This document shows, piece by piece, positions 1-64,000 of a stretch of 64,000 nucleotides of DNA. Under the pieces are notes generated by a model. The model was not told where the DNA came from and ran no database searches. It worked only from the letters and a program-made list of their open reading frames with translations. The stretch is from Tetraselmis striata. Lineage: Eukaryota > Chlorophyta > Chlorodendrophyceae > Chlorodendrales > Chlorodendraceae. Position 1 is the first letter of the stretch. Every line of letters begins with the position of its first letter. The stretch is from contig VCJN01001044.1 of NCBI GenBank assembly GCA_006384855.1, forward strand, positions 1-64,000, in the 5' to 3' direction. The position numbers were made by a program, and so were the translations under genes.

Positions 1-300
1 GTTTGCAGCCATCTAGGCAAATGGCTGCAGCCAATCTGCGGCGTGCCGCCAGCTATTATAAGGTATTAGCCGTACTGCCTTGCAAATCTGTATAGTATCG
101 TCAAGCCGATGCGTGTTCACATCCCTTCTATGCCATGCAGTCCCGCATACTAAATGGTTTGCAGCCATCTAGACAATCAAAGCATGCTTAAAGGCAGCAT
201 CTGCGGTCAGCGCTGCAGCAATCTGCGGCGTGCCCCGAGCAAATATCAGGCATTAGTGGTACTGCCTTGCAATCTGTATAGTATTGTAAAGCATATGGGC
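1..300. repeat. Imperfect direct repeat pair at the left edge
   Basis: The segment beginning GTTTGCAGCCATCTAG at position 1 recurs from about 157. Both copies continue into related sequence containing AATCTGCGGCGTGCC and CTGCCTTGCAA..TGTATAGTAT. The second copy has an insertion near 178-215. No coding signal is visible. The array may extend beyond the left edge of the window. Confidence 0.7.
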
Positions 301-377
301 AATTAAATCCCCTTTTGTCATAAAAATATTCATACTGGAAGGTTGCCGAGCCAGCTCTTTACCCCCCACCGTCTTGG

Positions 378-515
378 TCGACGAACGCTACTACCAGGTC
401 GTAGCGGCGCCGCGTCAGGCTGGCGGGTCCTCTAAGCCCGCATCTCAACCGCCGCCACCGGGGTCCGGCGGAGATGGCTCCCAAAACGGCGCTGCAGCAG
501 GTCTCTTGATAGAGC
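378..515 (+). repeat. Exon-like fragment, copy 1 (pairs with 2560-2700)
   Basis: About 135 bp are nearly identical to 2560-2700. Both read in frame as a peptide containing RYYQVVAAPRQAGGSSKP and then GSGGDGSQNG. The two copies flank the tandem array, so the locus has been duplicated around it. I do not recognise the protein. The conserved frame suggests it derives from coding sequence, either a host exon or a transposon ORF. Confidence 0.6.
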
Positions 516-631
516 TTCGAGCAGCTCCGCCCCTCCCCCGAGCAGGCTTGGTCCCTCGGAGACTGCCAAGCAGCCGAGTGAGCCTCAGCCTTCGAGTGCG
601 ACGAAGCGCCCGCACGGTGCGTTGAGCACGG

Positions 632-949
632 GAGGCAAGAGCAGCTTGTCGCCCATTAAGCTGCGCAAGAAGCATTCCAAGGAGCGCGGGCCGAGTCCTC
701 CTTCAAGATGGCGATAGAGCTGGAGGACGACGACCCTTCCAGGCGCCTAAGCCGAAACGCGAAGCCACGTCAAGCCATCAGGCGCCTTCGGGTGCCCCTG
801 GTGGGAGTCGCAGGGCCACATCTTCCCGTGGCGGTGCCAGATCTCCGCCTCCCCGACCCGCGTCTCCGCCTATGGAGGCAAGAGCAGCAGCTTGTCGCCC
901 ATTAAGCTGCGCAAAAAGCATTCCAAGAAGCGTGGGCCGACTCCTCCAT
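632..949 (+). repeat. Duplicated 70-bp segment (632-702 and 874-949)
   Basis: Two copies of a segment starting GAGGCAAGAGCAGC and running through CATTAAGCTGCGCAA.AAGCATTCCAA to GGGCCGA.TCCTCC lie 240 bp apart. They read as KLRKKHSKERGPSPP-like peptide in one frame. The spacer is GC-rich and has no recognisable domain. Confidence 0.6.
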
Positions 950-974
950 TTGGAAGAGCCTCAGGCCACCGCTG

Positions 975-2330
975 GCAACAATGACGAGCAAGAGATGCAT
1001 AGGGTGGAGATAGTTAAGTGTGAGGGGTGGGATTACCCGCATCTCGACAGCAAGAGCAGGTGAACGCCCGCATCTCTCGCGTAAAAACCCGTGTACTGTC
1101 GCTCCTAGCTCTTGTAACGACGAGACGCTTTTCCAAACCCGACTCCCGTGCGTCGTGGAACCTTGTCTTACGGGTGGTTACGCCGAGAGAGATGCGGTAA
1201 TGAAACCCGGAGGCCCGCTTTGAGGACGACAAGTACATCCTCGTGTCAGTCTTGCCAGCGGTGGGTGAGGCCACCGCTGGCAAGACTGACGAGCAAGAGA
1301 TACATAGGGTGGAGAGGTTTTACCGTGACGGTGGGGGTACCGCATCTCCGCAGGTGAACGCCCGCATCTCGCGTAAAAACCCGTGTACTGTCGCTCCTAG
1401 CTCTTGTAACGACGAGACGCTTTTCCAAACCCGACTCCCGTGCGTCGTGGAACCATGTCGTACAGACGGTTGCGCCGAGAGAGATGCGGCACTGGAACCC
1501 GGAGGCTCGCGTCAGTCTTGCCAGCTGTGGCTGAGGCCACCGCTGGCAAGACTGACGAGCAAGAGATGCATAGGGTGGAGAGAGTCAACTGTGACGGTGG
1601 GGGTACCGCATCTCGGCAGCGGGGGCAGGTGAACGCCCGCATCTCTCGCGTAAAAACCCGTGTACTGTCGCTCCTAGCTCTTGTAACGACGAGACGCTTT
1701 TCCAAACCCGACTCCCGTGCGTCGTGGAACCTTGTCTTACAGGTGGTTACGCCGAGAGAGATGCGGTAATGAAACCCGGAGGCCCACTTTGAGGACGACA
1801 AGTACATCCTCGTGTCAGTCTTGCCAGAGGTGGGTGAGGTCACCGCTGGCAAGACTGACGAGCAAGAGATACATAGGGTGGAGAGATTTTACCGTGACGG
1901 TGGGGGTACCGCATCTCCGCAGGTGAACGCCCGCATCTCGCGTAAAAACCCGTGTACTGTCGCTCCTAGCTCTTGTAACGACGAGACGCTTTTCCAAACC
2001 CGACTTCCGTGCGTCGTGGAACCATGTCGTACAGACGGTTGCGCCGAGAGAGATGCGGCACTGGAACCCGGAGGCTCGCGTCAGTCTTGCCAGCTGTGGC
2101 TGAGGCCACCGCTGGCAAGACTGACGAGCAAGAGATGCATAGGGTGGAGAGAGTCAACTGTGACGGTGGGGGTACCGCATCTCGGCAGCGGGGGCAGGTG
2201 AACGCCCGCATCTCGCGTAAAAACCCGCGTACTGTCGCTCCTAGCTCTTGTAACGACGAGACGCTTTTCCACACCCGACTCCCGTGCGTCGTGGAACCTT
2301 GTCTTGCAGGCTGTTGCGCCGGACTTTTCC
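975..2330 (+). repeat. Higher-order tandem repeat array (about 569-bp period from 292 + 277-bp subunits)
   Basis: The landmark GTAAAAACCCG recurs near 1080, 1373, 1650, 1942 and 2217. The spacing alternates between about 292 and 276 bp, so the true period is about 569 bp. Each subunit carries GCTCCTAGCTCTTGTAACG and then CGTCGTGGAACC. Alternate subunits differ by an insertion of GCAGCGGGGGCAGG-type sequence. Each subunit also holds a hairpin (see the separate entry). The frames stay open over long stretches, but I see no known domain, and the openness may only reflect base composition. Confidence 0.85.
1245..1290. repeat. Perfect 20-bp hairpin inside the tandem units
   Basis: Positions 1245-1264 are the exact reverse complement of 1271-1290, with a six-base loop (GTGAGG). 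Slightly decayed copies occur at about 1511-1556, 1815-1860 and 2080-2125. A right half only is seen near 968. The perfect copy and the flanking duplication suggest a small foldback element amplified together with the tandem unit. Confidence 0.8.
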
Positions 2331-2559
2331 GTAGATTGGTGGTACGCTGCCGTGGATTCTGCCCTCTTCGGGGAGTGCCAGAGCAAGACTGTAAAACACT
2401 GTGGCTACTCGATTCGCACCGTGCGCGACTGGCGCAACGACAACGATGCGGCGCGGCATTCAACACATCAAGAAGCAACGCTTATTAAGTCCACCAACAC
2501 CTGCTTGACCTGCCGAGCCGGGTCTCTAAAGCCCCCCCCCCCCCCCCCCCCCCCCCCGT

Positions 2560-2700
2560 CTTAGTCGATGACCGCTACTACCAGGTCGTAGCGGCGCCGC
2601 GTCAGGCAGGCGGGTCCTCCAAGCCCGCATCTCAACCACTGCCAGCGGGGTCCGGCGGAGATGGCTCCCAAAACGGCGGCGCTGCAGCAGGTCTCTTGGA
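2560..2700 (+). repeat. Exon-like fragment, copy 2 (pairs with 378-515)
   Basis: This is the second copy of the segment at 378-515, preceded here by a C homopolymer (about 2531-2557) where copy 1 has a shorter C run. It reads RYYQVVAAPRQAGGSSKP in frame. The shared C-rich leader means the duplication included more than the exon-like part. Confidence 0.6.
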
Positions 2701-4180
2701 GCTTCGAGCAGCGAGGAGTGAAATCCTTAACATAGTGGGCCACCGTGGCGCGCAAAATGGCGCGAAGAAGCCCCACCACCTAGGTTGAGGCGGGTAGTAC
2801 TTTACGTAAGAGAGGGCGCGAAGAGGACACGGCGAATGGTCATTGTTAGTACTCTCGTATAGTTATAAATTGCACCTGAAATGTACCCAAAAAGTGGGTA
2901 CATATACGAGTCTAAGCGATCACGTGGGGGGCACATTTTCGAGTCCGTAAATGTGCCCATTTTGACTCGATATTGCCCCCTGTACCGGCCACACCTCCGC
3001 CGGGACTGCCGCGCAAGCCATGATCGCATGCCGGCAGCCTGCGATCCGGGTTTGCCAAGCACTCCCGGCACCCTGCCGGCACATGCATGCTGTGCCGCAA
3101 CGCTTCGCGCGAACTAAGCACCATTGCTGTGCGAGAGTCGGCCGTGCCAGTACTTATCGTGATTACTCCTTGGCAGGGGCCGGGGGCGCGGCCCGCCAGC
3201 GTGGCGCACGGCGACGCCAGCGACCCCGCGGTGTGCAGCGGTGTGCAGCGATGTGCGGCGATGTGCAATGAGTGCGTACATCCGCCTGTACTTAGCCCGG
3301 GTGCTCCGCGTCGGCGGGCGACACGCGAGCCCGCGTGCGCATATCAATTTGATGAAATTATGGAAACGAGAAATTCATATAGTACTTTACAGGTCGCCCG
3401 CGATAGTCGTCGCTACTGGGTATGAAATCCACGTCCCTCGTCCGTCCCGTATCGTCCCCGTATGTCGTCGTTCGTCACCAGTAGGGCACATTTACGTCAC
3501 ATCTGAATCTCACAGTGTACCGGGATCCGGCTCGCCTGCGTGCTTGCCCATTTCGCACTTGCCGCCCAAGAACTGTTCTAGACAGTCGGGGGGTGGGTAA
3601 GGGCTCCCGCATTTGCGCCCATACCCTGCCGTTCTTTTTGTTATTCTCGGGTGAGCTGCACAGGAACAACGTGAGGTGCGCATGTTGCACGAATAAGTCA
3701 CGTCCCACCGTGTTCGCTGTACCAATATCCTGTCTTACCCCCCCCCCCCCCCCCCCCCCCGCCCGCCCCCACCCCCCCCTTATTTTCTGAGGGAGAAAAA
3801 GGCAGCTAAAACAACAAATCTAGTTGTGATGGCCTAGCTAAGGATTCCGACGATAGGATACGGATGTGTTACTTATTCGCCGCGCACTACCCCGCACCTA
3901 ATCACGCGTAGTAATAGTTAACGTAATCTTATCGTTGTGCATCGGTACGCATTTGTGAATCTACTCTACGACAGGTATGTATCTGATTTCAAAGAATGAG
4001 CCTATATGCGCTATATACTTTTCCTTAATAAAGTGGCTCAATACTAGCTCGGACAATGTAGTCGCTACTTATTATTTCTTCCGAAATCAATATGGAATCC
4101 GACGATGATTCGATGAATGAGATCGATGCATATTGCCATGTTTTATGTGTCAGTTGTATTCTTTAAAATAATCACGGCCC
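2700..4180. other. Intergenic sequence, no gene recognised
   Basis: This stretch holds a 9-bp inverted repeat at 2881-2903. The segment at about 2938-2976 (GAGTCCGTAAATGTGCCC and beyond) recurs almost unchanged near 25316-25353. There is a short GTGTGCAGCG-type tandem near 3230-3270 and a C homopolymer near 3739-3760. Base composition drops from GC-rich to AT-rich after about 3780. None of the open frames shows a domain. Confidence 0.5.
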
Positions 4181-4184
4181 GGCC

Positions 4185-4270
4185 GGTCTCGAGTCACCGA
4201 CTTTATACATAATCGTAGCCACTCGCTCTACCACTGAGCGCTTCAGTCAGACTAAGTTTCCCGGGTCAGA
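4185..4270 (-). other. tRNA-like remnant (A-box and weak B-box)
   Basis: The minus strand contains GCTCAGTGGTAGAGCG, a good match to a tRNA D-arm and pol III A box. About 45 bases later comes GACTCGAGACC, a weak B box within a GTCGGT/ACCGGC stem. The T loop is the wrong length and I cannot pair the acceptor ends, so this is not a functional tRNA. It is better read as a tRNA pseudogene or a tRNA-derived SINE head. Confidence 0.35.
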
Positions 4271-4750
4271 TTAATTTATTACATAAGGGCTTTCACAAAA
4301 GCGCACTACAAACAGAACTCACAGCAACTATGAAAGGTTGCCAGCAAAAGAGAGACATAAGCCTGAAACCAAGGTCGAGCAGGAGGACAGGGAGCCAAGA
4401 ACCAAGAAGGAGCCAAGGGAACCACGAAGTCACTTAGCTGCCAGGAACCAAAGGGACCCCCGCCCCGGGGTAGGCTATCAGCCGCGGCGAGGACGCTTGC
4501 AGCCAATGACCCGGGTCATAGCAACACATGCCGACGAGCGACGCGACGCAGGCGCAGGAGCACCATCACTCACCATCATTCCCGGGTCAGATGGTCAGAA
4601 TTTCTGTACTAACAAGGTGATGGGACATGCTACTGCCTACGACGCGAGTACCGGTGCCGGTACGGGGTACCAGTACCAATATACGGTGGGTATGGTCCCT
4701 ACCTGGTATCGGTAGCATTAGTCAGTACAATACATGCATATGTCACCGCC

Positions 4751-5182
4751 AATAGCAACTAGCAATGACGCCAGCTGTCGGTCGACGATTAGACGCTGCT
4801 CGTTCGTTATATACCTATATCGCATTTAAGCAGGAATTCGATGGAAATGTAAAGTAAATACTCTCTGATGCGCCTTATTGATAGCCCAGTTCAATAACAC
4901 GGGGATAGGCCGGTTCAGAAGCACGCCACCCCCTCAAATTAATAACTACCGTAGCGACTACATATCATCATGCCAAAATATCAATCAGCAATGACGCCGG
5001 CTGTTGATTGACGCTGCTCGTTCGTTGTATTGGCATTAAAGCAGGAATTCGATGCAAATGTAAAATAAAACATATTAAGGATTTATGTACACTCTGTAAC
5101 GCGCCTTACTAGCGGTCCCAGTTCAGAATCACGCCATCCCCCGACGCCCTTAGTAGCGACTACATATCATCATGCCTCTCCC
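4751..5182. repeat. Tandem duplication of a 200-230-bp unit
   Basis: Copy 1 (about 4751-4975) and copy 2 (about 4979-5176) share AGCAATGACGCC, GACGCTGCTCGTTCGTT, AAGCAGGAATTCGATG and GTTCAGAA.CACGCCA. Both end in GTAGCGACTACATATCATCA. Divergence and small indels indicate an old duplication. No coding capacity is evident. Confidence 0.75.
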
Positions 5183-5187
5183 GCGCC

Positions 5188-5918
5188 GTGCCTATTCAGT
5201 TTTTTGGCATGTGCTGGCGCGCGACGGCTGCCGCCATGCTGCTCAATTTACTGGTCGCCGCACGCGCTGGTCGCCCTTTTTCAAGCCCTGACAACAACAT
5301 TTCGACAGTAAAGAAACAACGCGACACGCTCAATCACGAAGAGGAGAGTATCATGCACACGAATCTTACTGTCAGACTGAACACGGCTGCGGCTACGAGA
5401 ACGGCAATAATCGTCGCCGCTTCCTACTGGGTGACGACGATGAAGATAGGCCTACTATTGACTCGCTATGAGAAAGCCAATTCTCGTCGCCGCTTCTTGC
5501 TGGATCACGACATGACGACAAAAGGCCCGCTATCGACTATGACAATGAAACAATCGGCGCCGCTTCGTGAGCGCCGGCTTGAACACTACGACAACGACTG
5601 CGTCATTGAGCGCCACTCCGCCGACGACTTATGACCTCTACCCTGATGCCTATGATGGGCCATGTAATCGCCGCCGCTCCCTGCTCGATCACGACGACGA
5701 CGAGACCCACTTTCGACTGCGAGAATGGCAATAGTCGCCGCCGCTCCCTGCTTGATCACGACGACGATGGAGACGTTGAGCGAAACTACGCCGAGGACTA
5801 TGACCTTGACCCTGATGACAATGATATGCCTGATCGCCGCCGCTCCTTGCCGGATGACGACGATGACGACGACGTTGACTATGGCCAACGGAACTTGGCC
5901 GATAAATTATTACCTTGA
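5188..5918 (+). pseudogene. Degenerate ORF with RRRSLLDHDDD-type repeats
   Basis: An ORF starting at 5188 begins with a signal-peptide-like stretch (AAAMLLNLLVAARAG). After a frame change, the sequence carries at least five diverged units of about 30 residues. Each combines a basic patch (NRRR or SRRR), a short hydrophobic step (SLL or FLL) and an acidic run (DHDDD), and some are followed by YDLDPDD. Units lie near 5403, 5485, 5665, 5735 and 5832. Frames switch between units, so as it stands this is a decayed gene or a repeat derived from one. I do not recognise the family. A secreted acidic repeat protein would fit, but that is inference. Confidence 0.4.
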
Positions 5919-6132
5919 CCTCGATGCCTCTATGAATCAGCAGTCGCATTCAATGTGTCACAGTTCAAAGATGTGACTGATTATCAGTGCACTGCTGTTA
6001 GCTGTGATTTACGGGCACGCCGCTTGAAATCGAACATTTGACGCGGCGACACTGGGGCAGATGGAGCCCGCTACCCGCCGGTCTAGTAGTGTTGCCTTCA
6101 TTAAAAATCAGAAGGCCCACATTTCGCGCTAC

Positions 6133-9100
6133 CTAGAGCTGAGCCGCACTGCTACCCATCCCGCTGCCGGTGTCTGCATGATACAGCCTTGGCGGGCAGT
6201 CCGACGGGTGAATGCCCTGCACATACGACAGGTGGGGTGGGGGGGGGGGGGGGGGGGGGGGAGCGGGGGAGGGTATGTCAGATTGACGCCACACTTATTT
6301 TTTTGGCCCTGTGATGGTGAATGGAGGGCAGGTACCCCCCCCCCCCCCCCCCCAACACACACACACACGACAGGTTGGGGAGGGGGGGGGGGGGGTGCAG
6401 GCACCTGGAGCACCGGGCAAAAGTAGTCCAGCACCGATTCGAAGGGGAACATGGCCGTGATGACGTAGGTGTGGGTGGCGGCGGCGTATTTGCGCACGAG
6501 GATCTCCTCGTTGGTGCCGATGCACTCCTGCAGGTTGCCGTCCGACACATGGCTGACGCCGCACAGGTAGTCGCCCGACTCGCCCGGCCCCTGCCAACGC
6601 ACCCAGCCGGACAGTCAGACGGCGCGCGGACTTCCGATGAAAGCGCGCCAGTGCTTGACGAGTGACAGATGTAAAACCCTAAACTGTAACAGTAATAGCC
6701 GTCGGAAAGTGCGACGGCAAGTTCAGTAAATAGATATGCAGAAACATGCCAGCCCCGTGGAGGCGCGACCCCAATTCAGCTGCTGTTCACGGCGGTAACG
6801 GCCGCAGCCGAAGCGAGGCATCGCCTGCACACCTGCCATGGGCGGCTGCTGCGCTCGGCGGTCTGGTACCGCACGCGCATCGCGGTGTCCGAGTCAAATG
6901 TGTCCCGCAGCTGCTGCCACCCCTTGGCGGACATGTCGGTGATGTTAAACGTGTGGCGCGGACTGTAGCCCAGCATCTGCAATCGGGGTCGGCAAGTGGG
7001 GAAGGGGGGGGGAGGGGGTACTCTGTCAGCCCCGACCTCGGTGCAAATGTGGGGCCAGCGCGCCATGCGTCATGGGGGAGGGAGGAGCTCACCCATTTGA
7101 TGGACACCTTCTTGGAGAGGCCGGGCGAGGAGGAGTCGTACTCGTTCAGCGGCAGGAAGAACTGTTGGAAGTCGACCACGTCGTAGGGGGAGCCTGCGCT
7201 GGGCCCGAGATGGTACACCCGGAAGGTCGGGTTGCCGCCCTGTCGGCAGCCGGTCAGCAAGCGGCCCGTCAGGTCTGCGTGCAGGTGGAGGACAGGTCCG
7301 GGGACGCCGGCGGGTCGGGCGGGCGGGTGGGTTGGCGCCGCACCTGGTAGGGCGTGAACCCGGGCGAGACGTGCGCCACGGCGAAGGGCGCGCCCAGGTA
7401 CTCGGCGTTTTCGCGCAGCAGGCGGAAGGAGCCGCTGTGCTGGTGCCCGTACACCTGGCCCGCCAGCGCGTCGCGGTAGCGGAAGAGCAGCAGCTCGTAC
7501 TCCTTGCTGGCGCGGCCCCAGCAGCCGCCGTACATGCCGGGCGGCACGTGTCCCGTGATCAGCACGCGCTCGTTGCTGCTCTGCGCCCTGCGCGCGGCAC
7601 CGCCGCAGGAGGCAGGTCAGAGGCAGGGGGGGCAAACAAGGTGGGACGGGATGGGCAAAAGGGATGGGGGTTCATCACCCACCCGCATGCCCGCACAGCT
7701 TCCCATTAAGACTGCAGCGACACTCCCCCCTGAGCAAGGGGGGGGGGGGGGGGGGGGGGAGGGACCCGAATATTCATTGTAGGGGTAATGTCACTGTATC
7801 CATGTGAAAGACACCAACACCCGTAAGCAAGAGAGGAAGCGGATATAGCAATTCCTAGCTGTATACCTAAAATGTGTCTCTATTCATAGTGTTTCCTCAG
7901 GGGCACTTCTCGTTGCACTCACACAACGGGTGGGACTCGCACCTCTGCAGGACGCCCTCCAGCCACGCCAGCTGCTCCTGGGCCAGCGTGTCGTCCACAA
8001 ACTGAAACAGGTTCCTGCGCATTTCCGGGGGGCTCTGTCCGCTCATCCCCGGCAGGGTGCAGGCGGGCGGATGGCGCGCCCGCGGGGTGAGCGTGAGCAG
8101 CGGTGAGGGCGCGTGAGGGCGCGGGGGCGCTCACTTGATGTGGCACATCTGGGTGTTGAGCGCCACCACGCGCAGCCCCTCCTTCACCTTGGCCTGTCAG
8201 CGGAACATGCGCCGGCACACCGGGGGCTCATGCGGTGCGCCAAATACGGTCTGATTCCATGAGGGACGGAAGGGGAGACCCGGGGGGGGGGGGGGGGGGG
8301 GGGGGGGCGGGGGGGGGGACTATGCAGTTGTTAGCTGGCGCTCTGTTCGCAGTACTTAGAGGGATAGATGCAGGCTCAAAGACAGGGACAGAGGGTTGAC
8401 ATGCTACGGGGTGGGTATTTTCATAGCAAGGAGCCCGTTGTGCTAGCCACACGGTGCCGGGACGGCCAGTCCGGGGTGTACCTGGTAGCACTATATGTAG
8501 AAAGGGGTTACACTGCACTTTGCAAGGTCAGATACGTCGAGGTGTCCAGTGGGGGTGGCTCGGAAGGGGGCAGCGGCGGCGCTGATTTGTCCTGGGTAGC
8601 AGGGGGGTGCGGGAGGGGGGGCAGCCACCTCATAGTAGCCCGCGTATCTGAAGGTGCTCAGCGCGTCCTCGCCCAACCAGGCCCCGAACAGGGAGGCCGC
8701 GGGCGCGAGCAGCCACTGGTTCAGCGGCGGCCCGGGGTCGGAGTGCACGGGCACGAAGTCGTAGTTGCCGAGGGAGGGGAAGACGGGCACACCGGGCAGC
8801 GCCTTCACCAGCTCCCGGACCACGAAGGACAGGGAGTCGACCACATCCTGCCCATACGGAAGGAGTTTGCTCAGCCCATGTATGCCGCCATGCCGGAAGG
8901 GGTGAGGGAGCACGAGAAGGGGAACGGGAGGGGGGGCGGGGACCTCCTGGGTGGTGGAGGGGTGGTGCGGCGCGGTGTCCCCCGTCCACAGCACCATGTC
9001 GGGGCGCATCGCCTGCACCGCCTCCAGCGCGGACTGCAGCAGCTGCGGCCGCGTGTCGCACTTGTACTCCCCGGCCATGCTAGCCTGCGTCTTGATGGCC

Positions 9101-9598
9101 ACGCTCGGGTCGCTGGCTGCCGGCGCCGCATTACAGGTTGGTGGGGGGAGGGGGGAGGAGGGGTCGTTGCTACCGCTGTGGCTGCCATGATGGAGCTGGG
9201 CAGGCAACACGTCGGGGAGGGAGAGGAGGCCGGGGGGGGCTTGGTGATGCCCCACCTTGGCGACAGCAGGGCGGAGTGGCGCACTCCGCCTCGCTGCCGG
9301 GGGCATACTGGAGGTCGATGTGCAGGTCGGTGAGGTGGAGCACCACCAACTCGCCCCGATGCGCTTCTGCAGGTGGGGGCCGAGGCAACAACGCCATTCA
9401 CCCATCTTCGCCATGTAGGACGCCGCTTCGCTACTGACTGATCCCGGAGCTCTGACCTGGGCGGTGCAGGGAGACGGTGCGAGGTGGGTGTCGGGCGGGC
9501 TAGGGGAGGGGAGGGAGGGGGGACTCACCACCCGAGGCAGCGGCGCAGGGCAGCGTTGCCGCCAGGAGCAGCAGCAGGCTGTGCAGGGCTCGGCCCAT
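6133..9598 (-). CDS. Acid-sphingomyelinase-like secreted phosphodiesterase
   Basis: A metallophosphoesterase of the acid sphingomyelinase-like family, which cleaves phosphodiester or phosphocholine-type substrates in the secretory pathway or outside the cell. The start at 9598 gives a signal peptide (MGRALHSLLLLLAATLPC). Splicing about ten GT-AG exons gives the family motifs in order: LTDLHIDLQY (DxH metal site, about 9350), WTGD (about 8990), LGNYD (GNH/GNYD site, about 8760), ALNTQMCH (about 8150), QLAWLEGVL (about 7960), GHVPPG (about 7550), YGHQHSGSF (GHxH, about 7445), NPTFRVYHL (about 7230) and a Cys-containing C-terminal domain (LCGVSHVSDGNLQEC, about 6550). Exon phases agree at the joins I checked. 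The last exon (6133-6216) ends in TAG. Several introns carry C homopolymers on the sense strand. The metal ligands appear intact. Substrate is not predictable, and the last two exons are the least certain. Confidence 0.85.
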
Positions 9599-9599
9599 G

Positions 9600-10293
9600 A
9601 CGGCCCGGGATGCGCGGTAGTGGTGCCAGCGGCTGACTGCCTGTTTCGGTGCCTCGTCGGGCGGGCCGCTCGGCTGCAGAGCTCCGGCACCTGCTTGTTG
9701 CCGCGTGATACCCGCACGGTCAGTACCCTGGGAGGGATCAGCACGCAGCTGCGCTTGCTCAACCTCGGCATCTGCCACCCCACGCGATGTATTTATGTCG
9801 GTTCGGCAAGCCCCCTTCGGAAAGGTGCGAGCAACAGTACCAGGAGTTGTCTACTGCCAGTACCTGCTGTGGACGACCGGCCACAGACACGCCGGTAGCA
9901 AGGCCTGCTGACCGGTTGCGAACCCCACCTCAGCCCGCTGACCTACCAGCAGTTGCCACGGCAGTCACTAGTGCTTGCGCTCCTCGCTCCTGGCCTTCGC
10001 GGAGGAGGTTCCGGTACTAATTCTTACCCAGTAACCGCATACCGGGGCGGGTACAGTACCCGCTGTCTGCGCGGCGGTCAGCGCGCCGAGACTGTCTGCA
10101 CTCTTGCCGCCCGCGTGCGACATACCGGTGTGAATTACAAAAAGGACAGTTCCCTAGAATTAGAAATTCGACATACCGGTACGGTACCTGTAGTCGTATC
10201 CTTCGATCGTCTGCTCCGCCAGCGCAGGCCGAATGGGGAAATGAGCCAAAGCGCGCCGCGCGCCCCTGCCGAATGTTTGCTATGCCCTGCTCT
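9600..10293. other. Intergenic region upstream of the phosphodiesterase
   Basis: This is presumably the promoter side of the minus-strand phosphodiesterase. I see no clear TATA box. It includes GGTGTGAATTACAAAAAGG at about 10129 followed by CAGTTCCC, a motif repeated near 48731, with related forms near 48239, 21752, 33701 (reverse) and 62388. Confidence 0.5.
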
Positions 10294-10954
10294 TATATAT
10301 GTTAAGACCCATGTACGAAAATGCCCTCTGTATACACAGGTCATGGTCAAAATGCCCTGTGTATACACATGGCATTTGGGTGCCCTGTGTATACACAGGG
10401 CATAACCTTGTATGCCCTGTGTACACATAGGTCACTGCATTGACCTGTGTACACAAGTCATTTTGCTTGACCATGACCTGTGTATATATACACAGGTCAC
10501 TTGAAATCGCCATGTGATGTACACACAGGTCATAGAAAATGACCCAATTGCGAACATCGCTGCCTTGTTTGTACTTGGGTCATATGACATATGACCCAAG
10601 TACATGTTTTCACCCAGGCCATTTCACATATGCCCCATGTGCAAACAAGGTGTCGGGTTTTAGGTATCATTGGTGACCCGTGCGTGTATACACAAGTCGA
10701 TACCGTAACGACATGTGTGTGGTCATGATCACTTTGACCTGTTTGTACATGGGTCATAAAAAGTAACCAGTGTGTACACGGGTCAAAGTGAACATGACCC
10801 GTGTACACACAGGTCATTACGGTATCGACCTGTGTATACACATACATGCAAAATAATGACATGTGTACACACAGGTCAAATTGATGACATGTGTATACAC
10901 AGGGCGACCTGTGTGTACACATGGCATTTTCGTACATGGGTCTTAACATATATA
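10294..10954. mobile_element. Palindrome-array element with 32-bp terminal inverted repeats
   Basis: Positions 10294-10325 are the exact reverse complement of 10923-10954. Between them is a dense array of 20-30-bp palindromes centred on TGTGTACACA or TGTGTATACACA, with flanks such as TGACC..GGTCA or TGCCC..GGGCA. Examples lie at about 10317, 10350, 10380, 10408, 10438, 10470 and 10505. There is also a long nested hairpin at about 10684-10852. No transposase is present. The structure fits a non-autonomous foldback or MITE-like element, or a locus making a highly structured transcript. Flanks are TA-rich, so a TA target duplication is possible but cannot be proven. Confidence 0.8.
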
Positions 10955-12528
10955 TAGCGCTAGAGTGAATACATGTACATGAGATAGCTGCAAAAGGCGA
11001 TCAGGAAACCACCCGAAAAGGCAATAGGAAACGTCCACTACGGCAATTGCGCGCATTGGAAGCAGCATCAGAAGAGGGTGCGGAATGAGCACGGGCAGAC
11101 GCATCAGACTTGGGCACTTGGCGGTCTGCACTCCGGCAGAGAGAATGCCGCCGCCCAAGGTACCATGAACGCAAGCTGAGACTCGCGGCAACAACCCCCG
11201 CCGCGTGCGCGACATGTGATGTCGGAACTCAAGGGGCTGGCTGGCAATTCCGAAGTTCCGAAGATCCTGGACGGATTGAGCACGAAGGAAGCATGAAGTC
11301 GTGGCGGAATGACCGCCATGAAGTTGCGCACAGCAAGTAACACCGCGATGATGTAGACCACCGTTAAAGCGGATTTCCCGAGGCGGCCGCGGTCCTGCTC
11401 AACCACAAAAGGGTAGTACCGGTGAACACCATGCACTGGGGCAAAAGACGCCCGGTCCGCCGCCATCTTGTGCTCAGCCTCGGTCGCCGCGATCCCCGGG
11501 GTGCACCAGCAGGGATCGTTGCCCCAAGCAAGTGGGGATCGTGAAGGACACGCACGCGAAATATCGATCGACCCTGCTGCTTGTACTGCTATGTACGTCG
11601 CAATTATTATATGTACTACATGTACTAGCACCAGTACATGTACCAGTACCTGCACATCAGTAACCGTCCCGTATAGCAGGTTATTTTGTGTAGAGCTGTG
11701 TTCATAAGGTTTCATTTCCCTCCCTGAACCCTACTCTAGGGTATGGGGGTGTCGACACCGGATGCCCGCGGCCTCTGCGCCACGCCAATTTGACGTGGCG
11801 GCCACAGAGCAATGCACGCCCGCCGGGCAGTCTTGGTCCTTGAGCACTGAAATGCGGAAGTACAACACTTGTGTGTGCCGCCCTCGGCAAAAACATCGGT
11901 CACCGGGTCACCGGACTACCCGTCGAATCTTATAAACCATCATCTTCCGCTAGATGGGACCACTCTCTTAGTTTTGTGTTGGGACCACTCATCTCTTAGT
12001 TTTGTGTTGTCCGCACAACACCAACAATATGCTAACTATTTTAAAACCGTTTGCTGTGGCACACATGTTGACCCGACTCCATCTAGCCAACCGTTCTGCC
12101 CGCCCCACTTGTCGACAATTACGCGTCGGGTAGGGAGGGTCTAGGAGCGTATTTTTTTGTTCTAAGGTGTTGTCTTGACGATGGGACCTAGAAACCTTTG
12201 GGTGTGAGTGCTACGGCAGAGTGCTTACATAGTATTTGGCTAATTTAGATGCCTGGCCAATGTATAGGGCCTTGCCTTGCCACATTACATGTAACAACAT
12301 CATCATCACTCCTCACTTTCCAGCCGGCCCTTAACACCGGACGAAGTACTGCGTATGTACTAAATAAATCCGGGCGAGCCGGCGCGGCTACTACTACTCG
12401 TAGAGTGATCCTCCTGCGAAACGGTGGACCGTCCGACGACCGGACGACCCACCACCAGGCCAATTGCCGGCCTGCGCCCACAGTGGCGTGAAGAGCAGGC
12501 CCTCTAGGAGGACACCACCACAGCCAGC
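10955..12528. other. Intergenic sequence, no gene recognised
   Basis: Mixed GC-rich and AT-rich sequence. Around 11590-11665 are short GTACATGTACTAG-type imperfect palindromes. Near 11960-12010 the phrase GGGACCACTC..TCTTAGTTTTGTGTTG occurs twice in tandem. Open frames lack domains. Confidence 0.45.
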
Positions 12529-14633
12529 ATGGACACAGACAGATATGAGGAGCAACAGGACGCCGGGGCCGGCACCTTCCTGGCCGCGCTACGAGGCGGC
12601 AGAGTGCAACAGCCATCGATCCGCACGGTCGTAACTGCAAAAAAATTCGCAAGCAACCAACTCCCACCAACAACCCGCCGCCACATACGCGTGCTACAAC
12701 GCCCATCCCACCTACGCGATCTGGTGGCCCATCACCAAGCTATGGACGAGGAGTCGCTCGGCCGGACTGTGACGAACATGATCCGCACCCTCAGCCCCAA
12801 AATCGGAGTTCAAATACTACCAGCAGACGTCAGAGTGGTGACTCGCCGTCCCTCCAAACCCATCGCCGCCGACCCCGCTGCACCGAGCGGCATTAGGCTC
12901 TCCACCACGACCGGGTCCGTCATCCTACGACTGGCCCGCATAGAAACAGCCGTGAGCGTTCTACGTACCCAATGGACATGAGAGGGCACATCGATCCTCG
13001 ACCGCCAGGGCCGCCGCTGCTCCACCCGCCTGCTCGGAGCTCCACACCTCGACGACATCGAGCGGCCGGTACATCAGGTGTGGCTTCGTTCCCCCGCGTT
13101 CAGAGGCATCACGGAGGCCGACATGTGGCTGCGAACTGGCGGAGGGCCTCCTCCCAATGTACGACCAACCCCAGCCGAGCGAAGCGGCGACAGACCACCG
13201 GCGGCGACACCAACAGACTCGCTGGAGTGCGAGCATGGGCCGAGTACGAGGCCAACACAGAAGTGGACGACGCCATCATCTGCCCCCCGACCCGCACACT
13301 ACTTGCCCTCTTACTTGGAGGTCCGCGAGGTATGGAAATCCCGCCGCTAAGCCGACTCGGTGCGCCTCGAACTCCTCGATCCTGAAGCGGCGCGCCTACT
13401 CCAGGACGTGTGCCGCGACGCAGTGCTGGCGCTGCCGTTTGGCGACCAATCGCAGGGCCGAGTAGTGATCCAAGTCACAGTAGAACACAGCGAGGACCGA
13501 GAGGACCAGCCAACCACCCCACTCCCAGGAGTACTGCCCCCGGCGCTATCCGCACAGTTCTTCCGATGCGCACTTACGGCCAGAGCGATCTGCACCGGCC
13601 CTCTGGCCAACCTAGAGCTGCCGACGGTGGAGCTGCTGGCGGAGGCCATCGCAACTACCATCAGCCATCGCACCAACACACCTCCGGAGCTGCAACACGC
13701 GCAGTGGCTGACGGACACCATGACAGCTGCCGGCGTCGAGATGTACCTCCACCACACCGAACCGACAATGTTGCTCGTGGGAGACGACAACCTCTGCGCC
13801 ATCTCCCTCGGCAAAGAAGACGAGGAGTTCGCGGACACCTTGTGCCTAGCGGTGGCCCTCACTTCCCCCGTCGCGCTGCTGCGGGCGATACGCCTCCGCA
13901 CCATCATCATCTATCCTACCTCACGGAGTCCGAGATCGACCCCTCGGAGCTGCTCATCCATCCCTTCAGCCAAACAATCCGGGGGGCGGGAGAACTGGGA
14001 GGCAACACTGGCCACAACCAGATCCGGCACGCGGCGTTAGGCATGCAAAAGAAAGCCCGGAAGACCGCCCCAGCGTCCCTCGCCCTACGAGCCACCAGAC
14101 GCCCAGTCTACACCCTCACCCTGCAGCTGACCGCCCACCACCACAACATCATCGGAGGTACCCGCGGCACCGACAGAACAGAACAGTGACGCAAGTCAGT
14201 GTCGACGGCGTGCGGGAAGATCAAGGCCGCGCCAGCTCCGGCACCAACCGAGAGGCGCCCTGCCGACACACCACCAGCACACCCAGTCCAACAGCCACTT
14301 TCCGCGACCCCAGCAGCCCAGACCACAGCCCAGGTCCGAGACGCTCCCTCCCGCCCCTGGGTTCGAGCACGTACCGCCGAGGCGCGGAGCGGTCGCAAAC
14401 GCAGTGGCAGCCGTCGACCAGCGCGGAGCAGCAATGGAGCGCGCCCCCGGGGCAGCCCACCTAGCCCCTGCACCTACAGCCGCAGCCCCAGCGGCAACTG
14501 CCATGCCGGCAGCACAGGTGGAGGAAGAGGAGGAGCTGGAACTCAACTACGAGGAGAACGGCAGTGCCATGGAGCTGGACACCACCCATGGCGAGGCAGC
14601 GGAGACACCAGGCACGGCTGATATATCGCGATT
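12529..14633 (+). pseudogene. Decayed coding region of unknown family
   Basis: The plus strand has protein-like composition for about 2 kb, but only if the frame changes several times. It starts at 12529 (MDTDRYEEQQDAG...). It continues through VVTRRPSKPIAADPAAPSG and a segment with LLGAPHLDDIERPVHQ (about 13040). A long frame follows from 13360 (LELLDPEAARLLQDVCRDAV), then one with YLTESEIDPSELLIHPF (about 13920). It ends in a Pro/Ala-rich and Glu-rich tail (QVEEEEELELNY, about 14520). No RT, integrase, transposase or zinc-knuckle motif is visible. It could be ORF1 of a retroelement or a host pseudogene. Confidence 0.4.
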
Positions 14634-14857
14634 TCTAATTTCAACATGGGTTCTACTTCTCCGGGACGAATGCAGTATTTGTACACTATTTCTCCCGGAG
14701 GCAGTACACGCAGGAGAAAGGGCTACTCAAAACTTGCAATCGAGTCTGGTTTTGCCAAAAGGGTGCGAAGGATGTTTTACACGGAATAAGAGCCATTTAA
14801 TGCCTAGGAAGGCTCGGCGAAAAGAGGGGATGGGGAGTCGGAGGGGGAGCATGCAAG

Positions 14858-17160
14858 GCGGAAACGGAAAACGGCAGGGCGCTGCCGAATGCAGCGAGCT
14901 AGACGATAGCATGCGAGCTGCTGGTGGCTGTCCTATGTAGCCCCCCCCCCCCCCCCCCCCCCCCCCGGCCTGGAACGCATGTCTCACGGGCGATAGATGC
15001 GACAGTCCGTACCGAAGCATGCATGGTGGTACCGGATTAACTTCACAGGTTGAAACCACAAGCATACCGCACGGCGGGCGTTGCACTAGGACAGTTGAAA
15101 CTGTTGGGAGCCCCCCATAAACATGTTTAGATCATTTCAAATATGTAATCGAGTCTAATTTTGCCAGTTACACGCGGTTCATTTACGACCATGCACGAGC
15201 GTGGCTGAGCAGTCGGCATGCGTGCGCCGACCACACGAAGGCGGAAGATGTATTCATTGGTTTGTAGGGGCTCTCACGCCGAGAGGACGTGCATAGACCT
15301 CGATCGAGGCGCATGCGTATAACAGACGCGGATGGGAAACGTTGGCGCCGTCGAGCGTCGGAACGAAATACGGCCGGGCGCGTTGAGAAATTTGGGAGGC
15401 GCCTTCTCCCACCGGCGTTGTGCGGCAATTTTTGACATGGGCCGGAAGTTCATATTAGCATGAGCGGGCAGGTTGGCGAGTGCCCAGCAGAGCGGCACAT
15501 GTTCGATCAGTACGGGTTGCGCATGTTGGCGCGAATGGACGCCGCGTACAAACATATGGAGTTCGGTACGACGCACGCGACGCGACGGTAATAACTTTAC
15601 ACATGTACCGGCCGATCGTGTACATTCCGAAGGGTAGGTGGACACATGACGCCGCGCGACGACGGCGGTGTACGGCCGCTGCCATAACCAGCGGCGGTCG
15701 TCATGTATGCCTCGCACAAGGGGCGGCATTTGCAACGCCGAGAGCATCGGGGCGATGGCACAAAGGACACAACGTGGCCGTGCCATACCGGTTTTAATGG
15801 ATGCCGGGGTAGTCGGTTTCATGCGACGACGTCGCAGACCCGCCGACTCGGTAAGTCGTCGTCGCGGGTCTCGCCTCGCTGAGTTCGGCGAGGCGGCCGC
15901 CGCTGTTGCGCACTAGCGACGGGTGCCGACCACGTCACAAGTCGCAGACCTACAATGACGTCACGAAACGCTCATGCCGCCGCCCTAAGTAGCGGAGCTG
16001 CCCCCCAACGGGCAGCTCGACGTCAAATGTGGGATGTCCTGAAGTCGGGAACGGGTTAACCGGCGTTGAGGCTCCGGCAATTTACGTCGGCTCGTAACGA
16101 GGTCGGTGTTGTCGGGACGAGGGTAATGACGAAGCGGTTGCAGGTGTTGCGCCGGCGACGGCCGCGGCCGAGGTACGTTCCAAACCGGAGGCCGGAAAAG
16201 AGTAGTCACGGGGACCACGAGACCTCGAACACGTCATGTGGTCGAGCTGCCCTCCGGCGGGCAGCTTAAAGTTCTCGTTGTCCTTGTGACGACGACGCTG
16301 AAGTAAGTAACGTCGGAGGTGCAACGGACCAAGCAGCCGCGTAGACGCTTCCCGCTACTGCAACCACAGCATACGTTGTTCAGGCGCGGTTAGGGCGAGG
16401 GCAACAAGCCCTTTCAAAAGAGATGCGCATGAGCGGCGCCATCCCGTAATGGACCACTTACACGGGTAGTTCCGAAAACCTACAACGCGCAACGACCGTC
16501 GACGCCACAATAATGCTCGACTGTAAGGACCCACGGACCGAGTTGAAGTTTCTTGCATGACGGCAAACGACCGCCTTGACGACACGGACCTCCTCCTCCG
16601 TCCGCGCCAATTTGTTGCGGTAGGCGCATTTGTCGTCGTTGACAACCATGACGAGCAGCCGCCATGGTACCGAGCGCGTCCGCCGCCTCACCTAACCTCG
16701 AGAGTTGACTACTGCGAGAGGGTGCTCCACTGCATGCGGAAGCCCACAAAGGCCCGTGCTGCGACTCGGCTTCGGGTGTTGAGGTTAACTGCCCCCCCCC
16801 CCCCCCAACGGCGATAGATGATGTAACGCATATGTGCGCAGCGTGACGAACTCACAACCGGGAGATTGAACCTCGGCGCGGAATTAATTAGCCTCTGCAA
16901 CCCTCGATCGCGCGCGCAATAAGTACACGGAACCGGCGCTGCCGACTGCATCGAGCTAGAAGATGGCACGCGAGCTGGTGGTGGCTGTCCTAAGTAGCTC
17001 CCCGACCGCGGCGGGAACGCAGGGCTCACGGGCGATGGGACAGCCCGTTCTGAAACTCAGTGGTACCGGCGGTAACTTCTTCGATTCAACCCACCGGCAG
17101 ACCGTACGGGTTACAGCAGAGAGCTAACATGTTTGGGAATCCCTGGAAACAGGTGAAGAT
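14858..17160. repeat. Composite repeat block A with 250-bp direct terminal repeats
   Basis: The head repeat (about 14858-15130) contains GCGCTGCCGA.TGCAGCGAG and GAGCTGCTGGTGGCTGTCCT. It recurs at the other end (about 16921-17160). The GC-rich body (15130-16900) has no convincing ORF. The same order of head, body and head is found at 22862-26790. This suits a non-autonomous LTR-type element (TRIM/LARD) or a segmental duplication. A C homopolymer (about 14940-14966) has expanded inside the first head. Confidence 0.65.
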
Positions 17161-19378
17161 CATTTCTTCCTTCTCATTTATCCAACATGGGCTTAAGCAG
17201 TACAATTCGATGATGCGGAATGAACGTAATTATAGCATACCGGAGATATACAAGTATAGTCTCCCATCAGTCATGCATGCCGAATAATAGAGGATTGTTA
17301 CCGGGCATCTACCGGCATAAATCTTCTATTAGTAATAGTATTGGTAGCGAGTACACCCCCCACAAAAGTCTTGCCCCCCACAAAATCATGTAACATGCGG
17401 GGAATTTACCGTTGCGCGGGTATACGGCAATATTGTTGGATGCCATTCAACCAACCGCAGGTACACTCAATAGCCACTGGGTGCATATTGTCTGAAACGG
17501 GATAATGTTGGTTATTTTGGCGCGGAGATGTGTGTAATAAGCTGGTAAAACAGTGCCCCAATTTTAGCATTGTAAGCGGGTTCGGAGCATGTAAATAAGG
17601 ATTTTGGCAAGTAAAGGTGCGATTTCTTCCAAATTCGCCGATTATATAGTGGTGTCATGCGACCACCCCGTGTTTTCTATTGAGTAAAATTGAGTCTCTG
17701 CGCGAGAAGGTACGTGAATCTGAGCGCCTTCAGTGTTGGCGGAAAGAATTGAAGCAGTTGAGAGGTCTGCCAAAAGTCATATCTGCGTGAAACGGCATCG
17801 GATTGAGGCGTGCGAGGTCGCGTTGGTAAGTGCGTGGCAACAGTGCTTTCGTATCAGTCAGGGGACTAATACTACTTTCATTTTTGCGCTGAGAATTGCC
17901 ATTTGCTATTGTAAGGGGTCTGCGAGCCCAAAATCACACTTTCAAAACTTTGAAGCCCAATGCTTTTAGGCCCCATAACGGGCACCTAGGTGCGACCCAA
18001 AGTGCCTCAGACTCGAGCCCATTGAAGTTCTCAAGTACACAAACAACTCTTCATTACAGCGTTTCCACACAATAGCAGAATTGTTTTTGCTCGCAATGCG
18101 GAGAAATTTCTGCAATTTTGCAGAAATCGGTGCTTTGGCACGATGCCTATCTTTCCTCCCACAGCTCCCGCGCTGCGTCGTGGCAGTATTTGATATGGGC
18201 CATAACCACATTGTGAAGCTTGGACCATATAGCGCGTCGTGTGTTGTGCTACCAATGCACTGCAATTTTAGGCGCTTCCGAGCACTAACAAAACTGGCGT
18301 GTGCACCGCTGCGATGTCACGTCCTCACCCAAATGGCACGACACTCCCACAATTCATTCATTTACTATCATATTATCCGTGCATAAAAGCTTGGGGGCAT
18401 ACGTAGCTGAAACGCGTGCAATCGCAATGTGCATTTTTTTGCTGCAAAGCGGCATTTTTTCACTGTGAGCGGGAAGAGAGCACTACCGTAGAAAAATGAT
18501 GCATCAGCGCGACATTTCGCAGGGTGCGCTGGAGCCAAGGTCATGGAAGCTAAGCTTCAGTATAACTTAATGACTATATGCGTTTTGACTATATGCTAGT
18601 GCACATCGATGCGCCCACATGCAGAGTCGTGCAGGGCTAAATTTGTGGGAGAGTGTATGTGATTGCGATGGATGATGAATAATAGCCGATGATTTTAAGA
18701 AACAGCGCGACACCGCCAACACAGTACTGGTTGTACTCGTACAGTATTTATTTACCATCCGCGATATTGCAACTGAAGACGTGCTGATGCTGCTGCACTA
18801 TACCACCCGCCGCGCGGGGCCGAAAACGAAGCAGTCCCTGAGAGCGCATGTATTGGCTGGAGTGTTACAGGAATCGACAGGAATGGTCGCCATCTGTACT
18901 CACGGATGATTCCCGAAGCCTGCATATCATGCAGGCGCGCACCTCACAAACGAATATTACAAGAGTAGTCCCTATGTCATGTTGGCTGCTGATATGTCAT
19001 TGGCTGTGGTGGTTGACCGTTGGCCAGGAAATGTCTCTGGGCTGAGTAAACTATATGGGTAAGGACACACCGTGCATATTCAAGCTACGCCAATAGGTGC
19101 TCATGTATGCGTGATAGCATGTGCAGCATTGCCAAGCAGTTGAGTGCGTGTTGTATTATTGCCCACTACTAGCAGCATGAGGTAAACAGATTCATTTGAA
19201 ATCTTTGCAATTGATTGGATATGAGAATGAACGGCTTTGCCGGGCAGGAAGTTGGGGGGGAGACCGGTTCAGCCCATTAAACTTGGAACACTTTTGCAGC
19301 ATATTACAACTTACATGACATTGCGCTCTGCAAAAAGGCTGCTGTGCGAGAAGTATTTGCAGCCTCCGTCTGCAGCCC
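17160..19378. other. Intergenic sequence, no gene recognised
   Basis: AT-richer, mostly single-copy-looking sequence downstream of the protease gene. Open frames are short and have no domains. Nothing else stands out. Confidence 0.5.
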
Positions 19379-21119
19379 TTATGGAAAGCACACATTGGGG
19401 ACATGCTTCACGATGACCGTCAGCCCAGAAGCGCATGATACCTCAGGCACGCTGTCAGTGAGCGGCCCCACCACCGACTGGTAGGTGCCCACAAAGCGGG
19501 CCAACGCGTCTGCTTCCGGCCAGCTGTACGTCTTCAGCACTATGTACACCCGGGTGTATAGCTGGCAGCCGCAGCGCAGGTTTCCCCATGCCCAGTCGGT
19601 GCCTATGAGGATGGACGAGTCTTGGATGCCGGTCGTCTGGCGGAGGATGTCGCGAAAGCGGGGCTCGATGGCGTTGTTCCAGGTGGAGCGCCCGTATGGG
19701 CAAACACCGAGAAGCCAGCGCACCTGGAATTCATTGTGGCATCCAAAGCTGGGCGGCGGCCGGACGATGGTTGCTGCGGGGAGAGAGGGCTGCACTGGCG
19801 GTTCTGGCACCGCAATCGTTGGGCGTGGTAGAGCTGGTGGGGGTGGAGGGCGAGCGGCGGGTGGAGGAGGGGGAGGGGAAGGGGGAGGGGGAGGGGGAGG
19901 GGAAGGGGGTGGGGGAGGGGGAGGGGATCGCACCACTGGCGGTGGGGGGCGGGGAGGCGGTGGATTCGGGGGTGGAGGGTTTGGTGGCGGAGGGCTAGGC
20001 GAAGGTGGAGCGGGCAGGAAGGCCGACAGAAAATCCGCGAACGTGGACAGGCGTGTGTACACGGTAGGGACGCCGTCCGGGCCACAGCCAGCCCCAAATG
20101 ACACCACCCCCAGCAGCTCGTCTTCCTGCCACTGACTGGCCGGGGAAGAAGAGATCAGGGGGCCACCCGAGTCTCCACGGCAGGCAGCAGCACTCGCATC
20201 GCCAGCGCACATCATGCCCGTCTTCACGACGTCCTGCCTCCTGAACTTCTGCCGGAACATTTCATTGCAGACGGAGCTCTCGCGGTACGGCACGACTCCC
20301 TCAAGCAGGGCGTCGGACAGGTTGTTGTTGTCGTCGATGAACCCATAGCCCATAACCTTCAGCAGCGTGCCGTCGGGAATGCCCGTGGATGGCTCGGCTG
20401 CCACACGCAGCATCGGCGCGTCCACCGCGCGATCCAGAATGATCGCCGCGAGGTCGAACCCGTTCATAAAGTCGCCATTCCAACTGGGATGGCTCTCCAT
20501 TCGCACGACGTTCGCGATCTGCACGCCCTGCTGCGGACAGTCACGACACGTGCCCCCGATGCGGACGGTGCGGGGCGGGCTGGCCGGAATGATGCAGTGA
20601 GCCGCGGTGAGGACCACTGTCGGCGCGATGAGGGCGCCGCCGCAAAAATGCACGCCGCGGTCGCTGCGCAAGGAGGCGATGTACGGGTACCGGCCTGCAG
20701 GCGCCCGGGTGCCGCCGAACACGAAAGGCGTGAAGGCGGAAGCCTGTTGCAGGGCGCGGCCGCCGCCTGCGCGGCGCGTCGGGAAGGAGGGAAAAGGGGG
20801 TGAAATGTTATTCTAACCAGCTTGAGCAGCAATTCTCATCGCTACTGTACCGAACAGGGTAAAAGGGATTCCGATTAAGAAAAATACGACGCGCCGTGTC
20901 TCATCAGAGAGGAGTGTCCCGCTGACATGAGGCGAGCAGGCAGACAAGAGGCCCACCATTGAATGCGCCGAGATCGGCGGCAGTGCTCGGCGGAGCTTGG
21001 TCGGCGGCGGCAGATGTGGGGAGCATCAGGAGAAGTAGCGCCACAGACAGTGGCAGCAGTGTTGCCAACAGGAAGCGTTGGGGGGTATAGCGCCGGTTCG
21101 AGCACAGCCGGGGCGTCAT
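19379..21119 (-). CDS. Secreted S1 serine protease with proline-rich hinge and novel Cys-rich C-terminal domain
   Basis: Exon 1 starts at 21119 (an in-frame ATG at 21167 is also possible). It encodes a signal peptide (FLLATLLPLSVALLLLMLP). After an intron ending near 20760, the protease reads VFGGTRAP, TAAHC (His), FDLAAI (Asp) and CRGDSGGP (Ser), so the catalytic triad is intact. The residue at the trypsin Asp189 position is Ala (AAACRGDSGG), which argues against trypsin-like Arg/Lys specificity. A hinge of PPSPPPP and PPNPPPP repeats follows (about 19840-20020), typical of hydroxyproline-rich algal wall proteins. Last comes a domain of about 120 residues with several cysteines (CHNEFQVRWLLGVCPYG to PNVCFP) that I do not recognise. 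The gene is probably extracellular or wall-associated. The exact first donor site is uncertain. Confidence 0.85.
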
Positions 21120-22861
21120 CTGGGCCGCGCCAGTGCGGCAGACCTCGGCCTCCTGGAGGTTCCCCATACCAGCGGCAGTGCAGCAAGTGCCAGAGCTTAG
21201 TGCAACAGCGGCTCCGTGTCTCAAACCCCCGCTGGTGCGTTTACCGCCATGCGTGGGCGAGGTTGCCGTATTGTCGAGCCTCGCTGGGTGATTCCAACGA
21301 ATCGCCGCCGCGCGGCTGGCGACTCCCCGCCGGCCGACGACCGGGATGATAAAATGGCCCAGACGACAACGCGCAGGAAGACGCGCACTGCCCTGGTGAT
21401 CGCAGGCTGCGGCGGTGGTCAGCAAAGCGAGAGGCAGGGCAGCCGGGGAAACGCTGGCCGCCGGGGAGGGTGCCGACTGGCAGTGGTGCGCGACTTGCGC
21501 CCGTCGGCAACGGTCCTTATCGCGCTTGGTGGTGGTGCCAACAACCGCTGCTGTCCGTCGTAATTACTTTTTGGTTACAGGGAGAGCGTCAAGAGAATGC
21601 ACGCAAAGTGCACGCGAATGCACTTGTCCGTCGTCGTCCAAGCTGCGCAGGCAGAACGCAGCGCTTGGAATTCACGACGACCTCCCGTCCGCGTGACCGG
21701 CTGGTCGTTGTGGCGGCCGGGCGAATTTCCGTCCCGCCCTGCCTGATCTACTGGTGTGAATTACCAGTAAGTAAGGATTACCTGTACTGTATCGTGTACG
21801 ATCGAGCCGGCGCGGGCGGCACCGTGTGTCGCGCGCTCCACCAGCACTGCGCCACCTGGAGGCCCCGACGGAGGCGCACGCACCTGTACCGCCGCCACGT
21901 GGAGGCACAGGGCTGCTCCAAAGTACTGTTATTTTATTGAGATACTGTAATCATATTTCAAATAACATGCAATCAAGTCTGGTTTTGCCAAAACAAAGTG
22001 CAAAGGACGTTTTACACAGAGGACGCACAGTTTTATGGCTAGTGCCTCCCCAGAACTAGGGTTATGTAACAGCAAGCCTGCAAAGCTGACACCAAAACGA
22101 CCGGCCATTGGCGTCCCCGAGGTCCTGATAAGCTTTTTTTTGGCGGGACCCGGTCATAACGCTCATTCCCCGCGCCCTCTTCAACCAGCATGATCATTAA
22201 CCAATCTCTCCAACATGAAACCACGCGTCACGCTGGGCACTTGCATCAGCGCCCCTCGAGGCTACTAGCTGCCTCTTGCTGGAGAAGGACAACGCTGCGG
22301 GAGGAGGCTGTGACTCTTTGACACCGTCGACAAGTCGTTGGACAATGATATCTGGCTCGTCAAGTGGGAGAACATGACCCGAGAGCCCAACCACATGGCT
22401 ACGCGAGTGGAGGCTCCACTGACCTCTCCCCCCCTCAAGCCCAACCTACCTCTACCACCGCTTCGATCCCCGGGACTGCCGGCAGTTCGGCTGAACAACA
22501 TCCTATGTTGCCCCTGGGCCAAGTGTAGTTTACCAGCCGCCGGCGCTGCGTCTGGCCCGTCCTGCCGGTTCCGAAGCCGGCGGTTCCGCCAGCCAGATAT
22601 CGCCGATAACATTTTTTCAAACAACAGCGTCCCACCCAACCATCCAGTTGTCCACCACCGCTCCCACCCGACAGCAACCCTGGCGGCGCTGTGCTCTGTG
22701 CTATAAGAGCAATAAGGTCGAGATATGGTGCACGATCAAGTGCAACCTCGGCGACGTCCCCTGCTGCTTGTCGAGGAACCGCCACTCGCGCGCAACCGCT
22801 TGGCTACGCAACTCACATGTGTCTAAGCCGAGAGGCTACCGATCCTCAGGCGGATACTAAG
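21120..22861. other. Intergenic sequence between the protease and repeat block B
   Basis: Contains GCAATCAAGTCTGGTTTTGCCA (about 21968) followed by AAGGACGTTTTACAC. Related copies lie at about 14735, 15143 and 23118, so fragments of the block A/B family extend here. GTGTGAATTACCAGTAA is at about 21752. No gene is recognised. Confidence 0.5.
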
Positions 22862-25800
22862 GTGGAAACGGAAAACGGGAGGGCGCTGCCGAAGGCAGCG
22901 AGCTGGAAGATGGCAGTCGAGCTGCTGGTAGTGGCTGTCCTAAGTAGCTCCCCCGCCGGGAGCGCAAGGCTCATTGGCGATGGGGCAGCCCGTATTGAAG
23001 CATGATGGTATGATGGTACCGGTAATGATTTAACCGGTTGAAACCACCAACAGACCGTACGGATCGTCGTACTAGGACAGTTAGATAGTCGGAAAACCCC
23101 ATAAACTAGTTATTTCAAACATGCAATCGAGTCGGGTTTTTCCAGTTACACGAGGTTCGTTTACGACAGCGAGCGTGGGCAGTCGGTATGCGTGCTGACC
23201 ATCACATGAAGGCGGGAGATGTCTGAAGTTGTAGGAGGGCCTTGCGCCGAAAAGAGGTAGTTAGCGACCTCGATCAAGGCGTGGGCGCAGAACCGACGCG
23301 GAGAGGGGATGTTGACGGCGCAAACGCCGGCCGGACACATAGGCCGGACGTGTCGTGAAATCAAGGCGCCGTCTCCCGACGGCGCTGTGCACCATTTGCC
23401 GCGCGCCGTAGTGTCGGCGTGCCACACAAACCGGAACTCTAGGTTAGTAGGAACGGCCAAGTTGGCCACGAGTGCCCAGCATAGCGGCATAGGTACCAGC
23501 TGACGAGTACAAGCTGCGCGCGCGGGCGCGCCGCGTACAATCAACCATGTGCAATACGGTACGATGTACGCGACGCAACGGTAAATCATTCTGCACATGT
23601 GCCGCGGCCGTGTACATTATTCGAGGGAGGGACACGCAAGCCCGCGCGATGACGGCGGTGTACGACCGTTGCTACCACCAGCGGCGGCCGTCCCGCCGCC
23701 TCGCACGAGTAGGTGTGGCACCCGGAACGCACAACGCATCGGGGCACGGGACATGGGACCCAGTGTGGTCGTGCCGTACCGGTTCTTATGTGTGCCGGGA
23801 TCTGTTGCCGGCGACGTCGCAGAACACCCACCGACTCGGTAAGCAGTCGGCGCTGGTCTCGCATCGCGGAGTGCGGTGAGGCGGCCGCTGCTGCTGCACC
23901 AGCAACGGCTGCCGACCACCTCACAAGTCGCAGACCTACGATGACGCCACGACGAAATGCATAGTCGCGTTAAGTGCTGGCGGAGCTGCCCCCCCCCCCC
24001 CCACCCCCCGGGCGCGCAACTCGTGTTGTCAGAGATGATATATCGTGACGTCGGGAACAAGTTGACCGGCGTAGAGGCTTTGGTAACTTGCGCCGGCCCG
24101 TAATGATGCCAGTGTTGTCGGGGCGAAGGTAACGATGAGGCAGCCGCCGTTGCTGCACCAGCGACGGCCGCCGAGGTAGGTTCCAAACCCAGAGTCGGAC
24201 ATGGGTAGTTACGGTCACCACGATAGTACGAGACCTTGAGTACGCCAGGTGGTAGAGCTGCCCCCCGACGGGCAGCTGCAGATTGTCGTGGTCGTTGCGA
24301 CAACGACGTTGCAGTAGGAAGCGTCCGAGACGCGCCGGACCGAGCCGCACAGACGCTTCATACTGCAACCACGGCTGCGGCAGTCTCAACAGAATAGATA
24401 CTCAAAGACAAACAAAGGTGGGTGTGCAGTGGTGGTGCAAAGGCGAGAGGCTATAGTGTTTTCAGAATAGAACAATTGTTTAACACAACGCTTACCACAT
24501 GGCAGCATTATACAGTACATATACCCGTAGTCACAGGTACACATTGTACTAGTACACGCATGTACTAACTCGTAGATAGTATATCGTACTCGTATAATTG
24601 TCACACTACACCTCCCCCCCCCCCCCCCCCCCCCCCCCGTGCGAGAATTCAATTCTCGACATCAGCGGGGTTTGAACCGGTGACCCTTACATCAGGATGC
24701 TGGCGCCTTGTAACAGTTGAGGCGGTATCGAACCGGCTCCGAAACCATTGCGGCAGTCTCAACAGGATAGAGACTCACAGACAAACAAAAGTGGGTGTGC
24801 AGTGGTGGTGCAAAGGCGAGAGGCTACAGTGTTTTCAGAATAGAATAATTGTTTAACACAACGCTTACCACATGGCAACAGTACACAGTACATATACCCG
24901 TAGTCACAGGTACACATTGTACTAGTCGCTAGTTCACGCATGTACTAAGTCGTAGTATATCGTACTCGTATAATTGTCACACAGCGAACGTTGTTGCAGC
25001 ACGGTTAGGGTGAGGGCAACGAGTGATAGATGTGTGAAAATCACAGTGGCGGAGTAGCATTCGAGGCAAAAACGGTTAGCATGGAAGGGTAGCGACGCAT
25101 CTCGTCAAAGGGCGGGGGACAGATGTGTAGTACATAGTGCATGTTCATTTCACTAGGTAGGTGAATAGTACCTCGTGCAGTGTTGGCAAGAAGAGGACGA
25201 ATGCGTCAAAGCTCAGTTTCGCATACAGTACATCCGTACAGTATTAGCCGTAACTCAAATTTACACCCCCCAATAAAAGGGGTACAAATTCTAGTTAGGG
25301 GAGGGGGGTAATTTTGAGTCCATAAATGTGCCCATTTTGACTCAAATATTGCCCTTTTTCCCAACGAGCCCTCTCAAAACACATGCGCATGAGCGGCGCC
25401 ATCCCCATAGCGGACGTCGACCAATTCCGCGGGTGGTTTCGGAAAACCACAATCCGACAGTCTCAAGCAGTCGAGATTCCAAAGACAAGCAAAGGTGGTG
25501 ATGTGCAGTGGTGGTGTAGAGACGACGAGAGGCTGCGATGTTTTTCATCATACAATAATCGTTACGAATATTCTAGCCACCGCCCTTGGTTAAACATATT
25601 CTAGCTATAGTCGGCACTAGTCGCCAGGCCAGGCCAACCTCTAGCAGCACGCCCACTGCCAAGGGCGTCACCATGGAGAGTCAGACATATGCCAAAACGC
25701 CAGCCCCGTCATTGTACAACAATCCATAACATATGTCCCGCACTGTCAATAAAGAATTTTTTCACAAGCAGACAGAAATATATGTTACAGTATTCCGATA

Positions 25801-26790
25801 TAAGAGTAACATGTACTCTGCGCGTGACATGTTGCTCGCACTTGTATTAGCATCCGTTGTACCCGTAGAATGTACATCATTCCGTGGTACCGGCACTCGT
25901 ACTATAGTATGCCAAAGATGAGGACAGTTACAACCAAATATAATTGTCACAACACCGTGTAACGACCGTTGATGCCACGACGCCCTGCTGCGAGGACACG
26001 CGGACCGGGTTGAAGTGTCTTGCAGGACGGCAAGCGGCCATCCTGACGACACATGCCTCCTCCTCCGTCTGGGCCGATTTTCTGCGGGAAGCGTGGTTGC
26101 CGTCGTTGACAACTGTGACGAGCCACGGCTCCGGTACTGAGCGCGTCCGCCTCATCTAACCTCAAGAGTTGACTACTGCGAGAGGGTTCTCCACTGCGGG
26201 AGCCCAGAAAACCCCGTAATTCGACTCGGCTTCGTGTATTGAGGTTTAACTCCCCTCCCCCCCCCTCCCCCCCCAACGCCCCTTCCCCCCCCCCCCCCCC
26301 CCCCAACGCCCCCTCCCCCCCCCCCCCCCCCCCCAATCTCAAATTCTATACGGTGCTCATCGCCACGCGGAAACGTCCCAGCCGCAGAACTAGGGCAAAT
26401 CAGAAAACGACTTCGGGAGCACGAGTCGGGAAAACCACATTACCGAGGGGTTGTCTAACGATGCCTGATGATAACGTAACGCATGTGCGCGGCACGACGA
26501 CTCACTATCTGGAAAAGGAACCTCGGCGCGGACTTGCAACCCTCGCGCGCACAAAAAGTACGTGAAGACTCTGCCGAAGGGAGCGAGCCGGAAGATGGCA
26601 TGCGAGCTGCTGGTGGCTTTCCTAATTAGCTCCCCGGCCGGGAGCGCAGCATGGCTCGCATGCGATGGGGCAGCCCGTACTGAAACATGATGGTACCGGC
26701 GGTAACTTAACCGGTTGAAACCACCAACATACGGTACGGTCGTACTTTGAAAATCAAATTGTTGGGAGATCCCATAAACTAGTTTAGATC
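22862..26790. repeat. Composite repeat block B, collinear with block A but with insertions
   Basis: Head repeat at 22862-23110 and terminal copy at about 26560-26790. The body follows block A in order: 23160-24380 matches 15180-16370, about 24985-25020 and 25365-25440 match 16370-16480, and 25955-26560 matches 16490-16920. Block B carries extra sequence relative to A at about 24386-24985, 25040-25360 and 25440-25940. No coding domain is visible. C homopolymers sit at about 23990, 24607-24638 and 26263-26333. Confidence 0.65.
24366..24985. repeat. Direct duplication of about 240 bp within block B
   Basis: A segment starting GCGGCAGTCTCAACAG at about 24379 recurs at about 24750. It runs through GTGGGTGTGCAGTGGTGGTGC and CATATACCCGTAGTCACAGG. 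The spacer holds a C homopolymer and sequence whose minus strand reads GGTTCAAACCCCGC, resembling a tRNA T arm. This looks like an old insertion, possibly of a tRNA-derived SINE. A related fragment (CAGTCTCAAGCAGTCGAGATTCC) is at about 25458. Confidence 0.6.
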
Positions 26791-28762
26791 ATTATCATTA
26801 TCGTCTGCTGCGCTAAATATACCAAGCCCATTATGAACGAGCAAGGGAAATAAAGGGAAATAGCTAATTATTTCTCCTGCGTGTACTCACACTACCTCAC
26901 GGAGAAATATACTGCAGAAGTAATGCTGTATATTCTTGTTTCTCGGAGAATAGGCAGCACCCATATTGGAATTCTAAGACATAGTCGCGATTTCTTCTAG
27001 ATCCCGCCCGGGAGAAATGGAGCTGGTACAGCCCGACGACGGTATGGTACCGGTAGGCGGTTTAGCTGTGATGGGATAGGACCGACCCGCCCTGCCCAGT
27101 CCACCCGCTCATCTGTGGTCGGTCTCCACACCGGCTCACGCCGGAAAGATAAGTTCGACTGTGTATATGACCCGCGGACTGTGTAGTGGTCCTCATCCAG
27201 CTCATCGAGGATCAACTCATCGAGCAAAGTCGTCTTCGCGTTGTACGACAAAATAAAAAGTTCACCGGCGATATCTACTATTGCGGGCTGCTGAAGGACC
27301 TGCTGGATGAGGACTACTACAAGTTCTATGTGGATGGCTTAAACTTGTTAGATGCGACACGTGTGTTGCTGTCCGGCTCTCTTCAATTTCTTGACTACGA
27401 AATTTGGAATTTCTTGCAACTTTGATCCCGCCGCTTAGTCTTTTCGTGGTAAGCATGCCAGTTGTCTTACGGCCCGGCGGCACGATCTTGCACATGGTTC
27501 ACTAATAAGAATGCATAGCATAGTCATCATGCATCAGCAGTCACAGTCACGCACACGTGTATGCCGTCGTGCCCTAGCAATCTAGGCTTTACACTGCCCT
27601 GGGCTACCCATTACTCCATTAGGCGGCAGTACGGGGGCGCAAACTGCTTCGGCACATCGGAGCGGGGCGCTCGCGCTTGCGGCGGCTGGCTTTGTACGAG
27701 CGTGTTATGGGTGTCCACAGCCTCCTCGGCCATGGGTTTCCATACGAGACCAGATCGTCCGCGACTGAACATTCGCCCCGTGATTCTACCGCACTAGGCA
27801 GCCCTCCATGTCTGTGATTATATGGGCGGGAGGGAAGATAGGTGAATGGGGAGCGTTGAGTGACCATGGTTGGAGGGTCGGGTGGTCGAGGTAGAATCAT
27901 CGGATTATTATTGGGCCGATCCCAGCCGCATCTTCCCTTCTGCCGGAGGCCAGCCACACACCAGCCAACACATCAGCCATTGTGAAGACTCATTCCCGTC
28001 GTTTCCTGGCCCGGGACGGGGTCCCCGCCATGTCCGTAGGGGCTTGCGGGGGCGGCAGGGGCAAGCCGTCAGCCGCCACGGCTGCGAGGGCGACGTGGAA
28101 ATGACATAAAGCCGTAGCTACACTGTCCATGCGGTGTATAGGCCGTTTATATGTATACAAGCAGACCCGTTGCATGAGTGTGGAATCCAGAGAGCCGCAA
28201 GTATCAATCGTAGTAGTAGCTACACTGTACAACCTCGCGTCCGCCAACCCCCTGACCCGGGGCCCGGCGTCCATCCACGGGCGGGCGGCGAGGCGGACGG
28301 GCAACGGTCGTCCGGCATCCGGCGACGGAGAAACGACGGCGTCCGGCGTCCGGGTCCGGTCCACGCGGCGGGCTCGGCGCTTCGCGCCATGACGAACGGC
28401 GACGACCGGCCCGACCGGCGGCGGCTGGGCGGCCGGGCGGCCGGGCGGCCGGCGGCGACCGGTACTGGTTCCCGTACAGGTACGGATAGTAAGCAGCATG
28501 CACACTACGTAAGCGCGACGACTATTTTGGCTTGCGCGGAATTATCACGGAAGATACAACGGATACATTTCGGATCTATTTAATAATATATATGAAACCG
28601 TTCCGAAAGTCGGCGACAGACAGACAGACACACTGGCAGACAAACTCACAGACTCACCTCGTACTTGAAATGGTACCCGGGTAGGATAGGATGGCGGGCG
28701 GGCACAATGGTGGTAGCGGCTCTAGTACCCGGGTAGTGTTCATTTTTTATTTTGTGCTTCCT
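26790..28762. other. Intergenic sequence with one unassigned ORF
   Basis: A plus-strand ORF at 27186-27425 (79 codons) includes GDIYYCGLLKDLLDEDYYKF and YVDGLNLLDATRVLLSGSL, a composition more protein-like than its surroundings. No family is recognised and it may be a single exon or a fragment. About 28240-28460 is extremely GC-rich. About 28618-28650 holds short GACAGACA repeats. Confidence 0.4.
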
Positions 28763-28853
28763 TTAGACGGAGTGCGAGTCACGTTGCCAGAAGCGAGTGT
28801 CTTGTCTTACAAGCCCCTCGCCACACCAAACAAGATGGGTGGGACGGGTGGGT

Positions 28854-29104
28854 GCGTGAAGCGCAACAACAAAAGGGATGAGCGCTATGGTCTAGACAGT
28901 TGGCTAAGTAGTAGCTGCAGGCAGGCAGGGAAACAGGTCGGGAGCTGGTGCGGTCGCGAGTCCGCTGCTCACTGTCCCATCCTGGAAGATTCGAGACAGA
29001 GCCGATGACTGGCTCCTGTGCTATATTTTCCAGGTGGTAGTCGTTTGACCGCACAACTCGGTCCGTCGTCTGACGAAACTCAGTTAAGTACTTAACAACG
29101 ATTA
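28854..29104 (-). repeat. DIRS element A2 repeat
   Basis: 251 bp matching 33419-33669 with only a few substitutions. It is flanked on one side by B1 and, about 63 bp away on the other, by B2. It contains the small palindrome AGTTAAGTACTTAAC near its end. Confidence 0.9.
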
Positions 29105-29129
29105 GACAGAGTGCGAGTCACGTTGCCAG
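29102..29129 (-). repeat. DIRS element B1 repeat (partner 28763-28790)
   Basis: 28-bp repeat containing GAGTGCGAGTCACGTTGCCAG. The second copy at 28763-28790 marks the outer 3' end of the element. The two differ at one base (GACAG against GACGG). Confidence 0.8.
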
Positions 29130-29166
29130 GCAAAACCGGAAGGCCACAGTTACCGGTGAAAACCAG

Positions 29167-30330
29167 TCACTGTGAAAGATTAGCAGCGGAACGCTGCGGT
29201 GCCAGGGAGCCGAAGAAGTAGCGGGCCCCAGCGGAGTCCATGATGCCTAGCACGATGTAATTGAGGACCACGCCGCTGCCCACTTTCCAGCCGCCAAGCC
29301 AGCGAATCGTAGGCATAGGGACGCCCGTGGCCGAGGCCGCGGACGCCCCGCCACTGCGAAGGCTGTGCGACGACCAGCAGAAACCAGCAGGCAGGGTAGC
29401 GTCAACTGCCAAGGCAGCGGCAGTAACCCATTCGGAGACAGTAGCCGCGGTCCACGTGCCGGGATCATCATCAGGGAGCTGCCAAAACCGAGTAGCACCG
29501 GGCAGCACGTGATCGCGGCAGGTGACGAAGAACTCCAAAAGCTCCGCGATTTCGGGGTGCGCCTCACGGGAAATTTGCAGCACCGGACGAGGCGCCCCGG
29601 AAGGCTTGCCCTTAAGTACTCGACGGTACAGCGTAATGCTGCGGGAATCAACCGCCAAATCGCGCACGCCGCACCCCGTACTAGTACCCGCGCGGTGACA
29701 AAAAAGGAAATTGACCGCGGTAACGAGCAGGGCACGGAATGTGGGCAGGTCGCACGCGATGGACCTGTGAGAAACCAGCCGCTGCGCACGCCGAAAACAT
29801 GCGAGGGCGACGTTCGCAGGCAAAGGCACCCGGTAGTCCGGGGCGTCTAGCACCTGCTGAGCCAGCTCCCAACCGCGCATCGCCTGGTTGACGAAAGGCC
29901 CAAGCGCCGGCGGCTCCTTGAAATTATCGGTGACAAAGGCGTTGATCGCTGAAAGGTAGGGTCCAAAGGCACCAGCCTTGTTGCGGCCACGTGCCGCAAC
30001 TCAGGAGATGTACCGAACGATGAGCGGCGGATCCGCCGTGTCCGGCAGTCTCCCATTTTGCGCGCAGAACTCGCAGAATAGGTTGAATTCAGATCCGTAA
30101 GACTGCACGGTACGTTCCGCGCGCGAAGACATCAAGAAATTCGCGGCACGGCGCCCAACCTCGTCGTCGCCGAGTAACCGCAGTAGCCCAGGTCGCATAC
30201 TCGCTGCCCATGGTGCAGACGGTACGTTCGATTTCAACCCGTACCGCACAGCCGGGTGTTGTCTGCTGTGAGCATCTGTACGGGAGATCTGAAAAGCGTC
30301 CGCGGAAACGTCCAAGGTAGCAGCAGCAGT
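29167..30330 (-). pseudogene. DIRS tyrosine recombinase
   Basis: The N-terminal SAM-like part (RAERTVQSYGSEFNLFCEFC, about 30120) is separated by a stop near 30001 from the catalytic part (29880-29167). The catalytic box HSLRSGGASAASATG (about 29365) supplies the H..R pair. GGW follows about 25 residues later, and VLNYI supplies the nucleophile Tyr (about 29257). This enzyme would integrate a circular DNA copy, in place of a DDE integrase. Confidence 0.75.
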
Positions 30331-30332
30331 AC

Positions 30333-30960
30333 TTAACGCCCCGTAACCGGCGCGTCGCGACCGGTAGAAGAAGGACGGAAGGGAAGGCGGAAGAGCATCA
30401 CGCTCCAGGGCGGCGGCCCGACGCCCGCGCGGCGCCGGAGCAGCCCGGGAAAGAACAGATCGCGGGAAGGAGGGTAGTGCAGTACCTCCGTAGCCATCTC
30501 GTGTAGCTGCTGGAGCCAAGGGCGGCCGTGCCAGGCCGGGGCGACCACGGTCGCCGCGGCGCGCGATTGCTGCAGCTTTAGCACCAGCTCGTCCAGCAGC
30601 TGCCAGGGGGGATTGCACCAGTTCACTGCGGCGCGCCACGTGGCATCCGACTGGGCCAAGGAGTCCACCGCCTCGGTACCTGGGACCGTCCACTGGGAGT
30701 TGTACCGAGGTAACAAAGCGTTCTCCATAGTTGCGAATCGGTCGACGGTATGCGGTCCCCAGATGCGATCAACGTACCGGAATATACGAGGATTGATCAT
30801 CCAATCGGAAAAGTCCTTCTCGCGCGAAAGCTTGTCCGCCCATGCGTTCGCCGCAGACCGAATGTACCGTACTCGTAAACGGATATCGTGTACATCCAGC
30901 AAATACCATAGCTTGCGAAGTTCCGCCATAAGTACCGGTGACCGAGTAGTCAAATTGGAT
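30333..30960 (-). pseudogene. DIRS methyltransferase-like domain (NPPW)
   Basis: Continues from RNase H (MAELRKLWYLL, VRYIRSAANAWADKLSR) into the segment DRFATMENALLPRYNSQW. After it come WCNPPWQLLDELVLKLQQ and ATVVAPAWHGRPWLQQL. DIRS elements usually carry a Dam-like methyltransferase domain here. The NPPW tetrad resembles the catalytic (D/N)PP(Y/W) motif of N6-adenine or N4-cytosine methyltransferases. No activity can be assumed in a decayed copy. Confidence 0.6.
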
Positions 30961-32340
30961 AGGATTGCACCACCGCCTGATTGTCCTCGTACAAAAGTAC
31001 GCGGCGCCCCATCAGCCGTGGCAAAAATGACTGTATGGCGAGACGTACCGCTTTGAGCTCCTTGTACGTTATATGACGTCGACGATCCTCCTCGTACCAA
31101 TATCCGCGTGCCTCCGTAGTTTCGCACAGTATCGCACCCCAGCCGTACTGGCTGGAGTCCGTGTGCAGATAGGCTGTCTCAACCGGGCGCAGAATCGGTG
31201 CGCCGTTGTGGCGCGTGGGAACATCGCGCCACCACTCCAAATCGCGAATGAGCTGACGCGTCAGAACGACCTTGCCGCTCGGAGAGGAGCATCGGCCCAG
31301 GACGGTGTGCGCCTCGCGGAGGTAGAAACGCGCCGGAGGCATCGCGAGGTAGAGGAACTGGCCCTGCCCGGCGAGAGACGCAAGGAGTTTGGCCGGCGCG
31401 TGGCGGCGGCGGCGCGCAGCGATGCAGAGGAGGTCGCGGGCCAGGTTGGAGAGCCGACGCAGTTTCGCCGCTGGGGCGCGGAACTGCATAGTGACCAGGT
31501 CCAAGTCCAGGCCTAAGTGCTGCAGCTACTGGGTGGGCTCGGGATGCGCCTTGGTGGGATGCTTGGCCAGGCCCAGGCGCCCCCAGACTCGCTCGACCTC
31601 GGCCCGTAGGCGTAGAGCCAGCTGGCGCGAAGGTGCCAGAAACAGGAAGTCGTCGATAAACGGTAGGAGGCAAACGCCGCGCGCCTTGCGGCGACGCAAG
31701 CGTCGACGGAAGGGCCGGCCGTAGCTGCTGTAGGTCGCGAAGTCTGGTTGACGCAGGTAGCGCACCATGACTGCCATCAGAGTGCAGAAGTAATAAGGGC
31801 TCAGCGACCAACCCATGGGGAGGGCCGCGAAGCGCTACAGGGTGCCACGTACGTTGATCGTAAAGAAGTCGCGGACGTCCTCCCGCAAGCCCAGGGCGTA
31901 GTAGCCGTCCTGCAGGTCGAAGGAAAACGCCCAGTCGCCGCGTTTCGCCAGGTACCGCATGCGACGCAGAGTTTCGAATCGCATGGAATAGACCGCGCAG
32001 TAAGAGTTCAGATGGCGCAGGTCTATTGCAAGGCGCCACTGGTTGCAGCCCGGCTTTGGTACTGGGAAGACTCGCGACACGTAGTGCTCGCGCACGCCAG
32101 GTTCTAGCGCGCCGACTGTTACTAGTCGCTGGCTCTCCCGGTCCCACCACTCGAGCCGCTGAGGCGTAGCGTCCTGTAGAGAGACGCCCCGGTGGAAAGG
32201 CGTGGGCGCCGCGCCAGAGAAAGGTAGCGGCACTCCCTCGCGAACCCACCGGAGCACGCGCCCGCTCGCTCCGATTCGCCGCCACTCCCGCCAGTTCTGC
32301 CGCACGCGATGGCGCAGAAACGTTGAGGGGCGTGGTAACG
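30950..32340 (-). pseudogene. DIRS reverse transcriptase and RNase H
   Basis: RT fingers and palm: SRVFPVPKPG (about 32080), RLAIDLRHLN (about 32030), FSFDLQDGYYAL (about 31910), then after a frame break ALPMGWSLSPYYF (about 31810) and the catalytic box FIDDFLF (about 31655). RNase H follows in another frame: HTDSSQYGWGA (about 31170), TYKELKAV (about 31060) and DNQAVV (about 30970). Stops and frame shifts lie near 31830, 31510 and 30960. The motifs themselves look undamaged. Confidence 0.8.
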
Positions 32341-32363
32341 AAGCGGAACGGCGGGCCGCACCG

Positions 32364-33328
32364 TCAGGCCTTGCCCTTGCCCTTGTCGGCGTCGTCGGCT
32401 GTGGGGCGGAAGTCTGGGCGTGGGCGGCGGCCGGAGGGCCGGCGCCGTCGCGCTCTGGATGGTGGCTCGTCGTCGTTGTCCTCCTCCTCGTTGGGGTCTG
32501 GTCCCACGCCGAAGCGCTGTTGTACGGCTGCCTTCGCCGCCGCCGTGACGCTGTACTCGGCCTCGCGGCGCAAAAGCTCGTCGCTGAGCTGCGCCACTGC
32601 TTCCGAACCATAGTCCGCGAAACCGGGCTTGAGGAGGCTGCGGCGAACCACCTGTGCGACTGTCTTGGTCCGCGCATCCGCATCGTTCGACGCGTTGAGG
32701 CGGATAAACGCCAGGAAGTCGCGCCGGTGTTTATTTGAGGCGTCGTAGGCCGCCACGCCCGCTTCAAGGAGGCGAAGGTCCTCCTCACTAGGGGGCTGCG
32801 CCGCGCTTGCCGCTCTCTTAATCGACGCGAGCGCCTCGCAGAGAGCCGCGTGGGCCACCGCATCGTAGAAGCCAAAGCAGTACAGAGAGCGGTACTGATC
32901 CAAAGTGGCCCAGTGCCGACGCGCGATGAGCTGGCGGTGCGTCTCGTCAGATGAGATGTCGTACAACTGGGGAATCGGAGAGAGGCCGGGACTGGGCTGG
33001 ACGGAAAAGCCGGGGCCAATTAAATGAGCCCACTCCTCCCTGACTGGAAGTAAGGGGCAGCGGCACTAGGGCCACCGCGCTGGGGCTGGAGCACGGAAAC
33101 CTGCTCTGCGCGAGCCGGTGCGTCGTGCTGGGAGCTCGCCGCGGCAGCGCTACTAGCGGGCGCGCGGGGCTCGGTAGGAGTAGAACCACTAGGCCGCTGA
33201 AGGTCACTTCGTAGGGCTTCCAGAAGCTCCGTAAGCCCCGCGAAACCGGCCTCCAGCGCGGCGATGCGGTCTTCGGCTAGGCCCCTAGGGGCGTCACCGG
33301 AGTTGTCAGGCATATTGAGCCCTGACAA
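32364..33328 (-). pseudogene. DIRS gag-like region
   Basis: Two adjoining frames (33328-33020, then 32966-32364) encode an N-terminal acidic coiled-coil-like part (DRIAALEAGFAGLTELLEAL). This is followed by a Ser/Ala/Pro linker and a 200-residue helical segment ending in a basic tail (RARRRRPSGRRPRP) that could bind nucleic acid. The position directly upstream of RT and the composition fit the DIRS gag ORF. There is no zinc knuckle. The frame break near 33000 suggests decay. Confidence 0.6.
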
Positions 33329-33418
33329 TGCCGTGCGCAGGGCGTCGTGCTAGCGCATGCGGATAATATCGACAAGGATCGCTTCCCCTCGCGGCACAGG
33401 TGCCGCGCGATTGCTGGG

Positions 33419-33669
33419 GCGTGAAGCGCAACAGCAAAAGGGATGAGCGCAATGGTCTAGACAGTTGGCTAAGTAGTAGCTGCAGGCAGGCAGGGAAACA
33501 GGTCGGGAGCTGGTGCGGTCGCGAGTCTGCTGCTCACTGTCCCATCCTGGAAGATTCGAGACAGAGCCGATGACTGGCTACTGTGCTATATTTTCCCGGT
33601 GGTAGTCGTTTGACCGCACAACTCGGTCCGTCGTCTGACTAAACTCAGTTAAGTACTTAACAACGATTA
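33419..33669 (-). repeat. DIRS element A1 repeat
   Basis: 5' end copy of the 251-bp A repeat in element orientation. Beyond 33669 the similarity to the other copy stops, where the other copy runs into B1. Confidence 0.9.
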
Positions 33670-33986
33670 TTTAAGTGGTTTATTTGTTGCTGGCTGTTTT
33701 GTAATTCACACCAGCAGCATACGATAAGTAATTTCACGTGCGCGTGATTGATGGCAAGGAAGCAGCTGGCTCCAGCCATTCGCCAACCGGCTGCCTAGGG
33801 CAGGCTAGTCAGCGCCCTTAAACACAACAGCCTGCAAGGCAGGGGCACATCGGCCGGGACGGCTAACACGGATTCAGGGACATCAGCTGTATTATCGCGC
33901 CGTTAGCGGGCAGCAGGGGTCGGCGGCGAGGGCGAGGCGGGCAAGTTGTCCTGAAATTAGGATCGGCGGAAAAAAGCGGCGGCGGG

Positions 33987-36900
33987 ATGGCGGCGATGAA
34001 CGTGCTGTTCGTGCTGGACACCAGCGCCAGCATGAACCAGCGCACCTCGGGCGGCCTCACTCTCATCGACTGCGCCAAAAGCGCGGTGGAGCACTTCCTC
34101 AAGGTGTGCACCGCCACACCGGACCGCGCCTGCCGGTGGGTTTACCGGTCAGCCCCAACCCACGCCCTCCGTCGGGGAGGATGATCGGGTTGAAGAAGTA
34201 AAGACATTCTGTGGAGGGCCACCACTGACAGCGCCTTGCCGCGGTCGATGTGCCTGCCCGGCAGGTGCGCGCACGGGAGGCGAGTGCCAAGCTGGACACC
34301 TACGCGCTGCTGACGTGCGAGGAGGGGGCCGCGGCGCTGCGGTGAGCGGCCCGCCGGCGCCGGCATTCAGCCCCTCACCCCTCTCAGCCCAGGGCCCGAG
34401 CTCCTACTAACTAACGCATCCTGGGTTCCCCGGCCCGCCCCTGCAGGGCGTACTCCAAGTTCCCTTTCACCAACTTCACCAACGCGCTGAAGACCGTCGT
34501 CGCGAAGGACCTCAGCGTGAGTGCCGCCCGGCTGGCGCAGCCGCCGCCGCCCCCCCGAACACAGGCGCAGAGCGAGACAGCCGCTGGAACTGTCTCTGAA
34601 TCATGCCCCCCCCCCCCCTCCCCCTTCCCCAAATATCCCAGATGCTGGGATCCGCGGTGCGGCGCGGTCTGGACCTGCTCAACCTGCAGCGCCTCGTGAA
34701 CGGCGCCGACACGTACGTGCACGGCTACTCCACCGCCTCGCTGGACCCCGCCATGATCATCCTGCTCACGGACGGCACCGAGGACGTGCGCCCCAGCCCC
34801 CCTAGCGCCCCACCCCCCACCCCTTACCCCCCACACACACTCCGGCAACCCCCTGAGCGCGCGCATGCCGCTGCCCCGCACTGCCGCAGGGCCTGCAGCT
34901 GCCCGTGATGCAGTCGCTGGGGAGCGAGTTGTGCAAGCAGCCCTTCAGGTGCGGCGGCGAGCCTCTTCCCCCCCACCCTCACCCTCATCCCGGCCACCGC
35001 CATTGCCGCCCAGCGGACCTTCCTGTCCCGGGGCTCACGCAAGTCTAAGCTCTCTAGACTCCCCCCCTTGCTGCTTCCCGCAACACCCCACCCTGGCGGA
35101 CTCCAGGTGGGACCAGCGCGTGTTCACCGTCTTCCTCAAGATGCCCTCGGTGATCACGGGCGAACTGGGCACCGCCACAGCCGCAGCGGCCGCCGCCCCG
35201 ACGGAGGTCCCGAGCTCGGAGAACCCGGTGGCTGCGATGTGCGAGGTCACGGGTGTGCCCCCCCCCCCCCCCCCCCCCCCCCTCCCCCCCTCCCTCCCTT
35301 CCAGGATGCCCGGCCCGGGTGCCTCCGCCTTCTGCCTTCATCGGCTGCGCTGGCGCCGTGGCTGGTCCCTCTGCCCTCGGCCCCTGATCGCCGGCGGGTG
35401 CACACGTGGCTTGCAGGCGGGAGGGCGCTCAGTGTGCGCAGCCTCAGGGCGCTGCTGCATGCCGCGGAGTCCCTCGTGGCGCGGTGCGCCCCTCCCCCTG
35501 CCCTTGTGCACTCCCGCTCCCTCCCCCCGCCTTGCTGACCCCCCTCTCCCCCCCCCTCCCCCCGGAATAACTTGGCCCGCCAGGCTGCAGCCGTGCGTGA
35601 TGGTGTGCTTTGAGCAGCTGCCCCCCTCCAAGTCGATCCCACTGCCCCCGCTGCCGGCGGTGACGGCCGCCGCGTGCCAGCACCGCCAGCTGACCGTGCG
35701 CGCGCAAGGGCTGTGGCCCTTCCCGGAGGCCTTCAACGTGGAGACGCTGCCCAACACGCAGGTGAGCGCTGCCGCCCGCCCATCCTGGCCATCCTGGCCC
35801 CGCCGGGAATGCGCCGCTCGGCTCCACCCAAGCGGCAATGACACGCGCTGTCCAACAACATAGCGCAGTGGTGGCTGTCTATGATATATGATATATACGA
35901 TATATATCATGATTTATACACAATATATGTATGTATATTTATATGTATATATACATGTATATATATGTATATATACATGTACATATATATATATATACAT
36001 ATGATATATATATAGCGGTAATGTGCTGGTGGGATTGGCAGCATCTTTGACATGGCGTTCCGCACCAAAGCCCCAATGGCAAACCACCTAACCACCACCA
36101 CAGGTGGAAATTCCGTCACTGGCCTCCAATTTGTCAAGCGGAATTCTTCGGCAACTTGCTTGATGACGATAACGGAGCGTCGCCTACCCAGGGCTTTCCG
36201 TAACTGGATTGCTGCCTAAACGGCCGTCGTCGAGACACTGCAAGGGTTTCACTGTTGCCAGCAGCCCCGTCTCGGCCGGGGGCGAAAAACAAATCACCAC
36301 CGCGCCTAGGCCTCAGATACGCCGATTGCATACATACCATGTTGCGCCCCAGAATCCCTCCGTCACGTCAGGCGTGGGACACTCGGCTTCCAAACCGGTG
36401 GATTTCGTCGGCGACAGTCTGCTGCGGCAACGTAGCGCCGCTTATGGGCACTAAGCACCAGGCTGCAGCCCCCCCCCCCCCCCCCCCCCCCCCCCTCCTT
36501 GGGGCCCTCTTAGACACAGCCTCCCTGAGTCCCGAGGGCCCTGCTGTGCCGCCCGCCGCAGGTGCTGCCCCCGCGGGAGGTGCAGCCGACCATCGGGTAC
36601 GTGCCGGTGGAGGCGGACCCCTATGTGACGGCGGGGCTGCCGATGGACACGTACGAGCTCGAGTCGTGCCCCATCAGCGGCTTCATGATCTCCGCGCACA
36701 AGGCCGGCACGCCCGACTCGTTCTGCTGGCAGGTGGGCGCCACGCCGTATCGACTGCACCGACTGCGGCTGCCCCCATGCCTGCTCGAGAACTCGCCCCG
36801 ATGCCCGCGGTTCTGAGCAGCGCGTATGATTCTGTAGGTCTGCAGCCCCTCGCTGCGCTGTGAGGGGACCCTGGAACCGTACGGCTACTTGCGACTCAAG

Positions 36901-39900
36901 CGGCAGGTGCGCCGCCCTTCCAGCTGCCCCTGCCCCGTTGCCCCTTGCCCTTGCTTGCTCCTCCCAGCGGCGCCGCGCAGCGTATCCATGTGTGCGCGTG
37001 TCTTGGCCGGCGCGGCGTGCTCGCAGGGCAACATGGTGTGCCTGCACGTGCTGCCCTACAACTACCCCCTGCTCGTCAAGCTGCTGGACCAGCTGAACCA
37101 GATGGGCTCCAACATGAAGATGGCCCCGCCCATCCCGTGGCGGCAGGAGTTTGAGAGGTGCGCCGGCCGGCTTGTCAGGGGCGGGCCAAGAAGCCGCCTG
37201 CGTGTCACCTGATCCACCTGCCACCCTGAATCGTTGCTTGCCGCGCCCGAACTCGGCCGTGCCCGCTGCCTGGGCGCCTGAGGTCGCTGCGTTGCGCCAG
37301 GTACTGCGCCAACATCCCGTCGTACTACATGCAGCCGCTGCGCGTGGCGTTCAAGCGGATGGGCATCCCGGTGCAGCTGATCCCGGACGTGCGGGAGGGC
37401 CTGAAGCCGGCCACCGCCAACCACCTGAAGCACCTGCAGCGGCAGGCAAAGGTGACGCCCGGCCCGGGATGGCGCGGCACCCCCCGCTCTCCGAGTGCGC
37501 CCGGCAGTGCCCCCTCTGCTCGGGCAGGCCGGCCGCCAGCGGCATGAGGGCATCGACTGCCGAGTTTGCTTTGGCACGGTGCCCTCACTGGCGGGCATCG
37601 GGTGCTTGGTGGCGCAGATGGAGCTGGACACGATCCAAAGCGTGCTGCAGGCGCAGCAGCAGCAGCAGGCGGCGCAGAGGGCCTCGGGGCTTCCCGAGCC
37701 GGCGGCGGCGCTGGGCAGCGGGGACCCCTCCGCGAGCAGGGGCGGCGCGGTGGCGGGCGAGCCCATCTTCACCAACGCGTTTGCCATCCCGCGCGGCGCG
37801 CTGGTGGAGCAGCTGTCGCTGCTCACGGCGCGCCTGGTGTCCGCATCCAAGTCGCTGTTCAGGAGCCCCCACGGGACAGGGGTGCGCCGCGTCACGCCAC
37901 ACCCCAACCCACCCGTCCCTCCAGGCCCACTGGTCGCTTGCAAACTCGCCCCCTTCAACCCGACCCCCCTGAGCACGTGGACTGACACCACCTTGAGTTC
38001 CGCCCGCCGCCAGCCGTTTGTCATGCGAGGCACGCCTGTGCTCCCCCCGGAGGCGGCGCTCACAGCCACCCCACCCTCTGTGCCGGCAGGCCGGCGGCAG
38101 GAAGAACATCATGGAGACCGTCAAGGAGCGCAAGCGGGAGGAGGCGAAGCACTCGGTCCCCATCACAGTCATGGGCGACTACCACGAGGTGCCCCCCCCC
38201 CCCCCCCCCCCCCCGCCTTTCCTGGATGGCATTGATACCCTGTTATTTGTCTCTAGCTCAGACGGTTCATCCAGTGGGTCACGCTTTGGGAGGGGGGGAA
38301 GGGGGCTTTGTCGGTGATGCGGACACATGCCGTGTTGTGTCAGAATGAGCTGTGTGCATGTCGGCGCTGCCGAACTGGATGATGCAGCCGGGGAAACACA
38401 CCATGCGCCGGCCCAGCACTGTCATTACGGGGGTGATGGAGCGCATATCCGGGGGTGACATTTCCCCGCTCGTGGCATTGCGCGGCATGCCGTCCCTGCT
38501 CTCACATGAAGCAATGCGCATGTCGTAGCGAAAAGGTCCATTATCAACATCTGATCGGCAGGCAAACGCATGGCGCGCGGGAGAATGAACCGACACTGTC
38601 ATTTGTTAGTTGGGAAGAAGTGAATGGCGCCTATACACAGCATATAATTGCTGCGGATTGTGCTGTTTGGGACTTGTCGCCATGAGAGTCGTTGATCGGT
38701 CGCTGCGGCCGGTGTGGACGCAGACCGCGCTGCTCAAGGCGCCGCCGCGCGACCCCTTCACGGACGACGAGGAGCGCAGCCGCCAGCAGCGCATCGCCTT
38801 TGGCAACCCCTTCAAGAACGACAAGCGCAACCCGGGTAACCCCCCCCCCCCCCCCCCCCCTGCCGCCGGCCCAACCGCTCCGTTTCTGCGCATTTGCGAG
38901 CAGCTCGCTGAGAATTCTCCCCTGCGGCACTGCCTCAACCTCGCAGGCGGCAGCATCAACATTCTGGACGTGGACGGCATGGTGGACGAGGCGCGGGAGG
39001 CAGTGCAGGAGTCGGCGCCCGGCATACGGTGTGCCCGCCCAGCCCCTGCCGCCCCTCCGCCGCCACGCCCGCGCTGCGGTGTCGTCTGCTCCGAAAGGCT
39101 GGTCGGCTCACGCCGCGCCCGCTGCCGCGGCTGGCAGGGGCTGGAGGCGGCGCCGGGCCGCATCGGAGCCGCCGATGTCGGGCGGGCAGCATGACACCGC
39201 CAAGAGGGCAGGTGCGGCGCGCCTCGAGCGTGGCCTGACCGCGGCGGCCAGCGGCTGCCCTGGCTGCGGGTAATCGTTTTGCCGACGCCGCGGCCGCGCA
39301 TCCGTGCACTGACGTTAAGCCTGCCGTGGTGGCGCCAGGCGGCGGCGCAATGTCCGACCCGCACGGCAAGGCCCGCGCCGGCGACAAGATGGGCTCCTCT
39401 GGCGATGCTTCGGGCATCACCACCAGCAACAGCCTGAGCAGCACCTCCAGCAGCAGCGCCAACAGCGCGGGCGGCGCGCCCAAGGGGGACGCCGCCCTCG
39501 GCGCCGGGCGGATGCAGGACGTGGAGGTGTGTGGCGGGTTTGGGGGTTGGTTGATAGGGTATCAGGGGATGGTTGGTGTCGGGGGGGGCGTTGACTCTTC
39601 ACCATCACCACAGGGTAGGCTGTTGTTTGCCGTGTTCCTTTCACCACGCCGGCACCGGCCTACACACTGTTATGTTGCTGGTCGGTAGGTGTACGTGCAC
39701 AAATGTGCATGCCCTTGACTCCCAAACGTGTGGCGCTGCGGCGCGGTCTTGCCAGGCGGGCGAGGGCGCGGAGCTGGCGCCAGCCGCCGCAACCCAAGAC
39801 GCCGCGCCGCCGCAGCCGAGCCTGGACGCCGAGGCCGCCGACGCGATGTGGACGGCGATGATGCAGGCCAACAGCGGCAGCGCCCCGGTGACCCCCCTCC

Positions 39901-41676
39901 CACGCTCTAGTGGATGGCCCGTCCAGCCGCCACCAAGTCTCACCTGAGATGCGCATGTCAAGCATATCCGTGACCTCAGACGTGTTGACAGAAGCTGCGA
40001 TGCGCTGGATGCCGCTTTGTGCGTGTCAGCAGGCAGGGCTCATATTCCCCGATGCCGCAACCGCCCGCCGCCGAACAGACGCTGAGCTCCCCTGTGCTCG
40101 CCTGGGCGCACGCAGGCCACCCGGAAGCGCGCGCCGCCCAGGGACACCCCGGGCGCGGGTCCGCCCAGCAGCCGACAGCGCACGGACGGGGGCGGGAGGG
40201 CGCTATTGGCGCCGCCGGCTGCGGCCGCGCGGGCAGGCGGCGCCCTGCCGCCTTTGACCGCGTCCCGCTCCGTGGCGGTCGACGCGCGCGGCAACTCGGA
40301 GCCGACGATGCAGATCATGCGTGCCTTCCATGCGCACCGGGAGGGCGTGATCGACACCTCGGAGACGGTGCGCGCCGCCCCCGAGGGCCGAGCGGTATTG
40401 GAGCTGCCAGAGTTTTGCCACCCCGTCCTCAGTTAGGGTACCATACTAGATAGCCCAGTCGCCGATACCTGGGTACTACGTACAGGTGGTCAAGGCACTT
40501 GCTCATTACTCCTTTGAGGAGGAGCTCGCTGGTCCCACTGGCCACACTGGCACAGGGCCATGCTGTCTGGGGCAACACGTGCCGGCCCGACGGAGCGCGC
40601 GTGTGCTGTACGCATGCCTGCCTCGCTGCAATACCGCGGGAATTGCGTTTGCCGTGATCAACATATTATATGTCTGTACTTAATTACAGTTTGTGGAGAT
40701 GTTCACTACTCCCAACCAGGATTATTGTAAACTAGCGCGTAGGCGGCAAAAGACTGAAGAGGCGGTGCCTGTCCGTGTTTTGCCACCCCTCCAGCGTTTT
40801 TTCTATTTCTAAACTATTCTGGTATTATGCTACTCGCTTCTTCCTACCACATCTGAAGTTCCGTTGTAATGTACTGTTTAGATGCGATAGTGGTCAGAAT
40901 TTCGCAATCCCTCATGTCTGCAATCCTTACCGAACGCGCGAAGCAATCCTTGCCAATATGTATGATTTACGAGTTGTAACGTACAAGGATGATCTGACGC
41001 GCAAAAGTATGACGCGCAATGCTGCCAGTGTGATGAACGCCATCTTGTCGCCCCACGTCGGTCCGCATTCCCGTGCCGCTATCTTATTCCAAGCAATGCA
41101 TGTATACCTTTCCTGGATAAATGGGCAATGCAAACTCAAACAATGTACTTTGTGCGTTCCGGAATCAATTTGCGATACGGCGGATGTATTGCTCAGTTTT
41201 CTCTCAAAATAATCCAAACTATCGACACATTTTCTATTCTAATTCTGATTATAATTCACTATCATATTATCAGTTATATTCTATTCTATTTTCAAAGTTT
41301 CGATTCCATTCCATTCCATTTCAAATTTCCCAATTTCCAACCGAATAGACTGTTGAGTGCAGTATTCAGCAGTTATTTCAACTGTGTCTCATGCTGTCAG
41401 GGGAGATGCTGCATAACCATGCATATACTATATTAATGTCTGTGTGTGTGAGCGCGGGCCTCAATCCCCTGCCCGCATGTGTTGTCCCTCCTCCCCGCCC
41501 TCACCCCCCCCCCCCCCCCCCCCCCGCCGCAGGTGCTGCGCGTCCTCAACTCGGACGCCATGGCGCCCAACCGCTCCCGCTGGGCCGCGGACCTGGTGTC
41601 GGTGGCGCGCAGCATGCGCAAGCACACCATGGCGCGGACGCTGCAGCGCGTGCTCGCGGAGGCTCCCGCGGCGTAA
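33987..41676 (+). CDS. INTS6: Integrator complex subunit 6 homolog
   Basis: A subunit of the nuclear Integrator complex, which cleaves snRNA 3' ends and attenuates pol II transcription. The protein starts at 33987 with a von Willebrand A domain: VLFVLDTSASMNQR (MIDAS DxSxS, residues 11-15) and LLTDGTED (about 34770). INTS6 signatures follow: KQPFRWDQRVF (junction at 34948/35107), MCEVTGGR, LPYNYPLLVKLLDQL (about 37050), SYYMQPLRVAFKRMG (about 37320), VPITVMGDYHE (about 38160) and FGNPFKNDKR (about 38810). A C-terminal helical domain ends at TAA 41674-41676 (ADLVSVARSMRKHTM). Exon phases agree from exon 1 through about exon 16. The linker exons between 39029 and 40440 are less certain. Predicted length is about 850-900 residues, like animal INTS6. 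There are about 20 exons. Introns hold C homopolymers, a TA microsatellite (35871-36015) and an interspersed repeat (40770-41350). Confidence 0.9.
35871..36015. repeat. TA-rich microsatellite in an INTS6 intron
   Basis: Interrupted (TA)n with TATATATACATGTATATA-type palindromic runs, inside the 800-base intron between 35762 and 36561. Confidence 0.9.
40770..41350 (+). repeat. Interspersed repeat in the last INTS6 intron (inverted partner 44960-45730)
   Basis: AT-rich segment beginning GCCACCCCTCCAGCGTTTTTTC. It continues through ATGGGCAATGCAAACTCAAACAAT (first 20 bases at about 41120) and CAATTTGCGATACGG. The reverse complement of 44960-45730 follows the same order with moderate divergence. 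No transposase or RT is seen, so it is probably a non-autonomous element. It lies entirely within the intron before the last INTS6 exon. Confidence 0.7.
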
Positions 41677-42332
41677 GCCGGGCCACTGGCGCAGGCGGCC
41701 ATCCCGCCTCCACGCTGACACAGCTGCTTATCGCTGTGAGCATCCTAACTAATGCGTGATTCATGCGAAGCTGCCAAGTGCAGTCTGATAGTACAGCCAA
41801 TCCTCCGATTCCCGTAGTCATATTTCATTGAATGAGCGCGGAGCGGAGCCATAGCATGAGGTGAGCGCGCCAGCGCCCAGCACCCAGGGTCCCACTCGTC
41901 TCATTTCTGTGCCGCCGCGTTGCTCCGCTAGATATGTACTCGTATATATACTAGCTAGCGGCGCCCAATAGTCGGCTATTTACAATTTGCTCGCTCGAAA
42001 CGTTGCGAATCGTCTGCCGTTGCCCCTCGGCCTGGCGACTGTCGCTTCGCCGCCATTTTAGCGCGCCAGCGTAGCCGACATGAGATATCTCACAGGCGTC
42101 GGACATTGAATACGGCAAGGTGGGGGGGTTCGTGCCCCGCGAGGATTCTGAATTGCCATGTTTTGTCTGCGACGGTGCAGGTCGACATCGCCGAGTTTTC
42201 TCCTATCTCGGTCCGGAGCGACGACCGTCTGATTTTTCCCAAATTAAAAGCGCCTGCTATTGTGATCGAGCTACAGCAGCAGTCGAGTGCCGCCGAGCTC
42301 GCCGCTACGCCTCGCCCCGGCTACAAGGACGA

Positions 42333-45300
42333 TCACTGCAGCATCTCGCGGCGGCGGATGGTGGCGGCGCGGCCCTTGTCGCCGCCCGCGACTCCGGGAC
42401 GGTACGCCTTGCTACCTTTCTTGGCGGACAAGTAGGCGGCGGCGTCCGGGTCCGCGGCGCGCCAGGTCTCGGCCTGCATCGCGGCGTACTCCTCGTCGGG
42501 GTCCAGCTCCGCGGGTGGCGCCTCCATCGCGCCCACCTCCTCGTACCAGCCCTGGAACGCCTCCACGAGGCGCGCGCGCGCATCGCCGGCCGTGGTCACC
42601 GCCACCTCGAGCGCCGCCTTCAGGTCCTTGAGCTGGTCGAACACCGTGCGGTAGGCCAGCTTGGCGGACTTGAGCTGGCTCAGCAGCTCGTACTCCTCGG
42701 CGTCGATAGCGCCGCCACCCTGCCCAGCCGCGGCGCGCCGGCTGGCAACCTCCGAGTTCAGCCGGTCGATCTCCCCCTTGGCCGAGTTGACCTGCCGATG
42801 AGTCCGAGATCAAAGCGCGCAGTAGAATCAGCTCCGCCGGGCGGGCCCATACCTCCTCCCTGTGTCCTCGTCGTGGTGTGAATGAATAGTCACGACACAA
42901 CGTGTGAAGCGAAAACTGGATAATGGCTGAGAGCGGCAGTCTGGATTAGTTATTTTCATAATTGGATGGATCAAATTGTAATATGATGAACTTCGCATGC
43001 AAAATAAATACAGTACATGGATAACACATGTTTCATGCATCATAGCAAATTATGGTAAAAGAAGGATGCCATCGTCACAGCATCATTGCTCGTATTATCA
43101 TCGACACAATTCCTGCATCATCGATAGGTGAGTATCTGATAGACATTTCCCCGTACCTTGACAGCCAGCTCCTTCACGGCCGCCTTCGCGGCGCCGGCTT
43201 CCCGCTGCGCCGCTGCCAGCGCATCGGCGAGAGCGCGCCCCTCGGCGTTTTCGCGCTTAAAGCGAAGGAACGCGCTGTTGCGGTCGGCGTCGCCGCTGAC
43301 GGCAGATGGCGCGCCGAACAGACTGGGTGCCGCCGACTGCCCCTGCTCGTGGCGCAGCGGCGTGCGCGGCTTGGAGACCGGGGAGGGCGGGCCCTCGGCC
43401 CCCTCCTCGCCCTCGCCGGCCTCAGGCGCGGCGCCAGGTGGCGCCTTGCCGATCGCGAAGCCCGTCGTGCCCAGCTTGTCGTCCTCGCCCACCATGTCCG
43501 CCGCGGCCGCCGCCTCCTCGGCGCTCAGCTCGGCCGCCAAGCCGCCTGACGTACGGCCAGCCGTGTCGTCGCCCTGGCCCGCGGCCATTTGACTCTGCAT
43601 GGACTGCAGAATTGTCATCACGCAGAGTCGTCAGCTGCGACATCGTCCTCGACGGGGAGGCGCGATCGGCTCGGCAGCGACCCCGCTAGCTCGCACATCA
43701 TTTGATGGTAACAAAATAGGCTAGGTTTGACAGAGCCGCGTCGACCCTCATCGGCCGCAAAGTATCTTACGACGATGGCCACGACGACGGCGCGCTGGTC
43801 CGCACCTGGTACACATTGCGCATCTGCTTGAAGCACTCGCGTACGAGCTTCATGGTGTCCTGCGGTAGCTCCTCAACGTCAACGCCACCCTCCAGGAAGC
43901 GCTTGCACAGCGCCATCAGCTCCATCTGCTCCTGGTCGTTCAGGTCCTCATAGCTGATGCGCCCGCGGCCGCTGTTGTCATCGTTGAACAGGACGACCCA
44001 ATTCAGGCATGTTCACACCGCACAGAGACCTCCCCCCCCCCCCCCTCTGACTCCCAACTACAAGACTCGTAATACTGCACGCAGTATGCACAGAATATAG
44101 GGTCTGCTTTCAAATGACGCGGTGTTTACCATGACCACGCTTTGGGTTCGCTGTATTACATATTACTGGCTTTGGTCACCCGCGGGGCGCAAAGCTATGT
44201 TCATCTAGGTATGTGTGAATAATTGTCGGCAAACTAAAACATTGATCTAAAATATTTCCGAATACACAAAGACAATTACAGCAAGGATCATCCGACTCAA
44301 TGGTGCGAAAAATTCGTTATATTTGTGGCCAGCGGACCCAATTAAATATCAAAGGTATTCCGTGTACTTTCATGCAAATGATTGTTACTTGTAACATAAG
44401 TACCACGGGTGTGTGCGGGGGCGGGGGGGGGGGGGGGGGACCCAGGCGCACCTGAGCGCGTCCCGCATGGTGAGCTCCTGCTTCAGCTCCTTGATCTGCC
44501 GCCTGTAGCGCTCCACCTGCAGCGCCAGGTCCTGGCTCTCGTTCACCATCGCGTCCGTCTGAATCAGCTTTACGCGCGCCGCGAAGCGCAGCGTGCTGAC
44601 CGTCTCCTCCATGTGCTGCCCCTCCCCCCAGATGTTGGCCAGCATGACCGTCTTGCAGTTGCCGCCCAGCGCGTCGCGCAGCACGCTGGTGAGCTTGGAC
44701 TGGCGGAAGGGGACGTGGCCCGCCTTCTTGGCCAGCGCGTTGACGGTCTGCTCCAGGAAGGACAGCGACTTGTTGATGAAGGACGCCTCCTTCAGCGTCT
44801 GCCCCGTCACGTTGGTCTTCTTCGTGCGCTCGCTGCCCGCCAGATCCACCAGGTTCACCTGCGCGCGCGCCAGCAGGCCAGGCACAGAAGCCTCAAGCCA
44901 AAGTCAAGGAGTGCGGCCCAATGGCCGGGAGCCAGGGGATAGCTAGTAACCAGTCTATTAATGCCGAAAGTCGGCAATTAGAATAAGAGTATAAATACAA
45001 GTAGAAATGGAAAATGTGTTGATGATTTGGATTGTTTTGAAAGAAAGTTGACGGATGCATCTTCAGTCGCATTGCGAATTGATTTCGGAAAGCACTTTTT
45101 GTGCGGACCCGACTAAAAGAAACAAAAAATACCAAAGCGCTCTGTCCTCCTGGTCCAATTTCAGATGGATACATCACGATATCATTACAAGAGTTAAGAA
45201 TATTAACTAGCACACCATTTCTGAGAGCCAAAACTGGGTCTGTCTTGCTGTTGGGTCGGCACCTGTAAGTAAATTGTTTGATTGCGCATTGCCCATGTAT

Positions 45301-47731
45301 TCAGGAAAGTCTATGTGTTTGAAATTAGACTTACCAGTACAGGAAATGCGAACCGAGGCGTGTCGATAAGATTACATTAAGGATTGCTACTAAATTTTAT
45401 TAGGTAAGGCCGCGAACTTGAACGGGTGATATCCTTACCGTATTGTCGCAATCCTTAGTGGTACAGTATACCGGTATACGGTATAAATGAACACATAGGA
45501 TGTACTGGTAAGGACTATACATAGCGCGTACTTTAGTGAGGACTACAAATGACGGCGTGCTTGTAATCAAGCAGTGTAGACATGAATGATCACATGACAG
45601 TCCTTAGTACTTCCAAACAGTCTGCTACGAGGGAATACATTCAGCCATAATGAGAGTAAACGAGCGGAATGAAATAGAAATGAATGGAATGGAAATAGAA
45701 AAAACGTTGGAAGGGTGGCAAATCAAAGACGGCTAGGGCCTCGCCGTTTATAATCATTTGCCACCTTGTGCGCTAGAACTGGGAGCCCGGGCTCTACAAT
45801 GTAGAAATAAGAGCAGTGCGAAGAAGAACCTGCCCCGCCCCCCCATCCCTGACAGATGCCGGATGAGGTCGGTACTACACCGGATTGTTATTCGCAGTGT
45901 TCGTATCACAGGGTCAACCACACCCAAATATCAATCTTGCCACAATCGCCCGGAGGCTCGGATGTAGGACCAGCAGATGGCGAATTCCGGCACATCTCCT
46001 ATTGATATTCATTTACCCCACCAGCATCCTAGCATTGCGCTGAATGAGCGAAGCGTGACTGGACAGGGCGGAAAGGGGGTCCAGTGGGGAAGGGGGCCGG
46101 GGAGGGGGGGGGGGGGGAGCTCACCTTGGACTTGATGGCGCGCTCGCTGGCGTCGGAAGACCCGCGCATCTCGAGGTGCACCGTGAAGATGCAGTGCGAG
46201 CGCGACGAGTTGGAGTTGAGCACATGCTGCGCGGTGGAGCGGCCGGCCTCGCCCATGAAGAACATGCCGAGGGCTTCCTCCTCGCTGCGCACCTCCCGCA
46301 TGCTGAGGCCGCGCACCTGCCGCACATCGGAAAGCGGGAGAAGGGCAGGGAGACAAGGCGGGGGGGGGGGGGGGTGGGTAGGAGAGTTGGCACTGCTGGC
46401 GTTGGCCAAGCCGATATTATCGTGGCATGGCGTATCACGGCCCGTATGCCATGGCATGTCCTGTCATGATGGGCAGTGCATGCTGGCATCCCAAAACATT
46501 GCGATGTGATGTCGTGCCATGAAGCAGTCCCAACGGCGAGATCCCAGCCCCAGGCGCTGTGCTATCGCAACAGCATCAGCACCGCCAGTTGGCTGCGGGG
46601 CCCGGCTGCGGCAGCAGTGCCCGCGGAGGCCAGCTTGGGGTGGGATACCCCGGGCAGATGCACCGCCCCACTGTGGCACCTCGCTGTCTCGCGGTATGGC
46701 ATCCCGGGCGCACGGTTGGCCCCACCTTGGTGACGTTGTTCTCCTCGATGACGTGCAGCTCCGTGGAGCCGGGGCTGTCTGACAGCAGGTCATACATCAT
46801 CTGCCATGACACCCCAAAGGGGGGGGAGGGAGAGGGGGTTAGTGGGCAGAGGCAAGCCGACCCGCTGCGTAGGGTGCATTGGGCAGGGCTGTGGGCGCAC
46901 CTCGTTGTAGATCTCCAGGTACGTCACCCACACCTTGTACATGCGATCCACGCGAAGGTCGATCTCCCTTTGGCGAGAGACGCAAGAGGGGGTCAATGTC
47001 ACAGGCTGGGAGGAGGGTGGGGGTCGGGGATGGGGGGGAAGTGGAGGGGGCGGAGGGGCACCTGAAGATCTGGTGGATGGTGCGGGGGATGATGCCACGC
47101 TGCTGGTATGATTTGGGGTCGCCGGCCATGGTGAATGTCTTGCCGGCGCCCGTCTGCCATGGCCAGCCAGGCACACGGTTAGCGCCTGCCTGATCGGAAG
47201 ACGCTGCGCGTGCTTTGCATGTGTGGGGTTGGGGTGGGCAAGGGGGGGGGGGGGGGGGGGCGGGGGGGGGGGGGGGGCACCTGTCCGTAGCAAAAGATTG
47301 TGCCGTTGTAGCCGGTGAGGACGTTGTCCACCACGTCGGCGGCACAGTCGTTGTAGATGCTCTCCTGGGTGGCATTCTCCAGGTAGCCGTCATACTGCAG
47401 GTGCGCGGGCGGTGTCAGCAGCAATAGAATGCCATCGGGAGCGGCGTACTGAAGGTGGGTGGGGTGGGGGGGGGGGGGGGGACCTTGAAGGAGAGCGTGT
47501 CCTTCTGGCGCTCGTGCTCGTGCTTGTCGAACCCCACGCTCACGGTGCAGCCATCGTTGCCAACGCTGCGCACCACCACGCCGCATCAGACAGGAAGAAC
47601 TGGGAGGTGGGCGGTAGGCGCTGCCTGCTGGCTGCTGGCTGCTGGCTGGGCGGGGCAGCTCACCTGAGTCGCTGGGTGGGCTGGGAGGTGGGCCGCACGC
47701 GGATGTACACTTTGATGAACGACTTCACCAT
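42333..47731 (-). CDS. Kinesin-9 family motor (KIF9/KLP1-like)
   Basis: A microtubule motor of the ciliary kinesin-9 family, whose algal member KLP1 sits on the central-pair apparatus. Eleven exons join in phase: 47731-47664, 47565-47484, 47394-47281, 47153-47062, 46967-46901, 46800-46726, 46316-46125, 44858-44452, 43971-43806, 43603-43157 and 42791-42333, for about 720 residues. The motor starts [17 protein letters not shown]. It has the P-loop [10 protein letters not shown] (split between exons 3 and 4), NSNSSRSH (switch I), [11 protein letters not shown] (switch II) and [17 protein letters not shown]. The kinesin-9 neck and post-motor region follow: [18 protein letters not shown] and [15 protein letters not shown]. 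The tail is helical and ends in RRREMLQ then TGA. It converges on INTS6. Intron 7 (1.3 kb) holds the inverted repeat partner of the INTS6 intron repeat. Confidence 0.93.
44960..45730 (-). repeat. Interspersed repeat in kinesin intron 7 (inverted partner of 40770-41350)
   Basis: Read on the minus strand it follows the INTS6 intron copy: GCCACCCTTCCAACGTTTTTTC, CATGGGCAATGCGCAATCAA and AATCAATTCGCAATGCG. It is longer because of internal insertions. The pair is in opposite orientation and 3.6 kb apart, each copy inside the intron of a convergent gene. Confidence 0.7.
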
Positions 47732-49478
47732 GGTGCCGCTCCCCGATCGGTCGACGTCGGGGCGCTAGTGACTGAGGCGACGCAGGCGGCAGGTGAGTTT
47801 CCCACTTTGCGCGCGCAGGTCAGCTAGCGCCTGGTCACATGCGACGCGAGCGCCCCGTTGGAACGTCCGGCCTGACCACCCTGTTGGACCGGTCGCCCGC
47901 AAGCGCTCTCGCCGCCAGCTCGCCTCGACGCGTCGCGCTGGGCAGCTGTACAGAGTCGGCGCAGCTGACCGCGGGGATCCCAGTGACGCCACTGTACGGA
48001 CTGACAGCTGCTGTGCCCTGCCACTAGCGGGTCGCCTCTACTGTTCGCGTCTGCATGCCGGCGACCTCAAATGGCGCGATTGTGCGCGTGCAACGCGCGC
48101 GAAGCCTGACGACAACCGCCGCCTGCTGATACTCCGCTTCCCGATACAGCCGCGTACTGTACACGGTAAACCTCGCAGCAGGTAGGGATTGCCCTACTGT
48201 AATATCGTTACCTTAAAAGAGCTATGATGGTCGCTACTGATGTGAATTAAAAAAAGGTCAGTAACAATAAATCCACCGCTAAAAGCAGCAGTCCTGACTA
48301 ACGGATCAACGACACGCAAGCCGCTTAAAAGCGGCCCGCATCCCGCACAATGCGGGATGAATGAGGGATGCGCGCCCGAGTCTCAGAGTCCGGTCTACTC
48401 GCGCACGTGTGTAGCGACCAGGGCGAGGGTGATCCGCAGATGCGCTGTGCAGCTTCGGAAACGGGATGGCGGACGAATCTGCGCCGTCTGCTGAGGCAGC
48501 GAGCACGCTCTCGAGCCGCCACCAAGCTGAGGACCCCGAGAAAATCTTGCGAGTACGGCCTCCTGGTGAGTCCGGGTGGTGCACCGAGTGCCCCGCGATG
48601 AGAGGGCGCCGCGATCGGCGGCCAAGCATGCGACACCGCACACAATGCGGCGCCCCCCCCTGCTCACCTCACGTCTTCACCCACTGTGCCGCACCGTGCC
48701 TGTGTACTCCGACATGGTTTCATGCGTGTACAGGTGTGAATTACAAAAAGGGCAGTTCCCCAGAATTACAGGTACCCGTATTAGTCTCAGCAGGATCTCT
48801 GGGTTTTGACATTTGTCAGGGCTTCACCAGGTTATGTTAGGTTAAATAATTGTAGTGCCTCCGTCATCCCCGCCGCCGGGCGCGCCAGGGACCAGTCACA
48901 AGTCCACGTCAGATGCACCGTCAGCAGCACCCGGACACCCTCGCGCCTCAGCTGACCGGCCATAGCCGTACCCGTATCCACACAAGCAAGCAAGATCTTA
49001 GAGCAGCAGCACACAGCATGCGGACATGCGCAACCGGACGCTTTTCGGGTCCCGCTGAAATTGCCTGACGTATGTCATATATTACTGTCTAACTTTCGTA
49101 TATTATTCGGGATATTTGACAGCACGCGAGGGAGCACCGATCGATTATCTCCTTGTCTCCACGCGTTTTCGTACCTGCTGTACGGCGCGGTGTTCAGCAA
49201 TTCTCCTACCAGCCGCATCAACCTGTTGACGATGCCACGATGGGTCGCCTCCCGCCACACCACCGCAGTTCACAATCTGCTCCGCCACAGTCGACAGCTC
49301 TCAGACCAGTAGACAGCAGCGACCTCGGTAAGGAGGCAAGAAGCCCCCCCGCCGACATCACCCGCAGTGCCCGGCGACCTGCCGCCGCGTTGGTACCCAG
49401 CCACAACACGTGCACACTATAACTTCATTATTTAGTAGTTAAACCGCCGCGCCACTCGACACACCCCACGCCACCAGC
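47732..49478. other. Intergenic region between kinesin-9 and the small two-exon gene
   Basis: The two genes are divergent, so both promoters should lie here. I see no canonical TATA box at either end. GGTGTGAATTACAAAAAGG followed by GCAGTTCCCCAGAATTAC is at about 48731, close to the copy at 10129. A shorter TGTGAATTAAAAAAAGG is at about 48239. Confidence 0.5.
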
Positions 49479-50103
49479 ATGGCTTCCGCCCTCCTTCGCG
49501 CCCCCGCGTCCACTGTGCACGCAACCTCGAGCGGTCCCCGAAGCCGAAGCACTGCGTCGTCCAGCCTCAGTCACCGGCGGCCGGCGGTCGCCGGCCGCGC
49601 CGTCCGGGTGGCCGCCAAGCCGAGCGAGACGGAGAAGCACTTTGAGTTCCGCGAGGACGTGGGGGAGTGCGACCTCGCGGACGTCAAGGACGTGAGCCCC
49701 CCCCCCCCCCCCCCCCCCCCCCACCTCCCACGGCCCCCCTCTGCCGACCCCGGCACCCCCTCCCCCGAGACCCCCCATCCCCTGTCCTCGCCTACTCCGA
49801 GTCTAGCCGCTCGAATATACGCGCCCCTTTTGACGAGATGCCCGGGCTGCCATGTCCCTGCGCCGCCGATCAATTTGTCTCTTTGTGTCCGCTGGCGATG
49901 GCCCAGTCAAATCTACTTCCATCAATGTGGTGGGATGAATGGGGACTCGCGGAATAACAAAGTGCGCTTTCACCTGTGTACTTCCAATTTTGTCGACAGC
50001 ATTGCGCGCTTATACAGGTACATCAACACGCATCAACGCGAGTACTCTGCCCCCAGGCTTTCCACGAGTGAAAATGCGCCACCGCGTTCGCCGGTTTTTC
50101 GTC

Positions 50104-50201
<98 letters not shown>

Positions 50202-50664
50202 GTCCGAGTGTGTTTCGTCTATGAGTGTATGGTGTGTGTTGTCAATTCGTTGAATTTTGAGGTATGCAATATATACACGGATGCAAACTTCGCTCGGCCA
50301 TGCTATTGGGGAGACGTGCATCCGTATGCATGTTGACGGCACAGGGGTTTGTTTTGTTTTCGCTGGCGGCCGCGTATGATCATCAATGTCCCGCCATTGC
50401 CTCTATTATGTGTGCACTCCCTGGACTTGCGGTGCCGGACTCGGAATGCGGGCGCATCTGTGCGGCGGCCTGACGCGTGTGCCCCCGGCTTGCTTGCAGG
50501 CGCTGGACGCGTGCGCGGGGCTGGAGGGGCAGGAGCTGGAGGACTGCTGGGCCAGCTTCAACTGCAACGTGGAGAAGGTGACCAACCACTACGCCAAGGT
50601 GGCCGGCGTGGAGCCCAAGCTCAAGAAGGAGGCCGACGCCGACAAGGCGAACGGCGCGGAGTGA
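49479..50664 (+). CDS. Small plastid-type protein with a cysteine pair, possibly CP12-like
   Basis: Two exons (49479-49691 and 50500-50664) join in phase to 125 residues and end in TGA. The N-terminus (MASALLRAPASTVHATSSG, rich in Ser/Arg and lacking acidic residues up to about residue 45) looks like a chloroplast transit peptide, with a plausible cleavage near VRVAAK. The mature part reads HFEFREDVGECDLADVKD, then ALDACAGLEGQELEDCWASF and NCNVEKVTNHYAKV, and ends Lys/Ala-rich. The DACA..(E)DCWA.F...VEKV pattern faintly resembles the N-terminal cysteine pair and AWD.VEEL stretch of CP12, the Calvin-cycle redox linker. The C-terminal CP12 cysteine pair is missing, so that assignment is weak. 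The intron contains a C homopolymer next to the donor and a long (GT)n tract. Confidence 0.7.
50104..50200. repeat. (GT)n microsatellite in the intron of the small plastid-type gene
   Basis: Nearly pure GT dinucleotide run of about 95 bases with a single GC interruption near 50160. It produces spurious Cys/Val and Thr/His open frames on the two strands. Confidence 0.95.
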
Positions 50665-53415
50665 GGCGGCTGCCTCGTCACGCATTGACGGGTATTAACG
50701 CCGCATCGCCGCCGCTGCTGGATGCAGGCGCACGTAACTATTCTAGCCCATTAATAATGCTATTGTTGCCGCCTCCGCCCCGCCCCCTGCCAATCCACCA
50801 TCCCATTATTCACAGCGCGCTGTCCCTGCACGTGCGCCCACCCGACATGCCTGTGGTAGTGACTGCTGCCACAGAGCTCTCCTCCGAGCACATGGCCCCA
50901 ACCGCCCTGGGCACTTGTCCGCGGGGCATCCCCCCTGGTGCAGGGCAGCTATGCTGCAGCCCCGGTGCTCGGTGCTTTTAGTGGCGTCGGTACCCGTGCC
51001 CGTGCATGCCCTAAACGGCAGGGGACACCGCAGCGCTCGCAAGGCTTAACGGCTACGACGCCAACTTTTGTCTTGCGCTGCATCCGACGAGACATGCGCG
51101 TCGAGACCCGGCCTTCAGAGGGCTACAGGCTACGCGCTTTCATTTGTGGACCCTATGTGGGTTTGTGCAGCCGGCCGTGAGACAGCTGGCCTGTTTAGCA
51201 TCAAAGACTAAGCAAGAACAAAGTTTTGAAAGAATCAATTGCCATGCGCCAGGTGGGACTCCTGTGGGGATGGCCATCCACGGTGTGGAATGCTGGCGGC
51301 GGATATGCAGTAGAGCTATGCGAGCGTATGTGTGCCTCCTCCTCCGCTCTGGCTCATGTATGGATACCATGACGGGCCGTGGCTCGCGCGCCCACCGCGG
51401 GCGTATCAACTCTGTCAATCACCTGTCAATACACCAGCATACATCGCACCGGCTTCCGAGCCTGCACCGGCTGCGAATTCGCGTGTCAATTCGCAGCGCT
51501 TCCAGTCAGGCAGTGAAGGCTCGCCGAAGAGGCATCCACTTTGCAGAAACCACCGTCAACCAGCCTGTGAACAGTGATGCTGGTTTTTGTGGCCTGGTGT
51601 AGGAACGGGGCACTGCCTGCATATGTATATGATGAATCAGCACGGATTCCTACAGGTCCGAGTGCCGTTGGCTATCGAGTGACTGTGAAAGCAAGCAGTA
51701 CCTGCTATCTACATGCACACTTTGACTGCGGCAACGCTGCAAGAAAATCAGCACCATGGGTGTTTTGTTGGAGATGCGACCGGGCAGCAGCGCGCAGACT
51801 TCATTTGCAGCTGTCACGGCGTGATTAATATAGTACATTCACATGCGGGCAACAAATATATACTCGGGGATATATCCAATGTATATTACGTACAGTCTGG
51901 GCTCGCCTATACGTGCACCCCGACGTCCCGCCCGTGAAAGCGACAATGAGCTGTATACTGTTGTGAGTCATTGTTGTGATTTTACTCCTTGTTGCTATGT
52001 AATGCATGTGACCGTTTAGTGCTGCTGCGACAGCTACATTCTATGGTCAGTTAGAGTGTGTCGGTGGTACATGTATTTCTCAGTACATTATACATTCCAG
52101 TCGAATAATATATACTGTACAATGATGTGACGATATCATGAGCATCCGCCTGTATCTTATGTAGCAAGTTGTATAGCCACCATCAGGGCATCAGGGCGGA
52201 CAGAATAACTACTGCAGATGTGATTATATGTTCGTAATTAGACGTTATGAGTGCTAGTGGGGTGAATATATGTGTATACATGGGTATACATGTCGTCGTC
52301 CTATGATATTACACCGTCGGATACTGCTACACTCGTACTCACCATCTCTCTCCCCCCCCCCCTCCACTCCCTCCTCTCTCCCTCTCTCCCTCCCTCTCTC
52401 TCTCTCTCTACCTCTCTCGGATATTCAGATGTATATGTAATTAGCGTGCCCCCACTCAGTTGGTTGTTTGTTTGTGGATGCATTATCGTGCAGCTTTGCG
52501 CGATGCAATATATATCACCACAATTATGCTTATGCGATCCCCGCATAAGATCCCCGCATGAGTCGATCATGGGCGTGACGTATTCTTAGCTTCTGATCCT
52601 TATAGATGCTTACATATAGCAAGTTCACACGGGCAACCGCCATGATGCGGGACACACTAAATACGCGGAGGTGTCGTGAGATATGGACCGAGACGAATAT
52701 GTCCGCAAAGCCGCAACTGTGAGCGGCGGGCCGCCACCACCAAGGGCATCATCCCACAATTAAGGTAGTGCGGTGTATGTGGTAGTGCCGCAGCCGAAGA
52801 GCGTATACGGAACCGTATACCACTGACACCTGTTCGCGGCTAGATCCTCAGCTATCGACCATGTATATATCAACCGTATATGGCTGGCGTTGCCGCGCCA
52901 CTGCCCCGCCGCTGCCAGCACCGAAATTGCGGTTAACGACATCAACGGATACGATGCGATTGATTTCTTATCTGCGGTCCACAATGCTATTTCAGGATTG
53001 TTACTTGAAGGAGGGGAGGAGGGTTGTAAATTGGGGGGGAGAGGGGGGGGGGGGGATTGTTCATGTTACCATGTATAACCGCGCCCTCATCTACGTGTGT
53101 ATCTACCCCAGCGCCCTTCGCGAGGGCCTCTGCCTTGGCCTCTTCCATGCCGCCCATGACTGGGAACGCCATCGTCAGTTGATGCTAAAGGGAAGACGTA
53201 GTGTGGCTGAATCGGTCCGTTGGCATTCTCCGATCGCCTAGTTTTGCGGAGAGCTTCCGCAATCTCGCCATGTTGGTGGTGGACCTCAATAATCTGGCCC
53301 ACACGATAAGATGCCCCCCGATGCCGTACCTCCAATTATAAAAGGCCTTGCAGTCGCGGATTGGCGCCCCTTCATTATTGAAGGCGACCTGGTGAAGGGA
53401 GTAGGTGGCACACCC
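50665..53415. other. Intergenic region, no gene recognised
   Basis: Mostly single-copy-looking sequence. It includes a CT-rich microsatellite (about 52348-52420), several TATATA-rich stretches around 51830-52290 and a G homopolymer (about 53035-53055). No domain is seen in any frame. Confidence 0.5.
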
Positions 53416-53895
53416 TGTTGTTTCGATTGAGTCTGCTGAGTTGCGCAGATTCACACAGTGGAGACCACCAGGTTGGTGGGAAATTAAGGAACTTCTGGTA
53501 TTACAATATTGGTACATTCGCCCATGATGTGTCCTGGCTCAGAGGTGCTCAGACATCTCTGAGACCTTCTGCACAAATGAGGTTCCTATTCCAGTACCTA
53601 AGGCATGTAGGTCGCGCCGCCACAGGCCTAATCAGGATGCTGTTAGAGGCTGATTGGTGGAACCTCATTCATTGCCTATGGGCGAGTTATCCCTTGTGAG
53701 TGCGTGGCTGGTGGGCCGCTTCAGCCCCACCTGAGTTGGCAGCTCTGCTCCAGGAGCAGGATTCTGCTCCTGGGCTAGTACTTAATTAGTACTTCCTTAC
53801 TACTTGGTAGTACCTAAGTCTCAGTAGGTGCTCAGTTCAGTTGGGGCCAAAACCTTCCCTAGGGTTTTAGCCCTACTTGCACTAGTGCTTCAACA
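53416..53895 (-). repeat. Copia 3' LTR (element orientation)
   Basis: 480 bp, TGTTG...CAACA. It aligns along its length with 60021-60509 but with many substitutions and indels, pointing to an old insertion. It contains a perfect 10-bp hairpin (53750-53759 with 53764-53773, CCAGGAGCAG stem) conserved in the other LTR. The adjacent base run CCCCTCCTC (minus GAGGAGGGG) is the polypurine tract. Confidence 0.92.
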
Positions 53896-53902
53896 CCCCT
53901 CC

Positions 53903-54690
53903 TCACGGAGCGCTGGCACTCCGGTGCTTAACACGGCAGGCAAGTCGCTCAAACTGAGGGTTAGGGACAGGCTTGATGAATAAGATATCAGCGAGCATCT
54001 CACCGCTGGACACATAGTAGATTCCGACCACGTTGTCTCGGTGTGCATCCCTCACGAAGTGCAACCTGATGTCCAGATGCTTTGTCCTGCCGGACGCGCT
54101 GTCTGTGGACGCAATGGCAATGCACGCCTGGGTGTCCTCACCCAGCGGCGTGGGCTCCAGTTGGGGGTACCCAGCATTCAGTAAAGGAACTTGTCCTCCT
54201 GGACAGCCATGCTGAGTGCAAGTACTCAGCCTCGGCGGTTGTGGTGCGCGCGGTGTTGTGAACTTGTCCGTGGGGGCAAAGGTGGCAGCGTAATCGATGC
54301 CGTCGGTCTGAGAGTGTCCTTTGCAGCACATGCGCGCCTTGAATCGCGCGACGGGCGGTGCCGTCGGAGTGGTACCTCACCTTGATGATCCGCTTGCAGC
54401 GGATGGCCTTGCGTCCGGCAGGCGGCAAGGTGAGCTCCCAAGTATCACGGGCGATTAGGGCGACGTATTCTGCCTGGATTGCTGACAACCGCTCAGCGGC
54501 GTTGTCTGACCCGATGGCCTCGTTGCAGGACTGGGGGTCGCCTGCTGTTTCTCCGGCCGACAGGGCTGCGGCTGAGAGCATGGCTCGATCAGGGGAGGTG
54601 AAGTTGCCGGACACGTGAGCGGAGCTGCGGTCTCGTCCGGGGAGAGCGGGAACATTGCACTCGCGGTAGCGCACGTTGTCTGTGCGCACG
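53903..54690 (-). pseudogene. Copia RT/RNase H with internal deletion
   Basis: The RT start is present: SIQAEYVALIARDTWEL-like (about 54480), AIRCKRIIKVRYHSDGT (about 54395) and DGIDYAATFAPTDKFTT (about 54300). The sequence then jumps directly into the RNase H end: TTTAEAEYL (about 54240), GEDTQACIAIAS (about 54140), RTKHLDIRLHFVRD (about 54075) and GEMLADILF (about 53990). The palm with YVDD and most of RNase H, several hundred residues, are missing. The join lies at about 54250-54265 and is followed by a frame shift. Confidence 0.82.
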
Positions 54691-54799
54691 CGCCCGGAGG
54701 TGAGTTGTCCTGTACCGCGGGGCCGGGCTGCGCTGGTTGCCGGTCCGCTGGGACAGGCTGGTGGAGGCGTCGGGGTCGGGGCTGCTCCTGATGTCGTTG

Positions 54800-55790
54800 C
54801 TAGATGACTGAGACCGGGCTGGTGCTGTGGGGATTCGTGGCATCATCGGGGTGATGGGCTGCGGTGTGGGTCCGGGGGGTTCGTTCACGAGGCTCGGGGG
54901 GGCTTGGGGGCGGCGTCACGTGCGCCTGCTGGGTTGTCGTCTGGCGCGTCGCTGTCGCCCGATGCTGCAGAGTCACTATCAGCGTGTATGGGACCACCCG
55001 GGGGGTCAACCGTGGGTCAACCCCTCCTGAGCCGGGACTGCCTGTCCCCTCCTGAGAGGCAGGTCCCTCCTCAGGCAGGGACGGGTCAAAGCGGCCCAGG
55101 CGATCTGTTTCGTCTGGCAACGGTGGTGCGGGTATCGGGGAGCCACAGCAGCCACGCCGGGGAGTCAGGCAACCCACAAAGATTCCCTCACGGGCTGCGA
55201 CAGCATCCTTGGTGCGGGTGCCGCGCGGCGCGTGGACGGACGCAGGGCAGCCAGCCACACGCAAGCAGTGAAGCAAAAAACGGTCTCTGCCCTGTCAGAA
55301 GTTGCAGCGGGACGGAGGGTGCGGTTGTGAAGGCGAGCCGCAACCGCCATGGCAAACTGCCAGAACTCGGGACCCGGGCCAGAGTAGTTCATCATGCATC
55401 AAGCCAACACGTAAAGGGTGTACGCCGTGCGCTCGATCAGCCCATTCTGGAAGTGGTTGTAGGGGGCAGAGTACGTTCGTGCGATGTTGAGGTCGCCGGA
55501 GAGACGAATGAATTCCGTGTTGCGAAACGCAGAGTCATGGTCGAGACGGACAGCTCGCATGGCGCACCCCAGACTGGCCGCCATGCTGTGAAGGGCGCGA
55601 AGGCGCGCTGGAGCTGCAGCTCGGGATCTGCAGAAGTAGACTGCAACCAGGGAAGTGGCGTAGTCGGTGGCTCCACGGACGCAGGTGCTGCCCTGCAGGG
55701 ATTTCGTGGAATTCTGCCAGAGGCCCCGCGCGACAAGTGGGAAGGGCTCTGCGGGCTTGGGGTGGGTGCCTCGGGGACGGGGTGCCACGG
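54800..55790 (-). pseudogene. Copia integrase
   Basis: The catalytic core reads GATDYATSLVAVYF (first Asp), RLDHDSAFRNTEF (second Asp, about 55540) and YSAPYNHFQNGLIER (Glu about 55434). The spacing between second Asp and Glu is 35 residues, the DD35E signature. The C-terminal part continues with FWQFAMAVAARLHNRTL (about 55350), VAGCPASVHAPRGTR and REGIFVGC (about 55190), then a Pro/Thr-rich linker. The frame changes near 55400 and 55280. Confidence 0.82.
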
Positions 55791-55799
55791 TGGACTTGA

Positions 55800-56400
55800 C
55801 GATAGCGCGCGCCCTGCAGAAAGGGAGCGAGCACTTGGCGGGAACAGCTCCAGTTCCAAGCGACCCGGCTCACACAATGGCGTCCATACTGCGCTCATTG
55901 AGGTGAGCTAAGCGCGCATGCCATAGCTGCTTGGCAAGGGGGGAGAGGGCGCAGATGTTTCTGCGAGCAGGAGTGTAGGGGCGGCTGCATCAGCGGACGT
56001 GTGTGATGATCTGTGCCCGCAGGACGAGCAGCCTTTCGTTGGTGTGCAGCGGGATCATGGTTTGGTCCGGCAGTTCCATGCGTGGGTCGTCAGGCGTGCG
56101 GGCGATTCGGAGGCCAGCCCGGGAGTCCCTTGCCTGTCGACCGCTGAACAGGCGGAGGGACGTCCCCGTTCGTTTTGCGAGCGAGGTCAGGTACGTGCAG
56201 ACAAGCATGGGCCGCCCCCCGGACGGGTTGGCCACTGCTGGCGCGCAGCAACTGGTGGATAGTGCCTGTGCCAACGGCGTAGGCGCCGAGTCCGTGAACC
56301 CGGCGCTGTGGAATGGTCTGGTAGTCGCTGAAGTCAGAGAGAACTGACGACATGTGGCCCGCTGCCCCTGTGTCAAACACCCACCAGCCCAGAAATGTGC
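55800..56400 (-). pseudogene. Copia aspartic protease and gag-preintegrase region
   Basis: The protease active site is WVFDTGAAGHMS (Asp codon about 56374), followed by GLGAYAVGTGTI. The pre-integrase zinc-binding segment LWHARLAHLNERSMDAI lies at about 55930-55880. The protease would process the gag-methyltransferase-pol precursor. Confidence 0.8.
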
Positions 56401-56439
56401 GCAGGGCGAGATGGGCGCTGGTCGTGGCGGGGTGCAGAT

Positions 56440-57629
56440 GGGCAGTTCTCAGTGAGATGGGCTGCTTGCTGATGGCTGATACCAGCCACGTGCAGATGTT
56501 GGCGTCCACCGCGGCTCCGAGGTATCGTCGGCGAGCGTCCTCGGAGATGCGCGGGGACTGGAGGGTGGTGATGGGGAACCCAATGGCCGCTGCCCGGATG
56601 TCTGCTCCATCCGCTGTCCGTCCCTCTGCAGCATGCCACGTCCTGGCTCACTGTCGTGTATGCGGTACGCATGACTGCCCTTGCGCGACATAAACTGTGG
56701 GGAAGCGCTGTGGCGCAGCAGGGGCGCAGCCGACCAGACAGGACTGAAGCCGTGTCGGTCCGGCAGGTCACCAACCGTGATCGGGCGGCGGACGGAGGCT
56801 GCGTAGTGGCTTTGGAGCGCCTGGAGGCTCCGGAAGTTCGTCCACAGCCACTACGCAGAGGTGTCGCGTCTGGTGGTGGAGCCGAGCTCGTGCGCACGCA
56901 CGCACCATGATGGGGCTGCCCATGGCGTGACGCAGTTTGGGGAATCGCCTTGCGCCAGGTACGTTCTCCAGTACGTAGTTGACCGAGCCTTGCGTCTGGT
57001 GCAGCATCTGGAGGATGGTGCACGCTGCCTGCATGGGGGCAGCTGCCGGCTCCGATAGGCCTCTCTTGTTTCCCGCGTTGCAGAAGGGGGGGCATGGTGG
57101 CGTGCCCAGGAGCAAGCCAAATGCGCACCGATGGCTGTCAGATGGCCTGGCGTGATGGCGCGGATGTCCTGCGGGACGCACTCGTGGGCTGCTTTGATGG
57201 CAGACATCGGGAGAAGCCATGGGACGAGACTCAAAGACTGCGTCCAGATGACTTCGAGAAGTGGCCGGGTCTACCCCTTCCAATGATTGAGGAAGAGGAG
57301 CGAGCAGAGCGTGCAGCAGCGGAGAAGAGGAGACTCGAGGCGGCAGAGCGTCGAGGGGATTATGTGATCGAAGATGATGATCGGTGGTCGTGGTGGACGG
57401 CAAACAGCTCTTGCTGCATGGCGTCTCCTGCGCAGGCGCCCGTGTCTGTCAAGGCGAGCCTTCCGATCTTGTGTCGAGCTGCTGCGAGGGCACAAACCAG
57501 GCCGGGTAGGGCGCCAGAGCACAGCTGGAGCACGTGAATTGGCTTGCTCTTGTTGTGCAAGCAGTCTCCATCGGGGCCAGTGTGCTGGGTGCGCTGGAGC
57601 GGTGGAGGCTCCCTGGCTGCCTCTGTCAC
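56440..57629 (-). pseudogene. Cytosine-C5 DNA methyltransferase domain inside the Copia polyprotein
   Basis: All main C5-methyltransferase motifs occur in the right order on the minus strand. Motif I (SAM binding): VLQLCSGALPGL (about 57533). Motif IV with the catalytic Cys: LLLGTPPCPPFCNAGNKRGL (Cys codon about 57094). Motif VI: YVLENVPGARRF (about 56968). Motif VIII-like: LGSTTRRDTS (about 56880). Motif IX region: QFMSRKGSHAYR (about 56690). Motif X: AAAIGFPITTLQ then YLGAAVDANICTWL (about 56570-56490). Together these cover a full catalytic domain of about 390 residues. At least four frame shifts interrupt this copy. The motif X frame continues without a stop into the protease motif, so the enzyme was part of gag-pol. 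The active form would methylate cytosine in DNA. The closest host family cannot be settled by eye. Confidence 0.85.
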
Positions 57630-58840
57630 TTCAGCGGTGATGGCTGCGAATACATCGACGGCGTTGGTGTTGCCGATGCGTCACGCCTCGCAACGTGCCA
57701 GTTGCCTTGCTGCACGACGGCGGCGGCGTTTTGCGGCGTGCTGGCGGATGCGGTTGGGACGGAGTCCTGTGATGAAGTTGGCGTGGCCCTCAACACGCGA
57801 GCTGCAGGCGACATCTGAGCTGTCGCTGTTGGTGTTGCTGTCTGAGGAGTCAGCTGCCAAAGGTGGTATGTCATGGTTGCAGTCTGTGTGGTCCCCTCCT
57901 GTGGCCCGGTGCGGGCCAGCAAGGAGTCTGGCCAGACTGGTGACATTGGCGCGACAGGTGCGGGGGTGGCAGCAGCGGCGGCGGCGGCGATCCTTGTCGT
58001 CGGCCTCATCAGTGAGCTGGAGGAGGCGGAAGCAAGAGCCAAGAGATGGGATTGGCCCAGGCGTAGGAGCGATGCAGATGGACTGCAGCGGCAGGAGTTC
58101 GACAGGCGGGGCGTCATGATGCGGGGGGGCGGCCACGTCGGAGCCGAGATGATCGGGGAGATGGCTGTTGGGGTTTGAGGTGCCGAACGGTGGCAGCTGG
58201 ACAGAGGCGGAGACCCAGGCGTCCACCGAGCACTGGTAGTCATGCAGGCCAGCGCGGCGTCCTCGCCGGCTTCCATGACTGCGACCTCGGCGACGGCGAT
58301 GGCGGCGTCAGCGCGCTCGCGCGACGAGTTGGAGGGAGCGCGCTGGCGCTCACGACAAACAATGCGCAAAGCGGTGGTGGCTGCAACAAGGGCTACTTGG
58401 GGCCCGTGGGCACTTTCGCCTTTGAGTTCCATGGCCCATTCCGCCATGGCTGGGGCAACGGCATGAGGCTGGACAGCGTCACAGATGCCATGAGTCGAGC
58501 AGACAGTGCCGGAGCCGGCGCACTGGAGATGGCCGGAGACAGCGGCGGCATAGAGGTGGTCCTCCAGGGAGCGAACTCAGGGCTGGCGACTCCACAGCGG
58601 TAGCGCCGAATGCGTCGAAGAAGCCATCGGTGGCGGGATCGCTGGCGGGTTGAGCAACATCGCCCGCGGTGTAGGCCACCATGGCCATCCATGGAGGAGA
58701 CCCGCCGAATGCAAGGCGAGCGGAAGGGCTGCGCCCACCGTCACCCCCACCATTGCCACCACGGTCACCGTTGCAGTTGGCGTCGCGACGGCGGGGGCTC
58801 CCTCCTCGGGGGCGCACTGTGCCGTTCCGCGTGTCGGCGG
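57630..58840 (-). pseudogene. Copia linker between gag and methyltransferase
   Basis: Low-complexity Gly/Asp-rich and Ser/Pro-rich coding-like sequence, including GGNGGGDGG (about 58770) and ADSSDSNTNSDSSD (about 57820). No domain is visible. Standard Copia elements pass from the zinc knuckle to protease in under about 100 residues, so the roughly 1.2-kb linker plus the methyltransferase is an insertion. Confidence 0.5.
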
Positions 58841-59620
58841 CCAACTTACGGCACTCCCGTTTTGACGTGACCCTGCTCCCCGCAGTACCGCAGTACCCTG
58901 GGTTGTAGGCTGGGCGTCCTTCGTCCCGGTGAGCGCTTCCTGTCAACCCTCCAGGTGCAGCGGCGTTGAAGGCAGCAAGCTGGGCCTCCAGATATGCCAC
59001 GCGAGATATCAGCGCAGCGTGCTTGGCGTCTGCGTCAGATCACGCCTGACAGAATGTGCATGCCTTGATGGGCGAACTCTGGCCGTCTGCCGATGCCTTG
59101 TGCGAAGGCCGCGACCGTGGCAGCGGCGCTCGCCGGGGTGCCGAGCTCCTCCAGCTCCACACGGATCAGCGTCAGCCGGCTCATGTAGTCAAGGAGGTCT
59201 CCACTACGCAGCGTGCGCTTGTGCAGGAAACGTGGAAGAGTGGAGATACGCTTATCCTCGCCGTGAGGGAGGAAGGTAGCTCGCAGCGCCTCAAACGCCT
59301 TGCGTCCGCGATGATCGTCTGTAGAGGTGAGCCACGCAACTAGGACGCCAGACGCGCGGCGGCTGCTGACCAGTTGCTGTAGCACAGATAGCAACGCCAC
59401 ATGGTGCTGGGCCGAGCAGGTGGTGAAGCTTGTCTGCATTGAGGATAGTGGTGAAGCCTGCCTTGCTGGTGACAGCGCTCTGAAATTGTACAGGCCAAAT
59501 TAGAAACTGATTGACGTTCATGTCGTCGAGGGGGAGGTGCTTGACGTCCTTGGCTCGTAGCAGCTCCGAGGCAAGTTCCAAGGGGGGGCATGACGCTTGC
59601 TGATGAAGGGTTCAATCGAA
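58840..59620 (-). pseudogene. Copia gag
   Basis: Frames at 59581-59291 and 59439-59035 give DMNVNQFLIWPVQFQSAV, then GRKAFEALRATFLPHGEDKR and LLDYMSRLTLIRVELEELG, typical of the UBN2/Copia gag fold. A decayed CCHC knuckle follows near 58870-58910 (YCGEQGHVK in one frame, KRECRKLAADTRN in the next). It would form the capsid and bind element RNA. Confidence 0.75.
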
Positions 59621-60006
59621 AATCGGGCGAAGGTGAGGACAGCCAGAGTGTGGCAGAGGTGGCCCAAGTGGGCTAGGACAGCCACAAGGGGCAGCACACA
59701 CAACAGCTGGGGAGCTCGTGCTGGGGAGCAGCACAAGGCGCAGGTCGTGACAGCGCGAGGCTTGAGGGGTATATGCGCAACGCAGGGGTCCCACCAGCCA
59801 GCGCGTATTTGCTCGCTGTGTAGGCGGTCATGTTGTACAGCGGCATCACCCCGCCAGCTTGACTTGCATCGAAGAGGTTGACAGCCGCAGGGGGCCCAGT
59901 GGCGAGGGCAAGCACCACAAACTTCCGGAAAGGGGGGCAGGAAAACGCTGTAAGCCCATCCTATTCTCCAGCCAATCAGCAGTGTAGCAGAGAAGCTAGC
60001 TGTGGA

Positions 60007-60020
60007 GAGGGCTCATAACC
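60007..60020 (-). other. Primer-binding site for an internal fragment of initiator tRNA-Met
   Basis: Directly after the 5' LTR the minus strand reads GGTTATGAGCCC. This is complementary to the anticodon stem-loop GGGCUCAUAACC of eukaryotic initiator tRNA-Met, not to its 3' end. Drosophila copia uses the same half-tRNA priming arrangement (GGTTATGGGCCC). Confidence 0.8.
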
Positions 60021-60509
60021 TGTTGTTTCGAGAGAGTCTGTTGAGTTGCGCAGATGCACAGTGCAGCCACAGTGGAGACCACCAGGTTGGTGGGAAAGGA
60101 ACTTCTGTTTACAATATTAGTACATTAGCCAGTGATGTGTCCTGGCTCAAAGATGCTCGGACACCTCTGATGCCTTTTGCACAAATGAGATTCCTATTCT
60201 AGTACCTAAGGCCTGTAGGTTGCGCCGCTACAGGCCTAATCAGGATGCTGTTAGAGGCTGATTGGTGGAACCTCATTGCCGATGGGCGAGTTATCCCTTG
60301 TGAGTGCGTGGCTGGTGGGCTGCTTCAGCCCCACCTGAGTTGGCAGCTCTGCTCCAGGAGCAGGATTCTGCTCCTGGGCTGTTAGAACTTAATTACTACA
60401 TATATCCGTATAGTACTTAGTAGTACCTGTGTCTCATTGGGTGCTCAGTTCAGTTAGGGCCAAAACCTTCCCTAGGGTTTTAGTCCCTACTTGCACTAGT
60501 GCTTCAACA
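60021..60509 (-). repeat. Copia 5' LTR (element orientation)
   Basis: 489 bp, TGTTG...CAACA. Immediately inside lies GGGCTCATAACC on the plus strand (60009-60020), the primer-binding site. The 10-bp hairpin is kept at 60354-60377. Confidence 0.92.
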
Positions 60510-61130
60510 CCGCCCCCTGCAAAGGGAACGCAAGGATATGTGGAATTCGAGGAGCAAATCTCCGACCAAACTTCGGCGGTAGATTACTAGATTATCAGCA
60601 CGGCGTCTAATAACACTCCGAAACTCCATGCCGTCGTTATACAAGTAGTTGGCATTGGGGCAGAGACCGTAACGAGTCGGGTGTAGGTGTAGGTGTAGGT
60701 GTAGGTGTAGGTACCTCGTCGTCACAAACGGACTCTATCACGCGCTTTCCACGCGAGCTTGTGTGGGCCTTTCTCAAATGGCAACCTCGTCGAAAGTATC
60801 ACACGTCGGGCAGCCACTTCACGGCTTCCCTTGCATCCTCCGGCTTGGGGAACGTGAAGGCATCGCCAAGGCACGTCCAACAACACCGGACCGAAGCATA
60901 GCCGGGTGTTGGTGTGGGTCTAGATACCTCGCTCGTCACTCGTTGTGGACGGACTCCAACATGCGCTTCCCACGCGAGCTCTTGTCGGCCTCCTTTGCCA
61001 CGCCCACACGACGGTATGCATCATGCCGCCCGCCCATGTTTCCGTACGTCGCCGCACCCCTAGGATGGCGTGCCCACGCGGGAAACCAAGAGGTGCGACA
61101 AGATAAGCAGTACAATCTATGGTAACGAGG
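60510..61130. repeat. Hexamer tandem and diverged 230-bp duplication
   Basis: (GTAGGT)n at about 60682-60713. The following sequence (ACCTCGTCGTCAC, CGGACTC, CGCGCTTTCCACGCGAGCT) recurs at about 60925-60985 as a diverged second copy. No gene is recognised. Confidence 0.6.
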
Positions 61131-63140
61131 AGCAATCCACGCCGGCATGAGACTGGGCGGCCCTCCAACTGCGTTTGAGGTGGCGTAGGTGTGGAGAGGC
61201 GTCGGAAATAGTACATTGTATAGTACATGATCGCGGCGATTATCGCGACGAAAGTCGCTAAGTGGTGGCGCTGTATTTTGAGATTGTGTTGAAATTTCAT
61301 TGGATATATTGCGTAGTCCATTTTTACCGCCGTGTTGACCCCATTAAACGGGTATTTCCGAGTTGTGTAATCGGAACAATTTCACTAGAATTTGCGACTG
61401 TTCCCGGGCGGGGAGATGGTCAAATCTAAAGGCACTTGTCAAGTCTTGCACACCCCTTAAAATATACATTAACCAACAGTTACAAAGTGGGGACATGAAG
61501 GCATTAAAGTGCCCATGCAAGCATTATTGATGATGATGAGCAGTGCGGGTATTTTTAGAGGCAGCTAGAGGAGGAAAAGTTGTCTTGATTGGCATGTGAG
61601 ATACCTCAAGGATGAGCTAAAGTTGAGGGGCATCCGGGGCAAAAGAAGAAGGAGGAAAGTTGAGTTGTGGCACTAGAGTACTAACATTTCTACTCACAGT
61701 AGCGTTTAACAAAACAGCTCATGTCCTCGAGGCCGCCGATGAGATGTTGGACCGGTGGCTAGTCCCACATGTTTTCAATCAAAAATCACGTTCCTAAGGG
61801 ATTTTCGAAGAAGAAAAACTTCGTTGGGGGGAGGGGCCCGGGATGGCCCTTCCCCCAAACACCCCCCTTCCCCTTAGGGGGCGCGGGGGGGGGGGGGGGG
61901 GGGGGGGGGGGGGTCGGCGTATGCTTCGGCGGCAACGCGGGCCTAAAGCGGGTTCAAATGATGCCAATTATCCGATTTGCTGCCCCCGGCAGAAGCGATT
62001 ATACAAAAATGCCACGCGTGCGGACCGTTTATCTGCTGGTTTGCTGCACACAGTAGCATTTGTTGAACTGGCTGCGCTGGACTGCCGATTACGGAGATTT
62101 GCTGACCTTATTGGAATTTCGAGCGAATAAGCCCTAGGCCCTCTTGCTCTGCTGTTCATGTACTGGTACCTCCTTAATTAAAGCGTGCTGGGTACATCAT
62201 CATCGTCCGTCAAGCAGCACATGGATGGCGGCGACAAAATGAAATCCATATAGCGACTAGCGGTTTAACTATCATGTCCGTGTTCATACCGTGGGAATAC
62301 ATCCCCCTATACTGAATATGACAGTACTCCATACCCCGTGGTTGCGCCAGCTGTACTCGTATAGTCGTATGGGTACCCGCCGTACTCCTGTGAATTACAA
62401 AAGCGCGAGTATAAAGTGAACTTTTATGAACATGGCACTTGTACTTTATTGGGTACTCGAATATACGGATAAAGTACCCACGTGCGGCATGTGATAGCGA
62501 CTACATGCCTGCATGTAGAGTAGGCAGCTCGGATCAATCGGGCTACAAAATGATTGTGATAAGAGGGGCGGCAAGGGTAACTTTGCGGAGAAGCTATATA
62601 CAACTACCCACTAGAGAAGTTGGATAGCCAAGCGGCGCTGCGCAATCTACATGGCACAACATCAGTCACAACAAGAGCATTGGCAATAGCAACAAGTAGC
62701 AATTATAGCGCAACAACAACAAAAGCATCATAGCCACATGGATGAGGATGGATAGGGCCACCGTATGGTTGGGTTGCCATGATGCTTATTGTGAGATGGT
62801 GATAGTTCCAAGAAGGCCACATCCCCGCTCCGTTTTATGTTGTCATATAGCGGGGACCATATATATGGATTTAGTCATGCGTGCACTTGCATATTTTAGA
62901 GTTAAATGTCGTGCCAGTGACAGTTTTTTCTGTAGGAAGCTGTGGGCATGTTCTACTGATTACTGTGATAGTTGACGATGTATAGTTGATTGTGTGTGTG
63001 TGGGCGGGGGGGGGGGGGGGGGGGTACGCCGGATCTTATGCATGTCGCTCGTGGGTCGTACCGAAATACGATAACACGATTTATTTCGAACAACTCCCGG
63101 AGGGTATAAGCTGCCCCCGTCCGAGTCGCACACACCCCCT
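61131..63140. other. Intergenic sequence, no gene recognised
   Basis: AT-richer sequence with G homopolymers at about 61886-61913 and 63006-63023. A GTGAATTACAAAAGCG variant of the dispersed motif is at about 62390. Open frames show no domains. Confidence 0.5.
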
Positions 63141-63152
63141 CCCCACCCGCAG

Positions 63153-63608
63153 GCGGATCTGGGAGATGAGGCCGACGCTAGGCCGAAATCGTACAAGAAT
63201 TATTTTAAGCAATCACCGTACATAGCTGCTACCCGGCGGCGCCAGCATGAGCTACCGGGACTACGAGTATCATTTGAAAAGCCCCCCGTAGGGCTCCCCG
63301 GTCGTCCCATGAACCGAGGATCCGTCTCTACCGGCTACTCCGCTCAGCCCCCTGCCGCACTCACCCGGGCGCGGTCTTGCTTGGGGGTTAGTGCTGCCAA
63401 CGCCCACAACGTGGAGGTGGGGGTGGTGCCGCCCTGCCTGCCGCACCCAAGGTCCTCCGCTCCTCATGGGTCGCACGCAACGGGCGCCTTACTTAATGAC
63501 CCTACGCATGACCTATACATTATGCACACAAGACATGGAAAATTACAAGGAGGGGTTCTTCTTCTTGTGCGCGTAGTACTCCTTCTTAATAGGGGCAGCA
63601 CATGTTAG
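63153..63608 (+). CDS. Possible internal or last exon of an unidentified gene
   Basis: After a good acceptor (CTCCCCACCCGCAG, ending about 63151) the frame stays open for about 150 codons, starting ADLGDEADARPKSYKNYF and including PGRPMNRGSVSTGYSAQPPA. A start codon at 63309 within it (MNRGSVSTG) is an alternative. Composition is protein-like in the first 80 codons and less so later. No family is recognised, and upstream exons would have to lie left of a G homopolymer at 63006. Confidence 0.3.
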   Translation, partial: ADLGDEADARPKSYKNYFKQSPYIAATRRRQHELPGLRVSFEKPPVGLPGRPMNRGSVSTGYSAQPPAALTRARSCLGVSAANAHNVEVGVVPPCLPHPRSSAPHGSHATGALLNDPTHDLYIMHTRHGKLQGGVLLLVRVVLLLNRGSTC

Positions 63609-64000
63609 CCGCCCGGTGAGCATCGCACAGAAAGCATGCATGATGAAGATGGTTCTCATCGAGGGGCCGCATCCCACACATGAAAACGTGCGACGTTTGG
63701 CCATCTGCACGGGCATTGACAGTCAACCATCCGCACCATACAAGCGGATGGCCAGCATACACGTGATGTGCAGATGAAACATTGAATGTGGCAATCGAGG
63801 GGAGAGGAACTCATCATGGCATCTGGCAGCCCGATCGTGAAATCTAGCAGCTCGCAAACAATGTGCGTCTTCAGCCACGCCCCCTTGTGAGAAGCCGGCT
63901 TTCCCATATTATTACCACTTTAGGCTTTTTTTTACCTTTAGGCTATTTTTCTCGTCCTCAACCATCCTTGTCGAGGAGGCGTCAGATTGGCGGGCCAGGG
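63609..64000. other. Right edge, no gene recognised
   Basis: No ORF with a domain. Short T-rich runs (about 63925-63950) precede the edge. Confidence 0.4.

Follow-up and report, generated by a model that had tools for sequence, protein, structure and literature searches.

The 64,000-nucleotide stretch of Tetraselmis striata contig VCJN01001044.1 analyzed here (the window) harbors on its minus strand an LTR element (53,416-60,509) whose lineage is almost certainly a Ty1/Copia lineage with a complete DNMT3-like cytosine-C5 methyltransferase encoded between gag and protease in gag-pol. Cytosine methylation is the classic cellular mechanism for silencing retrotransposons, and elements carrying a methyltransferase therefore constitute a direct puzzle. 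As described in the parts of the literature consulted, published carriers are few and belong to other element classes. In T. striata, a single culturable marine green alga, near-identical intact carriers, an enzyme-less Copia family and carriers of a second lineage occur together, a natural setting in which to ask if self-methylation favors the spread of an element. The window copy, which is old and dead, presents the following features:

60021..60509, minus strand: 5' LTR, starting with TGTTG and ending with ACAACA; CpG observed/expected ratio (o/e) 0.30
60002..60020, minus strand: primer-binding site (GGTTATGAGCCC...), with 15 of 19 bases, 7 of them consecutive, complementary to the tRNA-Met anticodon arm of the same genome
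59038..59499, minus strand: gag, open frame; 31% identity to the gag of intact copy L035 (subfamily E) by blastp, E 4e-11
58830..58920, minus strand: likely but weak remnant of a CCHC zinc knuckle (CGEQGH), identified by eye; surrounding frame E 0.001
57396..57668, minus strand: methyltransferase, motif I part; tblastn E 3e-6 to L027 and 5e-6 to L040
57211..57388, plus strand: 178 bp of an unrelated high-copy repeat, separating motif I from motif IV, with a plus-strand EEEERAERAAAEKRR-type tail
56897..57262, minus strand: methyltransferase, motifs IV (GTPPCPPFCNAG, catalytic Cys) to VI (ENV); well supported from 57,115 down
56617..56898, minus strand: methyltransferase, motifs VIII-IX, in a different frame with one in-frame stop
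56450..56617, minus strand: methyltransferase, motif X (GFP...RRYLGAAVDANICTWL), from tblastn with intact polyproteins
56159..56450, minus strand: aspartic protease (WVFDTGAAGHM) and Pol_BBD, sharing the frame of motif X; Pol_BBD E 5e-5
55312..56199, minus strand: integrase, in another frame; rve E 2e-4, tblastn E 3.5e-64
55022..55313, minus strand: SH3-like domain, after the integrase; E 3.6e-5
54248..54554, minus strand: reverse transcriptase (RT), N-terminal part only; the remainder, including the YVDD site, is absent
53924..54184, minus strand: end of the RNase H domain, from tblastn
53896..53904, minus strand: polypurine tract (GAGGAGGGG), abutting the 3' LTR as in intact copies
53416..53895, minus strand: 3' LTR; CpG o/e 0.29

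The two LTRs, both starting with TGTTG, are 92.0% identical without gaps (K2P 0.085) and 87.5% identical counting gaps, and no target duplication was recognizable by eye at this copy (GGCGG versus GGGTG). The methyltransferase is broken into four pieces (I, IV-VI, VIII-IX and X), with the frame changing between them, and a stretch of about 334 aa spanning RT and RNase H, active site included, is absent between 54,248 and 54,184, so that the copy is not autonomous. The repeat at 57,211-57,388 has 39 other matches listed (361 candidates), at 93-96% identity; its tail encodes an acidic coiled-coil-like end, and about 1.2 kb is common to loci L071 and L072. Stretches of the EukProt gene model TSEL_011958 (T. 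striata, Tetstr1) are identical, by eye, to pieces of the window locus.

An earlier note on this DNA had reported the methyltransferase motifs in order on the minus strand, with the frame of motif X running on into the protease. Both observations were confirmed: the four pieces lie between gag and protease, and the frame continues without a stop across 56,159-56,617 (WVFDTGA). The PF00145 profile, which the note proposed as a check, is unconvincing by itself on this copy, scoring 16.5 bits (E 0.0058) on the element and 15.6 bits on the stitched pieces, below the cut-off of 22; it did exceed the cut-off in 13 of the 14 other carriers scanned, with L035 at 18.5 bits. We regard tblastn with intact polyproteins from the same genome as the decisive test among these sequence comparisons. 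It matched the methyltransferase and protease of the window at E 1.7e-66 and the motif I piece at E 3e-6, and the reversed window, used as a decoy, returned no matches to the intact polyproteins. The window gag was not matched in this search and was found by blastp instead. Protein searches with the stitched pieces returned only the gene model of the locus itself (1 among 3,055 candidates), and their X-padded version returned no match among 7,993 scored proteins.

Intact carriers in the Tetraselmis striata genome

The T. striata assembly searched comprises 224,097,584 bases. The PF00145 profile yielded 123 matches, some of which correspond to other enzyme types, and the motif IV-VI piece of the window at least 150 (150 scored of 205 candidates). 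Identity to this piece, itself excluded, did not exceed 51% among the matches listed. Open frames reaching 1,000 aa or more contain 71 of these 150 (3 of them LINE-type), and those reaching 2,000 aa or more contain 26 (1 LINE-type). Twenty stretches were fetched for their long frames, and are hence a non-random set, encompassing 19 Copia carriers and one LINE (L026). A Pfam scan of seven of the 19 Copia carrier frames, plus L035, found the complete set of seven domains, zinc knuckle through RT, within a single frame in four loci (L009, L016, L027 and L035), some of them below cut-off, providing the intact copies that the earlier note had suggested seeking. In the same scan, the frames of L017 and L019 stop before the RT, and L020 and L024 presented no zinc knuckle or Pol_BBD match. 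The intact copies follow the order gag, protease, integrase and RT (RVT_2), and the window copy retains gag, protease, integrase and partial RT in this Ty1/Copia order, together with the LTR pair, polypurine tract and primer-binding site expected of the superfamily.

Among 17 intact frames measured, 11 presented motif IV followed by the protease motif in a single frame. Five more, from a second lineage, contain motif IV, the protease being missed by the pattern of the script and visible in L020, and the last (L036) represents a Copia family without the methyltransferase. Since carriers were fetched for their PF00145 match, the count of 11 out of 17 illustrates the placement of the enzyme, not its frequency. 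These frames support the proposal of the earlier note that the enzyme is a polyprotein domain; the absence of the enzyme from all other genomic copies, expected for a one-off insertion, did not occur. The subthreshold PF00145 score of the window copy, taken by itself, would agree with chance motifs or with a single host gene inserted into one element. That reading is refuted by the genomic matches (at least 150), the intact copies, the tblastn match at E 1.7e-66 and the empty decoy search, and its probability is negligible.

Identity between paired LTRs is 98.3-100% for 18 of the 20 loci, reaching 100% in six; of the other two loci, L016 is nested and L026 has no LTRs. Outside this set, the 445-bp LTRs of L035 are likewise 100% identical. 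The 5-bp target duplication is exact in 18 of 19 intact copies, that of L018 being off by one base (by eye), and polyproteins from different subfamilies diverge down to 28% identity. The divergent polyproteins, near-identical LTRs and exact target duplications jointly point to a carrier family with a long diversification and recent movement.

In L009, L027, L035 and the window element, it is the anticodon arm of tRNA-Met, and not the 3' end, that the primer-binding site matches. The number of consecutive matching bases is 11 in subfamily E, 8 in A and C, and 7 in the window copy; subfamily B presents 4 consecutive bases and 11 of 19 overall. The match to the anticodon arm suggests priming by an internal tRNA fragment, as in Drosophila copia.

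Affinities of the enzyme and its carriers

The catalytic Cys of motif IV, the ENV of motif VI and R175 are invariant in 11 aligned enzymes from Copia, Gypsy and LINE elements, and the window copy preserves both the Cys and the ENV. P0006 (PDC) and L038 (PCC) lack a Pro immediately before the catalytic Cys, and there is no conserved counterpart of the second Arg of DNMT3A motif VIII. A profile search against PDB scored DNMT3A at 49.5 bits and DNMT2, an RNA (tRNA) methyltransferase, at 41.5 bits. The predicted structure was closest to DNMT3, ahead of the next family by about 4 Z units; DNMT2 did not appear among the best 50 fold matches of the model, which excludes nothing. By profile and predicted fold, the carrier enzyme is thus closest to DNMT3. 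In a separate search, DNMT2 provided the only matches of the stitched window pieces, all weak (best E 0.01). An analysis of dN/dS on seven pairs, one of them with saturated synonymous sites, indicated that the methyltransferase domain is constrained, though less than the RT (0.28 versus 0.13 for A versus C).

A tree was inferred for 11 retrotransposon enzymes, bacterial and viral-type enzymes and one DNMT3 (DNMT3A, in pieces). This single, fragmentary DNMT3 falls on the retrotransposon side, split from the bacterial and viral-type enzymes at 98.7/100, and the retrotransposon enzymes are set apart from all of these at 95/74. The split between Copia lineage I (A, A2, C, D, E and P0006) and the other enzymes has a support of 99.9/94, the lineage II subfamilies B and F pair at 75.9/83 and the two Gypsy enzymes at 91.2/97; the branching order among the B/F, Gypsy and LINE enzymes is not fixed. 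In the integrase, lineage I groups with P0006, leaving the enzyme-less L036 and B outside, and RT comparisons with lineage I gave 0.49-0.51 for L036 and 0.33-0.36 for lineage II, placing L036 closer. On these sequence relationships, two captures by Copia and one capture followed by loss in L036 would both fit.

The same type of enzyme was observed in other element classes. P0007 and P0008 (ENA) are Gypsy elements encoding it after the RNase H, in clusters of 35 and 8 sequences, and in P0007 the enzyme and a PHD finger lie between RNase H and integrase. L026, together with L073 (G000:C2687:12600-25399), is LINE-like, with one 3,505-aa frame in which RVT_1, a PCIF1_WW-type domain, a C5 methyltransferase of the same type and RNase H were identified. 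PCIF1 and methyltransferase matches are paired in four genomic LINE copies. The N-terminal part of L026 gave no Pfam match, and endonuclease-like motifs were seen in this LINE by eye only. A viral origin was considered and not retained: viral contigs contained one weak phage-type match, with no pattern match for P0006 and no confirmed one for P0007. Bacterial contigs contained 23 loci with short matches, of which the 20 that were translated resemble ordinary bacterial enzymes.

Methyltransferase-bearing LINE, DIRS and Gypsy elements have already been published (de Mendoza 2018, PMC5890265, cited here from part of its text). According to that text, KnitGypsy-Dnmt3 of Klebsormidium nitens is also a green-lineage LTR element with a DNMT3-related domain in pol under purifying selection, but it is a Gypsy element in a charophyte. 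The Tetraselmis carrier, with RVT_2 and an integrase preceding the RT, is a Copia element in a chlorophyte and places its enzyme between gag and protease; the two were compared by description. SymbioDIRS-Dnmt3 from Symbiodinium likewise encodes a DNMT3-type enzyme in a retrotransposon pol frame, but is described there as a tyrosine-recombinase DIRS of dinoflagellates. SymbioLINE-Dnmt, also from Symbiodinium, resembles L026 in being a LINE with a methyltransferase, but is reported as an orphan lineage encoding the enzyme for the most part in an ORF that precedes the RT frame, whereas L026 has it within the RT-bearing frame, beside the PCIF1-type domain. The LTRs and the Copia RT and integrase of the Tetraselmis carrier distinguish it from both LINE and DIRS. 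As the earlier note surmised, the host is a different alga: it is a chlorophyte, whereas the consulted text of PMC5890265 gives dinoflagellates and charophytes as hosts. A 2025 paper (Mol Biol Evol, PMC12344493, also cited in part) names 'LTR Copia and DIRS' DNMT3s, citing the 2018 paper, for hosts that are streptophytes and dinoflagellates, not chlorophytes. The main text of PMC5890265, as far as consulted, uses 'Copia' once, for a Symbiodinium Copia without DNMT, and the 2025 mention may be a slip or an unstated Copia case. In the open-licence literature, a scope that leaves subscription papers, Repbase and preprints outside, no active methyltransferase-bearing Copia family was found in a chlorophyte.

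Proposed function of the enzyme

The best overall explanation, which we consider fairly probable, is a carrier lineage whose DNMT3-like enzyme methylates the new DNA of the element itself; that this is the main job of the enzyme we hold at slightly under an even chance. The enzyme would be produced in step with gag, released from the polyprotein or kept as a fusion, and would enter the virus-like particle or the nucleus along with the reverse-transcribed DNA. There it would methylate CpG in the newly made DNA, and new copies would thereby arrive pre-marked like silent host chromatin. A like role was proposed in 2018 for other element classes, among which SymbioDIRS-Dnmt3 enzymes methylated CpG in yeast, according to the consulted part of PMC5890265. 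The earlier note had suggested that such an element could mark its own cDNA or manipulate host silencing. Several observations count against it: the subfamily E enzyme is below the PF00145 cut-off, the second Arg of motif VIII is lost, the domain is less constrained than the RT and DNMT2 also scores (41.5 bits). In the portions of the sources consulted, PMC9998398 reports that DNMT3 is absent from the green algae of the MMETSP transcriptomes, a set for which it names Tetraselmis, and KnitGypsy-Dnmt3 was inactive in a yeast assay that its authors call inconclusive (PMC5890265).

CpG content also bears on this explanation. Enzyme-specific CpG loss was not seen in coding regions (0.81-0.92 in carriers versus 0.80 in the enzyme-less L036), which likewise counts against self-methylation, as does the lineage II carrier LTR, which is not CpG-poor (CpG o/e 0.83). 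The LTRs of lineage I present CpG o/e values of 0.13-0.37 (A 0.31, C 0.13, E 0.37), with TpG and CpA in excess, against a median of 0.99 for 118 bins of the window, only one of which is at or below 0.45. For the LTR of L036, the 331 bp available gave 1.19-1.21; the DIRS-like repeat within the window is at 0.95, and the LTR relatives L031-L034, taken as LTRs alone, are at 0.44-0.61. Transitions between the two window LTRs number 4 at 24 CpG positions and 19 at the 450 other positions, counts too small for an excess at CpG to be judged. The CpG-poor LTRs of lineage I would fit selection favoring a promoter free of CpG as well as deamination of a methylated promoter, and they offer a concrete, testable clue to how a carrier may coexist with its own enzyme.

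A bolder rival of self-methylation is that the enzyme acts in trans, methylating CpG in the host genome and in competitors while the CpG-purged LTR promoter of the carrier escapes silencing. The low values in the window, A, C and E LTRs relative to the background bins and the non-carrier LTR agree with it, but the lineage II LTR does not, the comparison is limited to four subfamilies of carriers and a single LTR family of non-carriers, and CpG loss with TpG and CpA gain would also result from deamination of LTRs methylated by any enzyme; we judge it unlikely. In a related and rather improbable reading, the DNMT3-like gene would be a shared weapon crossing superfamilies and silencing CpG-rich targets, to which the CpG-stripped lineage I LTRs would be immune. 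If true, it would imply transfer among two Copia lineages, Gypsy and LINE, with competitors among the silenced targets, and a discrimination of self from non-self comparable to restriction-modification, exerted at the level of expression.

The DNMT2 matches, among the better ones in the PDB profile search and the sole, weak ones for the stitched window pieces, would suit an enzyme modifying the genomic RNA of the element or its tRNA primer instead of DNA. The 8-bit advantage of DNMT3A over DNMT2 and a model nearest DNMT3 by about 4 Z units argue against this possibility, which we consider highly improbable. Retention of the domain for a structural or binding role, with the enzyme no longer working, would accommodate the missing motif VIII Arg and the PDC and PCC variants of motif IV; the catalytic Cys, ENV and R175, invariant across Copia, Gypsy and LINE, are hard to explain without catalysis and leave it very little probability.

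Other features of the genome and the window

Copia frames of about 1,561 aa (L036/L074, G000:C440) recur repeatedly on a few contigs, including C440, C805, C1303, C1435, C1776 and C2881 (at least 150 of 897 candidates), and are perhaps centromeric; the one frame of this group that was read, L036, has no methyltransferase. A repeated C5 methyltransferase of another type, about 325 aa long, lies beside viral-looking frames (by eye) in L001-L006, L008 and L042, and a similar one beside a Tc1-like transposase (by eye) in L007. Within the window, a DIRS-like element, identified by eye, occupies 28849-33669 on the minus strand; its 256-bp repeats, 97% identical, enclose RT, RNase H and tyrosine recombinase. 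Overlapping direct repeats at 960-2321, with offsets of about 300 and 570 bp, are 83-96% identical, and the plus-strand region 49443-50664, read by eye, resembles an intron-containing gene for chloroplast CP12, which agrees with a green-algal host.
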